Shown piece after piece: positions 1-47,606 of a stretch of DNA of 47,606 nucleotides (its first letter is position 1; every line of letters begins with the position of its first letter). The notes beneath the pieces are model-generated. The model did no database searches, was not told where the DNA came from, and saw nothing but the letters and a program-made list of their open reading frames with translations. Source of the DNA: an uncultured Erysipelotrichaceae bacterium (GTDB lineage Bacteria > Bacillota_I > Bacilli_A > RF39 > UBA660); contig CACZXL010000003.1 in assembly GCA_902785135.1 (NCBI GenBank), forward strand, positions 71,849 through 119,454, in the 5' to 3' direction. Both the position numbers and the translations under genes were made by a program.

Positions 1-63
1 ATCAAAATATTAATGGAAATACTAGAAGATGATTATAGAAATACTAAGCTAGAAAAAGCATAA
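1..63 (+). CDS. 3' end of an unknown gene (partial)
   Basis: The window opens inside a reading frame that ends at TAA 61-63 and gives 20 residues ending in DDYRNTKLEKA. The tail is charged and helical-looking. A strong terminator follows directly, which supports a real gene end. Too little is present to name a family. Confidence 0.55.
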   Translation: MKILMEILEDDYRNTKLEKA

Positions 64-90
64 AAAGGACTTGAGTAAAGTCCTTTTTTA
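62..90. terminator. Rho-independent terminator, probably bidirectional
   Basis: An 11-bp stem AAAAAGGACTT/AAGTCCTTTTT (62-72 and 78-88) with loop GAGTA ends in a T run. The A run on the other side gives a T run on the minus strand, so it could also stop transcripts coming from the small ORF at 212-304. Confidence 0.8.
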
Positions 91-105
91 TGTTAATATT
101 TAGTT

Positions 106-205
106 AGAGGATGCATCTAATCGCTCAAAAGTTAGGTGTACCTGTGTTTTTGTTGGTACACTTAAAACTTCGAATAAAAAGAGGTGTTAAGTGTACTGTT
201 TTTTT
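106..205 (+). ncRNA. Candidate antisense RNA to the small membrane-peptide mRNA
   Basis: A weak extended -10 (TGTTAATAT, 91-99) precedes this stretch. A perfect 10-bp inverted repeat, GTACACTTAA (156-165) and TTAAGTGTAC (187-196), is followed by a T run at 199-205, which looks like a plus-strand terminator. Such a transcript would be antisense to the 3' part of the minus-strand mRNA for the 30-residue peptide, the arrangement of Firmicutes type I antitoxins such as RatA or SR4. The promoter is inferred and weak. Confidence 0.3.
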
Positions 206-211
206 ATTTAA

Positions 212-304
212 TTATTTTAAAAATAAAATATATACTAATAACAAGATTATTATTAGTATTAGTAGAGTAATTATGTTATAAAGTTTTTCTTCTTTTCTAG
301 ACAA
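212..304 (-). CDS. 30-residue single-span membrane peptide, candidate type I toxin
   Basis: On the minus strand a perfect AAGGAGG sits 8 nt before a TTG start at 304-302. The product is 30 residues: a charged start MSRKEEKLYN, one hydrophobic span of about 18 Leu/Ile/Val/Tyr residues, and a final Lys. The ribosome binding site is one arm of a perfect hairpin (312-328). A -10 hexamer TATAAT (minus strand, 363-358) would place the mRNA start at the GG of the outer inverted repeat. Size, topology, hidden ribosome binding site and terminal pairing together suggest a type I toxin. No family is recognised, and an ordinary small membrane protein is possible. Confidence 0.55.
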   Translation of the reverse strand: MSRKEEKLYNIITLLILIIILLLVYILFLK

Positions 305-311
305 AATACTC

Positions 312-328
312 ACCTCCTTAAAGGAGGT
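312..328 (-). promoter_or_regulatory. Hairpin hiding the ribosome binding site of the small ORF
   Basis: ACCTCCTT and AAGGAGGT form a perfect inverted repeat around one central base. On the minus-strand RNA the second arm is the ribosome binding site of the 30-residue peptide, so the fold would block translation until it is opened or processed. Confidence 0.6.
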
Positions 329-357
329 ACACCTAACACTGATTAGTGCATCCAATA

Positions 358-363
358 ATTATA
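358..363 (-). promoter_or_regulatory. -10 hexamer for the small membrane-peptide transcript
   Basis: Minus-strand TATAAT lies 5-6 nt before the GG that opens the outer inverted-repeat arm at 353. No good -35 is visible. Confidence 0.4.
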
Positions 364-391
364 TTTGCTTTTAATAATTATAATTCCACTA

Positions 392-417
392 AAAAAATGT
401 ACTTAAGTACATTTTTT
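392..417. terminator. Palindromic terminator after the GH25 gene
   Basis: AAAATGTACTT/AAGTACATTTT is a perfect palindrome with A and T runs on its two sides. It lies directly after the restored stop codon of the minus-strand GH25 gene and can act in both directions. Confidence 0.8.
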
Positions 418-1551
418 ATTTGTAATAAATATCTATATCTACATCACCATTAATACCATCTATTTTACCATCACTACATATTTGCCACATATCATATTTT
501 CCTTCATAACTAGATTTGTCAAAATAATTAGGTACATAATGCGCAAGCCATACAGGATATTTTTTATTTTCCCAAGCTTTTTTAAATCATATTTATTAAG
601 AGTATATTCTTGTATTTCATCCCAACTTTCAAAGTCATATGTAATAGGAAAATCTAGTTTTGTTTTATTTAGTTCTTTTCTAACAAATTTAGCTTGTCTT
701 TCTATTTCTTTTTTAGAAGAAGCAGATGTATAAACATATACACCAACTTTTAATCCTGCATTTTTAGCTTTTAATATATTCTTTTTATAAAATGAATCTA
801 GTCCTATTTCATCATTTGGTCCATTACTAACAGCCATTCTTATAATTACAAATTCAGCGCCTGCTTTTTTAACCTTATCAAAATCTATATCTCCTTGCCA
901 TCTAGAAACATCTATTCCAATCATTGTATTATCATTCTTATGAGCTTTAACTACATCAGAAAACTTAATTCCTTCTTCTACATCTTCATCATCATCATCA
1001 TCTTCTTCATCAGAATATTCTATATTTTCTGGATCTAAAACATTAAGATTAAAACTTTGTATAGTAGTGTTATCAGCATTATCTTTAATTATATATTTTA
1101 AATCATATGAACCTTCTTTAGTTAAATCATAATCTCCTTCAATAGAACATTTTACTTTTCTATCATAATTATCTATATATTTAGCATTACTACAAAAGTC
1201 TATTTCATTGTCATTTAAATAATATATATAATTTAACTGAGATGTTATTAAAGTAGGTGGTAATGTATCTACTACTTCATAATTTACTTTTAATTTATAT
1301 TTAAATAATTTATATTTATATTTTATTACTGCGGTATATTTTCCTGTTTTATTAGTATTTAATTCTTCTTTATTATTAAGTATTTCAACATTATTATCTT
1401 TTATTAATTCTTTTATTTTGTGTTTTGAATAAACTTCATATGTCATTTTATTTGTATCTATTTTAACGTTTTTAGGCATTTTATATTCATCATATATACT
1501 ACAACCACTTAATAGTAATATAGATATTAATAGAACTATCTTTTTCTTCAT
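416..1551 (-). pseudogene. GH25 lysozyme-like lipoprotein, frameshifted and internally deleted
   Basis: Start ATG 1551 follows GGTGAT. A signal peptide with lipobox LLSGC (Cys17) is followed by an Ig-like region ending near GSYDLKYIIKDNADN, an acidic linker, and a GH25 domain (GIDVSRWQGDIDF, then YDFESWDE with the catalytic acids). The first frame stops at 460 after an unrelated tail. Shifting frame at about 583-589 restores the family C-terminus (KKYPVWLAHY, YDMWQIC, NGDVDIDIYYK) and a stop at 416-418. About 30 residues expected between YDLKK and AWENKKYP are absent, so this is more than a single-base error. The junction reads A AAA AAG, the dnaX-type -1 slippery heptamer. It is probably a decayed peptidoglycan hydrolase; an assembly collapse is the other explanation. 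Confidence 0.7.
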
Positions 1552-1607
1552 ATTATCACCAATTTAATTATATATTAAAAAAATAAATAAGTAAAATTTA
1601 AAATATA

Positions 1608-1616
1608 TGATATAAT
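1608..1616 (+). promoter_or_regulatory. Extended -10 promoter
   Basis: TGATATAAT lies 27 bp before the ATG at 1644 and ahead of a GAGGTG ribosome binding site. Confidence 0.55.
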
Positions 1617-1643
1617 AATTATATATAATAAAGAGGTGTACCT

Positions 1644-2960
1644 ATGGCTTATTCAGATGTAGTATTTGAAAGTATTAATAATCAATTTAAAGAAATAGTA
1701 ACTAGAATTAATGATTTAAATAAACTATCTAGTGAAGCGAATGCGCATAGTATTACAATTAATAGTTATGAAGAAAGTATTCATAAGATAAAAGTTAGGT
1801 TTAATCAATTATATGGTGATTTTGCCTTAATGAAAGTTAATACTAATTCTATTTCAGAACTATATGATGTAGTAGATAATTATTATAATCAACTAGAAAC
1901 ATATATTAACGCAATGAAAAAGAGAGAAGAACAAGTTTCTGAAATAACTAATGAAAAAGTAGAAGAGGTAGAACCTGAAACAAAGAATTCTTCAGATATA
2001 CAAAAAACAAATAGTGATTTAGATGAGCATGAAAAGAGTATAACTAAAGAAGAAACTGAATCTATAGATCTTAAAACTGAATTAGATAAATTAAAGAAAA
2101 GATATGAGGAATATAAGGAAATACCTAAGAAATACCCAGGAGTAGAAATATCTTCATATAAATCTTTGATGGAAACATATGAAAAATTATTACCAGTATT
2201 TGAAGAACAATTAAACAGAAATATACTAAAACCAGAAGCGATAACACATCTAAAAGGATCTATGGATGCTTTTGATAAAAGTCTGAATATAATAATAAAT
2301 AATTATAAACCAGAAGAATCTAAGAAAATAACCGCTGAAGATGTAAAAGAATTAAATCAAAAAATAATTAATGGTATAAGAAGTGGAATGGAAAAAAGAA
2401 AGGAAGAAGAAAAAAAAGAAAGTATTCCAGAATCAAATATTATTCCCTTTAAAACTGAAGAACCAGATATTAAAGAAGATATTATTGTTACAGAAGAAGC
2501 CGCAATGACTTCTGAACCTGTAAAAAAGAGAACAACAAAATTTAGAAAATTTTTAGCAAAAGTAGTTCCAACACCACTATTACTAGGAGTTGCGGCTATA
2601 AAAGATTTTAAAGCTAAAAGAACTAAATCATCTAGTGAAATAGAAGTTCCAGAAGAAGATGATATATTTGAAGATAACGAAGTAAAAGAAGAAACAAAAC
2701 AAGAAGATAGATTATTTAAGAATATAGATAAGTATGATTATGAACTACATGAAATGGAAAGAAAAAAAGAATTTGAAAGCTTATCAAAGAAAGAAAAATT
2801 AGACAAATTAAAAAAATTAAAGAATTCCATAGAAACAAAAAAGGAATTAGAAGAAAGAATAAATCCAAAATTAGCGAAGAGTTTTGGACATGTAGACTTA
2901 ATATATTTATCAATATTATTAATGTTATTAATATTTATAGTAGGTATAATGATTTCATAA
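1644..2960 (+). CDS. Coiled-coil, C-terminally anchored membrane protein of unknown function
   Basis: The product has 438 residues. Start ATG follows GAGGTG. Residues 1-95 look helical; most of the rest is Glu/Lys-rich and predicted coiled coil, with a basic patch near 295-325. The only clear membrane segment is at the very C-terminus (DLIYLSILLMLLIFIVGI), with no signal peptide, so the bulk should face the cytoplasm. It shares this layout, but no obvious sequence, with the protein at 8311. It has its own promoter. I do not recognise a family; a cell-envelope or division scaffold would fit but is a guess. Confidence 0.75.
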   Translation: MAYSDVVFESINNQFKEIVTRINDLNKLSSEANAHSITINSYEESIHKIKVRFNQLYGDFALMKVNTNSISELYDVVDNYYNQLETYINAMKKREEQVSEITNEKVEEVEPETKNSSDIQKTNSDLDEHEKSITKEETESIDLKTELDKLKKRYEEYKEIPKKYPGVEISSYKSLMETYEKLLPVFEEQLNRNILKPEAITHLKGSMDAFDKSLNIIINNYKPEESKKITAEDVKELNQKIINGIRSGMEKRKEEEKKESIPESNIIPFKTEEPDIKEDIIVTEEAAMTSEPVKKRTTKFRKFLAKVVPTPLLLGVAAIKDFKAKRTKSSSEIEVPEEDDIFEDNEVKEETKQEDRLFKNIDKYDYELHEMERKKEFESLSKKEKLDKLKKLKNSIETKKELEERINPKLAKSFGHVDLIYLSILLMLLIFIVGIMIS

Positions 2961-2962
2961 AT

Positions 2963-2991
2963 TTGCCAAAAAAACAAAAATGTGCTAGAAT
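2963..2991 (+). promoter_or_regulatory. Sigma-A-type promoter for the acyl-CoA synthetase gene
   Basis: TTGCCA (2963-2968), a 17-nt spacer and TAGAAT (2986-2991) with an upstream TG lie 30 bp before the start codon. Confidence 0.6.
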
Positions 2992-3020
2992 AACTCGTAA
3001 TTTTTAAAGAGGGGGATATT

Positions 3021-4925
3021 ATGCAAACAGAATATTTAGAACAATATAGCCAAAAATTAAATGAGTTAACTGAAAAAGAAAGAAAGTTAAGAAACATTTA
3101 TTTAAGAAAATTAGAGATAGGTGAAATACAAGGTCCTCGCCTTGAAAGTCGTAGTATTAACAAATCTTGGTTAAAATTCTATGATGAGGCTGGATTAGAT
3201 ATTGAATATCCTAAAATGACTATGTATCAATATATGATGAATAAAAACAGAGATCATATGGATGATGTTGCTTTAAGATATTTTGGTAGAAAAATCACTT
3301 ATAAAGAATTTGATGAAAATATAGATAAAACTGTTAGAAGTTTAAAGAAAATGGGCGTTAAAAAAGGTGATAAAGTTACTATATGTATGCCTAACACTCC
3401 TGAAGGTGTTTACGCAGTTTATGCATGTAGAAAAATGGGTGCAGTAGCAGCTATGATTCACCCTAAGTCTGCTGAAAATGAAATTAAAAATTTCGTTAAT
3501 GAAATAGATTCTAAAGTAGTAATCATTTTAGATAGATTTGCTAAAAACTTAGAAACAGTTATAAACGATACAAAAGTAGAACATGCTGTTGTTGTTTCAC
3601 CAACTGATTCTATGACTATAAAAGGTATTGCTAAAGTTATCTCTAGAAGTATAAAGAGTAAGATAAGAGCAAAATTTAAAAAAGCTGATGAAAAAAATAA
3701 AAAGCCTGTTAAAAAAGATGAAAAAACTGAAAAGTTTACAACAGATGATAAAAGATTTACTAAATGGAATGAATTTATTGATTTAACAAAGAATGATAAT
3801 AGTAAAGTAGAAGAACAACCATATGAAAAAGATGCTTTAGCAGTTATTCTTCGTACTGGTGGATCAACTGGTACACCAAAAGGTGTAGAATTAACTGATG
3901 ATAACTTTAATACAATGGTTGAACAATTCTTCCAAAATGAAAGTAACTTCAAAAGAGGAGATAAATTACTTGCTATGATGCCAATATTCCATGGTTTTGG
4001 TTTATGTAGTTCTGTACATTTACCATTATCAGTTGGTGTTAGTGTTAACTTAGTACCTGAATTAAAAGGTGAAGATATGCTTTTAGAAGTATTAAAAGAA
4101 GAAAACCATATCATTGGTGTTCCTACATTCTTAGATGCTATCTTAAAAAGTAAATTAGTAGGTAAAATAAAAGATTTATCTCATTTAAAATATATAGTTT
4201 CTGGTGGAGATTCAGATACTGATAAAACAGAAGCTGATTTTAATAAATTCTTAGAAGAACGTAATTGTAAAGCTAAATTATGTAAAGGTTATGGTTTAGC
4301 AGAAATGGTTGCGGGAGCTACTTTCGCATGTGGAGAATATAATAAAATAGGTTCTATAGGTATTCCTATGGTAGATACAGATTTTAAGTTAGTTAAACCA
4401 GGTACAAATGAAGAAATAAATGAAGATGATGTAGTTGGTGAAATGTGTCTAAAAGGACCTTCAGTAATGAAGGGTTACTATGGTAATGAAGAAGAGACAA
4501 ATGAATGTTTAAAAAATGGATGGTTTCATACAGGAGACTTAGCAGTTTGGAAAGATGGTTTATTATACTTTAAACAAAGAAAAGGTGATATGATCATCAA
4601 TAGTGGTATTAATGTATATCCAAGAGAAATTGAAAGAGTATTAATAGAACATGAAGCTATTGAAAGTGTAACTGTTATAGGTGTATATCATCCATATAAA
4701 AAACAAGTACCAAAAGCATATATTAAATTAAAAGAAGGATATGTTGTATCAAATGATTTAATAAATGAATTTAAAGAATTATGTAAGAAGAACTTAAATA
4801 TTTATTCAAATCCATATGATTATGAATTTGTAAATGAAGTTCCTCAAACTTTACTTGGTAAAGTAAATAGAAAAGCGTTAAAAGAAAAAGAACAAACTAA
4901 AATTTTAACATTACAATCTAAATAA
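3021..4925 (+). CDS. AMP-forming acyl-CoA synthetase / acyl ligase (ANL superfamily)
   Basis: The product has 634 residues and would activate a carboxylic acid, probably a fatty acid, as acyl-AMP and then acyl-CoA. The ANL motifs are present in order: phosphate loop RTGGSTGTPKG (278-288), YGLAEM, GWFHTGDLAVW, KGDMIINSGINVYP and a C-terminal GKVNRKAL with the catalytic Lys. A Lys-rich insertion at about 205-245 is unusual. GAGGGGG precedes the ATG. The next gene, 17 bp downstream, encodes a PlsC-type acyltransferase, so a role in phospholipid acylation is a reasonable inference. The true substrate cannot be read from sequence. Confidence 0.85.
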   Translation: MQTEYLEQYSQKLNELTEKERKLRNIYLRKLEIGEIQGPRLESRSINKSWLKFYDEAGLDIEYPKMTMYQYMMNKNRDHMDDVALRYFGRKITYKEFDENIDKTVRSLKKMGVKKGDKVTICMPNTPEGVYAVYACRKMGAVAAMIHPKSAENEIKNFVNEIDSKVVIILDRFAKNLETVINDTKVEHAVVVSPTDSMTIKGIAKVISRSIKSKIRAKFKKADEKNKKPVKKDEKTEKFTTDDKRFTKWNEFIDLTKNDNSKVEEQPYEKDALAVILRTGGSTGTPKGVELTDDNFNTMVEQFFQNESNFKRGDKLLAMMPIFHGFGLCSSVHLPLSVGVSVNLVPELKGEDMLLEVLKEENHIIGVPTFLDAILKSKLVGKIKDLSHLKYIVSGGDSDTDKTEADFNKFLEERNCKAKLCKGYGLAEMVAGATFACGEYNKIGSIGIPMVDTDFKLVKPGTNEEINEDDVVGEMCLKGPSVMKGYYGNEEETNECLKNGWFHTGDLAVWKDGLLYFKQRKGDMIINSGINVYPREIERVLIEHEAIESVTVIGVYHPYKKQVPKAYIKLKEGYVVSNDLINEFKELCKKNLNIYSNPYDYEFVNEVPQTLLGKVNRKALKEKEQTKILTLQSK

Positions 4926-4942
4926 AAATTGGGGGTATTTTT

Positions 4943-6403
4943 ATGAGAAAAGTTGTTGGTGTGGACGTTGATGGTGTTTTAACAAACATCGATCAATTTC
5001 AAATAGAATATGGGAAAAAATATTTTAAAAAGACTGATGATGAAATAGATAAATCAAAAAGTGAAATAGAAGATATATTCCATGTATCTAAAGAAGAAGC
5101 CGCAAAATTCTGGATAAAATATATTTGGAAATATGCAATTAAAGAACCATTAAGACAAGATATGGTTGATTGTATTAATAAACTTCATGATAATGAATAT
5201 GAAGTACAAATAATTACAAGTAGAGCAAATACTACAAGACAAGATGCATTAGGTGCGTTATTTAGAAAAATGCTTGTTGATAAATTAAAAGAATATAATT
5301 TAAAATATGATGGCATTTGTTACTGTGGTAATGATAATACACCAGAAGAAAAAGCTAAGTATTGTAAAGAATTAGGTGTATCTGTAATGCTTGAAGATAC
5401 AGGTGCTAATGCAGAAGAAATTAGTAAAGAATGTACAGTTCTTTTAGTTGATTCTCTATCAAATAAAGATGTAAAAGATAGTAAAAATATTATAAGAGTT
5501 AGTAATGGTAATGAAGTATATAAATATATGAAATCATTAGATTATTCTTTAAGAGGGAAAGCTCATGTTAAAGAAGATAAATATGATAAACCATACAGAA
5601 AAGTAAGAAATATTGGTACTTTAATATTTAAAACTGGTTTAAAACCAACTATTATAGGTAAAGAAAATATTCCTAAAGATGGACCAATACTTTTATGTGG
5701 TAACCATTTACATGTATGGGATCAATTTCCTGTTATTTGCGCAACTGATAGAACAACACATTGGATGGCTAAAAAAGAATACTTTGATAGTAAATTAGGA
5801 CCTTTCTTTAGAAAAACAGGTGCGATATGTGTTGATAGATATGGAAATGCTAAAGAATCAGAAAATGAAGCAATAGAATATCTAGAAAATAATGGTGCTA
5901 TAGGTTTGTTCCCAGAAGGAACTAGAAATAAACTTAAAGAAACTGAATATGAAAGTATATATGAATTAATTAGTGTTCCTGATAAACAATCATTTTATGA
6001 GAATTTATCTCAAAAATCACTAAGAACATCTCAAGTTAATAAATTAAAAGAATTATTAATATCAAGAAGAATAGATAAGGATACTTTTAAAGAAATACTT
6101 TTAACAGCTGATGATGATATTCTTATAGGTTTATTAGAAAAAGGTATTATTACCAATGAAGAATATAATGATTCATTATTATTACCATTTAAATTTGGAG
6201 CAGTTTCTATGGCTAAGAAAACAGATGCTTTAATTGTTCCATTTGGAGTTACTGGTGATTATAAGGTTGGTAATGATAATTTAATTGTTAATATTGGTGA
6301 ACCAATAGATGTAAGAGATAAATCTTATGAAGATGCTAATACCGAATTAAGAAATAAAGTACTAGGCTTAGTTATGGATAATTATAGTAAAAAAAGAAAA
6401 TAA
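4943..6403 (+). CDS. HAD-like hydrolase fused to a PlsC-type acylglycerophosphate acyltransferase
   Basis: The product has 486 residues. Residues 1-190 carry VGVDVDGVLTN (Asp8, Asp10), resembling the 5'(3')-deoxyribonucleotidase/HAD group. From about 225 onwards it is a PlsC-type acyltransferase with NHLHVWD (the HX4D motif, His255-Asp260) and LFPEGTRNK (324-330). A helical insertion of about 85 residues separates FPEGTR from LLPFKFGAVSMAKK, where PlsC proteins are normally continuous. It sits in one operon with the acyl-CoA synthetase, which could supply the acyl donor for phosphatidic acid synthesis. The fusion is clear in one uninterrupted frame; the HAD substrate is unknown. Confidence 0.8.
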   Translation: MRKVVGVDVDGVLTNIDQFQIEYGKKYFKKTDDEIDKSKSEIEDIFHVSKEEAAKFWIKYIWKYAIKEPLRQDMVDCINKLHDNEYEVQIITSRANTTRQDALGALFRKMLVDKLKEYNLKYDGICYCGNDNTPEEKAKYCKELGVSVMLEDTGANAEEISKECTVLLVDSLSNKDVKDSKNIIRVSNGNEVYKYMKSLDYSLRGKAHVKEDKYDKPYRKVRNIGTLIFKTGLKPTIIGKENIPKDGPILLCGNHLHVWDQFPVICATDRTTHWMAKKEYFDSKLGPFFRKTGAICVDRYGNAKESENEAIEYLENNGAIGLFPEGTRNKLKETEYESIYELISVPDKQSFYENLSQKSLRTSQVNKLKELLISRRIDKDTFKEILLTADDDILIGLLEKGIITNEEYNDSLLLPFKFGAVSMAKKTDALIVPFGVTGDYKVGNDNLIVNIGEPIDVRDKSYEDANTELRNKVLGLVMDNYSKKRK

Positions 6404-6426
6404 CTTTATTGTTATTTTCTTTTTTT
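6395..6426 (+). terminator. Terminator after the HAD-PlsC gene
   Basis: AGAAAATAAC/GTTATTTTCT stem around the stop codon, followed by a T run. Confidence 0.8.
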
Positions 6427-6427
6427 G

Positions 6428-6436
6428 TGTTATAAT
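6428..6436 (+). promoter_or_regulatory. Extended -10 promoter of the hybrid kinase gene
   Basis: TGTTATAAT directly follows the T run of the preceding terminator. Confidence 0.6.
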
Positions 6437-6461
6437 TATTTATAATAGGGAAGTGTAAAAA

Positions 6462-8300
6462 ATGATAAAGGAATTTGCTTTAAGTAGTGTGTATTTTCAA
6501 ATAATAAGTTTATGTTATATATTAATGCTAATATTTGTTTTCTTTTCTAAAAAAAGAATAGATTCATTAGAAAACAAAATATATAAATTTTTATTAATTA
6601 CAAATGGACTTGGTTTAATATTAGATATATTAAGTGTATATACAATAAAGTATAGAAATGAAATGCCTATAACTAATTATTTTGTTACTAAGTTTTATTT
6701 GATATATTTACTTACTTGGATATCTGAGTTTACTTTTTATATTGTTACTCTTACAAAAGAAGAATCTAAGTATTATGAAAGACGTAAAAAAATATTATTA
6801 TATATATATTTAATAAGTGTAGTTGCAATATTTGTATTACCATTAAATTATTTTAGTGAAGGAGATATAATATATTCTTATGGCCCAAGTGCTAATTATT
6901 TATACGCTATTAGTGGAGTATTAATAGTTACATGGATAATAAATATGGTAAGAAGCTTTTCTTATATTAAAAAAATTAAATGTGTTCCTATATTTGCGTA
7001 TATAGTATTTGGGGTACTAGTTATAGCAATCCAAGGATCAAATCCTCAAATATTACTTATGACATCAATGGAATCGTTTGTAACAGTGTTAATGTTCCAT
7101 ACTATAGAAAATCCTGATATAAAATTAATAAGTCAATTAAATATTGCTAAAGAACAAGCAGAAAGAGCTAATGGAGCTAAATCAGATTTCTTATCTAGTA
7201 TGTCTCATGAAATAAGAACTCCATTAAATGCAATAGCAGGTTTATCAGAAGATATATTAACTTATAAAAATGATGTTCCAAAACAAGTTAGAGAAGATTC
7301 AGAAGATATAATTAGTGCATCTAATACATTACTTGAGATAGTAGGCAATATCTTAGATATAAGTAAGATTGAAAGTAATAAATTAGATATAGTAGAAGCA
7401 CCTTATGACTTTGTTAAAGAAATAACAACGCTTGCTAAAATTAATAAAACAAGAATAGGTGAAAAACCAATTGTATTTAAAACTCATTTCGCTGAAGATA
7501 TACCTTATGAATTAATAGGTGATAAAGTTCATATAAAAGAAGTAGTTAATAATTTATTATCTAATGCCATTAAATATACTGATAAAGGTGAAGTAAATCT
7601 TGATGTTAAATGTATTAATAAGAATAATAATTGTAATTTAATAATATCTGTACAAGATACAGGAAAAGGAATTAAACAAGAATCTATAGGTAGATTATTT
7701 GATAAGTTTGATAGACTAGATATGGATAGAAATTCTACTATAGAAGGAACTGGTCTTGGACTTGCAATTACTAAAAAATTAGTTGAAATGATGGGTGGAA
7801 CAATAAATGTTAATTCTACTTATGGAAAAGGATCTATATTTGTTGTTAATTTAAGTCAAAAGATTAGTCAAATGACTAAACCAGTTGGTAACGAATCGGA
7901 ATCTAAATCAGAAGTAAAAGTGGTTTATAAAAACAAAACAGTTTTAGTTGTAGATGATAATATGTTAAATATCAAAGTTGCAAATAGAGCATTATCAGAT
8001 TTAGAAATGAATATTGATAGTGTAACTAGTGGTAAAGAAACTTTAGAAGCTGTTAAGAAGAAAAAATATGATGTTATATTACTAGATATAATGATGCCAG
8101 ATATGGATGGTATAGAAACATTAAAAGAATTAAAGAAAATAGAAGGCTTTAATACACCTGTTGTTGCATTAACTGCAGATGCTATTTCTGGAGCTAAAGA
8201 AAAGTATTTAAAAGAGGGATTTACTAGTTATATAGCAAAACCATTTACAAGAGATCAGATAAAGGAAAAATTAGATAAAGTATTTCAATCTAATGAATAA
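6462..8300 (+). CDS. Membrane-bound hybrid sensor histidine kinase
   Basis: The product has 612 residues. The first 220 contain six or seven membrane segments with no large extracellular domain. HisKA follows with SHEIRTPLN (phospho-accepting His249), then HATPase with [10 protein letters not shown] (N box), DTGKGI (G1), FDKFDR (F) and GTGLGLAI (G2). A C-terminal receiver has [16 protein letters not shown] (phospho-acceptor Asp542) and the switch Lys in AKPF. Hybrid kinases normally need an Hpt partner, and a free Hpt protein and single receiver are encoded at 32619-33379. Its signal is unknown. Linkage to Spo0A (18170) is possible but inferred. Confidence 0.9.
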
Positions 8301-8310
8301 GGAGTAGCTT

Positions 8311-9525
8311 ATGAGCAGACTAGAGGAAGATTTAATAAAATATGTAGACTTGATGGATAAAACCACTAATTTAACGATAGAAGAAAATACTATCAAATAC
8401 AAAATAGAAAGAGATAATGGTTTAAGCTGGTTAGTTAGAGATTTATATAAAATGTCTAGAAGAGAAGATAGATTAGAAGCTGTTAAAAATTATATAAATA
8501 GAAAAGAAGAACTAACTAAAGATACTGATAAATTAAAAGATTCATTAAATAAGGTATATGGTATTAAACTAGATAGTATTGATTTTCTAAAACTAGAAAG
8601 TGGAATAGATGTTATTGCATTTTATGATGAAAATTATCATAGAAAAAGAATAATAGATTATTCTTATGCAAAATCACTTACTGAAGAATTTACTAATAAA
8701 CAAAATATTAATAATATTTTCCAATCTCAAGACTATGAAGCTAATTCAGTTGCTATTGCTAAACAAGAAGCATTAGAAAATGAAGGAAAAAGAGAACTTG
8801 ATATGATTGATGTTGAGACTTTTAAAAAAGAATTTAATGATCGTATTAGAGAGTTAAATGATCCTATTAAAATACAAAATATTAAAAAAATATATGATAC
8901 TGCAATTATGCCAAATTCAAATATTAAATATGTTAATATAGAAAACATGATTGCGTTAGATGATAAGAATAATATTATAGAATCTTATTATGACGAAAAG
9001 ACTAATCAATCTGTAATTGAATCACCAGTACAATATAGATCTACTGTTGAATATGTTGATAATAAAGAGAATGTAGAAAATGATGAATATAATACTTCTG
9101 GAGAATTAAGTAGTAATAATCCTGTGGAAAACAATAATACTGATATTACACCAACTGATTTTGAAAAAGAAATAGAGATTGTTAATGCAGAAGAATTAGA
9201 ATTAGATTTCGAAATGAGATATCATAATTTTATTGGTAATAAAAAAGAAATAATGGATAATATAAAGAAATTTAGTGTTGACATGAGCAAATTATATAGT
9301 GATCCTACTATAACAAATCCAGAAGAAATAAAATTCTATGAAGATTTAACAAATAAGTATTGTGAATTAAAGAAACGAAAAGAAAAAGAAAAAAGAATGA
9401 ATAATACTAAAACATTAGTTAAAAAATTAACTAATCCTGAACTAGGTAATGCAGCTTTTGTTAATATTATTTTGATATCTATAGTAGTAATATTCCTTGC
9501 GTTTGTTATATTAATAAATCTATAA
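8311..9525 (+). CDS. C-terminally anchored membrane protein of unknown function
   Basis: The product has 404 residues and is translated from AAGGAG, 10 bp after the hybrid kinase, so the two are probably co-transcribed. It is rich in charged helices with a low-complexity Asn/Glu stretch near 250-290, and ends in one membrane segment (FVNIILISIVVIFLAFVIL) with no signal peptide. The body should be cytoplasmic. No motif is recognised. Its position suggests a link to the kinase, for example as signalling accessory, but nothing in the sequence proves it. Confidence 0.7.
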   Translation: MSRLEEDLIKYVDLMDKTTNLTIEENTIKYKIERDNGLSWLVRDLYKMSRREDRLEAVKNYINRKEELTKDTDKLKDSLNKVYGIKLDSIDFLKLESGIDVIAFYDENYHRKRIIDYSYAKSLTEEFTNKQNINNIFQSQDYEANSVAIAKQEALENEGKRELDMIDVETFKKEFNDRIRELNDPIKIQNIKKIYDTAIMPNSNIKYVNIENMIALDDKNNIIESYYDEKTNQSVIESPVQYRSTVEYVDNKENVENDEYNTSGELSSNNPVENNNTDITPTDFEKEIEIVNAEELELDFEMRYHNFIGNKKEIMDNIKKFSVDMSKLYSDPTITNPEEIKFYEDLTNKYCELKKRKEKEKRMNNTKTLVKKLTNPELGNAAFVNIILISIVVIFLAFVILINL

Positions 9526-9552
9526 AAAAAGTGTATTTAAATACACTTTTTT
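9525..9552. terminator. Bidirectional palindromic terminator between convergent genes
   Basis: AAAAGTGTATTT/AAATACACTTTT is a perfect palindrome with A and T runs at its ends. It serves the gene at 8311 and the minus-strand clpP. Confidence 0.85.
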
Positions 9553-10117
9553 ATATTATTTTATCTATTATTCCATATTCTAAAGCTTCGTTAGAATTCA
9601 TATAATAATCTCTTTCTGTATCTTTTTCTATTTCTTTTATATTTTTGTTGGTATTATTAGATAGTATTTTGTTTAATTTGTTTTTAAGTTTTATTATTCT
9701 ATTTGCAGCGATATTTATTTCTGTTGCTTGACCTGATACTCCTCCTATGGGTTGATGAATCATTACTTCTGCATTAGGCAAAATGTATCTTTTTCCTTTT
9801 TTTCCACTTGAAAGTAGAAAAGCAGCCATTGATGCGGCCATACCTATACATATTGTTGACACATCACTTTTTATGTAATTCATTGTGTCATATATAGCCA
9901 TACCACTTGTTATTGAACCACCAGGGGAATTAATATATATAGATATATCTTCATTAGAAATAGAGTCTAAATATAATAATTCAGATACTATTATATTAGA
10001 TGTATTATCATTAATTTCACCAGATAATAATATTATTCTATCCTCTAATAATTTTGAATATAAATCATATACTTTTTCTCCATTTATAGTTTTTTCTAAA
10101 ACATTTGGAATAAACAT
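9551..10117 (-). CDS. clpP: ATP-dependent Clp protease proteolytic subunit
   Basis: The product has 188 residues, close to the usual 193-200. The serine-protease triad is complete: Ser96 in GMAASMAA, His121 in MIHQP and Asp166 in KDTERDYYM. The substrate-binding YINSPGGS loop is present. ClpP forms a double-heptamer chamber in the cytoplasm and degrades proteins fed by ClpX/ClpC-type ATPases, none of which is encoded here. GGTGAT precedes the ATG. The gene stands alone on the minus strand between two plus-strand operons. Confidence 0.95.
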
Positions 10118-10171
10118 GTGATCACCTATTAATATAATAGTCTTAATCTTGTTATTTATTCATGTAAAATG

Positions 10172-10201
10172 ATGACAAAAACTGATATTTTGTGTTAAAA
10201 T
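10172..10201 (+). promoter_or_regulatory. Sigma-A-type promoter
   Basis: ATGACA (10172-10177), an 18-nt spacer and TAAAAT (10196-10201) with an extended TG precede the kinase gene at 10230. Confidence 0.55.
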
Positions 10202-10229
10202 ATAGGTAAAGAATAAAGTAGGTGGATTT

Positions 10230-11867
10230 ATGCTTAGTATATCTATTAAATATAAAGACAAAAAATATGTTTATCCTAGAGGTACATCTTTACTAGAAAT
10301 ATCAAAGGATTTTCAATCAGAATTTCAAGATAAGATTATTATATCTATAGTAGATGGTGCGATTACAGAATTAGGAACTAATCTTTTTTCTAACGCTACT
10401 GTTGATTTTTATGATAAGAATTCTGAAATAGGAAATAAAGTATATGAAGCAGGTTTATTGTTTATTCTTATTAAATCTTTTAAAGATTTATATAATGAAA
10501 AGATTAAAATAAGTCATTCAATAGATAAAGGTATTTATATACAATCAAATAAAACTATTACAGAAAAAGTTCTTGATGAAGTAAAGAATAAAATGGAAGA
10601 AATGATTAAGGCTAATCTTTCTATAGATAAATTATTGATTAATAGAAAAGAAGCGATTAAATATTATCAAAAGATAAAAGAGTTTGATAAAGTAGAGTTA
10701 TTAAAATATAATACAAATACGAATATTAACTTATATAAGCTTGATAATACATATGATTATTTCTTTAATCCATTACCAGTATCTACAAGTTATATTAAAG
10801 AATTTAAAATTAATATGATAGATAAAGATAGTTTTGTTATTTCATATCCAAGTTTATATACAAGCAAAATTAATTATAAGCATCATGAAAAGTTATTTGA
10901 TGCGTTTAATGATTATTATGAATTTTCTTCAAAACTAGGTGTTAGATCAATTTGTGATTTAAATAAAAAGGTTACAGAAGGTACAATTAACGATTATGTT
11001 TTTTTATCAGAAACATATCAAAATAATAAATTATTAAAAATTGCAGAAGATATTAGTAATAACAAGAATATTAAACTAGTTTTAATATCTGGCCCATCAT
11101 CTAGTGGTAAAACAACTACATCAAAGAAATTACAATTATTTTTAAAAGGTTTTGGAATTAATCCAAAGACTTTATCAATAGATGATTATTTTGTTGATAG
11201 AGAGAAAACTCCTAAAAAAGAAGATGGTAGTTATGATTTTGAATCTATTAACGCAATCAAATTAGATTTATTTAATAGAGATTTAACTAAGTTGTTAAAA
11301 GGAGAAAAAGTTAAGATACCAACATATAATTTTATACTTGGTAAAGGAGAATATATAGACGAAGCGACTAGTTTAGAAGAAAATGAAATATTAATAATAG
11401 AAGGGTTACATGCTTTAAATAATGAGTTAACTTCTTCTATAGATAAAAAGAATAAATATAAAATTTATTTATCACCTTTAACAGTTTTAAATTTAGATGA
11501 TCATAATAGAATAAGAACAACAGAAGTTAGATTATTAAGAAGAATAGTAAGAGATAATAGAACAAGGGGATATAAAGCAAAAGATGTTTTAAATACATGG
11601 TTATCTGTTAGAGAAGGTGAAGAAAAGAATGTTTTTCCGTATCAAGATGAGGCAGATGTAATTTTTAATACAACTTTATTATATGAAGTAGGTGTATTAA
11701 AGACATATGCTGAACCATTACTATTTGCAGTAGATGAAAAAGAAGAACATTATAAAGAGGCAGTAAGATTATTAAATTTATTAAAGAATATATTAGCAAT
11801 ACCAAGTGATTGTATTCCTAAAGATTCAATATTAAGAGAATTTATAGGTGATGGTTACTTTATTTAG
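10230..11867 (+). CDS. TGS-domain and uridine-kinase-like P-loop protein
   Basis: The product has 545 residues. Residues 1-65 resemble a TGS domain ([17 protein letters not shown]), the next roughly 200 resemble the second additional domain of threonyl-tRNA synthetase, and from about 280 there is a phosphoribulokinase/uridine-kinase domain with Walker [12 protein letters not shown] (288-298), [10 protein letters not shown] and EGLHALN. This three-part nucleoside kinase-like architecture is known in Clostridia and Bacilli; its true substrate is not settled. It is followed 10 bp later by gapA, preceded by its own promoter, and co-transcription with the glycolytic genes is likely. Confidence 0.85.
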
Positions 11868-11877
11868 GAGGGATAAT

Positions 11878-12879
11878 ATGGTTAAGATTGCAATTAACGG
11901 ATTTGGAAGAATAGGAAGATTAGCTTTTAGAAAAATATTTGTTGAAGATAATATGGAAGTTGTAGCGATTAATGACTTAACAGATTCTAGAACATTATCA
12001 CATTTACTTAAATATGATTCATCTCAAAAAAGATTTGATGCTGAAATATCATATGATGAAGATAATATAATAGTAAATGGTAAAAAGATAAGAATATATA
12101 AAGAAAGTGATCCAGTTAACCTTCCATGGAAGGAGTTAGATGTAGATATAGTTTTAGAATGTACTGGAGTTTTTAGAACTAAAGAAAAAGCTAATAAGCA
12201 TATAGAAGCAGGTGCTAAAAAAGTATTAATATCTGCACCTTCAGATGGAGATGTTCCTACAATAGTTTATAATGTTAATCATAAAGATATTTCTTTAGAA
12301 GATAATATTTATTCAGCTGCTAGTTGTACTACAAATGCACTTGCTCCAATAGCAAAAATATTAAACGATAATTATAAAATAAAAATTGGTTATATGAATA
12401 CAATTCATGCATATACTAATGATCAAAATTTATTAGATTTACCTCATAAAAAAGGAGATTTAAGAAGAGCTAGAGCAGCAGCTTCTAATATAGTTCCTAG
12501 TGAAACAGGTGCTGCTAAGGCAATAGGTCAAGTTATACCTGAATTAAGTGGAAAACTAGATGGTGTTTCAACAAGAGTTCCAGTTATAACAGGTTCATTA
12601 GTAGAATTAACTTGTTCTTTAGAAAAAGATGTTACTAAAGAAGAAATAAATGAATTATTTAAGAATAATAAAAATGAGAGTATAGGATACACTGAAGATG
12701 AAATAGTATCTAGTGACGTAATTGGAATAGATTATGGTTCTTTATTTGATGCAACACTTACTAAAATAATTTCATCAGGAGATGAAAAACTAGTTAAAGT
12801 AGCAGGTTGGTATGATAATGAAATGAGTTATACTGCACAAATGATAAGAACATGTAAGTATTTAGGAGAAAATCTATGA
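11878..12879 (+). CDS. gapA: Glyceraldehyde-3-phosphate dehydrogenase (NAD-dependent type)
   Basis: I place the start at ATG 11878, which has GGAGGG upstream, rather than at ATG 11848 inside the previous gene. The product then has 333 residues and begins with the Rossmann motif INGFGRIGR. The catalytic pair is Cys150 (ASCTTN) and His177; the Asp in AINDLTD favours NAD over NADP. The enzyme converts glyceraldehyde-3-phosphate to 1,3-bisphosphoglycerate in the cytoplasm. pgk, the next step, follows at 14677 after two surface-protein genes. Confidence 0.97.
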
Positions 12880-13268
12880 AAAGAGAAAGAGAAAAGCATA
12901 TAACAAGATTACATATTATTTTATTCTTTCTATTTGTTATAACAGGAATATCTATTTATATAGGTGTTAGCGTTCATATGGATAAGAATATTACAAAATA
13001 TAAGAATCTTGAAACAGAATTAGTAACTGCTAGTAAATTATATTATAAGATTAATCAAATGAATGTAGCTGATGGATATGAAAAAAGATTAAATATTAAG
13101 AAAATAGTTGAACAAGGACTAGTTCAAAATGACTTAGTGGATAAATGTAAAGGTTACGTTATGATTACTAGTGAAAGAGATATTTATACAGAGGAATATG
13201 AAATAGTTCATAGAGCGTATATAAAATGTGGAGATAAATATACTACAACAAATTATTCTGAGTATTAA
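12876..13268 (+). CDS. Small membrane-anchored protein, paralogue of the next gene
   Basis: The product has 130 residues. Its ATG overlaps the gapA stop by four bases. An N-terminal membrane anchor (about 14-34) is followed by an extracytoplasmic domain with two cysteines ([16 protein letters not shown]). The N-terminal third of the next protein has the same pattern (NIKSLVKDNLI, CDGYVIA, LKCKNIYTT), so the two are paralogues, this one lacking the Ig-like and Pro-rich parts. The layout recalls type IV pilin-like or minor surface subunits, but no pilin cleavage motif is visible. Function unknown. Confidence 0.75.
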
Positions 13269-13282
13269 AAGGAGGTTTAATA

Positions 13283-14621
13283 ATGGAAGAATCTAGATTT
13301 TGGACAAAAACTAAGATTATTATATTAGTCATCAGTCTAGTCTTTATAGGTGGAATTATTGGTATTATCTTTTTAAATAAAGGTAAGCTTAGAAAGGAAT
13401 ATATTAAATTAGAAAATCAAATAACTAATCAAGCTGCGCCAAATTATTTATTATATGAACAAATAGAGTTAGATGAAGATGAGTATAGAAAGATTAATAT
13501 TAAGTCTTTAGTAAAAGATAATTTAATTACTAATAAAAGAGTAAATGATTGTGATGGTTATGTAATCGCTGAAAGTAGTGATAGTATGATTAATTATAAA
13601 ACATATCTAAAATGTAAGAATATTTATACTACAGAAGGATATGGTACAACTATTGAAGAAAATAAAAAGAAAAATACAGAAAAGACTCAAACTGAAGAAG
13701 ATACTACCGCACCAGAGATTACTTTAATAGGAACAAAGACTGTTACTATAGGTTTAAAAGATAAATATAAAGATGCAGGTGCGACTGCGTATGATAATAT
13801 TGATGGTAATATTACAAAGAAAATAAAAATAACAAATAAAGTTGATACTTCAAAAGCAGGAACTTATTATGTTAAGTATTCTGTTAGTGATAAAGCTGGA
13901 AATAAAACAACAATTAAGAGAAAAGTAATTGTTCAAGAAACTGAAACTAAGAAAGAAGAAAAAGATAAGATTGTTCCAGTTATAACATTTAAGAATACTT
14001 CTGCTTATCAAAAAGTATGTATTGGAGATAAAGTAGATATTAGTAAAGATGGTTTATATGGATATACTGCTTATGATGATGTTGATGGAGATGTAACTGC
14101 TTCAGTAAAGATTACTGGTCCAATAGAAAAAGCAACTAAAGAAGGAGATTATACACTTAATTATAGTGTAAAAGATAAAGCTGGAAATGAATCTACTGCT
14201 AGTAGAAAATTTAGTGTTATTAATTGTAGTAAACCTTCTACAACACCAACACCAAGTCCAGCGCCAACTCCTACACCAACTCCGACTCCAACTCCAACAC
14301 CAACACCTACGCCAACACCCAAGTGGTGGAGGAAGTTCAGGTGGAGGATCAGGTAGTTCAGGAGGAAATGTAATAGTTAGACCTACAGGAATATCTGCTC
14401 CTAGTTCTATAACAGTTACTTTAGGCCAAACAACAGCAATAAATGCTTCTGTACAACCAAGTAATGCTACTAATAAGAATTTAAGTTATAGAGTAGAAAA
14501 TACTTCAATCGCAACATGTGATACTGCTGGTAATGTAAGAGGTGTTAATAGAGGACAAACTAGAGTAATTATAACTACATCAAATGGTAAAGTTGCGACA
14601 GTTAGTGTAACAGTAAGATAA
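13283..14621 (+). CDS. Surface protein with Ig-like repeats and Thr-Pro linker, frameshifted in the repeat
   Basis: GGAGG precedes ATG 13283. The first frame gives a membrane anchor (11-31), a two-cysteine domain like the previous protein, two DUF5011-type Ig-like domains (TAPEITLIG...; VPVITFKN...) and a Thr-Pro repeat, then stops at 14354-14356 after an unrelated tail (KWWRKFRWRIR). A +1 shift at ACA CCC AAG (14315-14323) continues into a Gly/Ser linker (PSGGGSSGGGSGSSGG) and a BIG2-type Ig domain ending in VATVSVTVR at 14621. The two parts clearly belong to one gene. One extra C in CCC explains the break; it may be repeat-driven phase variation, +1 slippage at CCC-A, or a sequencing error. 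It is probably an envelope-exposed structural or adhesive protein. Confidence 0.75.
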
Positions 14622-14646
14622 AAGAATGTTTAAACATTCTTTTTTT
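14620..14646 (+). terminator. Terminator after the Ig-like surface protein gene
   Basis: AAAGAATGTTTAAACATTCTTT palindrome arms (AAAGAATGTTT and AAACATTCTTT) are followed by a T run. Confidence 0.8.
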
Positions 14647-14647
14647 A

Positions 14648-14656
14648 TGGTATAAT
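14648..14656 (+). promoter_or_regulatory. Extended -10 promoter of pgk
   Basis: TGGTATAAT starts two bases after the terminator T run and 21 bp before the start codon of pgk. Confidence 0.6.
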
Positions 14657-14676
14657 TTTAATAGTGAGGTAAATAT

Positions 14677-15804
14677 ATGAAGACAATTAAAGATATAGAT
14701 TTAAATAATAAAAAAGTTATTATTAGATTTGATTATAATGTTCCAATACAAGATGGAGTAATACAAGATGATACAAGAATAATAAAAAGTTTAAAGACTT
14801 TAAATTATGTTTTAGAACGCGCAAGTAAAGTTATTATATTATCTCATTTAGGTAGAATTAAATCAGAAGAAGATAAAAAGAATAATTCATTAAAAGTTGT
14901 TTGTGATTATTTAAGTAAATTAATTAATAAAGATATTGCTTTTTGTGATTATGTAGATGAAGAAAATATAATTAATAATAATGATATTATTATGATGGAG
15001 AATACTAGATTCTTTGATTTAGATAATAAAAAAGAAAGTAATAATGATGAATCTTTATCAAAGTATTTTTCTTCATTTGGAGATGTGTTTATAAATGATG
15101 CATTTGGTACTTGTCATAGAAGTAATTCTTCAAATGTAGGTATATCTAATTATTTACCTTCTTGTAACGGATTTTTAGTTGAAGAAGAGGTTAATAATCT
15201 TAATAAATTACTATATGATACTGATCATCCTTATGTAGTTATTATGGGTGGTAAAAAGGTGTCTGATAAGATACAAGTTATTAATAATCTTGTTAAGAAA
15301 GTAGATAAGTTATTAATAGGTGGCGCAATGACTTTTACTTTTTTAAAAGCATTAGGAAAGAATGTAGGCTCTAGTTATTATGAAGAAGATGAATTAGAAT
15401 ACGCTAAAGATTTATTAGATAATTATAGTGATAAAATAGTTTTAACAATAGATTGTTATATTGAAGATAAAACTATAAAAGATATAGATAATTTTAGTGA
15501 TAATAATATTGGATATGATATAGGAAGTAATACTATAGATATCTTTAAAGATAATTTAAAAGACGCAAAAACAGTATTCTTTAATGGACCAATGGGTTTA
15601 TTTGAAGAAGGTTATGAATATGGAACAAAAGAACTATGTAATTATTTAAATACATTAGATTCTTATATAGTTATTGGTGGTGGAGATACAGTATCTGCGG
15701 TTAATAAATATGTTCCTAATAATAAATTTATTATATCTACTGGAGGAGGAGCTTCATTAGAATATTTAGAAGGTAAAAAGTTACCTGGAATAATAGAGGG
15801 GTAG
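14677..15804 (+). CDS. pgk: Phosphoglycerate kinase
   Basis: The product has 375 residues, slightly short against about 395. It begins with the substrate-binding VIIRFDYNVP and has LSHLGR, ENTRFFD, GPMGLFEEGYEYGT, VIGGGDTVSAV and the C-terminal STGGGASLEYLEG loop. It transfers the acyl phosphate of 1,3-bisphosphoglycerate to ADP in glycolysis. It has its own extended -10 promoter. The next gene starts one base after its stop, so it shares a transcript with the two envelope genes downstream. Confidence 0.97.
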   Translation: MKTIKDIDLNNKKVIIRFDYNVPIQDGVIQDDTRIIKSLKTLNYVLERASKVIILSHLGRIKSEEDKKNNSLKVVCDYLSKLINKDIAFCDYVDEENIINNNDIIMMENTRFFDLDNKKESNNDESLSKYFSSFGDVFINDAFGTCHRSNSSNVGISNYLPSCNGFLVEEEVNNLNKLLYDTDHPYVVIMGGKKVSDKIQVINNLVKKVDKLLIGGAMTFTFLKALGKNVGSSYYEEDELEYAKDLLDNYSDKIVLTIDCYIEDKTIKDIDNFSDNNIGYDIGSNTIDIFKDNLKDAKTVFFNGPMGLFEEGYEYGTKELCNYLNTLDSYIVIGGGDTVSAVNKYVPNNKFIISTGGGASLEYLEGKKLPGIIEG

Positions 15805-15805
15805 T

Positions 15806-16810
15806 ATGAAGAAGTATAAGATAAATATTATTTTGTTAGTATTAGTATCATTTTTAGTTATCTTTTTCTCTTTAAAAGATAACTTTACTGAGGCAATGGA
15901 TTATTTAGTTCATATTGATTTTTTATGGATAATTCTTGCACTTGTATTAATGATATTTAATATTATTTTTCAAAGTATGTCACAATATAGATTTTTAAGA
16001 GAAGTAAAAGAAGATTATAAGTTTTCTTCTTGTGTAAAATTAATGATGATGGCAATGTTTTTTAACGCAATAACACCATTCTCTTCAGGTGGTCAACCAT
16101 TTGAAATGTATATATTAAATAAAGAAGGAATAAAGGTAAGTGATTCAGCTAATGCATTACTTCAAAACTTTATAACATATCAGTTTGCTTTAATATTTAT
16201 TGGTACTGTTGCGATTATTGCGAATAAAGTATTTGGTATATTTCCAGAAGGAAATGTATTAAAGAATGTAGTTTTAGTAGGTTACACTATTAATGTAATT
16301 GTTATGTCATTAATAATATTCTTCTCAAGAGCAAAAAAGATGAATACTAAGTTATTTTCTAAAATATTTGATTTTATATTTCATTTTAAGTTTATAAAGA
16401 ATAGAGAAGAAAAAAGATTAAAAGCAGAAAAGACTCTAGATGATTTTTATAATAGTACTGCTGTTATGAAAAATAATTTTAAGAATACTATATTTAGTTT
16501 CTTTTATAATTTATGTAGTTTATTATGTTTATATTTAGTTCCTTTATTTGTATTTTTTGCACTTAGAGAATATAATAGTATAAATGTTATTAGATCATTA
16601 GTATTATCTGGTTATACATTCTTAATTGGATCATTTGTTCCAATCCCAGGTGCTGCTGGTGGTTTAGAATATGGTTATATGGACTTTTTTGGTGTATTTG
16701 TAAGTGGAGGAATATTATCTGCTTCTATGTTAGTATGGAGATTAATAACATACTATTTTGGAATGCTTATAGGAGGAATTACACTAGTAACATATAGAAA
16801 GAAGGATTAA
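15806..16810 (+). CDS. YbhN / lysylphosphatidylglycerol-synthase-type integral membrane protein
   Basis: The product has 334 residues with seven or eight membrane segments. The family signature AITPFSSGGQPFEMYIL near 90 and the C-terminal PIPGAAGGLEYG near 275 match the membrane domain shared by MprF, AglD and YbhN (UPF0104). Members without the soluble MprF synthase domain are thought to move lipids or assist lipid glycosylation. It lies between pgk and a glycosyltransferase gene one base downstream, which suggests a joint role in glycolipid formation. Confidence 0.85.
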   Translation: MKKYKINIILLVLVSFLVIFFSLKDNFTEAMDYLVHIDFLWIILALVLMIFNIIFQSMSQYRFLREVKEDYKFSSCVKLMMMAMFFNAITPFSSGGQPFEMYILNKEGIKVSDSANALLQNFITYQFALIFIGTVAIIANKVFGIFPEGNVLKNVVLVGYTINVIVMSLIIFFSRAKKMNTKLFSKIFDFIFHFKFIKNREEKRLKAEKTLDDFYNSTAVMKNNFKNTIFSFFYNLCSLLCLYLVPLFVFFALREYNSINVIRSLVLSGYTFLIGSFVPIPGAAGGLEYGYMDFFGVFVSGGILSASMLVWRLITYYFGMLIGGITLVTYRKKD

Positions 16811-16811
16811 C

Positions 16812-18068
16812 ATGAGAATTGGTATTTTTACAGATACATATTTACCATATGTAAGTGGATTAGTCACAAGTGAGTTAATGTTAAAAAAAGCACTAGAAGA
16901 TATGGGACATGAAGTATATGTTGTAACTGTTAATTTAGAAAATTTTAAATATGTAAATGATAAAGATAATAAAATTATCAAAATATCAGGATTACCTATA
17001 GGAATATATGATGCGAGATTAACTGGATTTTATTCAGTAAGTGCTATAAGCACAATAAAAAAATGGAAATTAGATGTAATACATTCTCAAACAGAATTTG
17101 GTATAGGAACATTCGCAAGAATAGTCGCAAAACAATTAAATATTCCTTTAGTACATACATATCATACTATGTATGAAGATTATATTTATTATTTAACAAA
17201 AGGTCATTTTGATAAACCTAGTAAAAAGTTAGTAGAATATCTTACTAGATTTTATTGTGATACTACAGTAACAGAATTAATCGTGCCTTCAAGAAAAATC
17301 TATAATTTATTTCAAAAGAAATATGATGTTAATAAAAAGATTAATATTATAGGAACAGGAATGGATATTGATAGATTCAAAAAAGAAAATTTTAAAAAAG
17401 AAGATATTGATGAATTAAGAAAAAAATATAAGTTAAAAGATAATGATTTTGTAATAGGATCTATATCTAGATTAGCGAAAGAAAAAAGTATTGATAGAGT
17501 TATAGAAACTTTTAAGATTGTTAAAGAAAAGATTAAGGACGCTAAATTATTATTAGTGGGAGATGGACCTGATAGAGAGTTATTAGAAGATTTAGTTAAA
17601 AAATTAGATTTATCTGATAGCGTTATATTTACTGGAAAAGTAGATATAGAAAAAGTTCAAATATATTATCAATTGATGAATGTATTTGTTACTTTCTCAG
17701 TAACTGAAACACAAGGTTTAACAGTATTAGAAGCTATGGCTTCATCTTTACCTGTTTTAGCGATTAAAGATGATAGTTTTATAGATTCAGTAGAAGATAA
17801 GAAAAATGGTTATTTATTCTCTTCTGATGAAGAGTATGTAGATTATATATATAAAATATATAGTGATAAGAATTTATATAAAAAATTATCCGAAAATTCT
17901 AGAGAATTATCTAAGAATCATTCAAATAAAGTATTTGGTGAAAAAGTATATAATGTATATCTTCATTCAATTGAAGAGTATCATAAAAACAAAAAAATTA
18001 TCAGCAATATAAAAGAAGTTATAACAAGTAAATCAAAAGATAAAAAGAAAAAAGACGATAAAAAATAA
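16812..18068 (+). CDS. GT4-family glycosyltransferase, diacylglycerol glucosyltransferase-like
   Basis: The product has 418 residues. The N-terminal domain starts MRIGIFTDTYLPYVSGLVTS and includes HSQTEFGIG and HTYHTMYEDY; the C-terminal domain has GSISRLAKEKSID, LLVGDGPD and the E-X7-E-like motif ETQGLTVLEAMAS. This pattern matches 1,2-diacylglycerol 3-glucosyltransferases of low-GC bacteria, which make membrane glycolipid at the inner leaflet. The Lys-rich tail may bind acidic lipids. Translationally linked to the preceding YbhN-like gene. Confidence 0.85.
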   Translation: MRIGIFTDTYLPYVSGLVTSELMLKKALEDMGHEVYVVTVNLENFKYVNDKDNKIIKISGLPIGIYDARLTGFYSVSAISTIKKWKLDVIHSQTEFGIGTFARIVAKQLNIPLVHTYHTMYEDYIYYLTKGHFDKPSKKLVEYLTRFYCDTTVTELIVPSRKIYNLFQKKYDVNKKINIIGTGMDIDRFKKENFKKEDIDELRKKYKLKDNDFVIGSISRLAKEKSIDRVIETFKIVKEKIKDAKLLLVGDGPDRELLEDLVKKLDLSDSVIFTGKVDIEKVQIYYQLMNVFVTFSVTETQGLTVLEAMASSLPVLAIKDDSFIDSVEDKKNGYLFSSDEEYVDYIYKIYSDKNLYKKLSENSRELSKNHSNKVFGEKVYNVYLHSIEEYHKNKKIISNIKEVITSKSKDKKKKDDKK

Positions 18069-18082
18069 TATCGTTTTTTTTT
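18050..18082 (+). terminator. Terminator after the glycosyltransferase gene
   Basis: A stem of AAAAGACGATA and TATCGTTTTTT (one bulged base) spans the stop codon and ends in a T run. Confidence 0.7.
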
Positions 18083-18099
18083 CGACAAAATTTGTCAAA
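18081..18099. promoter_or_regulatory. spo0A: Spo0A-box-like inverted site upstream of spo0A
   Basis: TTCGACAAAATTTGTCAAA contains the exact reverse complement of the Spo0A box TGTCGAA, followed on the other strand by the near-match TGTCAAA. The two halves form an almost perfect palindrome 32 bp before the -10. Autoregulation by Spo0A is known in Bacillus and would fit. Confidence 0.6.
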
Positions 18100-18130
18100 A
18101 AAAATTGGATGTTATTATAACTTTTTGTAG

Positions 18131-18136
18131 TATAAT
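18131..18136 (+). promoter_or_regulatory. -10 element of spo0A
   Basis: TATAAT lies 33 bp before the ATG at 18170. TTGGAT at 18105-18110 is 20 nt away, too far for a good -35, so activation may depend on a regulator. Confidence 0.5.
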
Positions 18137-18169
18137 CGAATTATACGCTAAAAAGGAAAGGAATAAAAA

Positions 18170-18922
18170 ATGGGGAAGAAAAATGTTTTAGTAGTAGAAG
18201 ATAATTTGAATTTTATTAAGATAATAGAAAATTATTTTAAAGATAATGATTCTGTTTGTATTAGTTATAAAGCAAATAATGGAGAAGAGGGTATAGAATT
18301 ACTAAAAAAGAATAAAGATAATATTGATATTGTTTTATTAGATTTAGTTATGCCTAAAAAAGATGGTTTATTCTTTTTAGATGAAATGAGAAAATTGAAT
18401 ATTAATAAAGATATTATAGTTATGACTTCTTTTAATTCAGATAATGTTATTAGAAGAATATGTAATTATGGTATTCATTATTATATGTTAAAACCATTTG
18501 AAATGATAGATTTAGAAGATAGAATAAATGGTATAGGTGATGTATCTGTAAATTTTGATACTGAAGCAAAAGATTTAAAGATTAGTTTAACAAAGTTACT
18601 TCATGAATTAGGAATGCCTTCACATATTAAAGGATATGAGTATATAAGAGAGGGTATAATTCTTTTATATAATGATCCTAGTATAATTGGAGGTATAACA
18701 AAAGAATTATATCCTGAGATCGCAGAAAAATATAATACATCAGTTTCAAGAGTAGAACGCGCAATTCGTCACGCAATAGAGGTAAGTTGGAATAGAGGTA
18801 ATCTAGATTTAATGGAAGAAGTATTTGGTCATAGTGTAGATTATGATAAGGCTAAACCTACTAATAGTGAATTTATAGTAACAGTTGCGGATAAATTAAA
18901 ATTAGAATATCAATTGTCATAA
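18170..18922 (+). CDS. spo0A: Sporulation master response regulator Spo0A
   Basis: The product has 250 residues against about 267 in Bacillus. The receiver domain has VVEDN, phospho-acceptor Asp58 in LLDLVMP and the switch Lys in LKPFE. The C-terminal DNA-binding domain has [21 protein letters not shown] and the highly conserved [18 protein letters not shown] recognition helix region, which is diagnostic of Spo0A. It commits the cell to endospore formation when phosphorylated. spoIVB, the usual upstream neighbour in Bacillus, is absent; a glycosyltransferase precedes and a sortase follows. The Spo0A-box-like site upstream suggests autoregulation. Confidence 0.96.
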
Positions 18923-18998
18923 GGTGTACACATTTATAAATATTATTGAAAAAATAGGTGATATGTGTTACTATTTAGTATGATAGGAGTAAAAAAGT

Positions 18999-19595
18999 AT
19001 GGTTAAAAAGGCAATTAATATATTGATATTTTTATTTATTTTTTCATTATATTTTGTATCTTTTTTAATGATATATGATACTTTTAGAGAAAGAAAACTA
19101 AAAGGTTTAGAAAATGATGCACTTGATCAATTTGATAAACAAGTGAAAATTCAAAAGAAACCAGAAGAAGTTGAAAATGTAGATGGTGAAACTATTAGTT
19201 ATGGAAGGTATACTATATTAGGAAAGATAGAGATTCCAAAAGTAGGATTTACATCAGTTATTATAAAAGAATATACATATAACGCAATGAATGTAGGTGT
19301 TATTAAATCATATGGAGCTGATTTAAATGAACCTGGTGGGACTGTTTTTGTAGGTCATAACTTTAGAGGAAGAAGTTTATTTATGTATAGTATAAATAGA
19401 CTTAGTAATGGAGATAAGATTTATATAACAGATACTGCAGGTAGAAAGATGGAATATACAGTTTATGAAGTTTTAAGAAATGTTAATCCATCAGATACAT
19501 CATTATATAAGGAATATGATGGTTTTAATATTACACTTATTACTTGTGAAGATGATGATGGTAAATCAAGAATAGTAGTAAAAGCGAGAGCGTAA
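18999..19595 (+). CDS. Sortase (membrane cysteine transpeptidase)
   Basis: The product has 198 residues. An N-terminal membrane anchor (6-26) precedes the sortase beta-barrel. The catalytic residues are His120 (VGHNF), Cys183 (TLITCE) and Arg191. TLITC resembles the class D/E pattern. It cleaves an LPxTG-like motif and links proteins to peptidoglycan or to each other. No LPxTG substrate is seen in the window. It follows spo0A by 76 bp; a weak TATGAT (18979-18984) may be its own -10. Confidence 0.92.
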   Translation: MVKKAINILIFLFIFSLYFVSFLMIYDTFRERKLKGLENDALDQFDKQVKIQKKPEEVENVDGETISYGRYTILGKIEIPKVGFTSVIIKEYTYNAMNVGVIKSYGADLNEPGGTVFVGHNFRGRSLFMYSINRLSNGDKIYITDTAGRKMEYTVYEVLRNVNPSDTSLYKEYDGFNITLITCEDDDGKSRIVVKARA

Positions 19596-19629
19596 TAAAG
19601 ATAATTCATAGATTATCTTTATTTTTTTT
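19594..19629 (+). terminator. Terminator after the sortase gene
   Basis: A 12-bp stem AATAAAGATAAT/ATTATCTTTATT begins inside the stop codon and is followed by a T run. Confidence 0.85.
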
Positions 19630-19637
19630 GCTATAAT
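19629..19637 (+). promoter_or_regulatory. Extended -10 promoter of the M16 gene pair
   Basis: TGCTATAAT begins at the last T of the terminator run. Confidence 0.55.
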
Positions 19638-19687
19638 TATAGGGGATATTATTAAAAGAATGGTTAATATAATTATTGGAGGTTCAT

Positions 19688-20941
19688 ATGAAGTATAAAG
19701 AAATAAAGTGTAATAATTATAATATATATTTAATAAAAACAAGTAAATTTAAAACAATAAATATAAGTACAGTTATTATAAATGACTATACTAAAGAAGA
19801 AATAACTAAGAATAAGTTTATATCTGAATACTTAATTAATAGTAATAATGATGCGAAAAATGAAGTATTAATGAGTAAAAAGTATATGGATTTATATGAG
19901 CCTAGTTTATTTATAAATGATTATTATTCTGATAAACATAATATGATATGTAGTACTACTTTTTTAAATGAAAAATATACTGAAAAAGGAATGAATAAAA
20001 AGACTATAGATTTTTATTATAATATTATTTTTAATCCAAATATCGAAGATGATATGTTTGAAAGTAATAATTTTAATATTATTAAAAATAAACTATTCTC
20101 TTGGTATAAAATGGATGAAGAAGATTCAGGTAGTATGGCATATTTTTCTTCATTATCAAATATTAGTGATGATATTCCTATAAAAATAGATACAAGAGGA
20201 TCTTTAGAAGATTTATTAAAAATAGATAGAGAAAAATTAAAGAAATATTATTTTAATAAATTAAATAATAGTATGTTTAATGTATTTGTTGTAGGTGATT
20301 ATGATGATGAATTAATTGATTCTATTAAAAATAATCTAGATAATAAAGTAAATGATATTAAATATAAATTAAATAATATTTTTGATGTAACAGATGTTAA
20401 AGAAGTTAATACAGTTATTGAAGAAAAAAACTTTAATCAATCTATAATATATTTAATATATAAAGTAATAGGTATGACAAAAAGAGAAAGATATTATGTA
20501 TTACCTGTTTTAAATAATATATTAGGAGGAAGTTCTGCAAAATTATTTAATAATGTTAGAGAAAAAAATTCACTTGCGTATTATGCATATTCAAATACAT
20601 CTATGAGTAATAATATACTATATATGTATGCAGGTATCTCTAAAGAAAATTATGAAAAATGTTCTTCTTTAATGAAGGAACAATTAAAAGAAATAATTGA
20701 TGGTAATATAACAGACCAAGAATTAAATAACGCTAAAAATTCTTTAGATTCAGGAATACTTAGTCAATATGACAATATAGGTTCAATTAATAATAATTTA
20801 AAATCTGTAGTGTTATTTAATATGCCTTCTATGGAAGAATTAGAAGAAGGTTATAAGACAGTTACTAAAGAAGAAATAATAGATTTAAGTAAGAAAATAA
20901 AACAAGATGTAGAATATTTATTAAAGGGGGTTAAAGAATGA
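19688..20941 (+). CDS. M16-family protein without zinc site (YmfF-like)
   Basis: Start ATG 19688 has GGAGG upstream, so I prefer it to the in-frame TTG at 19676. The product has 417 residues. It has the two-lobed M16 layout with LNNILGGSSAKLFNNVREKNSLAYY in its C-terminal half, the substrate-side R/Y motif, but lacks the HXXEH zinc motif. M16 enzymes often pair an active with an inactive subunit, and the next gene, overlapping by four bases, supplies HFLEH. The pair matches Bacillus ymfF-ymfH in order. The substrate is unknown. Confidence 0.85.
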   Translation: MKYKEIKCNNYNIYLIKTSKFKTINISTVIINDYTKEEITKNKFISEYLINSNNDAKNEVLMSKKYMDLYEPSLFINDYYSDKHNMICSTTFLNEKYTEKGMNKKTIDFYYNIIFNPNIEDDMFESNNFNIIKNKLFSWYKMDEEDSGSMAYFSSLSNISDDIPIKIDTRGSLEDLLKIDREKLKKYYFNKLNNSMFNVFVVGDYDDELIDSIKNNLDNKVNDIKYKLNNIFDVTDVKEVNTVIEEKNFNQSIIYLIYKVIGMTKRERYYVLPVLNNILGGSSAKLFNNVREKNSLAYYAYSNTSMSNNILYMYAGISKENYEKCSSLMKEQLKEIIDGNITDQELNNAKNSLDSGILSQYDNIGSINNNLKSVVLFNMPSMEELEEGYKTVTKEEIIDLSKKIKQDVEYLLKGVKE

Positions 20942-22224
20942 AATATATTGATTTAGATATAGTTAATGAAAAAATACTATATGATAAACTAGATAATGGT
21001 TTAGATGTATATATTATTAGAAAAAAAGATTTTAATCTTAATTTTGCCTCTTTTATTACTAAATTTGGTGGAATTGATATAGAGTTTATTCCGATAGATG
21101 AAAAAGAATATGTTAAGATGCCTGCGGGTATTGCGCACTTTCTAGAACACAAATTATTTGAACAAGAAAAAGATCCTCAAGTTCATGAATTTTATAAAAA
21201 GAGTGGAACATACGTAAATGCGATGACAGGTTATAAAAGAACTAAATATATTTTTAAAGGTCCAAGTAATTTTAAAGAAAATCTTGAATACTTATTAGAT
21301 TTTGTTCAATCACCTTATTTCACTGATAAAAATATTGAAAAAGAAAAAGGAATAATAATTGAAGAAGCTAATATGTGTTTAGATGATAAAAATAGATTAT
21401 TTAATGAAACTATTATGAAGAATCTATACAAAGAAGTACCTTTTTATAATAAAGTAATAGGTGAAATAGAAGACATTAAATCAATTACTAAAGAAGATAT
21501 TTATAAGTGTTATAATTCTTTTTATCATCCTTCTAATATGGGATTATTAGTAGTAACAAATGAAAATGAAGAAGAAGTATTAGAATTAATTAAGAGTAAT
21601 CAATCTAAAAAGAATTATGAAAAAGATTTCATTATAAAAAGAAAAGAATATAATGAAGATGATAGTGTTAGAAAAGAATATGAAGAAATAATAACAGATG
21701 TTACTCAAACAAGAGTAGGATATTCACTTAAATTTAAATTAGATAATTTTAAAGCAAGTAGAAGAGAAGTATTTGATTATTTATATATATTATTTGGTAT
21801 ATTAGTAGGTAATTTATCTAATTTTAATTTATCTTTAAAAGAACAAGATATAATTACAAATGATATAGGTTATTATATAGATAATTATTCATCAGAAACA
21901 GATGATATTATTACAGTACATTTCTATGGATTGACTGAAAATTCAAAACTATTTATTGAATTATTAGAGCAACAATTATTAAGTAAGAATTATACAGAAG
22001 AAGATTTTGATTTATATAAGAAAAATATTATTTCTGATTTTTATTATTGCTTTAATAGCGTTAATGGAATTATGTCATTTATGATGAGTGAATATGAATT
22101 AGAAGGAAAAATAGATAATAAAGTTATTGAAATTGAGAAAAATTTAAATTATAAAGACTTTATTAAAGTGACAGATAATATTAATTTAAATAATAAATCA
22201 GTAGTGGTTATGAAAGGAGAATAA
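20938..22224 (+). CDS. M16-family zinc peptidase (YmfH-like)
   Basis: The product has 428 residues. The inverted zinc motif HFLEH (His67-His71) lies in GIAHFLEHKLFE, with the distal Glu in GIIIEEANMCLDD. This is the catalytic partner of the preceding protein; the four-base overlap supports coupled translation in equal amounts. An ABC exporter follows one base later. M16 pairs next to exporters sometimes process peptides, so a peptide-maturation role is possible but unproven. Confidence 0.9.
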   Translation: MKYIDLDIVNEKILYDKLDNGLDVYIIRKKDFNLNFASFITKFGGIDIEFIPIDEKEYVKMPAGIAHFLEHKLFEQEKDPQVHEFYKKSGTYVNAMTGYKRTKYIFKGPSNFKENLEYLLDFVQSPYFTDKNIEKEKGIIIEEANMCLDDKNRLFNETIMKNLYKEVPFYNKVIGEIEDIKSITKEDIYKCYNSFYHPSNMGLLVVTNENEEEVLELIKSNQSKKNYEKDFIIKRKEYNEDDSVRKEYEEIITDVTQTRVGYSLKFKLDNFKASRREVFDYLYILFGILVGNLSNFNLSLKEQDIITNDIGYYIDNYSSETDDIITVHFYGLTENSKLFIELLEQQLLSKNYTEEDFDLYKKNIISDFYYCFNSVNGIMSFMMSEYELEGKIDNKVIEIEKNLNYKDFIKVTDNINLNNKSVVVMKGE

Positions 22225-22225
22225 T

Positions 22226-23119
22226 ATGTTAAAAGTTAATAATGTAAGTAAATATTACGGGTCCTTTTTAGCGGTAGATAATCTATCTTTTGAAGTAAAA
22301 GAAGGCGAAATATTTGGTCTTTTAGGAGAAAATGGCGCAGGTAAAACAACAACATTTAGAATGATATTAAATTTACTAGAACCAAGTAGTGGATCAATAA
22401 CTCTAAACAATAAAAAAATAGATTATAGCGCTACTGATAAAATAGGTTATTTAACAGAAGAAAGAAGTCTATTATTAAAACTAACAGTAAAAGAATTAAT
22501 TCATTATTATGCTTCTTTAAAGAGTATGAGTCCTGATAAGATAGATAGAGAATTAGATTATTATTTAGATAGATTTGGTATAAAAGAATATAAGAATAAA
22601 AAAATAAAAGAATTATCAAAAGGAAATGCTCAAAAAATACAATTTATTTCTTCTATTATTCATAAACCAAAACTATTAATATTAGATGAACCATTTAGTG
22701 GATTAGATCCAATTAATACAAATCTATTTATTGAAGTAATAAAAGAATTAAAAGAACAAGGAACAATCATTATATTCTCATCTCATCAAATGAATAATGT
22801 AGAACTATTCTGTGAAAAATTAATTATATTATCACATGGAAAAACAATAGTATCTGGTTATTTAGATGAAATAAAAAATAGATATAAAGAAAGAAAAATC
22901 ATATTAAAAGCAAATACTAGTATTAAAGAATTAAGTGAAATTAAAAATATTAATAAAGTAGAAAAAAATGCTGATCATTATGAGTTATATATTGATGATG
23001 AAAAATATGTTCAAGATATTTTCAAAAGTATATCTAGTTTAAAAAATGTAACTAAGTTTGAAGTAGTTCAACTATCTCTAAATGAAATATTTATAAAGGA
23101 GGTAGAAAAAAATGCGTAA
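22226..23119 (+). CDS. ABC transporter ATP-binding protein (NatA-like)
   Basis: The product has 297 residues. Walker A GENGAGKTTT, signature LSKGNAQKI, Walker B LLILDEPFSGLDP and switch His in SSHQMNN are all intact. The C-terminal 80 residues resemble the DUF4162 extension of NatA/YhaQ-type subunits. It powers the permease encoded by the overlapping next gene. The exported substrate (Na+, drug, peptide) cannot be decided. Confidence 0.92.
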   Translation: MLKVNNVSKYYGSFLAVDNLSFEVKEGEIFGLLGENGAGKTTTFRMILNLLEPSSGSITLNNKKIDYSATDKIGYLTEERSLLLKLTVKELIHYYASLKSMSPDKIDRELDYYLDRFGIKEYKNKKIKELSKGNAQKIQFISSIIHKPKLLILDEPFSGLDPINTNLFIEVIKELKEQGTIIIFSSHQMNNVELFCEKLIILSHGKTIVSGYLDEIKNRYKERKIILKANTSIKELSEIKNINKVEKNADHYELYIDDEKYVQDIFKSISSLKNVTKFEVVQLSLNEIFIKEVEKNA

Positions 23120-24398
23120 TAAGTTTTGGTTTTTAACAAAGATCAGTTTCTTTAAAAAAATAAAAAATAAAACTTTTATAATTGTTAACATATTATTATT
23201 TATTATTTTAGTATCTTTAACTAATATAGATTCTATAATTAATTTCTTTGGTGGAGATTTTAAAAAATCAAATAATATAATGCTTGTAGATTATACAAAT
23301 AGTTTCTATGATAGATTTGATGAAAAAATGTCTAATAATCCTGTTAATACTTTTAATTATAAATTAACTAGATATTATGATGAAGAAAGTGCTAGAAAAA
23401 AGATTAAATCTGATAATGATTTATTATTAATTGTTAAGGATGATATTCAAAATACTATTAGTGTTAAATTAGTAACATACGGATATATTAATACTACTTT
23501 ATATGGAACATTAGAATCTATATCTAATGATATTAAGAAAGAATTATCCTTGAAGAGTTTAAATCTAGATAAAACTAAACTTAACTCGGTAACAAGTAAT
23601 ATAGAATTAACAAGAGAGTTCATAAATGGAAAAAAGAACGAAAAAGAAGAAAAGAATAATTTACTTTTAACATTATTTTTTCCAATATTGATCTTACCAT
23701 TTTTCTTATTAACGGTAACTGTTATTCAAATGATAGGTGCAGAGATTAATGAAGAAAAATCTACAAGAAGTATGGAAATAATAATATCAAATGTTTCTGC
23801 TAAAACTCATTTCTTTTCTAAAGTTTTGGCAACAAATGTTTTTGTGTTTGTTCAGACTATATTGTTATTTGTTTATTCTAGTATAGGGTTATTATTAAGA
23901 CCGACTAATCTTGATATTAATACACTTAGTTCTAGTCTTAATGGAGTAGATTTGAATCTAGATCTATCTGTTTTATCAAAGATGATCAGTGCTGTTCCTG
24001 TAGCAGTTGTATTAATGATTATAACTATATTTGCATATTCATTGCTTGCTGGTATTTTGGCATCAGTTACTACTAATATGGAAGACTTTCAACAAATGCA
24101 AATGCCAATAGTTATTATTATGTTAATATCGTTCTATTTATCATTAGCGAGTGCGATGTTTAATGGATCTTTATTTATTAGAATACTATCATATATTCCA
24201 TTTGTTTCATCTATTTTATCACCTTGTTTGTATTTGACTGGTGTATTAGGTATAAAAGATGTTATAATATCGATAGTTCTTATGATTATTGTTGTATTTA
24301 TATTAATTAGATATGGTTTAAGAATCTATAAGAATGGTATTCTTAATTATTCAAGTAATAAACTATGGAAAAAAATATTTAAGTCTATTAAAGAGTAA
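23112..24398 (+). CDS. ABC-2-type permease (NatB/YhaP-like)
   Basis: The product has 428 residues and overlaps the ATPase gene by 8 bases, with GGAGG before the ATG. One N-terminal membrane segment, an extracytoplasmic domain of about 140 residues and five or six C-terminal membrane segments follow the ABC-2 pattern. GAEINEEKSTRSMEIIISNVSAKTHFF is the typical coupling-helix region of NatB/YhaP proteins. It forms an exporter with the preceding subunit. Confidence 0.88.
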   Translation: MRNKFWFLTKISFFKKIKNKTFIIVNILLFIILVSLTNIDSIINFFGGDFKKSNNIMLVDYTNSFYDRFDEKMSNNPVNTFNYKLTRYYDEESARKKIKSDNDLLLIVKDDIQNTISVKLVTYGYINTTLYGTLESISNDIKKELSLKSLNLDKTKLNSVTSNIELTREFINGKKNEKEEKNNLLLTLFFPILILPFFLLTVTVIQMIGAEINEEKSTRSMEIIISNVSAKTHFFSKVLATNVFVFVQTILLFVYSSIGLLLRPTNLDINTLSSSLNGVDLNLDLSVLSKMISAVPVAVVLMIITIFAYSLLAGILASVTTNMEDFQQMQMPIVIIMLISFYLSLASAMFNGSLFIRILSYIPFVSSILSPCLYLTGVLGIKDVIISIVLMIIVVFILIRYGLRIYKNGILNYSSNKLWKKIFKSIKE

Positions 24399-24414
24399 TC
24401 TTTGATAGATTTCT

Positions 24415-24491
24415 GTTCTCGTAGCTCAGTAGGATAGAGCAATCGCCTCCTAAGCGATAGGTCGGCAGTTCGATTCTGCCCGAGAACACCA
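24415..24491 (+). tRNA. tRNA-Arg (anticodon CCT)
   Basis: Acceptor GTTCTCG pairs with CGAGAAC, the D arm has GTAGCTCAGT, the anticodon stem ATCGC/GCGAT encloses loop CTCCTAA (anticodon CCT at 24449-24451), and the T arm has GTTCGATTC. CCA is encoded. It reads the AGG codon, rare here beside AGA. Confidence 0.95.
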
Positions 24492-24501
24492 TAAAAAAGA
24501 T

Positions 24502-24533
24502 AAAACTTATGCTTAATAAAGCATAAGTTTTTT
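24502..24533 (+). terminator. Terminator after the tRNA gene
   Basis: A 13-bp stem AAAACTTATGCTT/AAGCATAAGTTTT with a four-base loop ends in Ts. Confidence 0.85.
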
Positions 24534-24543
24534 AATATTTAAA

Positions 24544-24573
24544 TTGACAATTAAGTTTAAAAAACGATATAAT
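24544..24573 (+). promoter_or_regulatory. Consensus sigma-A promoter of essC
   Basis: TTGACA (24544-24549), 18 nt, TATAAT (24568-24573). This is one of few promoters in the window with a full -35. Confidence 0.8.
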
Positions 24574-24622
24574 ATTATATATATAATAAATAATAAAAAA
24601 GAATAGAAAGAGGGGATCCTCT

Positions 24623-27600
24623 ATGAAGATTACATTGATCAAGGAAGAAAAATTGTTAGAGTATAAATTGCCTGATCGAGTAGAAGGTAATTTATGGCTA
24701 AATGAGATTGATAATAATGGAATCGATAGAAATATTATAAACGTAGAAGCTAGTCCTGATGGAAAATGGAGATTAATAAGTAATACAGATTATTACATTA
24801 CAGACGGAAGTAAAAGAATTCCTTTTGCGCAATTAGATGAAAGAAATATGTTAGTTATTAATCATGCATATTCTTATAATAGTCTTTATTTATTTACTAG
24901 TCCTATATATGAAGATAGTATAAGATATTATCTATGTGATGATGAGATTAATTTAGGAATAAGCATAGGTAGAAGTGCCCAAGCAACTATAAGCTATAAT
25001 TTAGATTTTTTAAACGATATAGATTTAACTATTAAAAAAGAAGATAATAAAATATTTATTACTAATTCAAATGAAAAGTTCCCAACTTTTATTAACGGTA
25101 CTATTTTAGATAATAAAGAAGAATTAAATATTGGTGATTCAGTATTTCATATGGGATTAAGAATAGTATTATTAAATATAAATGGTAATAATGTTATTGG
25201 TTTTAGTAATCCATTTAATAATATAACTACATATATGAAAGAATATATTCTTAAAGAACCTGTAATGATGGTAGAAGAAGATAATGAAATAGAAAAAGAT
25301 ATGGAATTATATTCTCAAGATGATTATTTTTATAGAAAACCAAGATTTACTTATAAAACAGATGAATTAAATATTAATATTGATACACCTCCAACTAAGA
25401 ATGAATCAGAAGAGATGCCAGCAATATTAACTATTGGACCAATGCTTACAATGAGTATGACATCTGTATTAACTTTTTATACAACTATGAATAATATTAA
25501 TAATGGTAATCAGAGTGTTAAACAAGCATTACCACAATTAGTTATGAGTGGTGCAATGATGCTTAGTTTCTTTTTATGGCCAATGGTAACTAATGCGTTT
25601 ACAAAGCATTTAAGAAGAAAAAGAGAAAAGAAAAGACAACAGAAATATACAGAGTACATTAATTCTATAAAGTCAAAGATTATGGAAGAGAAAAAAGTTC
25701 AGGAAGATGCCATGAACAAGAGTTATCCTAGTTTACAATTTACTGAACAAGTAATAAATGAAAGACAGGATAGATTATGGGAAAAGAGATATTATGATGA
25801 AGATTTCTTAACTGTTAGTTTGGGAACAGGCACTCTTCCAATGAAAATAAATGTAGGTTTTCCAGAAGAACATTTTTCAATGAGTGAAGATAAGCTATTG
25901 GATAAAATGAGAGAATTACAAAACAATAAGATTAATCTTGAAAATGTTCCAATACCATTTTCTTTAAAAGAAAATTATATTTGTGCAGTTGTAGGAAAAG
26001 AAAAATTACAAAAGAAAATAATAGATAATATAATGTTACAAATAATGGGATACCATAGTTATGAATCTTTAAAAGTAGCAGTATTTACATCAAGAGATAA
26101 ACAAAAGAATTGGGAAAAATATAAAACATTACCTCATATATGGTCTAATGATAAGAGATTTAGATTTTTTGCAACTGATGATCAAGAATATAAAGAGATA
26201 ACATATATATTAGATAAAGTATACAATGAGAGAATGGAAGAAATAAAAAATAATGATAAAGAGATTAATTATAATCCTTCATTCTTATTAATTGTTGATA
26301 CTTATACTGCGGTTAGAAATTTAGATTTATTTAATCATTTAATTAATTCTAATAAATATATTGGATTTAGTATTTTAATATTAAATGATAGAATTTCTAA
26401 TCTGCCAGATCAATGCCAAACATTTATTGAGTTAGATGATGTTGAATCAAAAATTTCTAAGAATGTATCAAATAGTGAAAGTCAAAAGTTTAAAATTGAT
26501 CTTTCATCATATAACATTAATAAATGTATTAGTGATATTGCTAATACACCATTGGAACTACGTGATGAAGGAGAAGGGGCAATTCCTAAAAAAGTTGGTT
26601 TCTTAGAAATGTATGGCTTAGGAAAAATAGAACAATTTAATTCTAAGAGTAGATGGGAAGAAAATACTCCAATTATGAATATGTCTGCATTGGTAGGTAT
26701 AGGAAATAATGGTGAAAAGATTAGTTTGGATTTACATGAAAAATATCATGGACCACATGGACTTATTGCAGGTATGACTGGATCAGGTAAGTCTGAATTT
26801 ATAATTACTTATATTTTATCTTTAGCAGTAAACTATCATCCAGAAGAAGTACAATTTATATTAATAGACTATAAAGGTGGAGGTCTAGCTGGAGCTTTTG
26901 AAAATCAAAGTTTAGGATTTAAGCTTCCTCATTTAGTTGGTGTTATTACTAACTTAGATAAGAATGAGATTAATAGATCTTTAGCATCAATAGAATCAGA
27001 ATTAAAGAGAAGACAAGCTTTATTTAATAAGGCTAGAGAAATAAGTGAAGAAAGTACAATTGATATTTATAAGTATCAAGAGATGTATAGAAATGGTGTG
27101 GTTGATGAACCTGTTTCTCATTTGTTAATTATTGCAGATGAGTTTGCTGAGTTAAAAACACAGCAACCAGAATTTATGGATCAATTAATATCTACTGCAA
27201 GAATTGGTCGTTCTTTAGGAGTACATTTGATACTTGCGACACAAAAACCAAGTGGTGTTGTTGATTCACAAATATGGTCTAATACAAGATTTAGAGTATG
27301 TTTAAGAGTTCAAGAAAAGAGTGACTCAACAGAAGTTATTAAAAGACCAGATGCAGCTTATTTAACTCAAACTGGTAGATTCTATTTACAAGTTGGTTTT
27401 GATGAAATATTTGTACTTGGACAATCTGCTTGGACAGGAGGAAAATATCTTCCATCAGATAGTATTAAAAAGAATATAGATACTTCAGTAGATTTTATTA
27501 ATAATATTGGTTATATAACAAAATCTATTGAAACTAAGAAAGAAGTAAAAACTAAGGTTAATCTAGGTGAGGAATTAATAAATATTGTTAAATATTTATC

Positions 27601-29248
27601 TAATATTGCTAACGAAGAGAATATTGTTACTAAACCATTATGGTTAAGTAGAATACCTAACTTTATCTTAGTTACTGATTTGATTAAAAAGTATTCATAT
27701 AAGAAAACAAATTTTGTTCTTAATCCAATTGTTGGTGAATATGATGTTCCTACAATGCAAGAACAAAGATTATTAACAATACCATTTACTACTTCAGGAA
27801 ATGCATTAGTTTATGGTACTGCTGGTTCTGGTAAAGAAAACTTTATTACAACTATGATTTTCTCATCAATGGTTGCGTATTCTCCTAAAGAAGTAAATTA
27901 CTATATAATGGATTTTGGATCAGAATCATTAAGATATTTTGAAAATTCACCATATGTTGGAGATATAGTTTATTCTTCAGATGTAGAAAAAATTGATAAT
28001 CTATTTAAGATGATTCAAAAAGAAATGGAGAACAGAAAGAGATTATTTGTTAATTATAATGGTGATTATTTATCATATTGTAAGAATAGTGGTTCTTCAG
28101 TTCCTAGTATTATTGTTGTTATTAATAATTTTGAAGGATATCAAGAAACTTATCCAAATTTTGATGATTTATTAAATTTAATTACACGTGATTGTATTAA
28201 ATATGGTATTTATTTTGTATTAACTGTTAATACTCCTAATGGTGTAAGATTTAAGTTAAAACAAAACTTTGGTCAAACATTTGCACTTGGTCAAAATAAT
28301 GATGAAGATTTCTCAACAATCTTTGGAAATGTTAAAAAGACATTCCCATCAAAAGGATTTGGTAGAGGTTTAATAAAACCAGATGCAGCATATGAGTTCC
28401 AAACTGCATTTGTTACTGAAAAAGAATTAATACCTAATTATATTAGACAAATTAATGATCAATTAAGAAATAAATATGATGTTAGTGCTAAGAAGATACC
28501 TACATTACCAGAAGTTGTTACTTATGATGATGTTAAAGATGATGTTAATTCATCACCATTAATTGCATTGGGTGTTAATAAAAATGATTTATCTACATCA
28601 GTATATGACTTTGATAAAGATAAAGTTACTATGATTACAGCGCAAGATTCTTCATTGTTTGAAGATTTCTTACCTCCATTATTACATCAATTTATTTATA
28701 AGAGAACTAAGAATAATGTTGTTATTAATGCTGATGGTTTAAATTTTGATGAAACTATTAAAAAGTATACAAATTATATTGATAGTAATTTTGATGGAAT
28801 ATTTGATTCAATAATTAAATTTGTTAGTGATTCAGAAGAACAATATAAAGCTAATAATTTAAATAAATCTATATTTGATAAAACACAAAAAATCAATTGT
28901 GTAATAGTAGGTTTAACATCATTTGTATCTAAGTTAGATAAAACTAGACAAGATAAATTAGTAGATTTATTTAAAGATCAATATCAATTAAATTTAGTTA
29001 ACTTTATATTTGTAGATTCAGTTGATAAACTAAAGAAATATTCATATGATGCTTGGTTTAAAGATAATATTAATAATAATAGCGGTATTTATTTAGGAAA
29101 TGGTTTAGGTGAACAAATGCTTATAAATATTGGTAAACGTATACCTGAAATGAAAGAAGATGTTCCTAATAACTTTGGATTTGTTATTAATAGAGGAATG
29201 CCAACATATGTTAAATTTATTGAAAAATATAATAAAGAAACCGAATAA
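24623..29248 (+). CDS. essC: EssC/YukB-type FtsK/SpoIIIE ATPase of type VII secretion
   Basis: The product has 1541 residues, the usual EssC size. Two FHA-like domains fill about 1-190; two membrane segments lie near 265-325; three FtsK/SpoIIIE-like ATPase modules follow. The first has Walker A GMTGSGKS (717-724), IDYKGGGLAG and Walker B LLIIADEFAEL. The second has GTAGSGKE (near 1065), where the Ser/Thr after Lys is replaced by Glu, and the third has no P-loop. EssC drives export of WXG100 and LXG proteins. No EsxA, EsaA, EssA, EssB or EsaB gene lies nearby: a tRNA precedes it and murD follows. Confidence 0.92.
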   Translation: MKITLIKEEKLLEYKLPDRVEGNLWLNEIDNNGIDRNIINVEASPDGKWRLISNTDYYITDGSKRIPFAQLDERNMLVINHAYSYNSLYLFTSPIYEDSIRYYLCDDEINLGISIGRSAQATISYNLDFLNDIDLTIKKEDNKIFITNSNEKFPTFINGTILDNKEELNIGDSVFHMGLRIVLLNINGNNVIGFSNPFNNITTYMKEYILKEPVMMVEEDNEIEKDMELYSQDDYFYRKPRFTYKTDELNINIDTPPTKNESEEMPAILTIGPMLTMSMTSVLTFYTTMNNINNGNQSVKQALPQLVMSGAMMLSFFLWPMVTNAFTKHLRRKREKKRQQKYTEYINSIKSKIMEEKKVQEDAMNKSYPSLQFTEQVINERQDRLWEKRYYDEDFLTVSLGTGTLPMKINVGFPEEHFSMSEDKLLDKMRELQNNKINLENVPIPFSLKENYICAVVGKEKLQKKIIDNIMLQIMGYHSYESLKVAVFTSRDKQKNWEKYKTLPHIWSNDKRFRFFATDDQEYKEITYILDKVYNERMEEIKNNDKEINYNPSFLLIVDTYTAVRNLDLFNHLINSNKYIGFSILILNDRISNLPDQCQTFIELDDVESKISKNVSNSESQKFKIDLSSYNINKCISDIANTPLELRDEGEGAIPKKVGFLEMYGLGKIEQFNSKSRWEENTPIMNMSALVGIGNNGEKISLDLHEKYHGPHGLIAGMTGSGKSEFIITYILSLAVNYHPEEVQFILIDYKGGGLAGAFENQSLGFKLPHLVGVITNLDKNEINRSLASIESELKRRQALFNKAREISEESTIDIYKYQEMYRNGVVDEPVSHLLIIADEFAELKTQQPEFMDQLISTARIGRSLGVHLILATQKPSGVVDSQIWSNTRFRVCLRVQEKSDSTEVIKRPDAAYLTQTGRFYLQVGFDEIFVLGQSAWTGGKYLPSDSIKKNIDTSVDFINNIGYITKSIETKKEVKTKVNLGEELINIVKYLSNIANEENIVTKPLWLSRIPNFILVTDLIKKYSYKKTNFVLNPIVGEYDVPTMQEQRLLTIPFTTSGNALVYGTAGSGKENFITTMIFSSMVAYSPKEVNYYIMDFGSESLRYFENSPYVGDIVYSSDVEKIDNLFKMIQKEMENRKRLFVNYNGDYLSYCKNSGSSVPSIIVVINNFEGYQETYPNFDDLLNLITRDCIKYGIYFVLTVNTPNGVRFKLKQNFGQTFALGQNNDEDFSTIFGNVKKTFPSKGFGRGLIKPDAAYEFQTAFVTEKELIPNYIRQINDQLRNKYDVSAKKIPTLPEVVTYDDVKDDVNSSPLIALGVNKNDLSTSVYDFDKDKVTMITAQDSSLFEDFLPPLLHQFIYKRTKNNVVINADGLNFDETIKKYTNYIDSNFDGIFDSIIKFVSDSEEQYKANNLNKSIFDKTQKINCVIVGLTSFVSKLDKTRQDKLVDLFKDQYQLNLVNFIFVDSVDKLKKYSYDAWFKDNINNNSGIYLGNGLGEQMLINIGKRIPEMKEDVPNNFGFVINRGMPTYVKFIEKYNKETE

Positions 29249-29260
29249 GGTTTCTTTTTT
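29234..29260 (+). terminator. Terminator after essC
   Basis: AAAGAAACC/GGTTTCTTT around the stop codon, followed by Ts. Confidence 0.8.
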
Positions 29261-29280
29261 GTTTAAATAATAGTAAAAAG

Positions 29281-29289
29281 TGATATAAT
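29281..29289 (+). promoter_or_regulatory. Extended -10 promoter of murD-murC
   Basis: TGATATAAT lies 18 bp before the murD start, with GAGGTGG between. Confidence 0.6.
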
Positions 29290-29307
29290 TAAGAAAGAGG
29301 TGGATAT

Positions 29308-30636
29308 ATGTTTAATAATAAAAAAATATTCATTTTAGGAATGGCAAGAAGTGGATATGAAGCAGCTAAATTATTAAGTGATTATAATAATGAAATATTA
29401 GTAACTGATATGAGTGATCAAGATCAAAATCAGGTAAAAGATCTTGAAGAAAGAGGAGCAAAAATAGTTATAACTGATAATCCAGTACCTTTATTAGATG
29501 AAAGTTATGATTATGTTATTAAGAATCCTGGAATAAAATATGATAATCCATTAGTAGTTAAAGCTAAAGAATTAGGTATTAAAGTTATTAATGAAGTAGA
29601 AATGTCATATTCATTTTTAAATAAAAATATAAATATAATTGGAGTAACAGGTAGTAATGGTAAAACAACTACAGTTAATTTGATTTATAAATTTATGACT
29701 GAAGAAAAAGATAATGTTTTCTTAGGTGGTAATATAGGTACACCTCTTTCTAATTTTGTAAGAAGTATAGAAGAAGGTAGTTATTTAGTATTAGAAATAA
29801 GTGATCATCAATTAGTAGATATGTATAATTTTAAAACTAATGTTTCAGTACTAACAAATATTACACCAACTCATTTAGATTTCCATGCATCTTATGATGT
29901 ATATAAGTCTATGAAAAAGAAAATATTTAATCATCATACAAAAGATGATATAGCAGTTATTAATAGTGATGATAAAGAAAGTATTAACGTTACAAGTGAT
30001 ATAGAAAGTACTAAATATTATTATGGCACTAATAATGATAATAAATGTTATTTTGATGATAAAGCTATATACTATGATAATGAAGAAGTTGTTAAATTAT
30101 CAGATATAGTTTTAAAAGGTAAACATAATTATCAAAATATATGTGCCGCTATAATTGCAGTTAAAGAATATGGAATAAGTAATGAAGGCATAAGAAATGT
30201 TTTAAAGAATTTTAAAGGTGTAGAACATAGATTAGAATTTGTAAAAGAAGTTAATGGTATTAAGTTTTATAATGATTCAAAAGCAACAAACTGTGTATCT
30301 ACAAATATAGCTTTAAACTCATTTAAAGAACCAACTATATTATTACTTGGTGGAACAGATAGAGGACATTCATTCCATGATTTAGATGAATCTATTTCTA
30401 ATGTGAAAGCAATAGTTTGTTATGGAAAAACAAAAGATAGAATAGAAGAATATGCTAAAGAAATGAATATACCTTGTTATAAGAGTAATAATTTAAAAGA
30501 AGCTTTTGATGATGTTAAAAAGATTATGGAAAAAGGTGATGTAGTATTACTTAGTCCAGCTTGTGCATCTTGGGATCAATATAAATGTTTTGAAGATAGA
30601 GGTAATGAATTTAAGAGTTTAGTAGAGGAGATATAA
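29308..30636 (+). CDS. murD: UDP-N-acetylmuramoylalanine-D-glutamate ligase
   Basis: The product has 442 residues. FILGMARSGYEAAK opens the nucleotide-binding fold, VTGSNGKTTTVNLI is the ATP loop, and FYNDSKATN and LLGGTDRG are the typical Mur-ligase C-terminal motifs. It adds D-Glu to UDP-MurNAc-L-Ala in the cytoplasm. murC follows one base after the stop, a compact part of a peptidoglycan precursor operon. Confidence 0.95.
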   Translation: MFNNKKIFILGMARSGYEAAKLLSDYNNEILVTDMSDQDQNQVKDLEERGAKIVITDNPVPLLDESYDYVIKNPGIKYDNPLVVKAKELGIKVINEVEMSYSFLNKNINIIGVTGSNGKTTTVNLIYKFMTEEKDNVFLGGNIGTPLSNFVRSIEEGSYLVLEISDHQLVDMYNFKTNVSVLTNITPTHLDFHASYDVYKSMKKKIFNHHTKDDIAVINSDDKESINVTSDIESTKYYYGTNNDNKCYFDDKAIYYDNEEVVKLSDIVLKGKHNYQNICAAIIAVKEYGISNEGIRNVLKNFKGVEHRLEFVKEVNGIKFYNDSKATNCVSTNIALNSFKEPTILLLGGTDRGHSFHDLDESISNVKAIVCYGKTKDRIEEYAKEMNIPCYKSNNLKEAFDDVKKIMEKGDVVLLSPACASWDQYKCFEDRGNEFKSLVEEI

Positions 30637-30637
30637 T

Positions 30638-32002
30638 ATGAATAAGAAACATGTTTATATGATTGGTATTGGTGGTATCAGTATGGGTGGTATTGCTAAA
30701 ATATTAGTTAATTATGGATATCAAGTATCTGGTTCTGATATGGTAGAAAATGATGAAGTAAAAGAACTAGAAAGTTTAGGTATAAAAGTTAATATTGGTC
30801 AAGTTAAAGAAAATATTACTAATGATATAGATTTAGTTGTTTATACAGCTGCTATTCCTGATACTAACGAAGAATTAGTTAAAGCAAGAGAACTTGGTAT
30901 AGAAACAGTTGAAAGAGGAGTGTTTTTAGGAGAACTTACTCGTAATTTTAATGATTGTATTGGTATTGCGGGCACTCATGGAAAGACAACAACATCATCT
31001 ATGGTATCTTGTGTATTTGTGGAAAAAGGATTAGATCCATCTATTCAAATAGGTGCGAATTTAACTCAAATAGGTGGAAACTATAGAGTAGGAAAAAGTG
31101 ATTATTTTATTATTGAAGCATGTGAATATAAAGATAGTTTTCAAAACTTTAAACAAAGAAGTGCAATTATTACTAATATAGATAATGATCATTTAGATTA
31201 TTTTAAGAATATAGATAATATTTCTAAAACATTTGAAAAGTATGTATCTAAATTACCAGAAGATGGAGTTCTTGTTCTTAATATGGATAATGCTAGATGT
31301 TATGATTTAAGAAACTATACTAAAGCAAATGTAATAACTGTTTCAGAAAATAATAAAGAAGCAGATTATCATACTGATAATATTACTTATGATGATAGAG
31401 GTTGTCCATCATATGATGTTTATAAAAAAGATGAATTAGTAACAAGAGTAACTTTAAATGTTAGAGGTGAACATAATGTGCTTAATTCACTTGAAGCATT
31501 TGCACTTTGTTCTTGGTATGGTATTGATAATGAATCAATTGTTAAAGGATTATCTTCTTTTACGGGAGCATCAAGAAGAATGGAATATAAAGGTAAATTT
31601 AATGGTGCGAATGTATATGATGATTATGGTCATCATCCAACTGAAATAGAGGCTACATCTAATGCTATATTAAAAGAAAAACATAATGAAAGTTATGCTA
31701 TATTTGAAGCTCATACATATAGTAGAGCGGTAGAACATATGGATAGTTTTGCTAACTCATTAAGTAAATTTGATCATATTATAGTTATTGATATATATGC
31801 TGCTAGAGAAGAAAATATATATGGAGTAAAACCAGAAGATATAGTAGAAAAATTAGTTAATTTAGGTAAAGATGCAGTATATATTAGTGATTATGATGAA
31901 ATTAAAAAATATTTAAGTGATAAAGTTAAAGAAGGAGACTTAATAATTACTATAGGCGCAGGTAATGTTACTAAAGTTGCGTCTAAATTAGTAGAAGACT
32001 AA
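30638..32002 (+). CDS. murC: UDP-N-acetylmuramate-L-alanine ligase
   Basis: The product has 454 residues. GIGGISMGGIAKIL, the ATP loop GIAGTHGKTTTSSM, DNDHLDYF and the MurC-type YDDYGHHPTEI motif are present. It joins L-Ala to UDP-MurNAc, the step before MurD, so the gene order is inverted relative to the pathway. A terminator overlaps the stop codon. Confidence 0.95.
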   Translation: MNKKHVYMIGIGGISMGGIAKILVNYGYQVSGSDMVENDEVKELESLGIKVNIGQVKENITNDIDLVVYTAAIPDTNEELVKARELGIETVERGVFLGELTRNFNDCIGIAGTHGKTTTSSMVSCVFVEKGLDPSIQIGANLTQIGGNYRVGKSDYFIIEACEYKDSFQNFKQRSAIITNIDNDHLDYFKNIDNISKTFEKYVSKLPEDGVLVLNMDNARCYDLRNYTKANVITVSENNKEADYHTDNITYDDRGCPSYDVYKKDELVTRVTLNVRGEHNVLNSLEAFALCSWYGIDNESIVKGLSSFTGASRRMEYKGKFNGANVYDDYGHHPTEIEATSNAILKEKHNESYAIFEAHTYSRAVEHMDSFANSLSKFDHIIVIDIYAAREENIYGVKPEDIVEKLVNLGKDAVYISDYDEIKKYLSDKVKEGDLIITIGAGNVTKVASKLVED

Positions 32003-32015
32003 GTCTTCTTTTTTT
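31993..32015 (+). terminator. Terminator after murC
   Basis: GAAGAC/GTCTTC stem with the stop codon TAA as loop, then a T run. Confidence 0.7.
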
Positions 32016-32023
32016 GATATAAT
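32015..32023 (+). promoter_or_regulatory. Extended -10 promoter
   Basis: TGATATAAT overlaps the last T of the murC terminator; the ATG follows only 15 bp later, so the leader is very short. Confidence 0.55.
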
Positions 32024-32038
32024 TAAATAGGAGGATAT

Positions 32039-32545
32039 ATGAAGAAATATAAAAAGATAATAGTTGTAATATTTATAATAATACTAATATTAGTATTAAG
32101 ATATATATTTATTAATTCTAATTTTTATAAATCTAAATCACTATATTTATATCCAATTAAAAGTAATCAAACTAGTAATAACTATATATTTGATGAATAT
32201 TATAATCATATTGGAATAATGTTTTATGAAGGAACTGAAGAAGTAGTAAAAATACCAGAAAAAATAAATAATAAGCCAGTTTATAGTATCGATGATTCTG
32301 CTTTCTATGGAAATGCTAAAATGAAAAAGGTAATTATTCCTAAATATGTAATAAGAATAGGACATCAAACATTTATAGGTAATAATAAGTTAGAAGAAGT
32401 ATATTTGCCAGATAATATTACTGATATAGGTCCATTTTCTTTTGATGTATGTCCTAAATTAAAAAAGATTTATATTAAAAAGGGATCTAAAACAGAAAAA
32501 ACATTGAAAGAAACTAAGTTTTATAAGTATAAAGTGTATAAATAA
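32039..32545 (+). CDS. Small membrane-anchored leucine-rich-repeat (BspA-type) protein
   Basis: The product has 168 residues. A lysine-rich start and one membrane segment (6-25) are followed by two or three LRR_5-type repeats: VYSIDDSAFYGNAKMKKVIIP, then IGHQTFIGNNKLEEVYLP, then IGPFSFDVCPKLKKIYI. BspA-type repeats are common on surface proteins that bind host or matrix ligands, but this is a very short example. GGAGG precedes the ATG. It is a single-gene unit. Confidence 0.75.
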   Translation: MKKYKKIIVVIFIIILILVLRYIFINSNFYKSKSLYLYPIKSNQTSNNYIFDEYYNHIGIMFYEGTEEVVKIPEKINNKPVYSIDDSAFYGNAKMKKVIIPKYVIRIGHQTFIGNNKLEEVYLPDNITDIGPFSFDVCPKLKKIYIKKGSKTEKTLKETKFYKYKVYK

Positions 32546-32587
32546 AGTGTAAATAAATAATAATTCAATAATTATAATAATAACTTA

Positions 32588-32596
32588 TGTTATAAT
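32588..32596 (+). promoter_or_regulatory. Extended -10 promoter of the Hpt-receiver pair
   Basis: TGTTATAAT, 22 bp before the ATG at 32619. Confidence 0.55.
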
Positions 32597-32618
32597 TATT
32601 ATGATGGAGGGTAACAAA

Positions 32619-32975
32619 ATGGATGTAAAAATATTAACAGATAATAAAATAGATGTTAATCATGGATTAGAATTATTAGGAGATATGGATTTTTATAATG
32701 AAACTCTTGGTACATTTTATGATGGAATAGCAGATAATTTAAAAAAGTTAGAAGAATATAAGAATAGTGATGATTTTGAAAATTATGGAATTTTATCACA
32801 TTCTATAAAATCAGATTCTAAATACCTAGGTTTTATGGATTTAGCTGAAATAGCTTTATCTCATGAAATGGCTGGTAAAAGTAGTGATAAAGCTTTTATA
32901 GAAGAAAACTATGATTCTTTTATAGAAGAAATAAATAGAATCGTTAGCGTTGTTAAATCATATTTAGGGAGGTAA
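32619..32975 (+). CDS. Stand-alone Hpt (histidine phosphotransfer) protein
   Basis: I choose ATG 32619, which has GGAGGG upstream; ATG 32601 has none. The product has 118 residues, all one four-helix Hpt domain, with the phospho-accepting His61 in LSHSIKSDSKYLG (family pattern HxLKgxa). It would relay phosphate between a hybrid kinase receiver and a response regulator. The next gene, 2 bp away, encodes a single receiver. The hybrid kinase at 6462 is the only candidate upstream partner in the window. Confidence 0.85.
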   Translation: MDVKILTDNKIDVNHGLELLGDMDFYNETLGTFYDGIADNLKKLEEYKNSDDFENYGILSHSIKSDSKYLGFMDLAEIALSHEMAGKSSDKAFIEENYDSFIEEINRIVSVVKSYLGR

Positions 32976-32977
32976 TT

Positions 32978-33379
32978 ATGAATAATCCAATAATGAATGA
33001 ACAAATAGTTTTAGTAGTAGATGATAGTAATATTACTAGAAATCTTATTGAACATGTATTTAAAGAAAAATATAAAGTATTAATGGCAGGCAATGGAAAA
33101 GGCGCAATGGATATAGTAGATGTTATGGCTGATTCTATAGTTGCGATTCTTTTAGATTTAAATATGCCTGATGTTGATGGTTTTGATGTTTTAGATTACT
33201 TTAAAGAAAAAGGAATCTTTGAAAAAATACCAGTTTGTATAGTAACAGGTGAAGAAGCTCCAGAAATAATTGGAAAAGTTAAAACTTATCCAGTTTCTGC
33301 GATATTATTAAAACCATTTAGTAGAGAACAAATTAGTACTGTTGTAAGTAAAGCTATAGAAATGAAAAAAGGCAAATAA
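32978..33379 (+). CDS. Single-domain response regulator (receiver only)
   Basis: The product has 133 residues. The receiver has VVDDSN, phospho-acceptor Asp60 in LLDLNMPDVDG, the switch Thr in VTGEE and Lys in LKPFS. There is no output domain, so it acts by binding or as a phosphate carrier, as Spo0F does. The pairing with Hpt suggests a phosphorelay shuttle. GGGAGG precedes the ATG. Confidence 0.88.
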   Translation: MNNPIMNEQIVLVVDDSNITRNLIEHVFKEKYKVLMAGNGKGAMDIVDVMADSIVAILLDLNMPDVDGFDVLDYFKEKGIFEKIPVCIVTGEEAPEIIGKVKTYPVSAILLKPFSREQISTVVSKAIEMKKGK

Positions 33380-33394
33380 ATTTGCTTTTTTTTT
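33364..33394 (+). terminator. Terminator after the receiver gene
   Basis: AAAAAGGCAAAT/ATTTGCTTTTT stem over the stop codon and a long T run. Confidence 0.75.
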
Positions 33395-33401
33395 AATTAT
33401 A

Positions 33402-33410
33402 TGGTATATT
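33402..33410 (+). promoter_or_regulatory. Extended -10 promoter of the RelA/SpoT-like gene
   Basis: TGGTATATT lies 28 bp before the ATG. Just downstream, ATCCC (33413-33417) can pair with GGGAT (33428-33432), which would cover the ribosome binding site. Confidence 0.45.
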
Positions 33411-33438
33411 ATATCCCGTCCAAAAAGGGGATTTTTTT

Positions 33439-34791
33439 ATGGAAAAAATAAATTTAAATGAGGAAATATTGGAAAGACTTCTTAGTGAAATGACATATTA
33501 TACTCTAGATGAAGATAATACAAAAGAAGCTTTAAAATATCTAAAAGAAATATTAAAAGGTATTTCTTCAAAGAGTGAAGAACATGGCATTACTGTAGCA
33601 TATAGAGATTATAGGTTAAAAGAATTAAATAGTTTCTTAAATAAAATATTAAAGAATATTAATAAAGGGGAAAATTTAACTTATAATGATATGCATGATA
33701 TTGCGGCATCAAGATTAACTGTTCTTACTTTATCTGATATTTATAAAGTTAAAGAATTAATAAATAATAGAGATGATATTAATGTATTAGAAGAAAAAGA
33801 CTATATAAAAAATCCAAAAGCTAGTGGTTATAGAAGTTTACATATGATTTTAGAAGTACCAGTAGATACAGAACATGGTACTAAATATGTTAAATCAGAA
33901 ATACAATTAAGAACTATTCTACAAGATATGTTCGCTAAACTAGAATGGATTATTAGATATAAGGGTAATTGTTCAGAAGAAGATGCTCGTAAACTAGAAA
34001 GATTAAGTAATACATTAAGTATATTTGACTTCTATTTAGATGATTCATTAAGAGATAGAAAAAATACTAAAGAAGAAATATCAGAAATACAATTAGCGCA
34101 ATTTAGAAAAGTATTTGATAGATTATCTGGTTTATATGATGATTTACATGACAAATTCTATAATCAAATAACTAATATAATAGGTGACTTTGATAATAGA
34201 TATAATGTACTTCATAAAGAAAGTAGAATTAAACCGATAGAAAGTATAGTAAGAAAAGCTAATGAAAAGGATTTGGGTTGTACAACAGAAGATGTTTTAT
34301 ATAATATTAATGACGTAATTGGATTTAAATTAGTATGTATAGACTTAGAAGCAGCTAAATCATTAGTTAATAGATTATTAGATGGTATAGAGAATACAGA
34401 AAACTTATCAGTTGCGGAAACAAGTGATCATTTTGATACTCCAAAAGAAAGTGGATATAGAGGATACAAAATAAGTGTTGCGTATAACTCTCCATTATCT
34501 TTAGGAAAACCAATTAAGTTTGAAATATTAGTAAGAACATTATTTATGGATGCTTGGGCATTACATCATGATATTATTTATAAAGATGCAGAAGCTAAAG
34601 AAAAATATGGTGAAGTATTTAAAAGATTAAGTGATGAATTCTATTCAAAAGAAGAGGAATTAACAAAAATAAGAAAAAATTTATCAGAAGAAAAGGATAC
34701 AAAAATAGATCTTGTTGATACTTTATCTAATTATACAAATAATAAAGCTAGAAAACTTGTTTTGGAAAATACACAAAAGAATGAAGAATAA
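33439..34791 (+). CDS. Protein with two tandem RelA/SpoT synthetase-like domains
   Basis: The product has 450 residues. Domain 1 (about 50-180) has DIAASRL (Asp87, Arg92), NPKASGYRSLH (Tyr131) and EIQLRT (Glu154), but no clear ATP-binding RxKxxxSI motif. Domain 2 (about 262-385) has that motif (RIKPIESIVRK), TPKESGYRGYK and EILVRT, but NDVIGFKLV has Lys297 where Arg is expected. There is no HD hydrolase, TGS or ACT domain, so it resembles a duplicated small alarmone synthetase. Whether it makes (p)ppGpp, or is a regulatory relative, cannot be told. Confidence 0.8.
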   Translation: MEKINLNEEILERLLSEMTYYTLDEDNTKEALKYLKEILKGISSKSEEHGITVAYRDYRLKELNSFLNKILKNINKGENLTYNDMHDIAASRLTVLTLSDIYKVKELINNRDDINVLEEKDYIKNPKASGYRSLHMILEVPVDTEHGTKYVKSEIQLRTILQDMFAKLEWIIRYKGNCSEEDARKLERLSNTLSIFDFYLDDSLRDRKNTKEEISEIQLAQFRKVFDRLSGLYDDLHDKFYNQITNIIGDFDNRYNVLHKESRIKPIESIVRKANEKDLGCTTEDVLYNINDVIGFKLVCIDLEAAKSLVNRLLDGIENTENLSVAETSDHFDTPKESGYRGYKISVAYNSPLSLGKPIKFEILVRTLFMDAWALHHDIIYKDAEAKEKYGEVFKRLSDEFYSKEEELTKIRKNLSEEKDTKIDLVDTLSNYTNNKARKLVLENTQKNEE

Positions 34792-34806
34792 TCTTCATTC
34801 TTTTTT
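34778..34806. terminator. Bidirectional terminator between convergent genes
   Basis: AAGAATGAAGA/TCTTCATTCTT with a short loop at the stop codon and a T run; it also overlaps the end of the minus-strand UPF0316 gene. Confidence 0.8.
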
Positions 34807-35302
34807 ACTTAGTATGTCTAAAATAACCATTAATAAGTTCTTTATTCTGATTAATAGTAATAAAAGCATTATGATCTATATTATTAATTATATTTATAAT
34901 TTCTTTTTTTCTTTTATTATTAATAAAAGAATATATAATATAGTTCTCTGATCCATATAATCCACTAGAATTAACTATTGAACCAGAATATCCTTTTTCT
35001 TTTAAAACTTCAAATACTTCTTCTTTACTAGTTATTACTTGAACTAACAATTTCTTTTTTGAATATTTAGTTGTAATAAAAGACGCTAAATAACTACCAA
35101 TAGAATAACCTAATGCATATACAAGTGCGATTAATATAGTATTATTTTCTAATGCTATTTTAATTATAATAAACCATATAATAACCTGAATAAAACTAAG
35201 TATAGATCCCATTATTCTTCTTTCATCTATTATTAGTATTGTTGATATAGTAGATGTAAAAGATTCTATTACTTTTAAAACAAATATAATTATATATATC
35301 AT
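34805..35302 (-). CDS. UPF0316 membrane protein (DUF5698 plus DUF2179)
   Basis: I place the start at ATG 35302, where GGTGA has normal spacing; an upstream in-frame ATG at 35314 has no ribosome binding site. The product has 165 residues. Three membrane segments with IDERRIMGSILSFIQVIIWF and ALGYSIGSYLASFI match UPF0316. The soluble end (about 100-165) is a DUF2179-like domain. The family's role is unknown. Its stop codon lies inside the shared terminator. Confidence 0.85.
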   Translation of the reverse strand: MIYIIIFVLKVIESFTSTISTILIIDERRIMGSILSFIQVIIWFIIIKIALENNTILIALVYALGYSIGSYLASFITTKYSKKKLLVQVITSKEEVFEVLKEKGYSGSIVNSSGLYGSENYIIYSFINNKRKKEIINIINNIDHNAFITINQNKELINGYFRHTK

Positions 35303-35340
35303 ATTATTCACCATTATTAGTTTTAACTTATTTTTAAATA

Positions 35341-35349
35341 TGATACAAT
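35341..35349 (+). promoter_or_regulatory. Extended -10 promoter of the DNA glycosylase gene
   Basis: TGATACAAT lies 15 bp before the ATG with GGTGAT between; the leader must be very short. Confidence 0.45.
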
Positions 35350-35364
35350 TTAATTGGTGATTAT

Positions 35365-36192
35365 ATGACTTTAAAAGTAAATAATTTCAATTTAAAAGAT
35401 ACAGTTACCTGTGGTCAAATATTTAGATTTGAAGAATTAGATGATTCTTCTTATGATATTATTCTAACTGACAGAGTTATTAATATAAAACAAGTAAATA
35501 ATGAATTAATAGTGAATTCTAGTAATATGAATAATATAGAAGAGGTAATAAGAAATTATTTTGATTTAGATTATGATTATGAATCTATTAATAATAAATT
35601 ATTAGAAATAGATAAAGACAATAAAGAAATAATAGATAGTTGTTTAGGTTTAAAAATGATAAATGAACCTAGATTAGAGGTTATTATAAGTTATATATTA
35701 TCTTCTAATAATAGAGTTCCTCAAATAAAAAATGCATTAGATAATATATCTAAAACTTATGGTAAAAAAGTTATTTTTAATAACAAAGAATATTATTTAT
35801 TTCCTTCTTTAGAAGAATTATCTAAATGTGATATAGATACTTTAAGAAATTGTAAAACAGGCTTTAGAGATAAATATATATATGAATTTGTTCAAAAGAT
35901 AATTAATAAATCATTTGATATAAATCTAATTGATAATATGAATAGTGAAGATGCATTAAATTATTTAATGACTTTAAATGGAGTAGGAGAAAAAGTCGCA
36001 TCTTGTATATTATTATTTGGTTATCATAGATTTGATGTTTTTCCAATTGATACTTGGGTTAAAAAATATATGAAAGATAAATATAATATTGAAGGAATAG
36101 ATAATATAAGAAAGTTTACTTACGATAAATATAAAGAATTTTCTGGTATCGCAATTCAATATATGTTTCATTATAAAAGGAATAAGAATTAA
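35365..36192 (+). CDS. 8-oxoguanine DNA glycosylase (OGG1-type, HhH-GPD)
   Basis: The product has 275 residues. An N-terminal domain like OGG1 (DTVTCGQIFRFEEL) is followed by the helix-hairpin-helix LNGVGEKVASC, with Lys210 as the likely Schiff-base lysine, and FPIDTW with catalytic Asp229. It removes oxidised guanine from DNA and nicks the abasic site. The OGG1-type rather than MutM-type enzyme is typical of Clostridia. The last four bases overlap the end of the convergent germination gene. Confidence 0.88.
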   Translation: MTLKVNNFNLKDTVTCGQIFRFEELDDSSYDIILTDRVINIKQVNNELIVNSSNMNNIEEVIRNYFDLDYDYESINNKLLEIDKDNKEIIDSCLGLKMINEPRLEVIISYILSSNNRVPQIKNALDNISKTYGKKVIFNNKEYYLFPSLEELSKCDIDTLRNCKTGFRDKYIYEFVQKIINKSFDINLIDNMNSEDALNYLMTLNGVGEKVASCILLFGYHRFDVFPIDTWVKKYMKDKYNIEGIDNIRKFTYDKYKEFSGIAIQYMFHYKRNKN

Positions 36193-36207
36193 CTTATTCC
36201 TTTTTTT
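36175..36207. terminator. Terminator shared by convergent genes
   Basis: AAGGAATAAG/CTTATTCCTT with a six-base loop and T run. It lies over both stop codons, so the minus-strand gene is read through the stem. Confidence 0.75.
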
Positions 36208-36980
36208 ATTGAATAAATAGACATAACACAGCTGATAAATATAGAATATAACCATTCTGCCGCGATTATATTTTCTATATGCTGAATAAAATCAAAATAA
36301 TTAATCTTTTTCATTAAAGAATATTCTGGATAAGTAAAATTAATAGATAAATCTATTCCAAATATACCTATAATCAAAATAAAAAGTATAAGTATATGAA
36401 TCATACTAAGTATATAAAAAAGTATTATAGATTTATTACTTATTTCATTTTTAGGTATAAATACTAACATAATAGAAGGACTAATAAAATAAAACATATA
36501 TTTTATTGATCCAATAATTATATCAGTTATATTAGGATTAACAGGTTTAAAATTATCTATTTCTATTGAAGGGCATAAATTAATAAAAGAAAAGATAATA
36601 GTTATAGAAGTAATTATAAATAATATAAAAGATACTTTAGATATAGTTTTAATATCTTTAATATAACTAATTGGTAATAAAAACATAAGTATAATTATAA
36701 AACTAGGAGTAGCGTCTAAATATTTATCCTGTACATATATTTTTATTAAATATAAAGTATATATAAAATAAATAGATAAAAGTATAACTAATAAAACTTT
36801 TATAAATCTATTTGGTTTGATTTTTAATATAAAAAATATAGGTATAAAAGAAAGTAGTGAACCAACTAAAACTGAATATATATTACCAGTTTTTAATATA
36901 TCACTTAAACCAATATGTAAGAACATAGTCTCAGTTAAAAAGAATATAATAGAAGCATACATATATTTACTTATCTTCAT
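36189..36980 (-). CDS. Spore germinant receptor subunit B, short form (GerAB/GerKB family)
   Basis: The product has 263 residues, against about 365 in the family, with roughly eight instead of ten membrane segments. GerAB proteins belong to the amino acid-polyamine transporter superfamily and bind germinants in the spore inner membrane. The end IENIIAAEWLYSIFISCVMSIY matches the family region that normally precedes two more segments, so the C-terminus is missing. The stop lies inside the OGG1 gene terminator. Start ATG 36980 has GGAG and overlaps the GerAC gene. It may be truncated or a lineage-specific short form. Confidence 0.75.
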   Translation of the reverse strand: MKISKYMYASIIFFLTETMFLHIGLSDILKTGNIYSVLVGSLLSFIPIFFILKIKPNRFIKVLLVILLSIYFIYTLYLIKIYVQDKYLDATPSFIIILMFLLPISYIKDIKTISKVSFILFIITSITIIFSFINLCPSIEIDNFKPVNPNITDIIIGSIKYMFYFISPSIMLVFIPKNEISNKSIILFYILSMIHILILFILIIGIFGIDLSINFTYPEYSLMKKINYFDFIQHIENIIAAEWLYSIFISCVMSIYSIKKGIS

Positions 36981-38091
36981 ATTTTTCTCCTTTACTAGAT
37001 TTATTAATTTCTCCTGTTCTGGTTATATTAGTTTTAACTTTTATCTTAACTTTATATTCTTCATTATTATATTTAGGATATTTTAAATAAATATATCTTT
37101 TTAATCCTAGAAACTGACTTTTAGATTTATCTTGTTTTTCTAAAGCTTTATTAATATATTTCTTTATCATCTTATTAGTATCTTTTTCTAATTTATTTTT
37201 ATTAATATTATTCTTGCAGTTATATTCATTTAATGCACTCTTATTCTCTATATTAAAAGTAATAGTATAGTTCTTATCTACTTTAACCTTAGTCTTACTA
37301 TTTAATATAGAAATAGATGCATAATTATCTTTATCACATTTTATAGGTATTACCATTTGATCTATATTATCTCTTATAAAGTTATATCCAATTGTTTCAT
37401 CCTTATTTAAATAACTTTCTAATTTACCTTTATATGTAATACCTACATAATCTAGTACTATTTTAGTTTTAGGATAAGTAGATTCATTATTCTTTAGAGT
37501 AGTACCATCTTTATCATAATCTTTAACTTCTAAAACAGTGATTACAGGATCTATATACTTTTTTAAATAATATGATACAAATTCATCTAATTTAGAAGAA
37601 TGAGTAATGGCGCTATCAACATCCGCAGAATCAATAACATTTTTAACAAAATCAGCAGGTATAGATTCAGGAGAAGTCATAACTTTAATAACTTTATTCG
37701 CATCAATTCCTTTAGATATTGTAATAGTAAATTCATCTTTAATCTCTGGTAATCTTTGAAATAAATCTACAATATCAATTATGCCATCTTTCGCAACTTC
37801 TTCAGAAATAACTAGTTTACTTAAGTGTCCACCATATAATTTCTTATTAGATTTTTTAGTAATATTTCTTAGAGCTTCTTCAATAGTTTTACCTTCCTCT
37901 TCATATACAATTACATTACTAGAATTACTATCATCTTTTGGTTTAACATTTAAAACCTGCGCACCAACTAAATACTTATTATCTTTTTTATCTATAGAAA
38001 TAGAAGATACTATCGCAATCTTATTTAATTCTTTATAGTTATAACAACCTGTTAATAATAAACATAAAACTAATATAATAATCTTTTTCAT
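36967..38091 (-). CDS. Spore germinant receptor lipoprotein subunit C (GerAC/GerKC family)
   Basis: Start ATG 38091 has GGAG upstream and opens a signal peptide with lipobox LLLTGC; the longer frame from 38124 would hide it. The product has 374 residues. LPEIKDEFTITISKG, MTSPESIPADFVKN and the repeated three-domain GerAC layout identify it. The lipoprotein sits outside the spore inner membrane and is needed for receptor function. It starts one base after the subunit A stop. Confidence 0.9.
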   Translation of the reverse strand: MKKIIILVLCLLLTGCYNYKELNKIAIVSSISIDKKDNKYLVGAQVLNVKPKDDSNSSNVIVYEEEGKTIEEALRNITKKSNKKLYGGHLSKLVISEEVAKDGIIDIVDLFQRLPEIKDEFTITISKGIDANKVIKVMTSPESIPADFVKNVIDSADVDSAITHSSKLDEFVSYYLKKYIDPVITVLEVKDYDKDGTTLKNNESTYPKTKIVLDYVGITYKGKLESYLNKDETIGYNFIRDNIDQMVIPIKCDKDNYASISILNSKTKVKVDKNYTITFNIENKSALNEYNCKNNINKNKLEKDTNKMIKKYINKALEKQDKSKSQFLGLKRYIYLKYPKYNNEEYKVKIKVKTNITRTGEINKSSKGEKYEDK

Positions 38092-38092
38092 A

Positions 38093-39379
38093 TTATCTCC
38101 TTTTAAGTATAAAATCATAACCAAAACTTTTAATAGAACATATTCTTATTATGAATAATAATGTACCTATAAATATTCCATATAATCCTACAAAAGAACC
38201 AAGTAATAAAAAGATTAGTTTCCATATTCTAATAGAGTTAACTATATCATTATCATTAAATAAGAATGAAGCAACAGAAGATATTGCAATAACTATGATC
38301 ATAATAGGAGATATAAGACCTGCTTCTACAGCAGCTTGTCCTAAGACTAAGGCTCCTACTATAGACATAGATGAACCTACTACAAATGGTACTCTTGTAT
38401 CAGCTTCCCTAAGTATTTCAAAACTAAGCCAAAGAAGTAATGCTTCTATAAAAGAGGGGAAAGGAACTCCTTCTCGTTGCATACTAAAATTAATAAGAAC
38501 TGAAGTAGGTAGTGTTTCTTGATTAAAAGTAGTTAACGCTATATATAAACCCGGAATAATAATCGCAATAATAAAAGATATAAATCTAATTATTCTAGTT
38601 AATATAACATTTATATTATTCTGATAATAATCATCAACTGTTTTCATATAATCAGAAAAGAATGCAGGTATAATAACTGCTTGAGGACTATTTTCAACAA
38701 CAATAGAGCATCTTCCTTCAAGTAAACAAAATGTTACTAAATCTGGTCTTTCTGTCATTATATTAGTAGGAAATAAAGATTTATTATCTTCTAAATGATC
38801 TACTATATAATTACTATTTAAGACATATTCTATATCCATATTCTTTAATTTATTATCTATTTCATTAATAAAATCTTTATTACATTTATCTTCTAAATAA
38901 ATAAAAGATACTTTAGTCTTACTCTCAGAACCAATTATATATTCTTTTATAATTAATTTATCTGTTCTAATTCTTTTTCTAATTAATCCTAGATTATTTT
39001 GATAATTTTCAGTAAATGCATCTTTAGGTCCTTTTATAACTTTTTCATTAGAGGCTTCATTAATCCCTGAATCAAGAGAATACTTAGTTTCAAAAGCAAT
39101 ATAATCTTTATCAATATTAATAATGGTAAAACCAGAATATAAACAAAATAATAATTCTTTTTCTTCTTTTAGTTCCACTATATTAGAACTAGGTAATTTA
39201 TCTTTAATTAATCTAATATTATCTAATTTATTATTAGTAATTGGTCTTAATATAAAATCATTAATATCAGAAGATGTACATAATGATTCAAAGTATATTA
39301 TTTTAATAGTTTTATTATTAATAACTAACTCTCTAATTTTTAAATCAGGATTATTATTTTTAAGTTTATCTATATTCAT
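38093..39379 (-). CDS. Spore germinant receptor subunit A (GerAA/GerKA family)
   Basis: I choose ATG 39379, preceded by AGGAG; the frame extends to 39535 without a ribosome binding site and across the opposite gene. The product has 428 residues. The N-terminal soluble domain is followed by VVENSPQAVIIPAFFSDYMK and the GerA core with about five membrane segments (RIIRFISFIIAIIIPGLYIALTTF, ALLLWLSFEILREADTRVP). With subunits C and B in the order A-C-B it resembles gerK. It senses nutrients that trigger germination. Confidence 0.92.
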   Translation of the reverse strand: MNIDKLKNNNPDLKIRELVINNKTIKIIYFESLCTSSDINDFILRPITNNKLDNIRLIKDKLPSSNIVELKEEKELLFCLYSGFTIINIDKDYIAFETKYSLDSGINEASNEKVIKGPKDAFTENYQNNLGLIRKRIRTDKLIIKEYIIGSESKTKVSFIYLEDKCNKDFINEIDNKLKNMDIEYVLNSNYIVDHLEDNKSLFPTNIMTERPDLVTFCLLEGRCSIVVENSPQAVIIPAFFSDYMKTVDDYYQNNINVILTRIIRFISFIIAIIIPGLYIALTTFNQETLPTSVLINFSMQREGVPFPSFIEALLLWLSFEILREADTRVPFVVGSSMSIVGALVLGQAAVEAGLISPIMIIVIAISSVASFLFNDNDIVNSIRIWKLIFLLLGSFVGLYGIFIGTLLFIIRICSIKSFGYDFILKRR

Positions 39380-39425
39380 AAAAGGCTCCTTAAATATAGT
39401 TTGTGCAAAAAAATAAAAAATATAG

Positions 39426-39431
39426 TATAAT
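39426..39431 (+). promoter_or_regulatory. -10 element of rlmD
   Basis: TATAAT, 18 bp before the rlmD start codon. TTGTGC at 39401-39406 is a weak -35 with a 19-nt spacer. Confidence 0.45.
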
Positions 39432-39449
39432 ATATGCCAGGAGATTTTT

Positions 39450-40685
39450 ATGGAACTGGAAAAAGAGTTAATTGTTAAAATTGAAAGATTTAATAATGAA
39501 GGTGAAGGAGTCGGTTTATATAATGATTTTGTCATCTTTGTTAAGGGTGCATTAATAGATGAAGAAGTACAAGTTAAAATAGTGGATATTAAAAAGAATT
39601 ACGCAATAGGTAAATTAATAAATGTACTTATCCCATCAAAAGAAAGAGTAGAACCTATTTGTCCATACTATAATACTTGTGGTGGATGCGATATAATGCA
39701 CATGAGTAATGAATTACAATTAGAATTTAAAAAGAAAAAAATAGAAGATATATTTAAAAAGGTTTGTAAGATAGATGTAAAAGTAAAAGAAATCTGTTCT
39801 TATAATAATTTAAATTATAGAAATAAAGTAGTATTAAGAGTTGAAGGTAATAAAATAGGATATTATAAACCTAGAAGTAAAGATCTTGTTGATATAGAAG
39901 AATGTAAGATATGTGATGAACACATAAATGAAACTATAAAGATTATAAGAGAATATATTAATCATTATAAGACACATAAAATACATGAAGTAATAATAAG
40001 AACTGCTAGAGATGAAGTTATGATCTATTTTGATAGTCTTAATCCAACATGGCAAGATAAGTTTATTGAAAGATGTAAAAATGTAACTAGTATTTATGTT
40101 AAGAATAAACTTATATATGGTTTAGATAGTATAAATCAAAAGATTAATAATTTAGGATTTGATATATCTCCTAAATCATTCTTCCAAGTTAATCCAGCAA
40201 CAGCATCTAATTTATATAAATATGCTTTAAAAAGAGTTAATGATCAAAATATAACTGTTGATTTATATTCTGGAACTGGAACTATCGCAATGGCTTTAGC
40301 AGAAAAAAGTAGAAGAGTAATCGCAATAGAGTCAAATAAATCTGCAGTAGCGAACGCTAAAAGTAATCTAGATTTAAATGATATTGATAATGTGGAATTT
40401 AAACTAGGTAAAGTTGAAGACTTAATAGATGAATTAAAAGAATTTAATATAGATACTTTAGTACTTGATCCACCAAGAAGTGGTAGTGATAAAAAAACTT
40501 TAAAATCTTTATTAAGAATTAAACCTAAATCAATAGTATATATTTCTTGTAATCCAGTTACACTAGCTAGAGATTATAATGTAATAAGAAGTATGTATGA
40601 CATATTAGAAGTAAAAGCATTTGATATGTTCCCAAATACGCATCATGTGGAAACGGTCATGATATTAGAAAAGAAAGATGTTTAA
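39450..40685 (+). CDS. rlmD: 23S rRNA (uracil-5-)-methyltransferase, RlmD/RumA type
   Basis: The product has 411 residues. A TRAM domain (about 1-60) is followed by a 4Fe-4S cysteine cluster CPYYNTCGGC (Cys71, 77, 80) and the SAM fold DLYSGTGTIAMALA, LDPPRSG and SCNPVTLARD with the catalytic Cys367. It methylates uracil in 23S rRNA using SAM. The 3' end encodes MFPNTHHVETVMILEKKDV; this segment and its terminator recur at three downstream junctions. The 3' end of rumA-type genes is a known integration site for streptococcal ICEs. Confidence 0.93.
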   Translation: MELEKELIVKIERFNNEGEGVGLYNDFVIFVKGALIDEEVQVKIVDIKKNYAIGKLINVLIPSKERVEPICPYYNTCGGCDIMHMSNELQLEFKKKKIEDIFKKVCKIDVKVKEICSYNNLNYRNKVVLRVEGNKIGYYKPRSKDLVDIEECKICDEHINETIKIIREYINHYKTHKIHEVIIRTARDEVMIYFDSLNPTWQDKFIERCKNVTSIYVKNKLIYGLDSINQKINNLGFDISPKSFFQVNPATASNLYKYALKRVNDQNITVDLYSGTGTIAMALAEKSRRVIAIESNKSAVANAKSNLDLNDIDNVEFKLGKVEDLIDELKEFNIDTLVLDPPRSGSDKKTLKSLLRIKPKSIVYISCNPVTLARDYNVIRSMYDILEVKAFDMFPNTHHVETVMILEKKDV

Positions 40686-40700
40686 AAGAACATCTTTTTT
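40675..40700 (+). terminator. rlmD terminator
   Basis: AAGATGTT/AACATCTT with a six-base loop containing the stop codon, then Ts. The same hairpin recurs at 41367, 42227 and 42904. Confidence 0.8.
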
Positions 40701-40726
40701 AATCGTAAAATAGTAGTATTCCGATT
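40701..40726 (+). repeat. Downstream boundary-type repeat after the rlmD terminator (copy 1)
   Basis: The 26-bp site begins AATCGTAAAATAGTAGTATT and ends CCGATT, so its ends AATCG and CGATT are exact inverted repeats. Confidence 0.65.
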
Positions 40727-40746
40727 AATTAAATTATAAAAAAGTA

Positions 40747-40755
40747 TGGTATAAT
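40747..40755 (+). promoter_or_regulatory. Extended -10 promoter, unit 1
   Basis: TGGTATAAT, 38 bp before the ATG at 40794; no recognisable -35. Confidence 0.55.
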
Positions 40756-40793
40756 AAAACAAAAGAATGTGATTTGTTAAAGGAGATTAAGAG

Positions 40794-41213
40794 ATGAGTA
40801 ATTATAATGATAAAGAGGAAAAAATTATAAAACAATGTAATGAAGGACCTTTTCATACACTAATTACAAAATTATCTAATGATGAATTTGATGATTTGGT
40901 TTTAAAATTAGTTAATGATGACAATTCATATACTTTGACAAGTTTAGTTTCTATTTACTGTGATTATAACAGAAATAAAATAATAGATTATTTTATTGAT
41001 AAAGGAGATATTGAGTTGTTATTGGGGTTCTTAGATTATTGTAATGATTTTAGTACACTAAATAATCAATTAGATCAAAAATATGTTGTAGATAAACTAT
41101 TAGAAAAGAATGATAAAAAGTTTATAAAAGATATATTAGAGAGCAATTCTATATACTTTTTAACTAATACGGAAGAAAAAAATAGATTATTAGGTTTTAT
41201 TTCGGCATCGTGA
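40794..41213 (+). CDS. Unknown small helical protein (unit 1)
   Basis: The product has 139 residues. AAAGGAG lies upstream of the ATG. It is acidic and appears fully helical, with repeated Asp-Asn-Lys patterns (LVNDDNSYTLTSLVSIYCDYNRNKIIDYFIDKGDIE) that recall helical-repeat folds, but no family is recognised. There is no signal peptide or membrane segment. As first unit after rlmD it would be the newest insertion if insertion always occurs at the rlmD end. Confidence 0.65.
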   Translation: MSNYNDKEEKIIKQCNEGPFHTLITKLSNDEFDDLVLKLVNDDNSYTLTSLVSIYCDYNRNKIIDYFIDKGDIELLLGFLDYCNDFSTLNNQLDQKYVVDKLLEKNDKKFIKDILESNSIYFLTNTEEKNRLLGFISAS

Positions 41214-41240
41214 TATTTAAAAATTATGCTTTGTTAAAAT

Positions 41241-41266
41241 AATCGGAAGATTAAGATATTGCGATA
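41241..41266 (+). repeat. Boundary motif after unit 1
   Basis: AATCGGAAGATTAAGATATT is followed by GCGATA, so the ends are ATCG and CGAT. GATATGTTC continues at 41263-41271, as in rlmD. Confidence 0.75.
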
Positions 41267-41309
41267 TGTTCTTGATCCACAGACATATCTGTAACAATGG
41301 AGATAAATT

Positions 41310-41418
41310 GATATGTTCGTTCACCGCATACAAGGCATGTTGAAACAGTTATGATTTTAGAAAAGAAAGATGTTTAAAAGAACATCTTTTTTAATCGTAA
41401 AATAGTAATATTACGATG
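41310..41418 (+). repeat. Copy of the rlmD 3' end, terminator and 26-bp site (copy 2)
   Basis: It starts at GATATGTTC and reads PHTRHVETVMILEKKDV-stop (TAA 41375-41377), followed by the same terminator and a 26-bp site ending in TTACGATG. It differs from native rlmD mostly at silent codon positions. Between it and the boundary motif lie 38 bp of remnant sequence. It is not translated as part of any gene. Confidence 0.85.
41367..41392 (+). terminator. Copied rlmD-type terminator before unit 2
   Basis: AAGATGTT/AACATCTT hairpin plus T run, identical to the native one. Confidence 0.75.
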
Positions 41419-41439
41419 TAATTAAATAATAAAAATATG

Positions 41440-41448
41440 TGGTATAAT
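41440..41448 (+). promoter_or_regulatory. Extended -10 promoter, unit 2
   Basis: TGGTATAAT, 16 bp before the ATG at 41465. Confidence 0.55.
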
Positions 41449-41464
41449 GATTATAGGTGATTAT

Positions 41465-42088
41465 ATGAAAGTATCTTTTGTTGATTCTAATGAATTAAAT
41501 GATGACTTAATTAAGAAAATATTCTTTAATACTGAAAAAGAACAATATGATTATGCTGATTATTTGATTATTTATGGTTGTCATATAAAAACTATGCTGG
41601 ACGAAAGATTAAATCATGCTTTGGTCATTATAAAAAATAAAAAAGTTGGTAAAATTGTTTTAACTGGTGGTATTGGGGTTAATGGTAATTTTAATGAAAG
41701 TGAATATATGCTTAATTATTTAGTAAACAATGGTATCGATAAATCTATGATTATGGTTGAGAATAAATCTACTACAACTGAAGAAAATAACATTAATATT
41801 ATGAATATGCTTAACCTAAAGAAAATTACTGAGCCTGTAAATATCGTATTAGTTACCCAGCAATTACATTTACTAAGAATAATTATGCATTGGAATAAAA
41901 TATTAGATAATAGTAATATTAAATTTTATTATGATTATGTAGAAGATAGTAATTTTTCATACGAGAATGTAATTGAAAGTGTAGAGTTAAAAGAAATGCT
42001 AAGAAAGCAAGTTGATAAAATGAAGAAGTTTATAGACGAAGGAATATATGATGATATTGATATAGATAATAACAAAAAACAAATTTAA
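41465..42088 (+). CDS. YdcF/SanA/ElyC-like DUF218 protein (unit 2)
   Basis: I use ATG 41465, which has GGTGAT upstream. The product has 207 residues. DYLIIYGCHI, GKIVLTGGIG, NESEYMLNYLVNNGIDKSMIMVENKSTTTEENN and VTQQLHLLR match the DUF218 core, including the acidic and Ser/Thr positions of the nucleotide-like pocket. Most family members carry a membrane anchor; this one does not, so it is probably cytoplasmic. The biochemical activity of the family is not established. Confidence 0.8.
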   Translation: MKVSFVDSNELNDDLIKKIFFNTEKEQYDYADYLIIYGCHIKTMLDERLNHALVIIKNKKVGKIVLTGGIGVNGNFNESEYMLNYLVNNGIDKSMIMVENKSTTTEENNINIMNMLNLKKITEPVNIVLVTQQLHLLRIIMHWNKILDNSNIKFYYDYVEDSNFSYENVIESVELKEMLRKQVDKMKKFIDEGIYDDIDIDNNKKQI

Positions 42089-42115
42089 ATTTTTAATTAT
42101 TAACTATATCTATTT

Positions 42116-42141
42116 GCTCGGAAGATTAAGATGTTATGATA
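42116..42141 (+). repeat. Boundary motif after unit 2
   Basis: TCGGAAGATTAAGATGTT followed by ATGATATGTTC. It is one of the more diverged copies. Confidence 0.65.
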
Positions 42142-42171
42142 TGTTCTTTATCTCCAAAACGTTGAGAATGA

Positions 42172-42278
42172 CATGTTCGTCATCTCCATACTAGGCACGT
42201 TGAAAAAGTTATGGTTTTAGAAAAGAAAGATGTTTAAAAGACATCTTTTTTTGAACATAAAATAGTAATGTTACGATG
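42172..42278 (+). repeat. Copy of the rlmD 3' end, terminator and 26-bp site (copy 3)
   Basis: CACGTTGAAAAAGTTATGG continues to a frame reading HVEKVMVLEKKDV-stop (TAA 42235-42237), then the rlmD-type terminator and a 26-bp site ending TTACGATG. Upstream (42138-42171) a second, more decayed tail start (GATATGTTC, then TCTCCAAAACGTTGA) suggests two successive events. Confidence 0.85.
42227..42252 (+). terminator. Copied rlmD-type terminator before unit 3
   Basis: AAAGATGT/ACATCTTT stem, seven-base loop, T run. Confidence 0.75.
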
Positions 42279-42299
42279 TAATTAAAATTTAAAAATATA

Positions 42300-42308
42300 T
42301 GATATAAT
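42300..42308 (+). promoter_or_regulatory. Extended -10 promoter, unit 3
   Basis: TGATATAAT, 20 bp before the GTG at 42329. Confidence 0.55.
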
Positions 42309-42328
42309 AATTATTGAAGGTGATATCC

Positions 42329-42820
42329 GTGAAATTAAGCGATTTAAAAGAAGTAAGTAATAATGTAAATTTAGATGAATATTTATGGTTATATGATTAT
42401 GTTAGAGATAATATGGAAAATCCTGAATGGCTAGGTACTTTTACGTTAGAAGAAATAAAAGAAATACTTAGTATTGGTGGAAAAATTTGGATGTACTATG
42501 ATAAAGATATACCAGTATGTTCTGTATTTTATATTCCAGTATCTAATAAATCATTAAGAAAGCACAATATAGAATATGATGAATCAATCACTGGAAGTCT
42601 TGGACCTATAATGGTTAGAAAAGAATATGTTGGAAATGGATTACAAACTTCAATGCTAGAGGTTTTAAACAATTATGTTAAAAGCATTGGAAAAACTCAT
42701 ATGTTTACAAAAGCTCATTCAGATAATATTTATTCAATACGTAATATTATAAAAGATGGGTATAATGTCATAGATGAATATGAAAACGAAAGAGGACCAA
42801 TGAAAGCATTTATAAAATAA
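42329..42820 (+). CDS. GNAT-family N-acetyltransferase (unit 3)
   Basis: I choose GTG 42329, with AAGGTGAT six bases upstream; other in-frame TTG/GTG codons lack a ribosome binding site. The product has 163 residues. VRKEYVGNGLQTSMLEVL carries the acetyl-CoA pyrophosphate-binding loop (R/Q-x-x-G-x-G/A-like), with SVFYIPVS before and HSDNIYSIRNIIKDGYNVIDEYE after it, as in GNAT motifs A and B. The substrate is unknown. Such enzymes are common in accessory cassettes. Confidence 0.78.
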   Translation: MKLSDLKEVSNNVNLDEYLWLYDYVRDNMENPEWLGTFTLEEIKEILSIGGKIWMYYDKDIPVCSVFYIPVSNKSLRKHNIEYDESITGSLGPIMVRKEYVGNGLQTSMLEVLNNYVKSIGKTHMFTKAHSDNIYSIRNIIKDGYNVIDEYENERGPMKAFIK

Positions 42821-42825
42821 ATAAT

Positions 42826-42851
42826 AATCGTCATATTAAGATATTGCGATA
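42826..42851 (+). repeat. Boundary motif after unit 3
   Basis: AATCGTCATATTAAGATATT then GCGATA, merging directly into the next rlmD-tail copy at GATATGTTC. Confidence 0.75.
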
Positions 42852-42956
42852 TGTTCGTTGACCGCATACTAGGCACGTTGAAACAGTTATGGTTTTAGAA
42901 AAGAAAGATGTTTAAAAGACATCTTTTTTTAATCGTAAAATAGTAATATTGTGATT
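42848..42956 (+). repeat. Copy of the rlmD 3' end, terminator and 26-bp site (copy 4)
   Basis: GATATGTTC, five extra bases, then a frame reading PHTRHV-like sequence and HVETVMVLEKKDV-stop (TAA 42913-42915). The terminator and a 26-bp site ending TTGTGATT follow. Unlike copies 2 and 3 there is no filler between boundary motif and tail. Confidence 0.85.
42904..42930 (+). terminator. Copied rlmD-type terminator before unit 4
   Basis: AAAGATGT/ACATCTTT stem, T run. Confidence 0.75.
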
Positions 42957-42985
42957 ACTAAAAGTAAGAAAAAAGTATATTCTTG

Positions 42986-42994
42986 TGATATAAT
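42986..42994 (+). promoter_or_regulatory. Extended -10 promoter, unit 4
   Basis: TGATATAAT, 18 bp before the ATG at 43013. Confidence 0.55.
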
Positions 42995-43012
42995 GAATAT
43001 GAGGTGTAAACT

Positions 43013-43756
43013 ATGAATGAGTATATTAATTTAGATGAAAAGAATATTGATGAAGAACATATTTGTTGTGCTATAGGAGATCCTAAACATCAAGATGGTG
43101 TAGATAAAAAGAAAGAATGGATTAAAAGTAAATTAAAGGATGGTCATGTATTTAGAAAATTAAATGCAAGAGGTAAAATCTTTATTGAATATGAACCAAT
43201 AGAAACAGCTTGGGTTCCTATTAACGGAAAAAACTATATGCATATTTACTGTTTATGGGTTGCTGGTAGTTTTAAAGGAAAAGGTATTGGTAAAGAATTA
43301 TTAGAATATGCTATTGAAGATGCTAAAAAGAAAAAAATGAGTGGTGTTTGTACATTGGTATCACAAAAGAAAAAACCATTTATTGGAGATAAAAAATTCT
43401 TTGAACACTATGGATTTAAAGTAGTAGATACAATTAATGATTATGAATTAATGGCATTACAATTTGATGATAAAGAAACACCTAAATTTAGTGATAGTGC
43501 TAGAAAGATGGAAATAGATAGTCAAGATTTCACTATTTACTATTCTAATGAATGTCCATATGTTGAATATGAAGTAAAAGAATTATCTGATTATGCAAAA
43601 GATAAAGGAATTAAGTTAAACTTTATAAAAATGGATTCATTAGAAAAAGCTAAAAATGCACCATGTGTGTTTAATAATTGGGCTAATTTCTATAAAGGAA
43701 AATTTGTTTCAAATACAATTTTAAATGCAAACGCATTTGAAAAATTAATTAAATAA
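43013..43756 (+). CDS. GNAT acetyltransferase with YoaP-like C-terminal domain (unit 4)
   Basis: The product has 247 residues. Residues 1-155 are a GNAT domain with CLWVAGSFKGKGIGKELLEYAI, a complete acetyl-CoA loop. The C-terminal part (FTIYYSNECPYVEYEVKEL and LEKAKNAPCVFNNWANFYKGKFVSN) matches the YoaP-like extension with its thioredoxin-like pattern and two cysteines. GAGGTG precedes the ATG. The family occurs widely in Bacillota as an accessory gene; its substrate is unknown. Confidence 0.85.
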   Translation: MNEYINLDEKNIDEEHICCAIGDPKHQDGVDKKKEWIKSKLKDGHVFRKLNARGKIFIEYEPIETAWVPINGKNYMHIYCLWVAGSFKGKGIGKELLEYAIEDAKKKKMSGVCTLVSQKKKPFIGDKKFFEHYGFKVVDTINDYELMALQFDDKETPKFSDSARKMEIDSQDFTIYYSNECPYVEYEVKELSDYAKDKGIKLNFIKMDSLEKAKNAPCVFNNWANFYKGKFVSNTILNANAFEKLIK

Positions 43757-43759
43757 AGT

Positions 43760-43780
43760 AATCGTAATATTAATATATAT
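43760..43780 (+). repeat. Boundary motif after unit 4 (diverged)
   Basis: AATCGTAATATTAATATATA keeps the AATCG end and AT-rich centre; the right half is replaced by a new terminator. Confidence 0.5.
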
Positions 43781-43806
43781 AGAACGGATGAGAATTCGTT
43801 CTTTTA
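43781..43806 (+). terminator. Terminator opening unit 5
   Basis: AGAACGGAT/ATTCGTTCT (one G-T pair) with loop GAGA and Ts; unrelated in sequence to the rlmD-type hairpins. Confidence 0.65.
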
Positions 43807-43815
43807 TGTTATAAT
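43807..43815 (+). promoter_or_regulatory. Extended -10 promoter, unit 5
   Basis: TGTTATAAT directly after the terminator, 20 bp before the ATG. Confidence 0.55.
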
Positions 43816-43835
43816 TAATTATAGGAGTTGATAGA

Positions 43836-44129
43836 ATGGCTACTACAAAAGATTATAGAGATTATATTTTAGAACAATTAAGTTTATTAGATAATATAAC
43901 TTGTAAGTCAATGATGGGAGAATATTTACTTTATTATAACGGATTATTATTTGGTGGCATTTATGATGATAGATTACTTGTTAAAATAGTCGATAGCAAT
44001 AAAAAATATAATATGCAAGAATCTATTCCTTATGAAAGTGCTAAACCAATGTATCTTGTAGATGATGTAGATAATCAAGAATTATTAAGAAGTATTGTTT
44101 TAGATACTTGTAAAAATTTAAAAAAATAG
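43836..44129 (+). CDS. TfoX N-terminal-domain protein (unit 5)
   Basis: The product has 97 residues, a single TfoX-N domain: YILEQLSLLDNITCKSMMGEYLLYYNGLLFGGIYDDRLLVKI and YESAKPMYLVDDV are the conserved core. The C-terminal DNA-binding half of competence regulator TfoX is absent, as in most free-standing bacterial TfoX-N proteins, so a competence role should not be assumed. AGGAG precedes the ATG. Confidence 0.85.
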   Translation: MATTKDYRDYILEQLSLLDNITCKSMMGEYLLYYNGLLFGGIYDDRLLVKIVDSNKKYNMQESIPYESAKPMYLVDDVDNQELLRSIVLDTCKNLKK

Positions 44130-44140
44130 AAAAATAAACT

Positions 44141-44160
44141 AATCGTAAGATTAAGATATT
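44141..44160 (+). repeat. Boundary motif after unit 5
   Basis: AATCGTAAGATTAAGATATT; the next bases are CCCGTACATT, as after unit 9. Confidence 0.75.
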
Positions 44161-44170
44161 CCCGTACATT

Positions 44171-44198
44171 AAGATGAGAAATAATCTCATCTTTTTTT
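44171..44198 (+). terminator. Terminator opening unit 6
   Basis: AAGATGAGA/TCTCATCTT with T run, preceded by CCCGTACATT; nearly identical to the one at 47355. A partial second site (TAGTAATATTGTGAG) follows. Confidence 0.8.
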
Positions 44199-44234
44199 AG
44201 TAATATTGTGAGCTAACTGAATTTTAAAAAACTA

Positions 44235-44243
44235 TGATATAAT
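44235..44243 (+). promoter_or_regulatory. Extended -10 promoter, unit 6
   Basis: TGATATAAT, 22 bp before the ATG. Confidence 0.55.
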
Positions 44244-44265
44244 ATTAATATAAGGTTGTGATAGT

Positions 44266-44769
44266 ATGTTTAAAGAATTAACTGATGATCCATTTTATAT
44301 AGAATATAAAAAATATGATAGATGTGTATTAGATTATTTCATAATAGAAAGTGATTTAGGTCATAAAGATGTTCTATTATATGCGATGAATAAAATAACA
44401 GAAAAAGATGATTATATAACGATAGACAAAGATAAGATGAAATATAATGAAATTAGTTCAAAAGATTTTTTTGAGTTACCAAAAGATTATGAAAAAGAAA
44501 GATGTAATATAGGTGATGGGCACAAAAGACCATATTGGTATTTATTTTTAGATCCACCTCATACTACAAATTATAAAATAGATGATTTTATAGAAATAAA
44601 TAATATATTATTTCCAAAAGGAAAAGAATATTTAGAAATATATGATTGGAATGTTGATTGGTCAAATTATTTTGAAGATGGACTAGAATGGTGGGGTGCA
44701 GCAGCAATATCTATCTACGATAAAATGTTAGATAGATATATAATAATACTTGCATCATCAACAGATTAA
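44266..44769 (+). CDS. Unknown soluble protein (unit 6)
   Basis: The product has 167 residues and is acidic, with many aromatic residues: RPYWYLFLDPPHTTNY, LEIYDWNVDWSNYFEDGLEWWGA and SIYDKMLDRYIIILASSTD. There is no membrane segment or signal peptide. The Trp/Asp-rich pattern recalls small accessory proteins of Firmicutes that lack an assigned function; an immunity-protein-like role is only a guess. The ribosome binding site AAGG is weak. Confidence 0.65.
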   Translation: MFKELTDDPFYIEYKKYDRCVLDYFIIESDLGHKDVLLYAMNKITEKDDYITIDKDKMKYNEISSKDFFELPKDYEKERCNIGDGHKRPYWYLFLDPPHTTNYKIDDFIEINNILFPKGKEYLEIYDWNVDWSNYFEDGLEWWGAAAISIYDKMLDRYIIILASSTD

Positions 44770-44773
44770 TAGT

Positions 44774-44798
44774 TTGGAATATTTTGAGATTGCGATAA
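44774..44798 (+). repeat. Strongly diverged boundary motif after unit 6
   Basis: GGAATATTTTGAGATTGCGATA keeps the spacing and the GATTGCGATA end of the family but matches poorly elsewhere. Confidence 0.35.
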
Positions 44799-44805
44799 GT
44801 ATAAG

Positions 44806-44825
44806 ACGGATAAAAATCCGTTTTT
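44806..44825 (+). terminator. Terminator opening unit 7
   Basis: ACGGAT/ATCCGT with loop AAAA and Ts. Confidence 0.65.
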
Positions 44826-44828
44826 GTA

Positions 44829-44837
44829 TGATATAAT
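44829..44837 (+). promoter_or_regulatory. Extended -10 promoter, unit 7
   Basis: TGATATAAT. The stretch from TATAAT to the ATG (44832-44860) is identical to that of unit 9 (46601-46629). Confidence 0.6.
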
Positions 44838-44857
44838 TTTATATAGAGGTTGATATT

Positions 44858-45424
44858 ATGGATAGACCAGAATTAAATAATCAATTAGATAGTAAAACAT
44901 TTAGAGAGTATTATTATTTAAAAGAAGAACTTATTGATTTTTGTAGAAAAAATAATTTGCAAACTACGGGTGGTAAAATTGAACTAACTGATAGAATATC
45001 AAAGTTTCTTGATACAGGAGAAAGAATTTTTAAGGTATATAATTCTAGAAGAACAAAAATAATAGATGAAATCACTCTTGAAAGCATTATAGAAGATAAT
45101 TTTGTATGTTCTGAAAAGCATAGAGCATTTTATAAAAAAGAGATAGGTAAAAGTTTTTCGTTTAATGTTTTATTTCAAAAGTGGTTAAAAAATAATGCAG
45201 GAAAAACTTATAAAGATTCAATAGAAGCATACTATAAAATATTAGAAGATAAGAAAAATAATAAAACTACTATTGATAAACAATTTGAATACAATACCTA
45301 TATAAGAGATTTTTTTAATGATAATAAAGATAAAACATTAGATGATGCTATTAAATGTTGGAAATATAAAAAGAGTTTAAAAGGCTCCAATAAATATGAA
45401 AAGGAAGATCTTAAAATTTTATAA
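44858..45424 (+). CDS. SAP-domain / DUF6434-like protein (unit 7)
   Basis: The product has 188 residues. The N-terminus (RPELNNQLDSKTFREYYYLKEELIDFCRKNNLQTTGGKIELTDRI) contains a SAP-like helix-turn-helix motif often tied to nucleic-acid binding; the following part (EDNFVCSEKHRAFYKKEIGKSFSFNVLFQKWLKNNAGKTYKDSIEAY) matches the DUF6434 pattern. It is basic and cytoplasmic. Function unknown. It shares promoter and ribosome binding site sequence with unit 9. Confidence 0.75.
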   Translation: MDRPELNNQLDSKTFREYYYLKEELIDFCRKNNLQTTGGKIELTDRISKFLDTGERIFKVYNSRRTKIIDEITLESIIEDNFVCSEKHRAFYKKEIGKSFSFNVLFQKWLKNNAGKTYKDSIEAYYKILEDKKNNKTTIDKQFEYNTYIRDFFNDNKDKTLDDAIKCWKYKKSLKGSNKYEKEDLKIL

Positions 45425-45431
45425 TTAGAAT

Positions 45432-45451
45432 GATCAGAAGATTAAGATATT
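45432..45451 (+). repeat. Boundary motif after unit 7
   Basis: GATCAGAAGATTAAGATATT; the next bases are AGGAACGAAAGTTCC, as after unit 8. Confidence 0.7.
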
Positions 45452-45474
45452 AGGAACGAAAGTTCCTTTTATTT
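45452..45474 (+). terminator. Terminator opening unit 8
   Basis: AGGAAC/GTTCCT with a GAAA tetraloop and a short T run; nearly identical to 46575-46596. Confidence 0.7.
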
Positions 45475-45475
45475 G

Positions 45476-45484
45476 TGATATAAT
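45476..45484 (+). promoter_or_regulatory. Extended -10 promoter, unit 8
   Basis: TGATATAAT. The start codon is 133 bp away, so this unit has the longest leader in the array. Confidence 0.5.
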
Positions 45485-45499
45485 ATAGATATATTAATA

Positions 45500-45617
45500 G
45501 TGATTTGCTAATAAGGAAACTTAAAGTTGCGAAGAAAATTACAGTTGCAAATTGTAGTTGGTAGAAAAACTTTGAGTGCTACCACATAATAGAGTTATAC
45601 ATTGGGAGGTGTATAAT
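45500..45617 (+). promoter_or_regulatory. Long, possibly structured leader of the XRE gene
   Basis: TTGGTAG (near 45559) can pair with CTACCA (near 45581), and GTTGC and TTACAG repeats lie upstream. The other units have 15-40 nt leaders, so this one may carry a control element or a decayed reading frame. No known riboswitch is recognised. Confidence 0.3.
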
Positions 45618-46517
45618 ATGTTTTTTGGAGAGAATCTTCAAATATTAAGAAAAAGAGATAATTTATCGCAAGAAGATCTTGCAGATAAATTACAAGTTTC
45701 AAGACAAGCAGTTAGTAAATGGGAAAGTGGTACTGGATTTCCTGAAACTGAAAAAATAATAGCTATTTGTGAAGTATTTAAATGTAGTATGGATGAATTA
45801 GTTAAAGGTAAAATATCATTAGATGTTAAATCTGAAAAAGAAGAATATGAAAGAATAATGAATAAACAAATATATGGTTCTATGTTAGGTGTAGCTATTA
45901 TTTTGTTAGGTGTAACTATAATGATGATTTTAATGGGTTTAGCTCCAGCTGGTGAATTAGAAGAAAGATATTCAATGTTTGGTATAATATCTGTTTTAAT
46001 TGCTGTAGCAGTCGCAGTACCAACATTTATAATCACAGGAAATGAAGCGGAAAACTTTAAAAAAAATAATATTAAAATTACAAATATGTATACTGATAAA
46101 GAATTAGAAAATATAAAAAGAAAAACAACAATTATTAAAGCTATTGGAATTTTTATTATATTAGTAGGTACAATAATAATGTTTTTAACAATGGCTCTTA
46201 ATATTTTTGGAGAAAGAACACAATTATCAGTTGCTTGTTTATTAGGATGCATAACAATAGCTATTCCATTTTTAATATATGCTGGTCAAAATGAAGAAAA
46301 AGTTGATATTGAGAAATATAATCTAGGTCAAACCAAAGAAGCTAAAAAGAATCAACAATTAATTGGAAAGATATGTGGAACTATAATGCTTGTCGCAACT
46401 ATTATTTTCTTAATATGGAGTTTCATAACAAACATGTGGAATATTAGTTGGATTGTTTTTCCAATTGGTGGAATTCTATGTGGTATTGTTGGAACAATAT
46501 TTGGAAGCAAAGAATAA
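45618..46517 (+). CDS. XRE-family regulator with six membrane segments (unit 8)
   Basis: I choose ATG 45618, which follows GGGAGGTG. The product has 299 residues. Residues 5-62 are an HTH_3 domain (NLSQEDLADKLQVSRQAVSKWESGTGFPETEKI, CSMDELVKG). The rest holds about six membrane segments in three pairs. Membrane-tethered XRE proteins of this build are common in Firmicutes and often sense envelope stress or antimicrobial peptides; that role is inferred. It lies beside a CPBP-family gene. Confidence 0.85.
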   Translation: MFFGENLQILRKRDNLSQEDLADKLQVSRQAVSKWESGTGFPETEKIIAICEVFKCSMDELVKGKISLDVKSEKEEYERIMNKQIYGSMLGVAIILLGVTIMMILMGLAPAGELEERYSMFGIISVLIAVAVAVPTFIITGNEAENFKKNNIKITNMYTDKELENIKRKTTIIKAIGIFIILVGTIIMFLTMALNIFGERTQLSVACLLGCITIAIPFLIYAGQNEEKVDIEKYNLGQTKEAKKNQQLIGKICGTIMLVATIIFLIWSFITNMWNISWIVFPIGGILCGIVGTIFGSKE

Positions 46518-46554
46518 AAAAAGATTATAATTCAAACATTTATAATAGATAGTT

Positions 46555-46574
46555 GTTCGGACTATTAAGATATT
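46555..46574 (+). repeat. Boundary motif after unit 8
   Basis: TTCGGACTATTAAGATATT, followed by AGGAACGAAAGTTCC. Confidence 0.7.
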
Positions 46575-46596
46575 AGGAACGAAAGTTCCTTTTTTT
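46575..46596 (+). terminator. Terminator opening unit 9
   Basis: AGGAAC/GTTCCT with GAAA loop and T run, matching the terminator of unit 8. Confidence 0.75.
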
Positions 46597-46597
46597 G

Positions 46598-46606
46598 TGT
46601 TATAAT
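46598..46606 (+). promoter_or_regulatory. Extended -10 promoter, unit 9
   Basis: TGTTATAAT follows the terminator directly and is 20 bp before the ATG. Confidence 0.55.
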
Positions 46607-46626
46607 TTTATATAGAGGTTGATATT

Positions 46627-47322
46627 ATGATAAAAGCATTATGTGCAAATCGAGAATATAATGATAATTTAAAAAAGTATGATAAAAAAGATGGAATGCT
46701 TGCTGTATTATTATTTGTAATTGTTATAATAATGTATGCTTCAGTAGGAATCTTATATAAGAATAATAGTTTTATAAAAGATAATATTAAAATAATTGGA
46801 TGTTTATTTAATTTATTATTAATAATCGTTACTATTTTATTTGTTAAATTAAGAAAACAGCGATTAGAAACTATTGGTTTAAAAGGTAGATGGAAATTAA
46901 GCATTATTCTTGGTGGCATATTATCTTTATTTTATTTTTATTGTAATTGTTTAGATCATTTAATTAATGGAGAAAAATTAATATCAATTACAAGTATATT
47001 ATTTTTGATGATATATTTTTTATTAGTATCTGTATGTGAAGAATTAGTATTTAGAGGTTATATAGGTACAAGATTAAATGGTTTAATTAAGAATAAATAT
47101 ATTGTAATAATTGTTACTGGAATATTATTTGTTGTTATGCATTTTCCATATAGAATGATAGCAGCTAATATGTCATTAACTGATTTTGATATTGGATGGC
47201 TTATAAATTTATTTATATTTCATTTGATAATGAATTTTATTTATATGAAAACAAATTCAATATATGGATCAATTATTCCACATTGGATTTCTGATTTAGC
47301 ATATGAAATAGTTTCAAGATAA
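46627..47322 (+). CDS. CPBP-family intramembrane metalloprotease (unit 9)
   Basis: The product has 231 residues with about seven membrane segments. The CPBP (Abi/CAAX) motifs are present: CEELVFRG with Glu138, Glu139 and Arg143, and MHFPY with His172; the last motif N-F-I-Y with Asn lies in the next helix. Bacterial members are linked to bacteriocin self-immunity and peptide maturation. It starts with the same promoter-to-ATG sequence as unit 7. Confidence 0.88.
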   Translation: MIKALCANREYNDNLKKYDKKDGMLAVLLFVIVIIMYASVGILYKNNSFIKDNIKIIGCLFNLLLIIVTILFVKLRKQRLETIGLKGRWKLSIILGGILSLFYFYCNCLDHLINGEKLISITSILFLMIYFLLVSVCEELVFRGYIGTRLNGLIKNKYIVIIVTGILFVVMHFPYRMIAANMSLTDFDIGWLINLFIFHLIMNFIYMKTNSIYGSIIPHWISDLAYEIVSR

Positions 47323-47324
47323 CT

Positions 47325-47344
47325 AATCGGAAGATTAAGATATT
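47325..47344 (+). repeat. Boundary motif after unit 9
   Basis: AATCGGAAGATTAAGATATT, two bases after the stop codon; the next bases are CCCGTACATT. Confidence 0.75.
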
Positions 47345-47354
47345 CCCGTACATT

Positions 47355-47383
47355 AAGATGAGAAAAAATCTCATCTTTTTTTT
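47355..47383 (+). terminator. Terminator opening unit 10
   Basis: AAGATGAGA/TCTCATCTT with T run, the twin of the one at 44171. GTAATATTATATTGC resembles the second-site remnant of unit 6. Confidence 0.8.
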
Positions 47384-47398
47384 GTAATATTATATTGC

Positions 47399-47427
47399 TT
47401 TACTTTTGCATAAAAAAGGTATATAAT
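47399..47427 (+). promoter_or_regulatory. Promoter of the AbrB-type gene
   Basis: TTTACT (47399-47404), 17 nt, TATAAT (47422-47427). Unlike the other units there is no TG extension. Confidence 0.5.
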
Positions 47428-47437
47428 AAAGTATGAA

Positions 47438-47457
47438 AAGTATAACTAGTTATACTT
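47438..47457. promoter_or_regulatory. Perfect 20-bp palindrome, likely operator
   Basis: AAGTATAACTAGTTATACTT lies between the -10 and the ribosome binding site of the AbrB-type gene, where a bound repressor would block transcription. Confidence 0.6.
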
Positions 47458-47471
47458 GAAGGAGGCAGATT

Positions 47472-47606
47472 ATGAAAAATAAATTCGTAGGTATTGCTAA
47501 AGTAGGGGAAAAAGGACAAATAGTAATTCCTAAAGAAGCAAGAGATATGTTTGATATTAAACCTGGAGATACTGTTGTAGTTTTATGTGATAAAAAGAAA
47601 GGAATG
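47472..47606 (+). CDS. AbrB/SpoVT-type DNA-binding protein (partial, runs off the window)
   Basis: The first 45 residues are present. AKVGEKGQIVIPKEARDMFDIKPGDTVVVL is a full SpoVT/AbrB swapped-hairpin DNA-binding domain, as in AbrB-type transition regulators and MazE-type antitoxins. GGAGG precedes the ATG. A perfect palindrome in the leader suggests control by itself or a partner. The remainder decides between antitoxin and regulator and is not in the window. Confidence 0.85.
   Translation, partial: MKNKFVGIAKVGEKGQIVIPKEARDMFDIKPGDTVVVLCDKKKGM

Follow-up and report, generated by a model that had tools for sequence, protein, structure and literature searches.

The rlmD locus and the array behind it

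We analysed a 47,606-nt stretch of DNA (hereafter, the window) from an uncultured Erysipelotrichaceae bacterium, in which the 3' end of rlmD is the anchor of an array of cargo genes. In the window and contig C14 taken together, about twelve cargo units are strung behind rlmD, bounded by copies of the rlmD tail. C14 continues the array of the window, because its start overlaps the window end exactly over 84 bp; its part comprises, in order, AbrB-like and ABC transporter genes, a B site (defined below), a TraX-like gene, a further B site and a fifth copy of the tail (L005:2449-2490). The features of the window are the following:

39450..40685, +, rlmD (rumA), 23S rRNA uracil-C5 methyltransferase (NCBIfam TIGR00479 rumA, 325.7 bits, cutoff 183.6; Pfam tRNA_U5-meth_tr)
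40644..40700, +, current rlmD tail (HVETVMILEKKDV and stop) and its terminator, interpreted as the contribution of the newest insertion (tail alignment; genus tail comparison)
40702..40725, +, site A1, ATCGTAAAATAGTAGTATT followed by CCGAT (site sequence)
40794..41213, +, cassette 1 gene, 139 aa (no Pfam, NCBIfam or PADLOC match)
41243..41260, +, site B1 (site pattern)
41261..41335, +, attP-like block with GATATGTTC repeats (aligned with other junctions)
41336..41393, +, displaced rlmD tail copy 1 with terminator (tail comparison)
41394..41417, +, site A2 (site pattern)
41447..42088, +, cassette 2 gene, DUF218 (Pfam PF02698, E 1.8e-19)
42118..42135, +, site B2, one base off, GATGTT (site pattern)
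42196..42253, +, displaced rlmD tail copy 2 with terminator, preceded by an attP-like block at 42136-42195 (tail alignment)
42254..42277, +, site A3, a variant (site pattern)
42314..42820, +, cassette 3 gene, 168 aa (no Pfam match)
42828..42845, +, site B3 (site pattern)
42874..42931, +, displaced rlmD tail copy 3 with terminator, preceded by a short attP-like block at 42846-42873 (tail identical to that of G010)
42932..42955, +, site A4 (site pattern)
43013..43756, +, cassette 4 gene, GNAT acetyltransferase with YoaP domain (Pfam)
43762..43779, +, site B4, degenerate (site pattern)
43836..44129, +, cassette 5 gene, TfoX_N (Pfam)
44143..44160, +, site B5 (site pattern)
44266..44769, +, cassette 6 gene, 167 aa (no Pfam match)
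44776..44795, +, B-like site with another centre, TTTGAG (sequence, repeat D3; same variant in L248)
44858..45424, +, cassette 7 gene, SAP/DUF6434 (Pfam)
45434..45451, +, site B7 (site pattern)
45576..46517, +, cassette 8 gene, HTH_3/DUF3784-like membrane regulator (Pfam)
46557..46574, +, site B8 (repeat family; site-to-site alignment)
46627..47322, +, cassette 9 gene, CAAX protease, Rce1-like (Pfam)
47327..47344, +, site B9, from which the array runs on into C14

The native RlmD C-terminus reads HVETVMILEKKDV and is followed by the stop codon; the three copies outside the gene, which begin at 41336, 42196 and 42874 and each retain a stop codon and terminator, read HVETVMILEKKDV, HVEKVMVLEKKDV and HVETVMVLEKKDV in that order. 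The initial annotation had described these four tails, and its account is borne out by the alignments and extended by the fifth copy on C14: each copy shows 4 to 7 mismatches to the native tail over 42 nt, mostly silent, with amino-acid changes ranging from none in copy 1 to two in copy 2, and the copies are closer to each other (39-41/42) than to the native tail (35-38/42). That annotation had set its reading against tandem duplication of the strain's own rlmD end in units of identical length. The start-to-start unit lengths are unequal (692, 860 and 678 bp, then several kb) and the cargo genes differ; hence, the array is not a tandem duplication of one unit. A simple duplication of the rlmD end is further excluded by the origin of one tail: comparison with the tails of related species, as the annotation had suggested, revealed that copy 3 is identical over 42/42 nt to the native rlmD tail of a different species (G010).

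Repeated insertion at the rlmD 3' end

The proposal that successive insertions each brought a replacement tail and pushed the old one downstream is supported by this match and by the comparison of tails across the window's genus. In five genomes of the genus rlmD ends in KDV-stop followed by the terminator and site A, whereas the six other rlmD genes end in LERK-stop, LERR-stop or KN-stop with no A directly behind, such that the KDV-stop tail goes with the occupied site (5/5 versus 0/6). In the junction alignment each tail copy is preceded by an attP-like block (GATATGTTCGTTGACCnnATACnnGG) with GATATGTTC repeats, and the latter motif is also present up to three times without an rlmD tail. The crossover had initially been placed at GATATGTTC; as these repeats belong to the attP-like block before each tail, and the identity to rlmD at the junctions starts at CAyGTkGAAA, this placement is ruled out and the crossover falls in the HVET codons. 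RNAalifold predicted no base pairs in the rlmD attP-like block.

Taken together, the sequence comparisons indicate that small, usually one-gene units have been inserted repeatedly into the rlmD 3' end, each with a replacement tail. An incoming unit would furnish rlmD with a new tail, stop codon and terminator, and older tails would end up downstream behind an attP-like block, which a separate integrase, distinct from the enzyme acting on sites A and B, may have used. Arrays of this kind, lacking an integrase, sharing the attP-like block and consisting mostly of single-gene units, were recovered behind rlmD in at least six genera. The genes shown for these arrays include no integrase, be it rlmD-specific or otherwise, and no relaxase, conjugation or mobilization gene; relaxase or conjugation genes are present at secA and in B-flanked elements. 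The likeness to streptococcal elements at rumA, which the initial annotation had invoked, thus extends to 3'-end insertion with replacement and displaced tails, but the units are not ICEs, since at rlmD they consist of cargo without genes for an integrase, conjugation or mobilization. The streptococcal rumA site is an analogy rather than a match, those elements using serine integrases within the gene (PMC5357655).

Sites A and B delimit the cargo

The cargo is delimited by two palindromic sites of about 22-24 bp: site A, with the centre AGTA, heads the cargo block, and site B, with the centre TAAG and the logo TCGKAAKATTAAGATATTnCGA, lies directly after the stop codon of the cargo gene. The 26-bp site noted earlier beside the tails is real and corresponds to site A (AATCGTAAAATAGTAATATTnCGAT). 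Site B was detected in 66/386 genomes of the family, representing 42/150 genera, with 0 matches for a reversed control pattern, and in at least 114 stretches among GTDB species genomes, with about 90 clusters of cargo upstream of B. Because site B recurs across the family without a match to the reversed control, and the D1 repeat family extends over 158 nt in four locations, the repeats are well beyond chance. The two sites appear mostly to keep to their own kind: A-B partner pairs number 16 against 119 expected, and only 2/51 right-side groups are mixed. We found no arm covariation in A or B that would be a sign of a folded site, the two variable arm positions of B included. A phage origin was rejected, as viral contigs contained neither A nor B and the 21 viral matches to the attP-like pattern are at chance level; searches of plasmid and phage collections returned only weak matches to the TfoX region. 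No description of the sites was found in the open-access literature by title or abstract.

Exchange of cargo between platforms

We compared cargo from site to site, requiring at least 80% identity over at least 85% of length, across genomes that are all assemblies from metagenomes or of uncultured bacteria. In 16/20 pairs of cargo that are 80-99% identical from site to site, both flanks differ, and four of these 16 flank-swapped pairs involve cassettes of the window: cassette 1 (segment 40703-41260) is 97.5% identical to L176 of another MAG, cassette 3 is 94.4% identical to L052 (contig C4 of G009), cassette 8 is 98.9% identical to L131, and cassette 9 is 94.0% identical to L094, in each case with both flanks different. 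The same site-to-site cargo is encountered on different platforms, namely rlmD, secA and mobilizable elements. Likewise, G001 and G494 have the cassette 4 gene behind rlmD and G061 has it behind secA, and it is present in further arrays; the cassette 5 gene directly follows rlmD in G005 and is also located after other B sites. Among junction pairs, 152 share the right side only, 119 the left only and 5 both, and the breakpoints lie inside sites A and B, with gene-level alignments in agreement. An A end in one copy corresponds to a B end in the other in 4 of the 16 flank-swapped pairs, and cargo heads sometimes switch at a -10 box rather than at a site. We considered a single-strand crossover of the attC type at the site's right edge but dropped it: as A and B mostly recombine each with its own kind, any position in the shared centre could be the breakpoint. 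Neither an excised circle nor an empty A/B site was seen; the empty DUF-Rep intergenic region, compared as a candidate for the latter, retained no clear site.

These swaps bear on the idea that the array is a tandem accretion of decayed integrative elements (ICE/IME remnants or CIMEs) at rlmD, with A and B as conserved element ends. Such accretion at the 3' ends of genes has been well described, with rumA among the known targets (PMC5357655); it fits the rlmD tails and attP-like blocks and stays part of the picture for the tails. Yet, cargo blocks with A and B are likewise present at secA and upstream of rbgA, several backbones that have no rlmD sequences carry them as well, identical site-to-site cargo occurs without rlmD parts, and the B-delimited genes at 43757-47322 are not bounded by tails. 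Cargo swaps with breakpoints in A and B away from rlmD speak against accretion as the full explanation, which we regard as unlikely. Instead, we posit that the window probably holds mobile gene cassettes in a chromosomal array that has the 3' end of rlmD as its anchor, with site-specific exchange at A and B by a recombinase supplied in trans. In such an array, A x A and B x B recombination would add, remove and exchange cargo, resulting in a traffic like that of an integron array or of recombinase-mediated cassette exchange.

Candidate recombinases

As the cassette units lack a recombinase, the enzyme must act in trans. The genome of the window, which is 93.6% complete, has only two Phage_integrase genes, XerC-like and XerD-like, which are its only detected tyrosine recombinases, along with a fragment of a large serine recombinase. 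Host XerCD could accordingly be envisaged as moving the cassettes at dif-related sites, more so as palindromic sites with different spacers resemble dif modules. However, most genomes of the genus have a clear dif, either TTTCATATAATAATTATTATGTAAACT or a sequence close to it, that is unlike A or B; in view of this separate dif, XerCD/dif was rejected as the A/B enzyme, and we rate such an account as very improbable. A serine recombinase recognizing A and B, with the large serine recombinases in the arrays as its source, would explain the rare mixing by a different 2-bp core in each, A having GT and B having AA, and the symmetry of the sites fits 11-bp half sites around two bases. Genes for large serine recombinases with Resolvase, Recombinase and Zn-ribbon domains do begin 44-56 bp after B in nine records, but the next gene is rbgA-like in 6/9 of these, suggesting that this recombinase more probably serves its own element as integrase. 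Moreover, three B-bearing genomes of the window's genus (G000, G004 and G010) have no gene with a Resolvase domain, and we hold this alternative to be distinctly unlikely.

We consider the tyrosine integrases encoded by MobV-type integrative mobilizable elements to be the likeliest source of the trans-acting recombinase of the cassette array; these elements possess cargo compartments with the same A and B sites alongside Phage_integrase, HTH_17 and Mob_Pre/MobV proteins. One such integrase, IntA, is located at secA, and another, IntB, beside mobV. IntB-like genes are associated with B-positive genomes (13/29 versus 53/357, Fisher p 2.5e-4), an association that is in part circular, since A sites are present on the IntB elements, which often have B at their flanks; a close IntB is absent in 53/66 B-positive genomes. 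These integrases may hence supply the recombinase in trans.

Comparison with known systems

The system works like an integron or dif modules and is a member of neither. As in integrons and CALINs, small cassettes of uniform orientation form chromosomal arrays in which each gene is directly followed by a site and the first site is distinct. The accessory cargo is diverse, the cassettes, which have a recombination site at the 3' end, are shared between species and shuffled from site to site, and a local integrase is absent. In contrast to integrons, the window's genome has no IntI, B spans about 22-24 bp without the RYYYAAC/GTTRRRY boxes or hairpin of attC, the cassettes carry promoter-like -10 boxes, and the first site, A, is multiplied and found behind many platforms. 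The dif (pdif) modules of Acinetobacter plasmids similarly display short palindromic boundary sites of two types, no recombinase gene in the module and shuffling between replicons. Here, however, A and B are unrelated to the genus dif and its close variants, and are not XerC/XerD sites; the arrays are chromosomal, belong to uncultured gut Bacilli and are anchored at 3' ends of housekeeping genes. Streptococcal ICE/IME/CIME accretion at rumA and other gene 3' ends shares the insertion at rumA/rlmD, the tandem elements and the replaced and displaced ends, but differs from the mostly one-gene units seen here, which have no integrase or mobilization gene and contain nested A and B sites. In the laboratory method of recombinase-mediated cassette exchange, cargo between two non-cross-reacting sites is swapped between platforms by paired exchange; the A/B arrays might be a natural counterpart, as judged from sequence comparison.

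Conclusions

We present repeats of the rlmD tail as footprints of mobile gene units, the sites A and B of which may constitute an undescribed gene-trading route of gut bacteria. It is possible, though we advance it tentatively, that they represent an undescribed integron-independent cassette system of gut Bacilli, with natural exchange between rarely mixing A and B sites on many platforms and a trans-acting recombinase from mobilizable elements. The cassette genes probably confer accessory traits on the cell. A large pool of site-delimited cassettes is common to dozens of genera of uncultured gut Bacilli, even though integrons are extremely rare in Firmicutes (PMC9024848). As A and B are short, defined and abundant, the question is testable. 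If confirmed, these observations would add another natural system of gene-cassette exchange, provide pairs of recombination sites that mostly do not mix, which is of practical interest, and help explain the trade in accessory genes among small host-associated genomes.

Organization of the rlmD array

The initial annotation had recognized four 3' ends of rlmD in the window, and we confirmed all four at their positions, along with the retention of codons, stop codon and terminator in the displaced copies. A fifth tail was found on contig C14; the opening 84 bp of this contig and the end of the window are identical. The genomes considered here are all assemblies of uncultured bacteria, in which contig ends often carry repeats. 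Behind every tail but the fifth lies the palindromic site A (AATCGTAAAATAGTAATATTnCGAT, centre AGTA). Site B (TCGKAAKATTAAGATATT-nCGA, centre TAAG) comes after almost all of the listed cargo genes, mostly immediately behind the stop codon.

Features of the array within the window (the listed cargo ORFs all lie on the + strand)
39450-40685 (+): rlmD (rumA), 23S rRNA uracil-C5 methyltransferase gene
40703-41260: cassette, 97.5% identical to its partner, both flanks differ
41336: displaced rlmD tail, copy 1
42196: displaced rlmD tail, copy 2
42255-42845: cassette, 94.4% identical to its partner, both flanks differ
42874: displaced rlmD tail, copy 3
44776-44795: B-like site with centre TTTGAG
45434-46574: cassette, 98.9% identical to its partner, both flanks differ
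46557-47344: cassette, 94.0% identical to its partner, both flanks differ

About 12 cargo units separate rlmD from the fifth tail. They code, in order, for an orphan, DUF218, an orphan, GNAT+YoaP, TfoX_N and an orphan; then SAP/DUF6434, an HTH membrane regulator and a CAAX protease; and lastly, on C14 and named from sequence alone, AbrB-like and ABC transporter genes and a TraX-like gene. Simple tandem duplication of the strain's own rlmD end would give units of identical length; both lengths and genes vary among the units, in keeping with the successive insertions originally proposed. The TTTGAG-centred B-like sites, also encountered in the locus L248, may constitute a third spacer class.

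Probable exchange of cargo between sites

Comparison of 266 junctions revealed 152 pairs alike on the right side only, 119 on the left only and 5 on both. At the site, identity jumps from about 0.4 to more than 0.9. Of the variable site positions, K and G/T remain with the left partner and n mostly with the right. Taking as shared cargo those site-to-site segments that match at 80% identity or more across 85% or more of their length gave 20 pairs; both flanks differ in 16 of them, the four window cassettes included. Given that the rlmD protein itself is only 48-70% identical within the genus, identity of this order suggests that the cargo may have been transferred recently. The right-hand partners of A and B are kept apart (2 of 51 groups mixed), and A-B pairs number 16 against 119 expected. 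Right sides after B often start with a terminator, so that function may account for part of this separation. Neither excision nor a circle or empty site was observed in these uncultured-bacterium assemblies.

A few terminator/promoter heads (e.g. AGGAACGAAAGTTCC...TATAAT) precede many unrelated genes at many loci, and one gene may carry different heads, with the switch near the -10 box.

Distribution of the sites

Exact matches to B in GTDB species genomes amount to at least 114 stretches, the sources listed being nearly all assemblies from ruminants or other gut material, under the labels Bacilli, Erysipelotrichaceae or Tenericutes; none was found in the viral contigs searched. With a single mismatch allowed, 66 of 386 family genomes and 42 of 150 genera contain B, and 0 of the 386 a reversed control pattern. 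Around 90 cargo-protein clusters lie upstream of B, and A follows at least 11 distinct left contexts, among them tails of rlmD and secA and a MobV gene end.

Elsewhere in the window's genome, a further site A (TTCGTAAAATAGTAATATT; L034, contig C5, ~1826, minus strand) stands at the head of a NUDIX gene, with a flavodoxin-like gene next; this NUDIX gene and its head recur in L114 with a different left flank. At the end of contig C12 (L004), a large serine recombinase fragment is followed by two B sites that enclose a pyridoxamine-oxidase-like cassette, and then by an attP-like region and a secA-like tail; this stretch can be read as a second remnant, of the secA type. A/B cassettes are also present on three contigs labelled Candidatus Saccharibacteria (L103, L112, L120; in L103 as A, a hydroxyacyl-CoA-dehydrogenase-like gene, B), for which cross-phylum spread or misbinning are possible explanations.

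The rlmD terminus as an attachment site

Comparison of rlmD ends in 12 genomes of the window's genus showed the KDV* end with terminator and site A in five, and the ends LERK*, LERR* or KN* without A directly behind in six; one copy is truncated. In one of the five, G003 (L023), site A breaks off after AGTAA, and a transposase-like ORF comes next. Chains of small units, each with at least one gene, stand behind rlmD in five further family genera (G092, G165, G203, G494, G508). The displaced tails are preceded by a block of up to three GATATGTTC[GT]TTnAyC repeats, and mapping of the crossover placed the start of rlmD identity at CAyGTkGAAA, the HVET codons. Judged by layout, repeat block and displaced tail present the pattern of an element end with displaced attB, and the current rlmD tail would have been supplied by the newest arrival. 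The initial annotation had suggested comparing the tails with those of related species, where a match would show import; copy 3 matches the native rlmD tail of another species, G010, at 42/42 nt.

In L305 at ~8560 (minus-strand coordinates), ~24 bp before one displaced tail are identical to the rlmD of that genome itself (GATATGTTTTCTTATACATACCAT) and stand in place of the usual repeat block, which suggests a putative crossover different from the usual one.

rumA is a known insertion target, used by serine integrases in streptococci (PMC5357655). At the present rlmD arrays, the genes shown include no integrase. As some rlmD units lack any A or B site (in L026, L305 and L306), insertion at rlmD is a process separate from that at A/B.

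Candidate recombinases and relationship to known systems

The window's genome has no tyrosine recombinase besides XerC/XerD. The canonical dif of the genus (TTTCATATAATAATTATTATGTAAACT or close variants) is unlike A or B; hence, XerCD is unlikely to be the A/B enzyme. In relatives, the A-cargo-B compartment is located on MobV-type integrative mobilizable elements (IMEs). L211 displays the order secA, IntA (a tyrosine integrase), an ORF, an unknown protein, a winged-helix replication-like protein, an HTH_17 excisionase-like protein, IntB (a second tyrosine integrase), MobV, A, cargo and B. In L116, a B-flanked block comprises the winged-helix protein, IntB and MobV, with A at its end. IntB-like genes are enriched in B-positive genomes (13/29 vs 53/357, p 2.5e-4), the test being partly circular, and are absent from most B-positive genomes. 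We consider the IME tyrosine integrases, acting in trans, the likeliest source of the A/B recombinase. A real rival is a serine recombinase acting on A and B, with 2-bp cores differing between the sites.

Further elements with the A-cargo-B compartment, in L114 and L117, carry large serine recombinase genes ahead of an rbgA-like gene. Such recombinase genes begin 44-56 bp after B in L064, L114, L117, L130, L145 and L229, with the rbgA-like gene next in these six records and another gene next in three further ones. Where it precedes the rbgA-like gene, the recombinase probably serves as integrase for elements that have inserted upstream of rbgA.

In its working, the array resembles an integron array or a dif-module system; however, IntI is absent from the window's genome, A and B are not attC sites, and they likewise do not qualify as dif. 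Tandem accretion of integrase-less elements fits the rlmD part. A search by terms of the open-access literature found no description of A or B. On a stronger and less certain reading, the array would represent a natural system of exchange that uses two sites which seldom mix.
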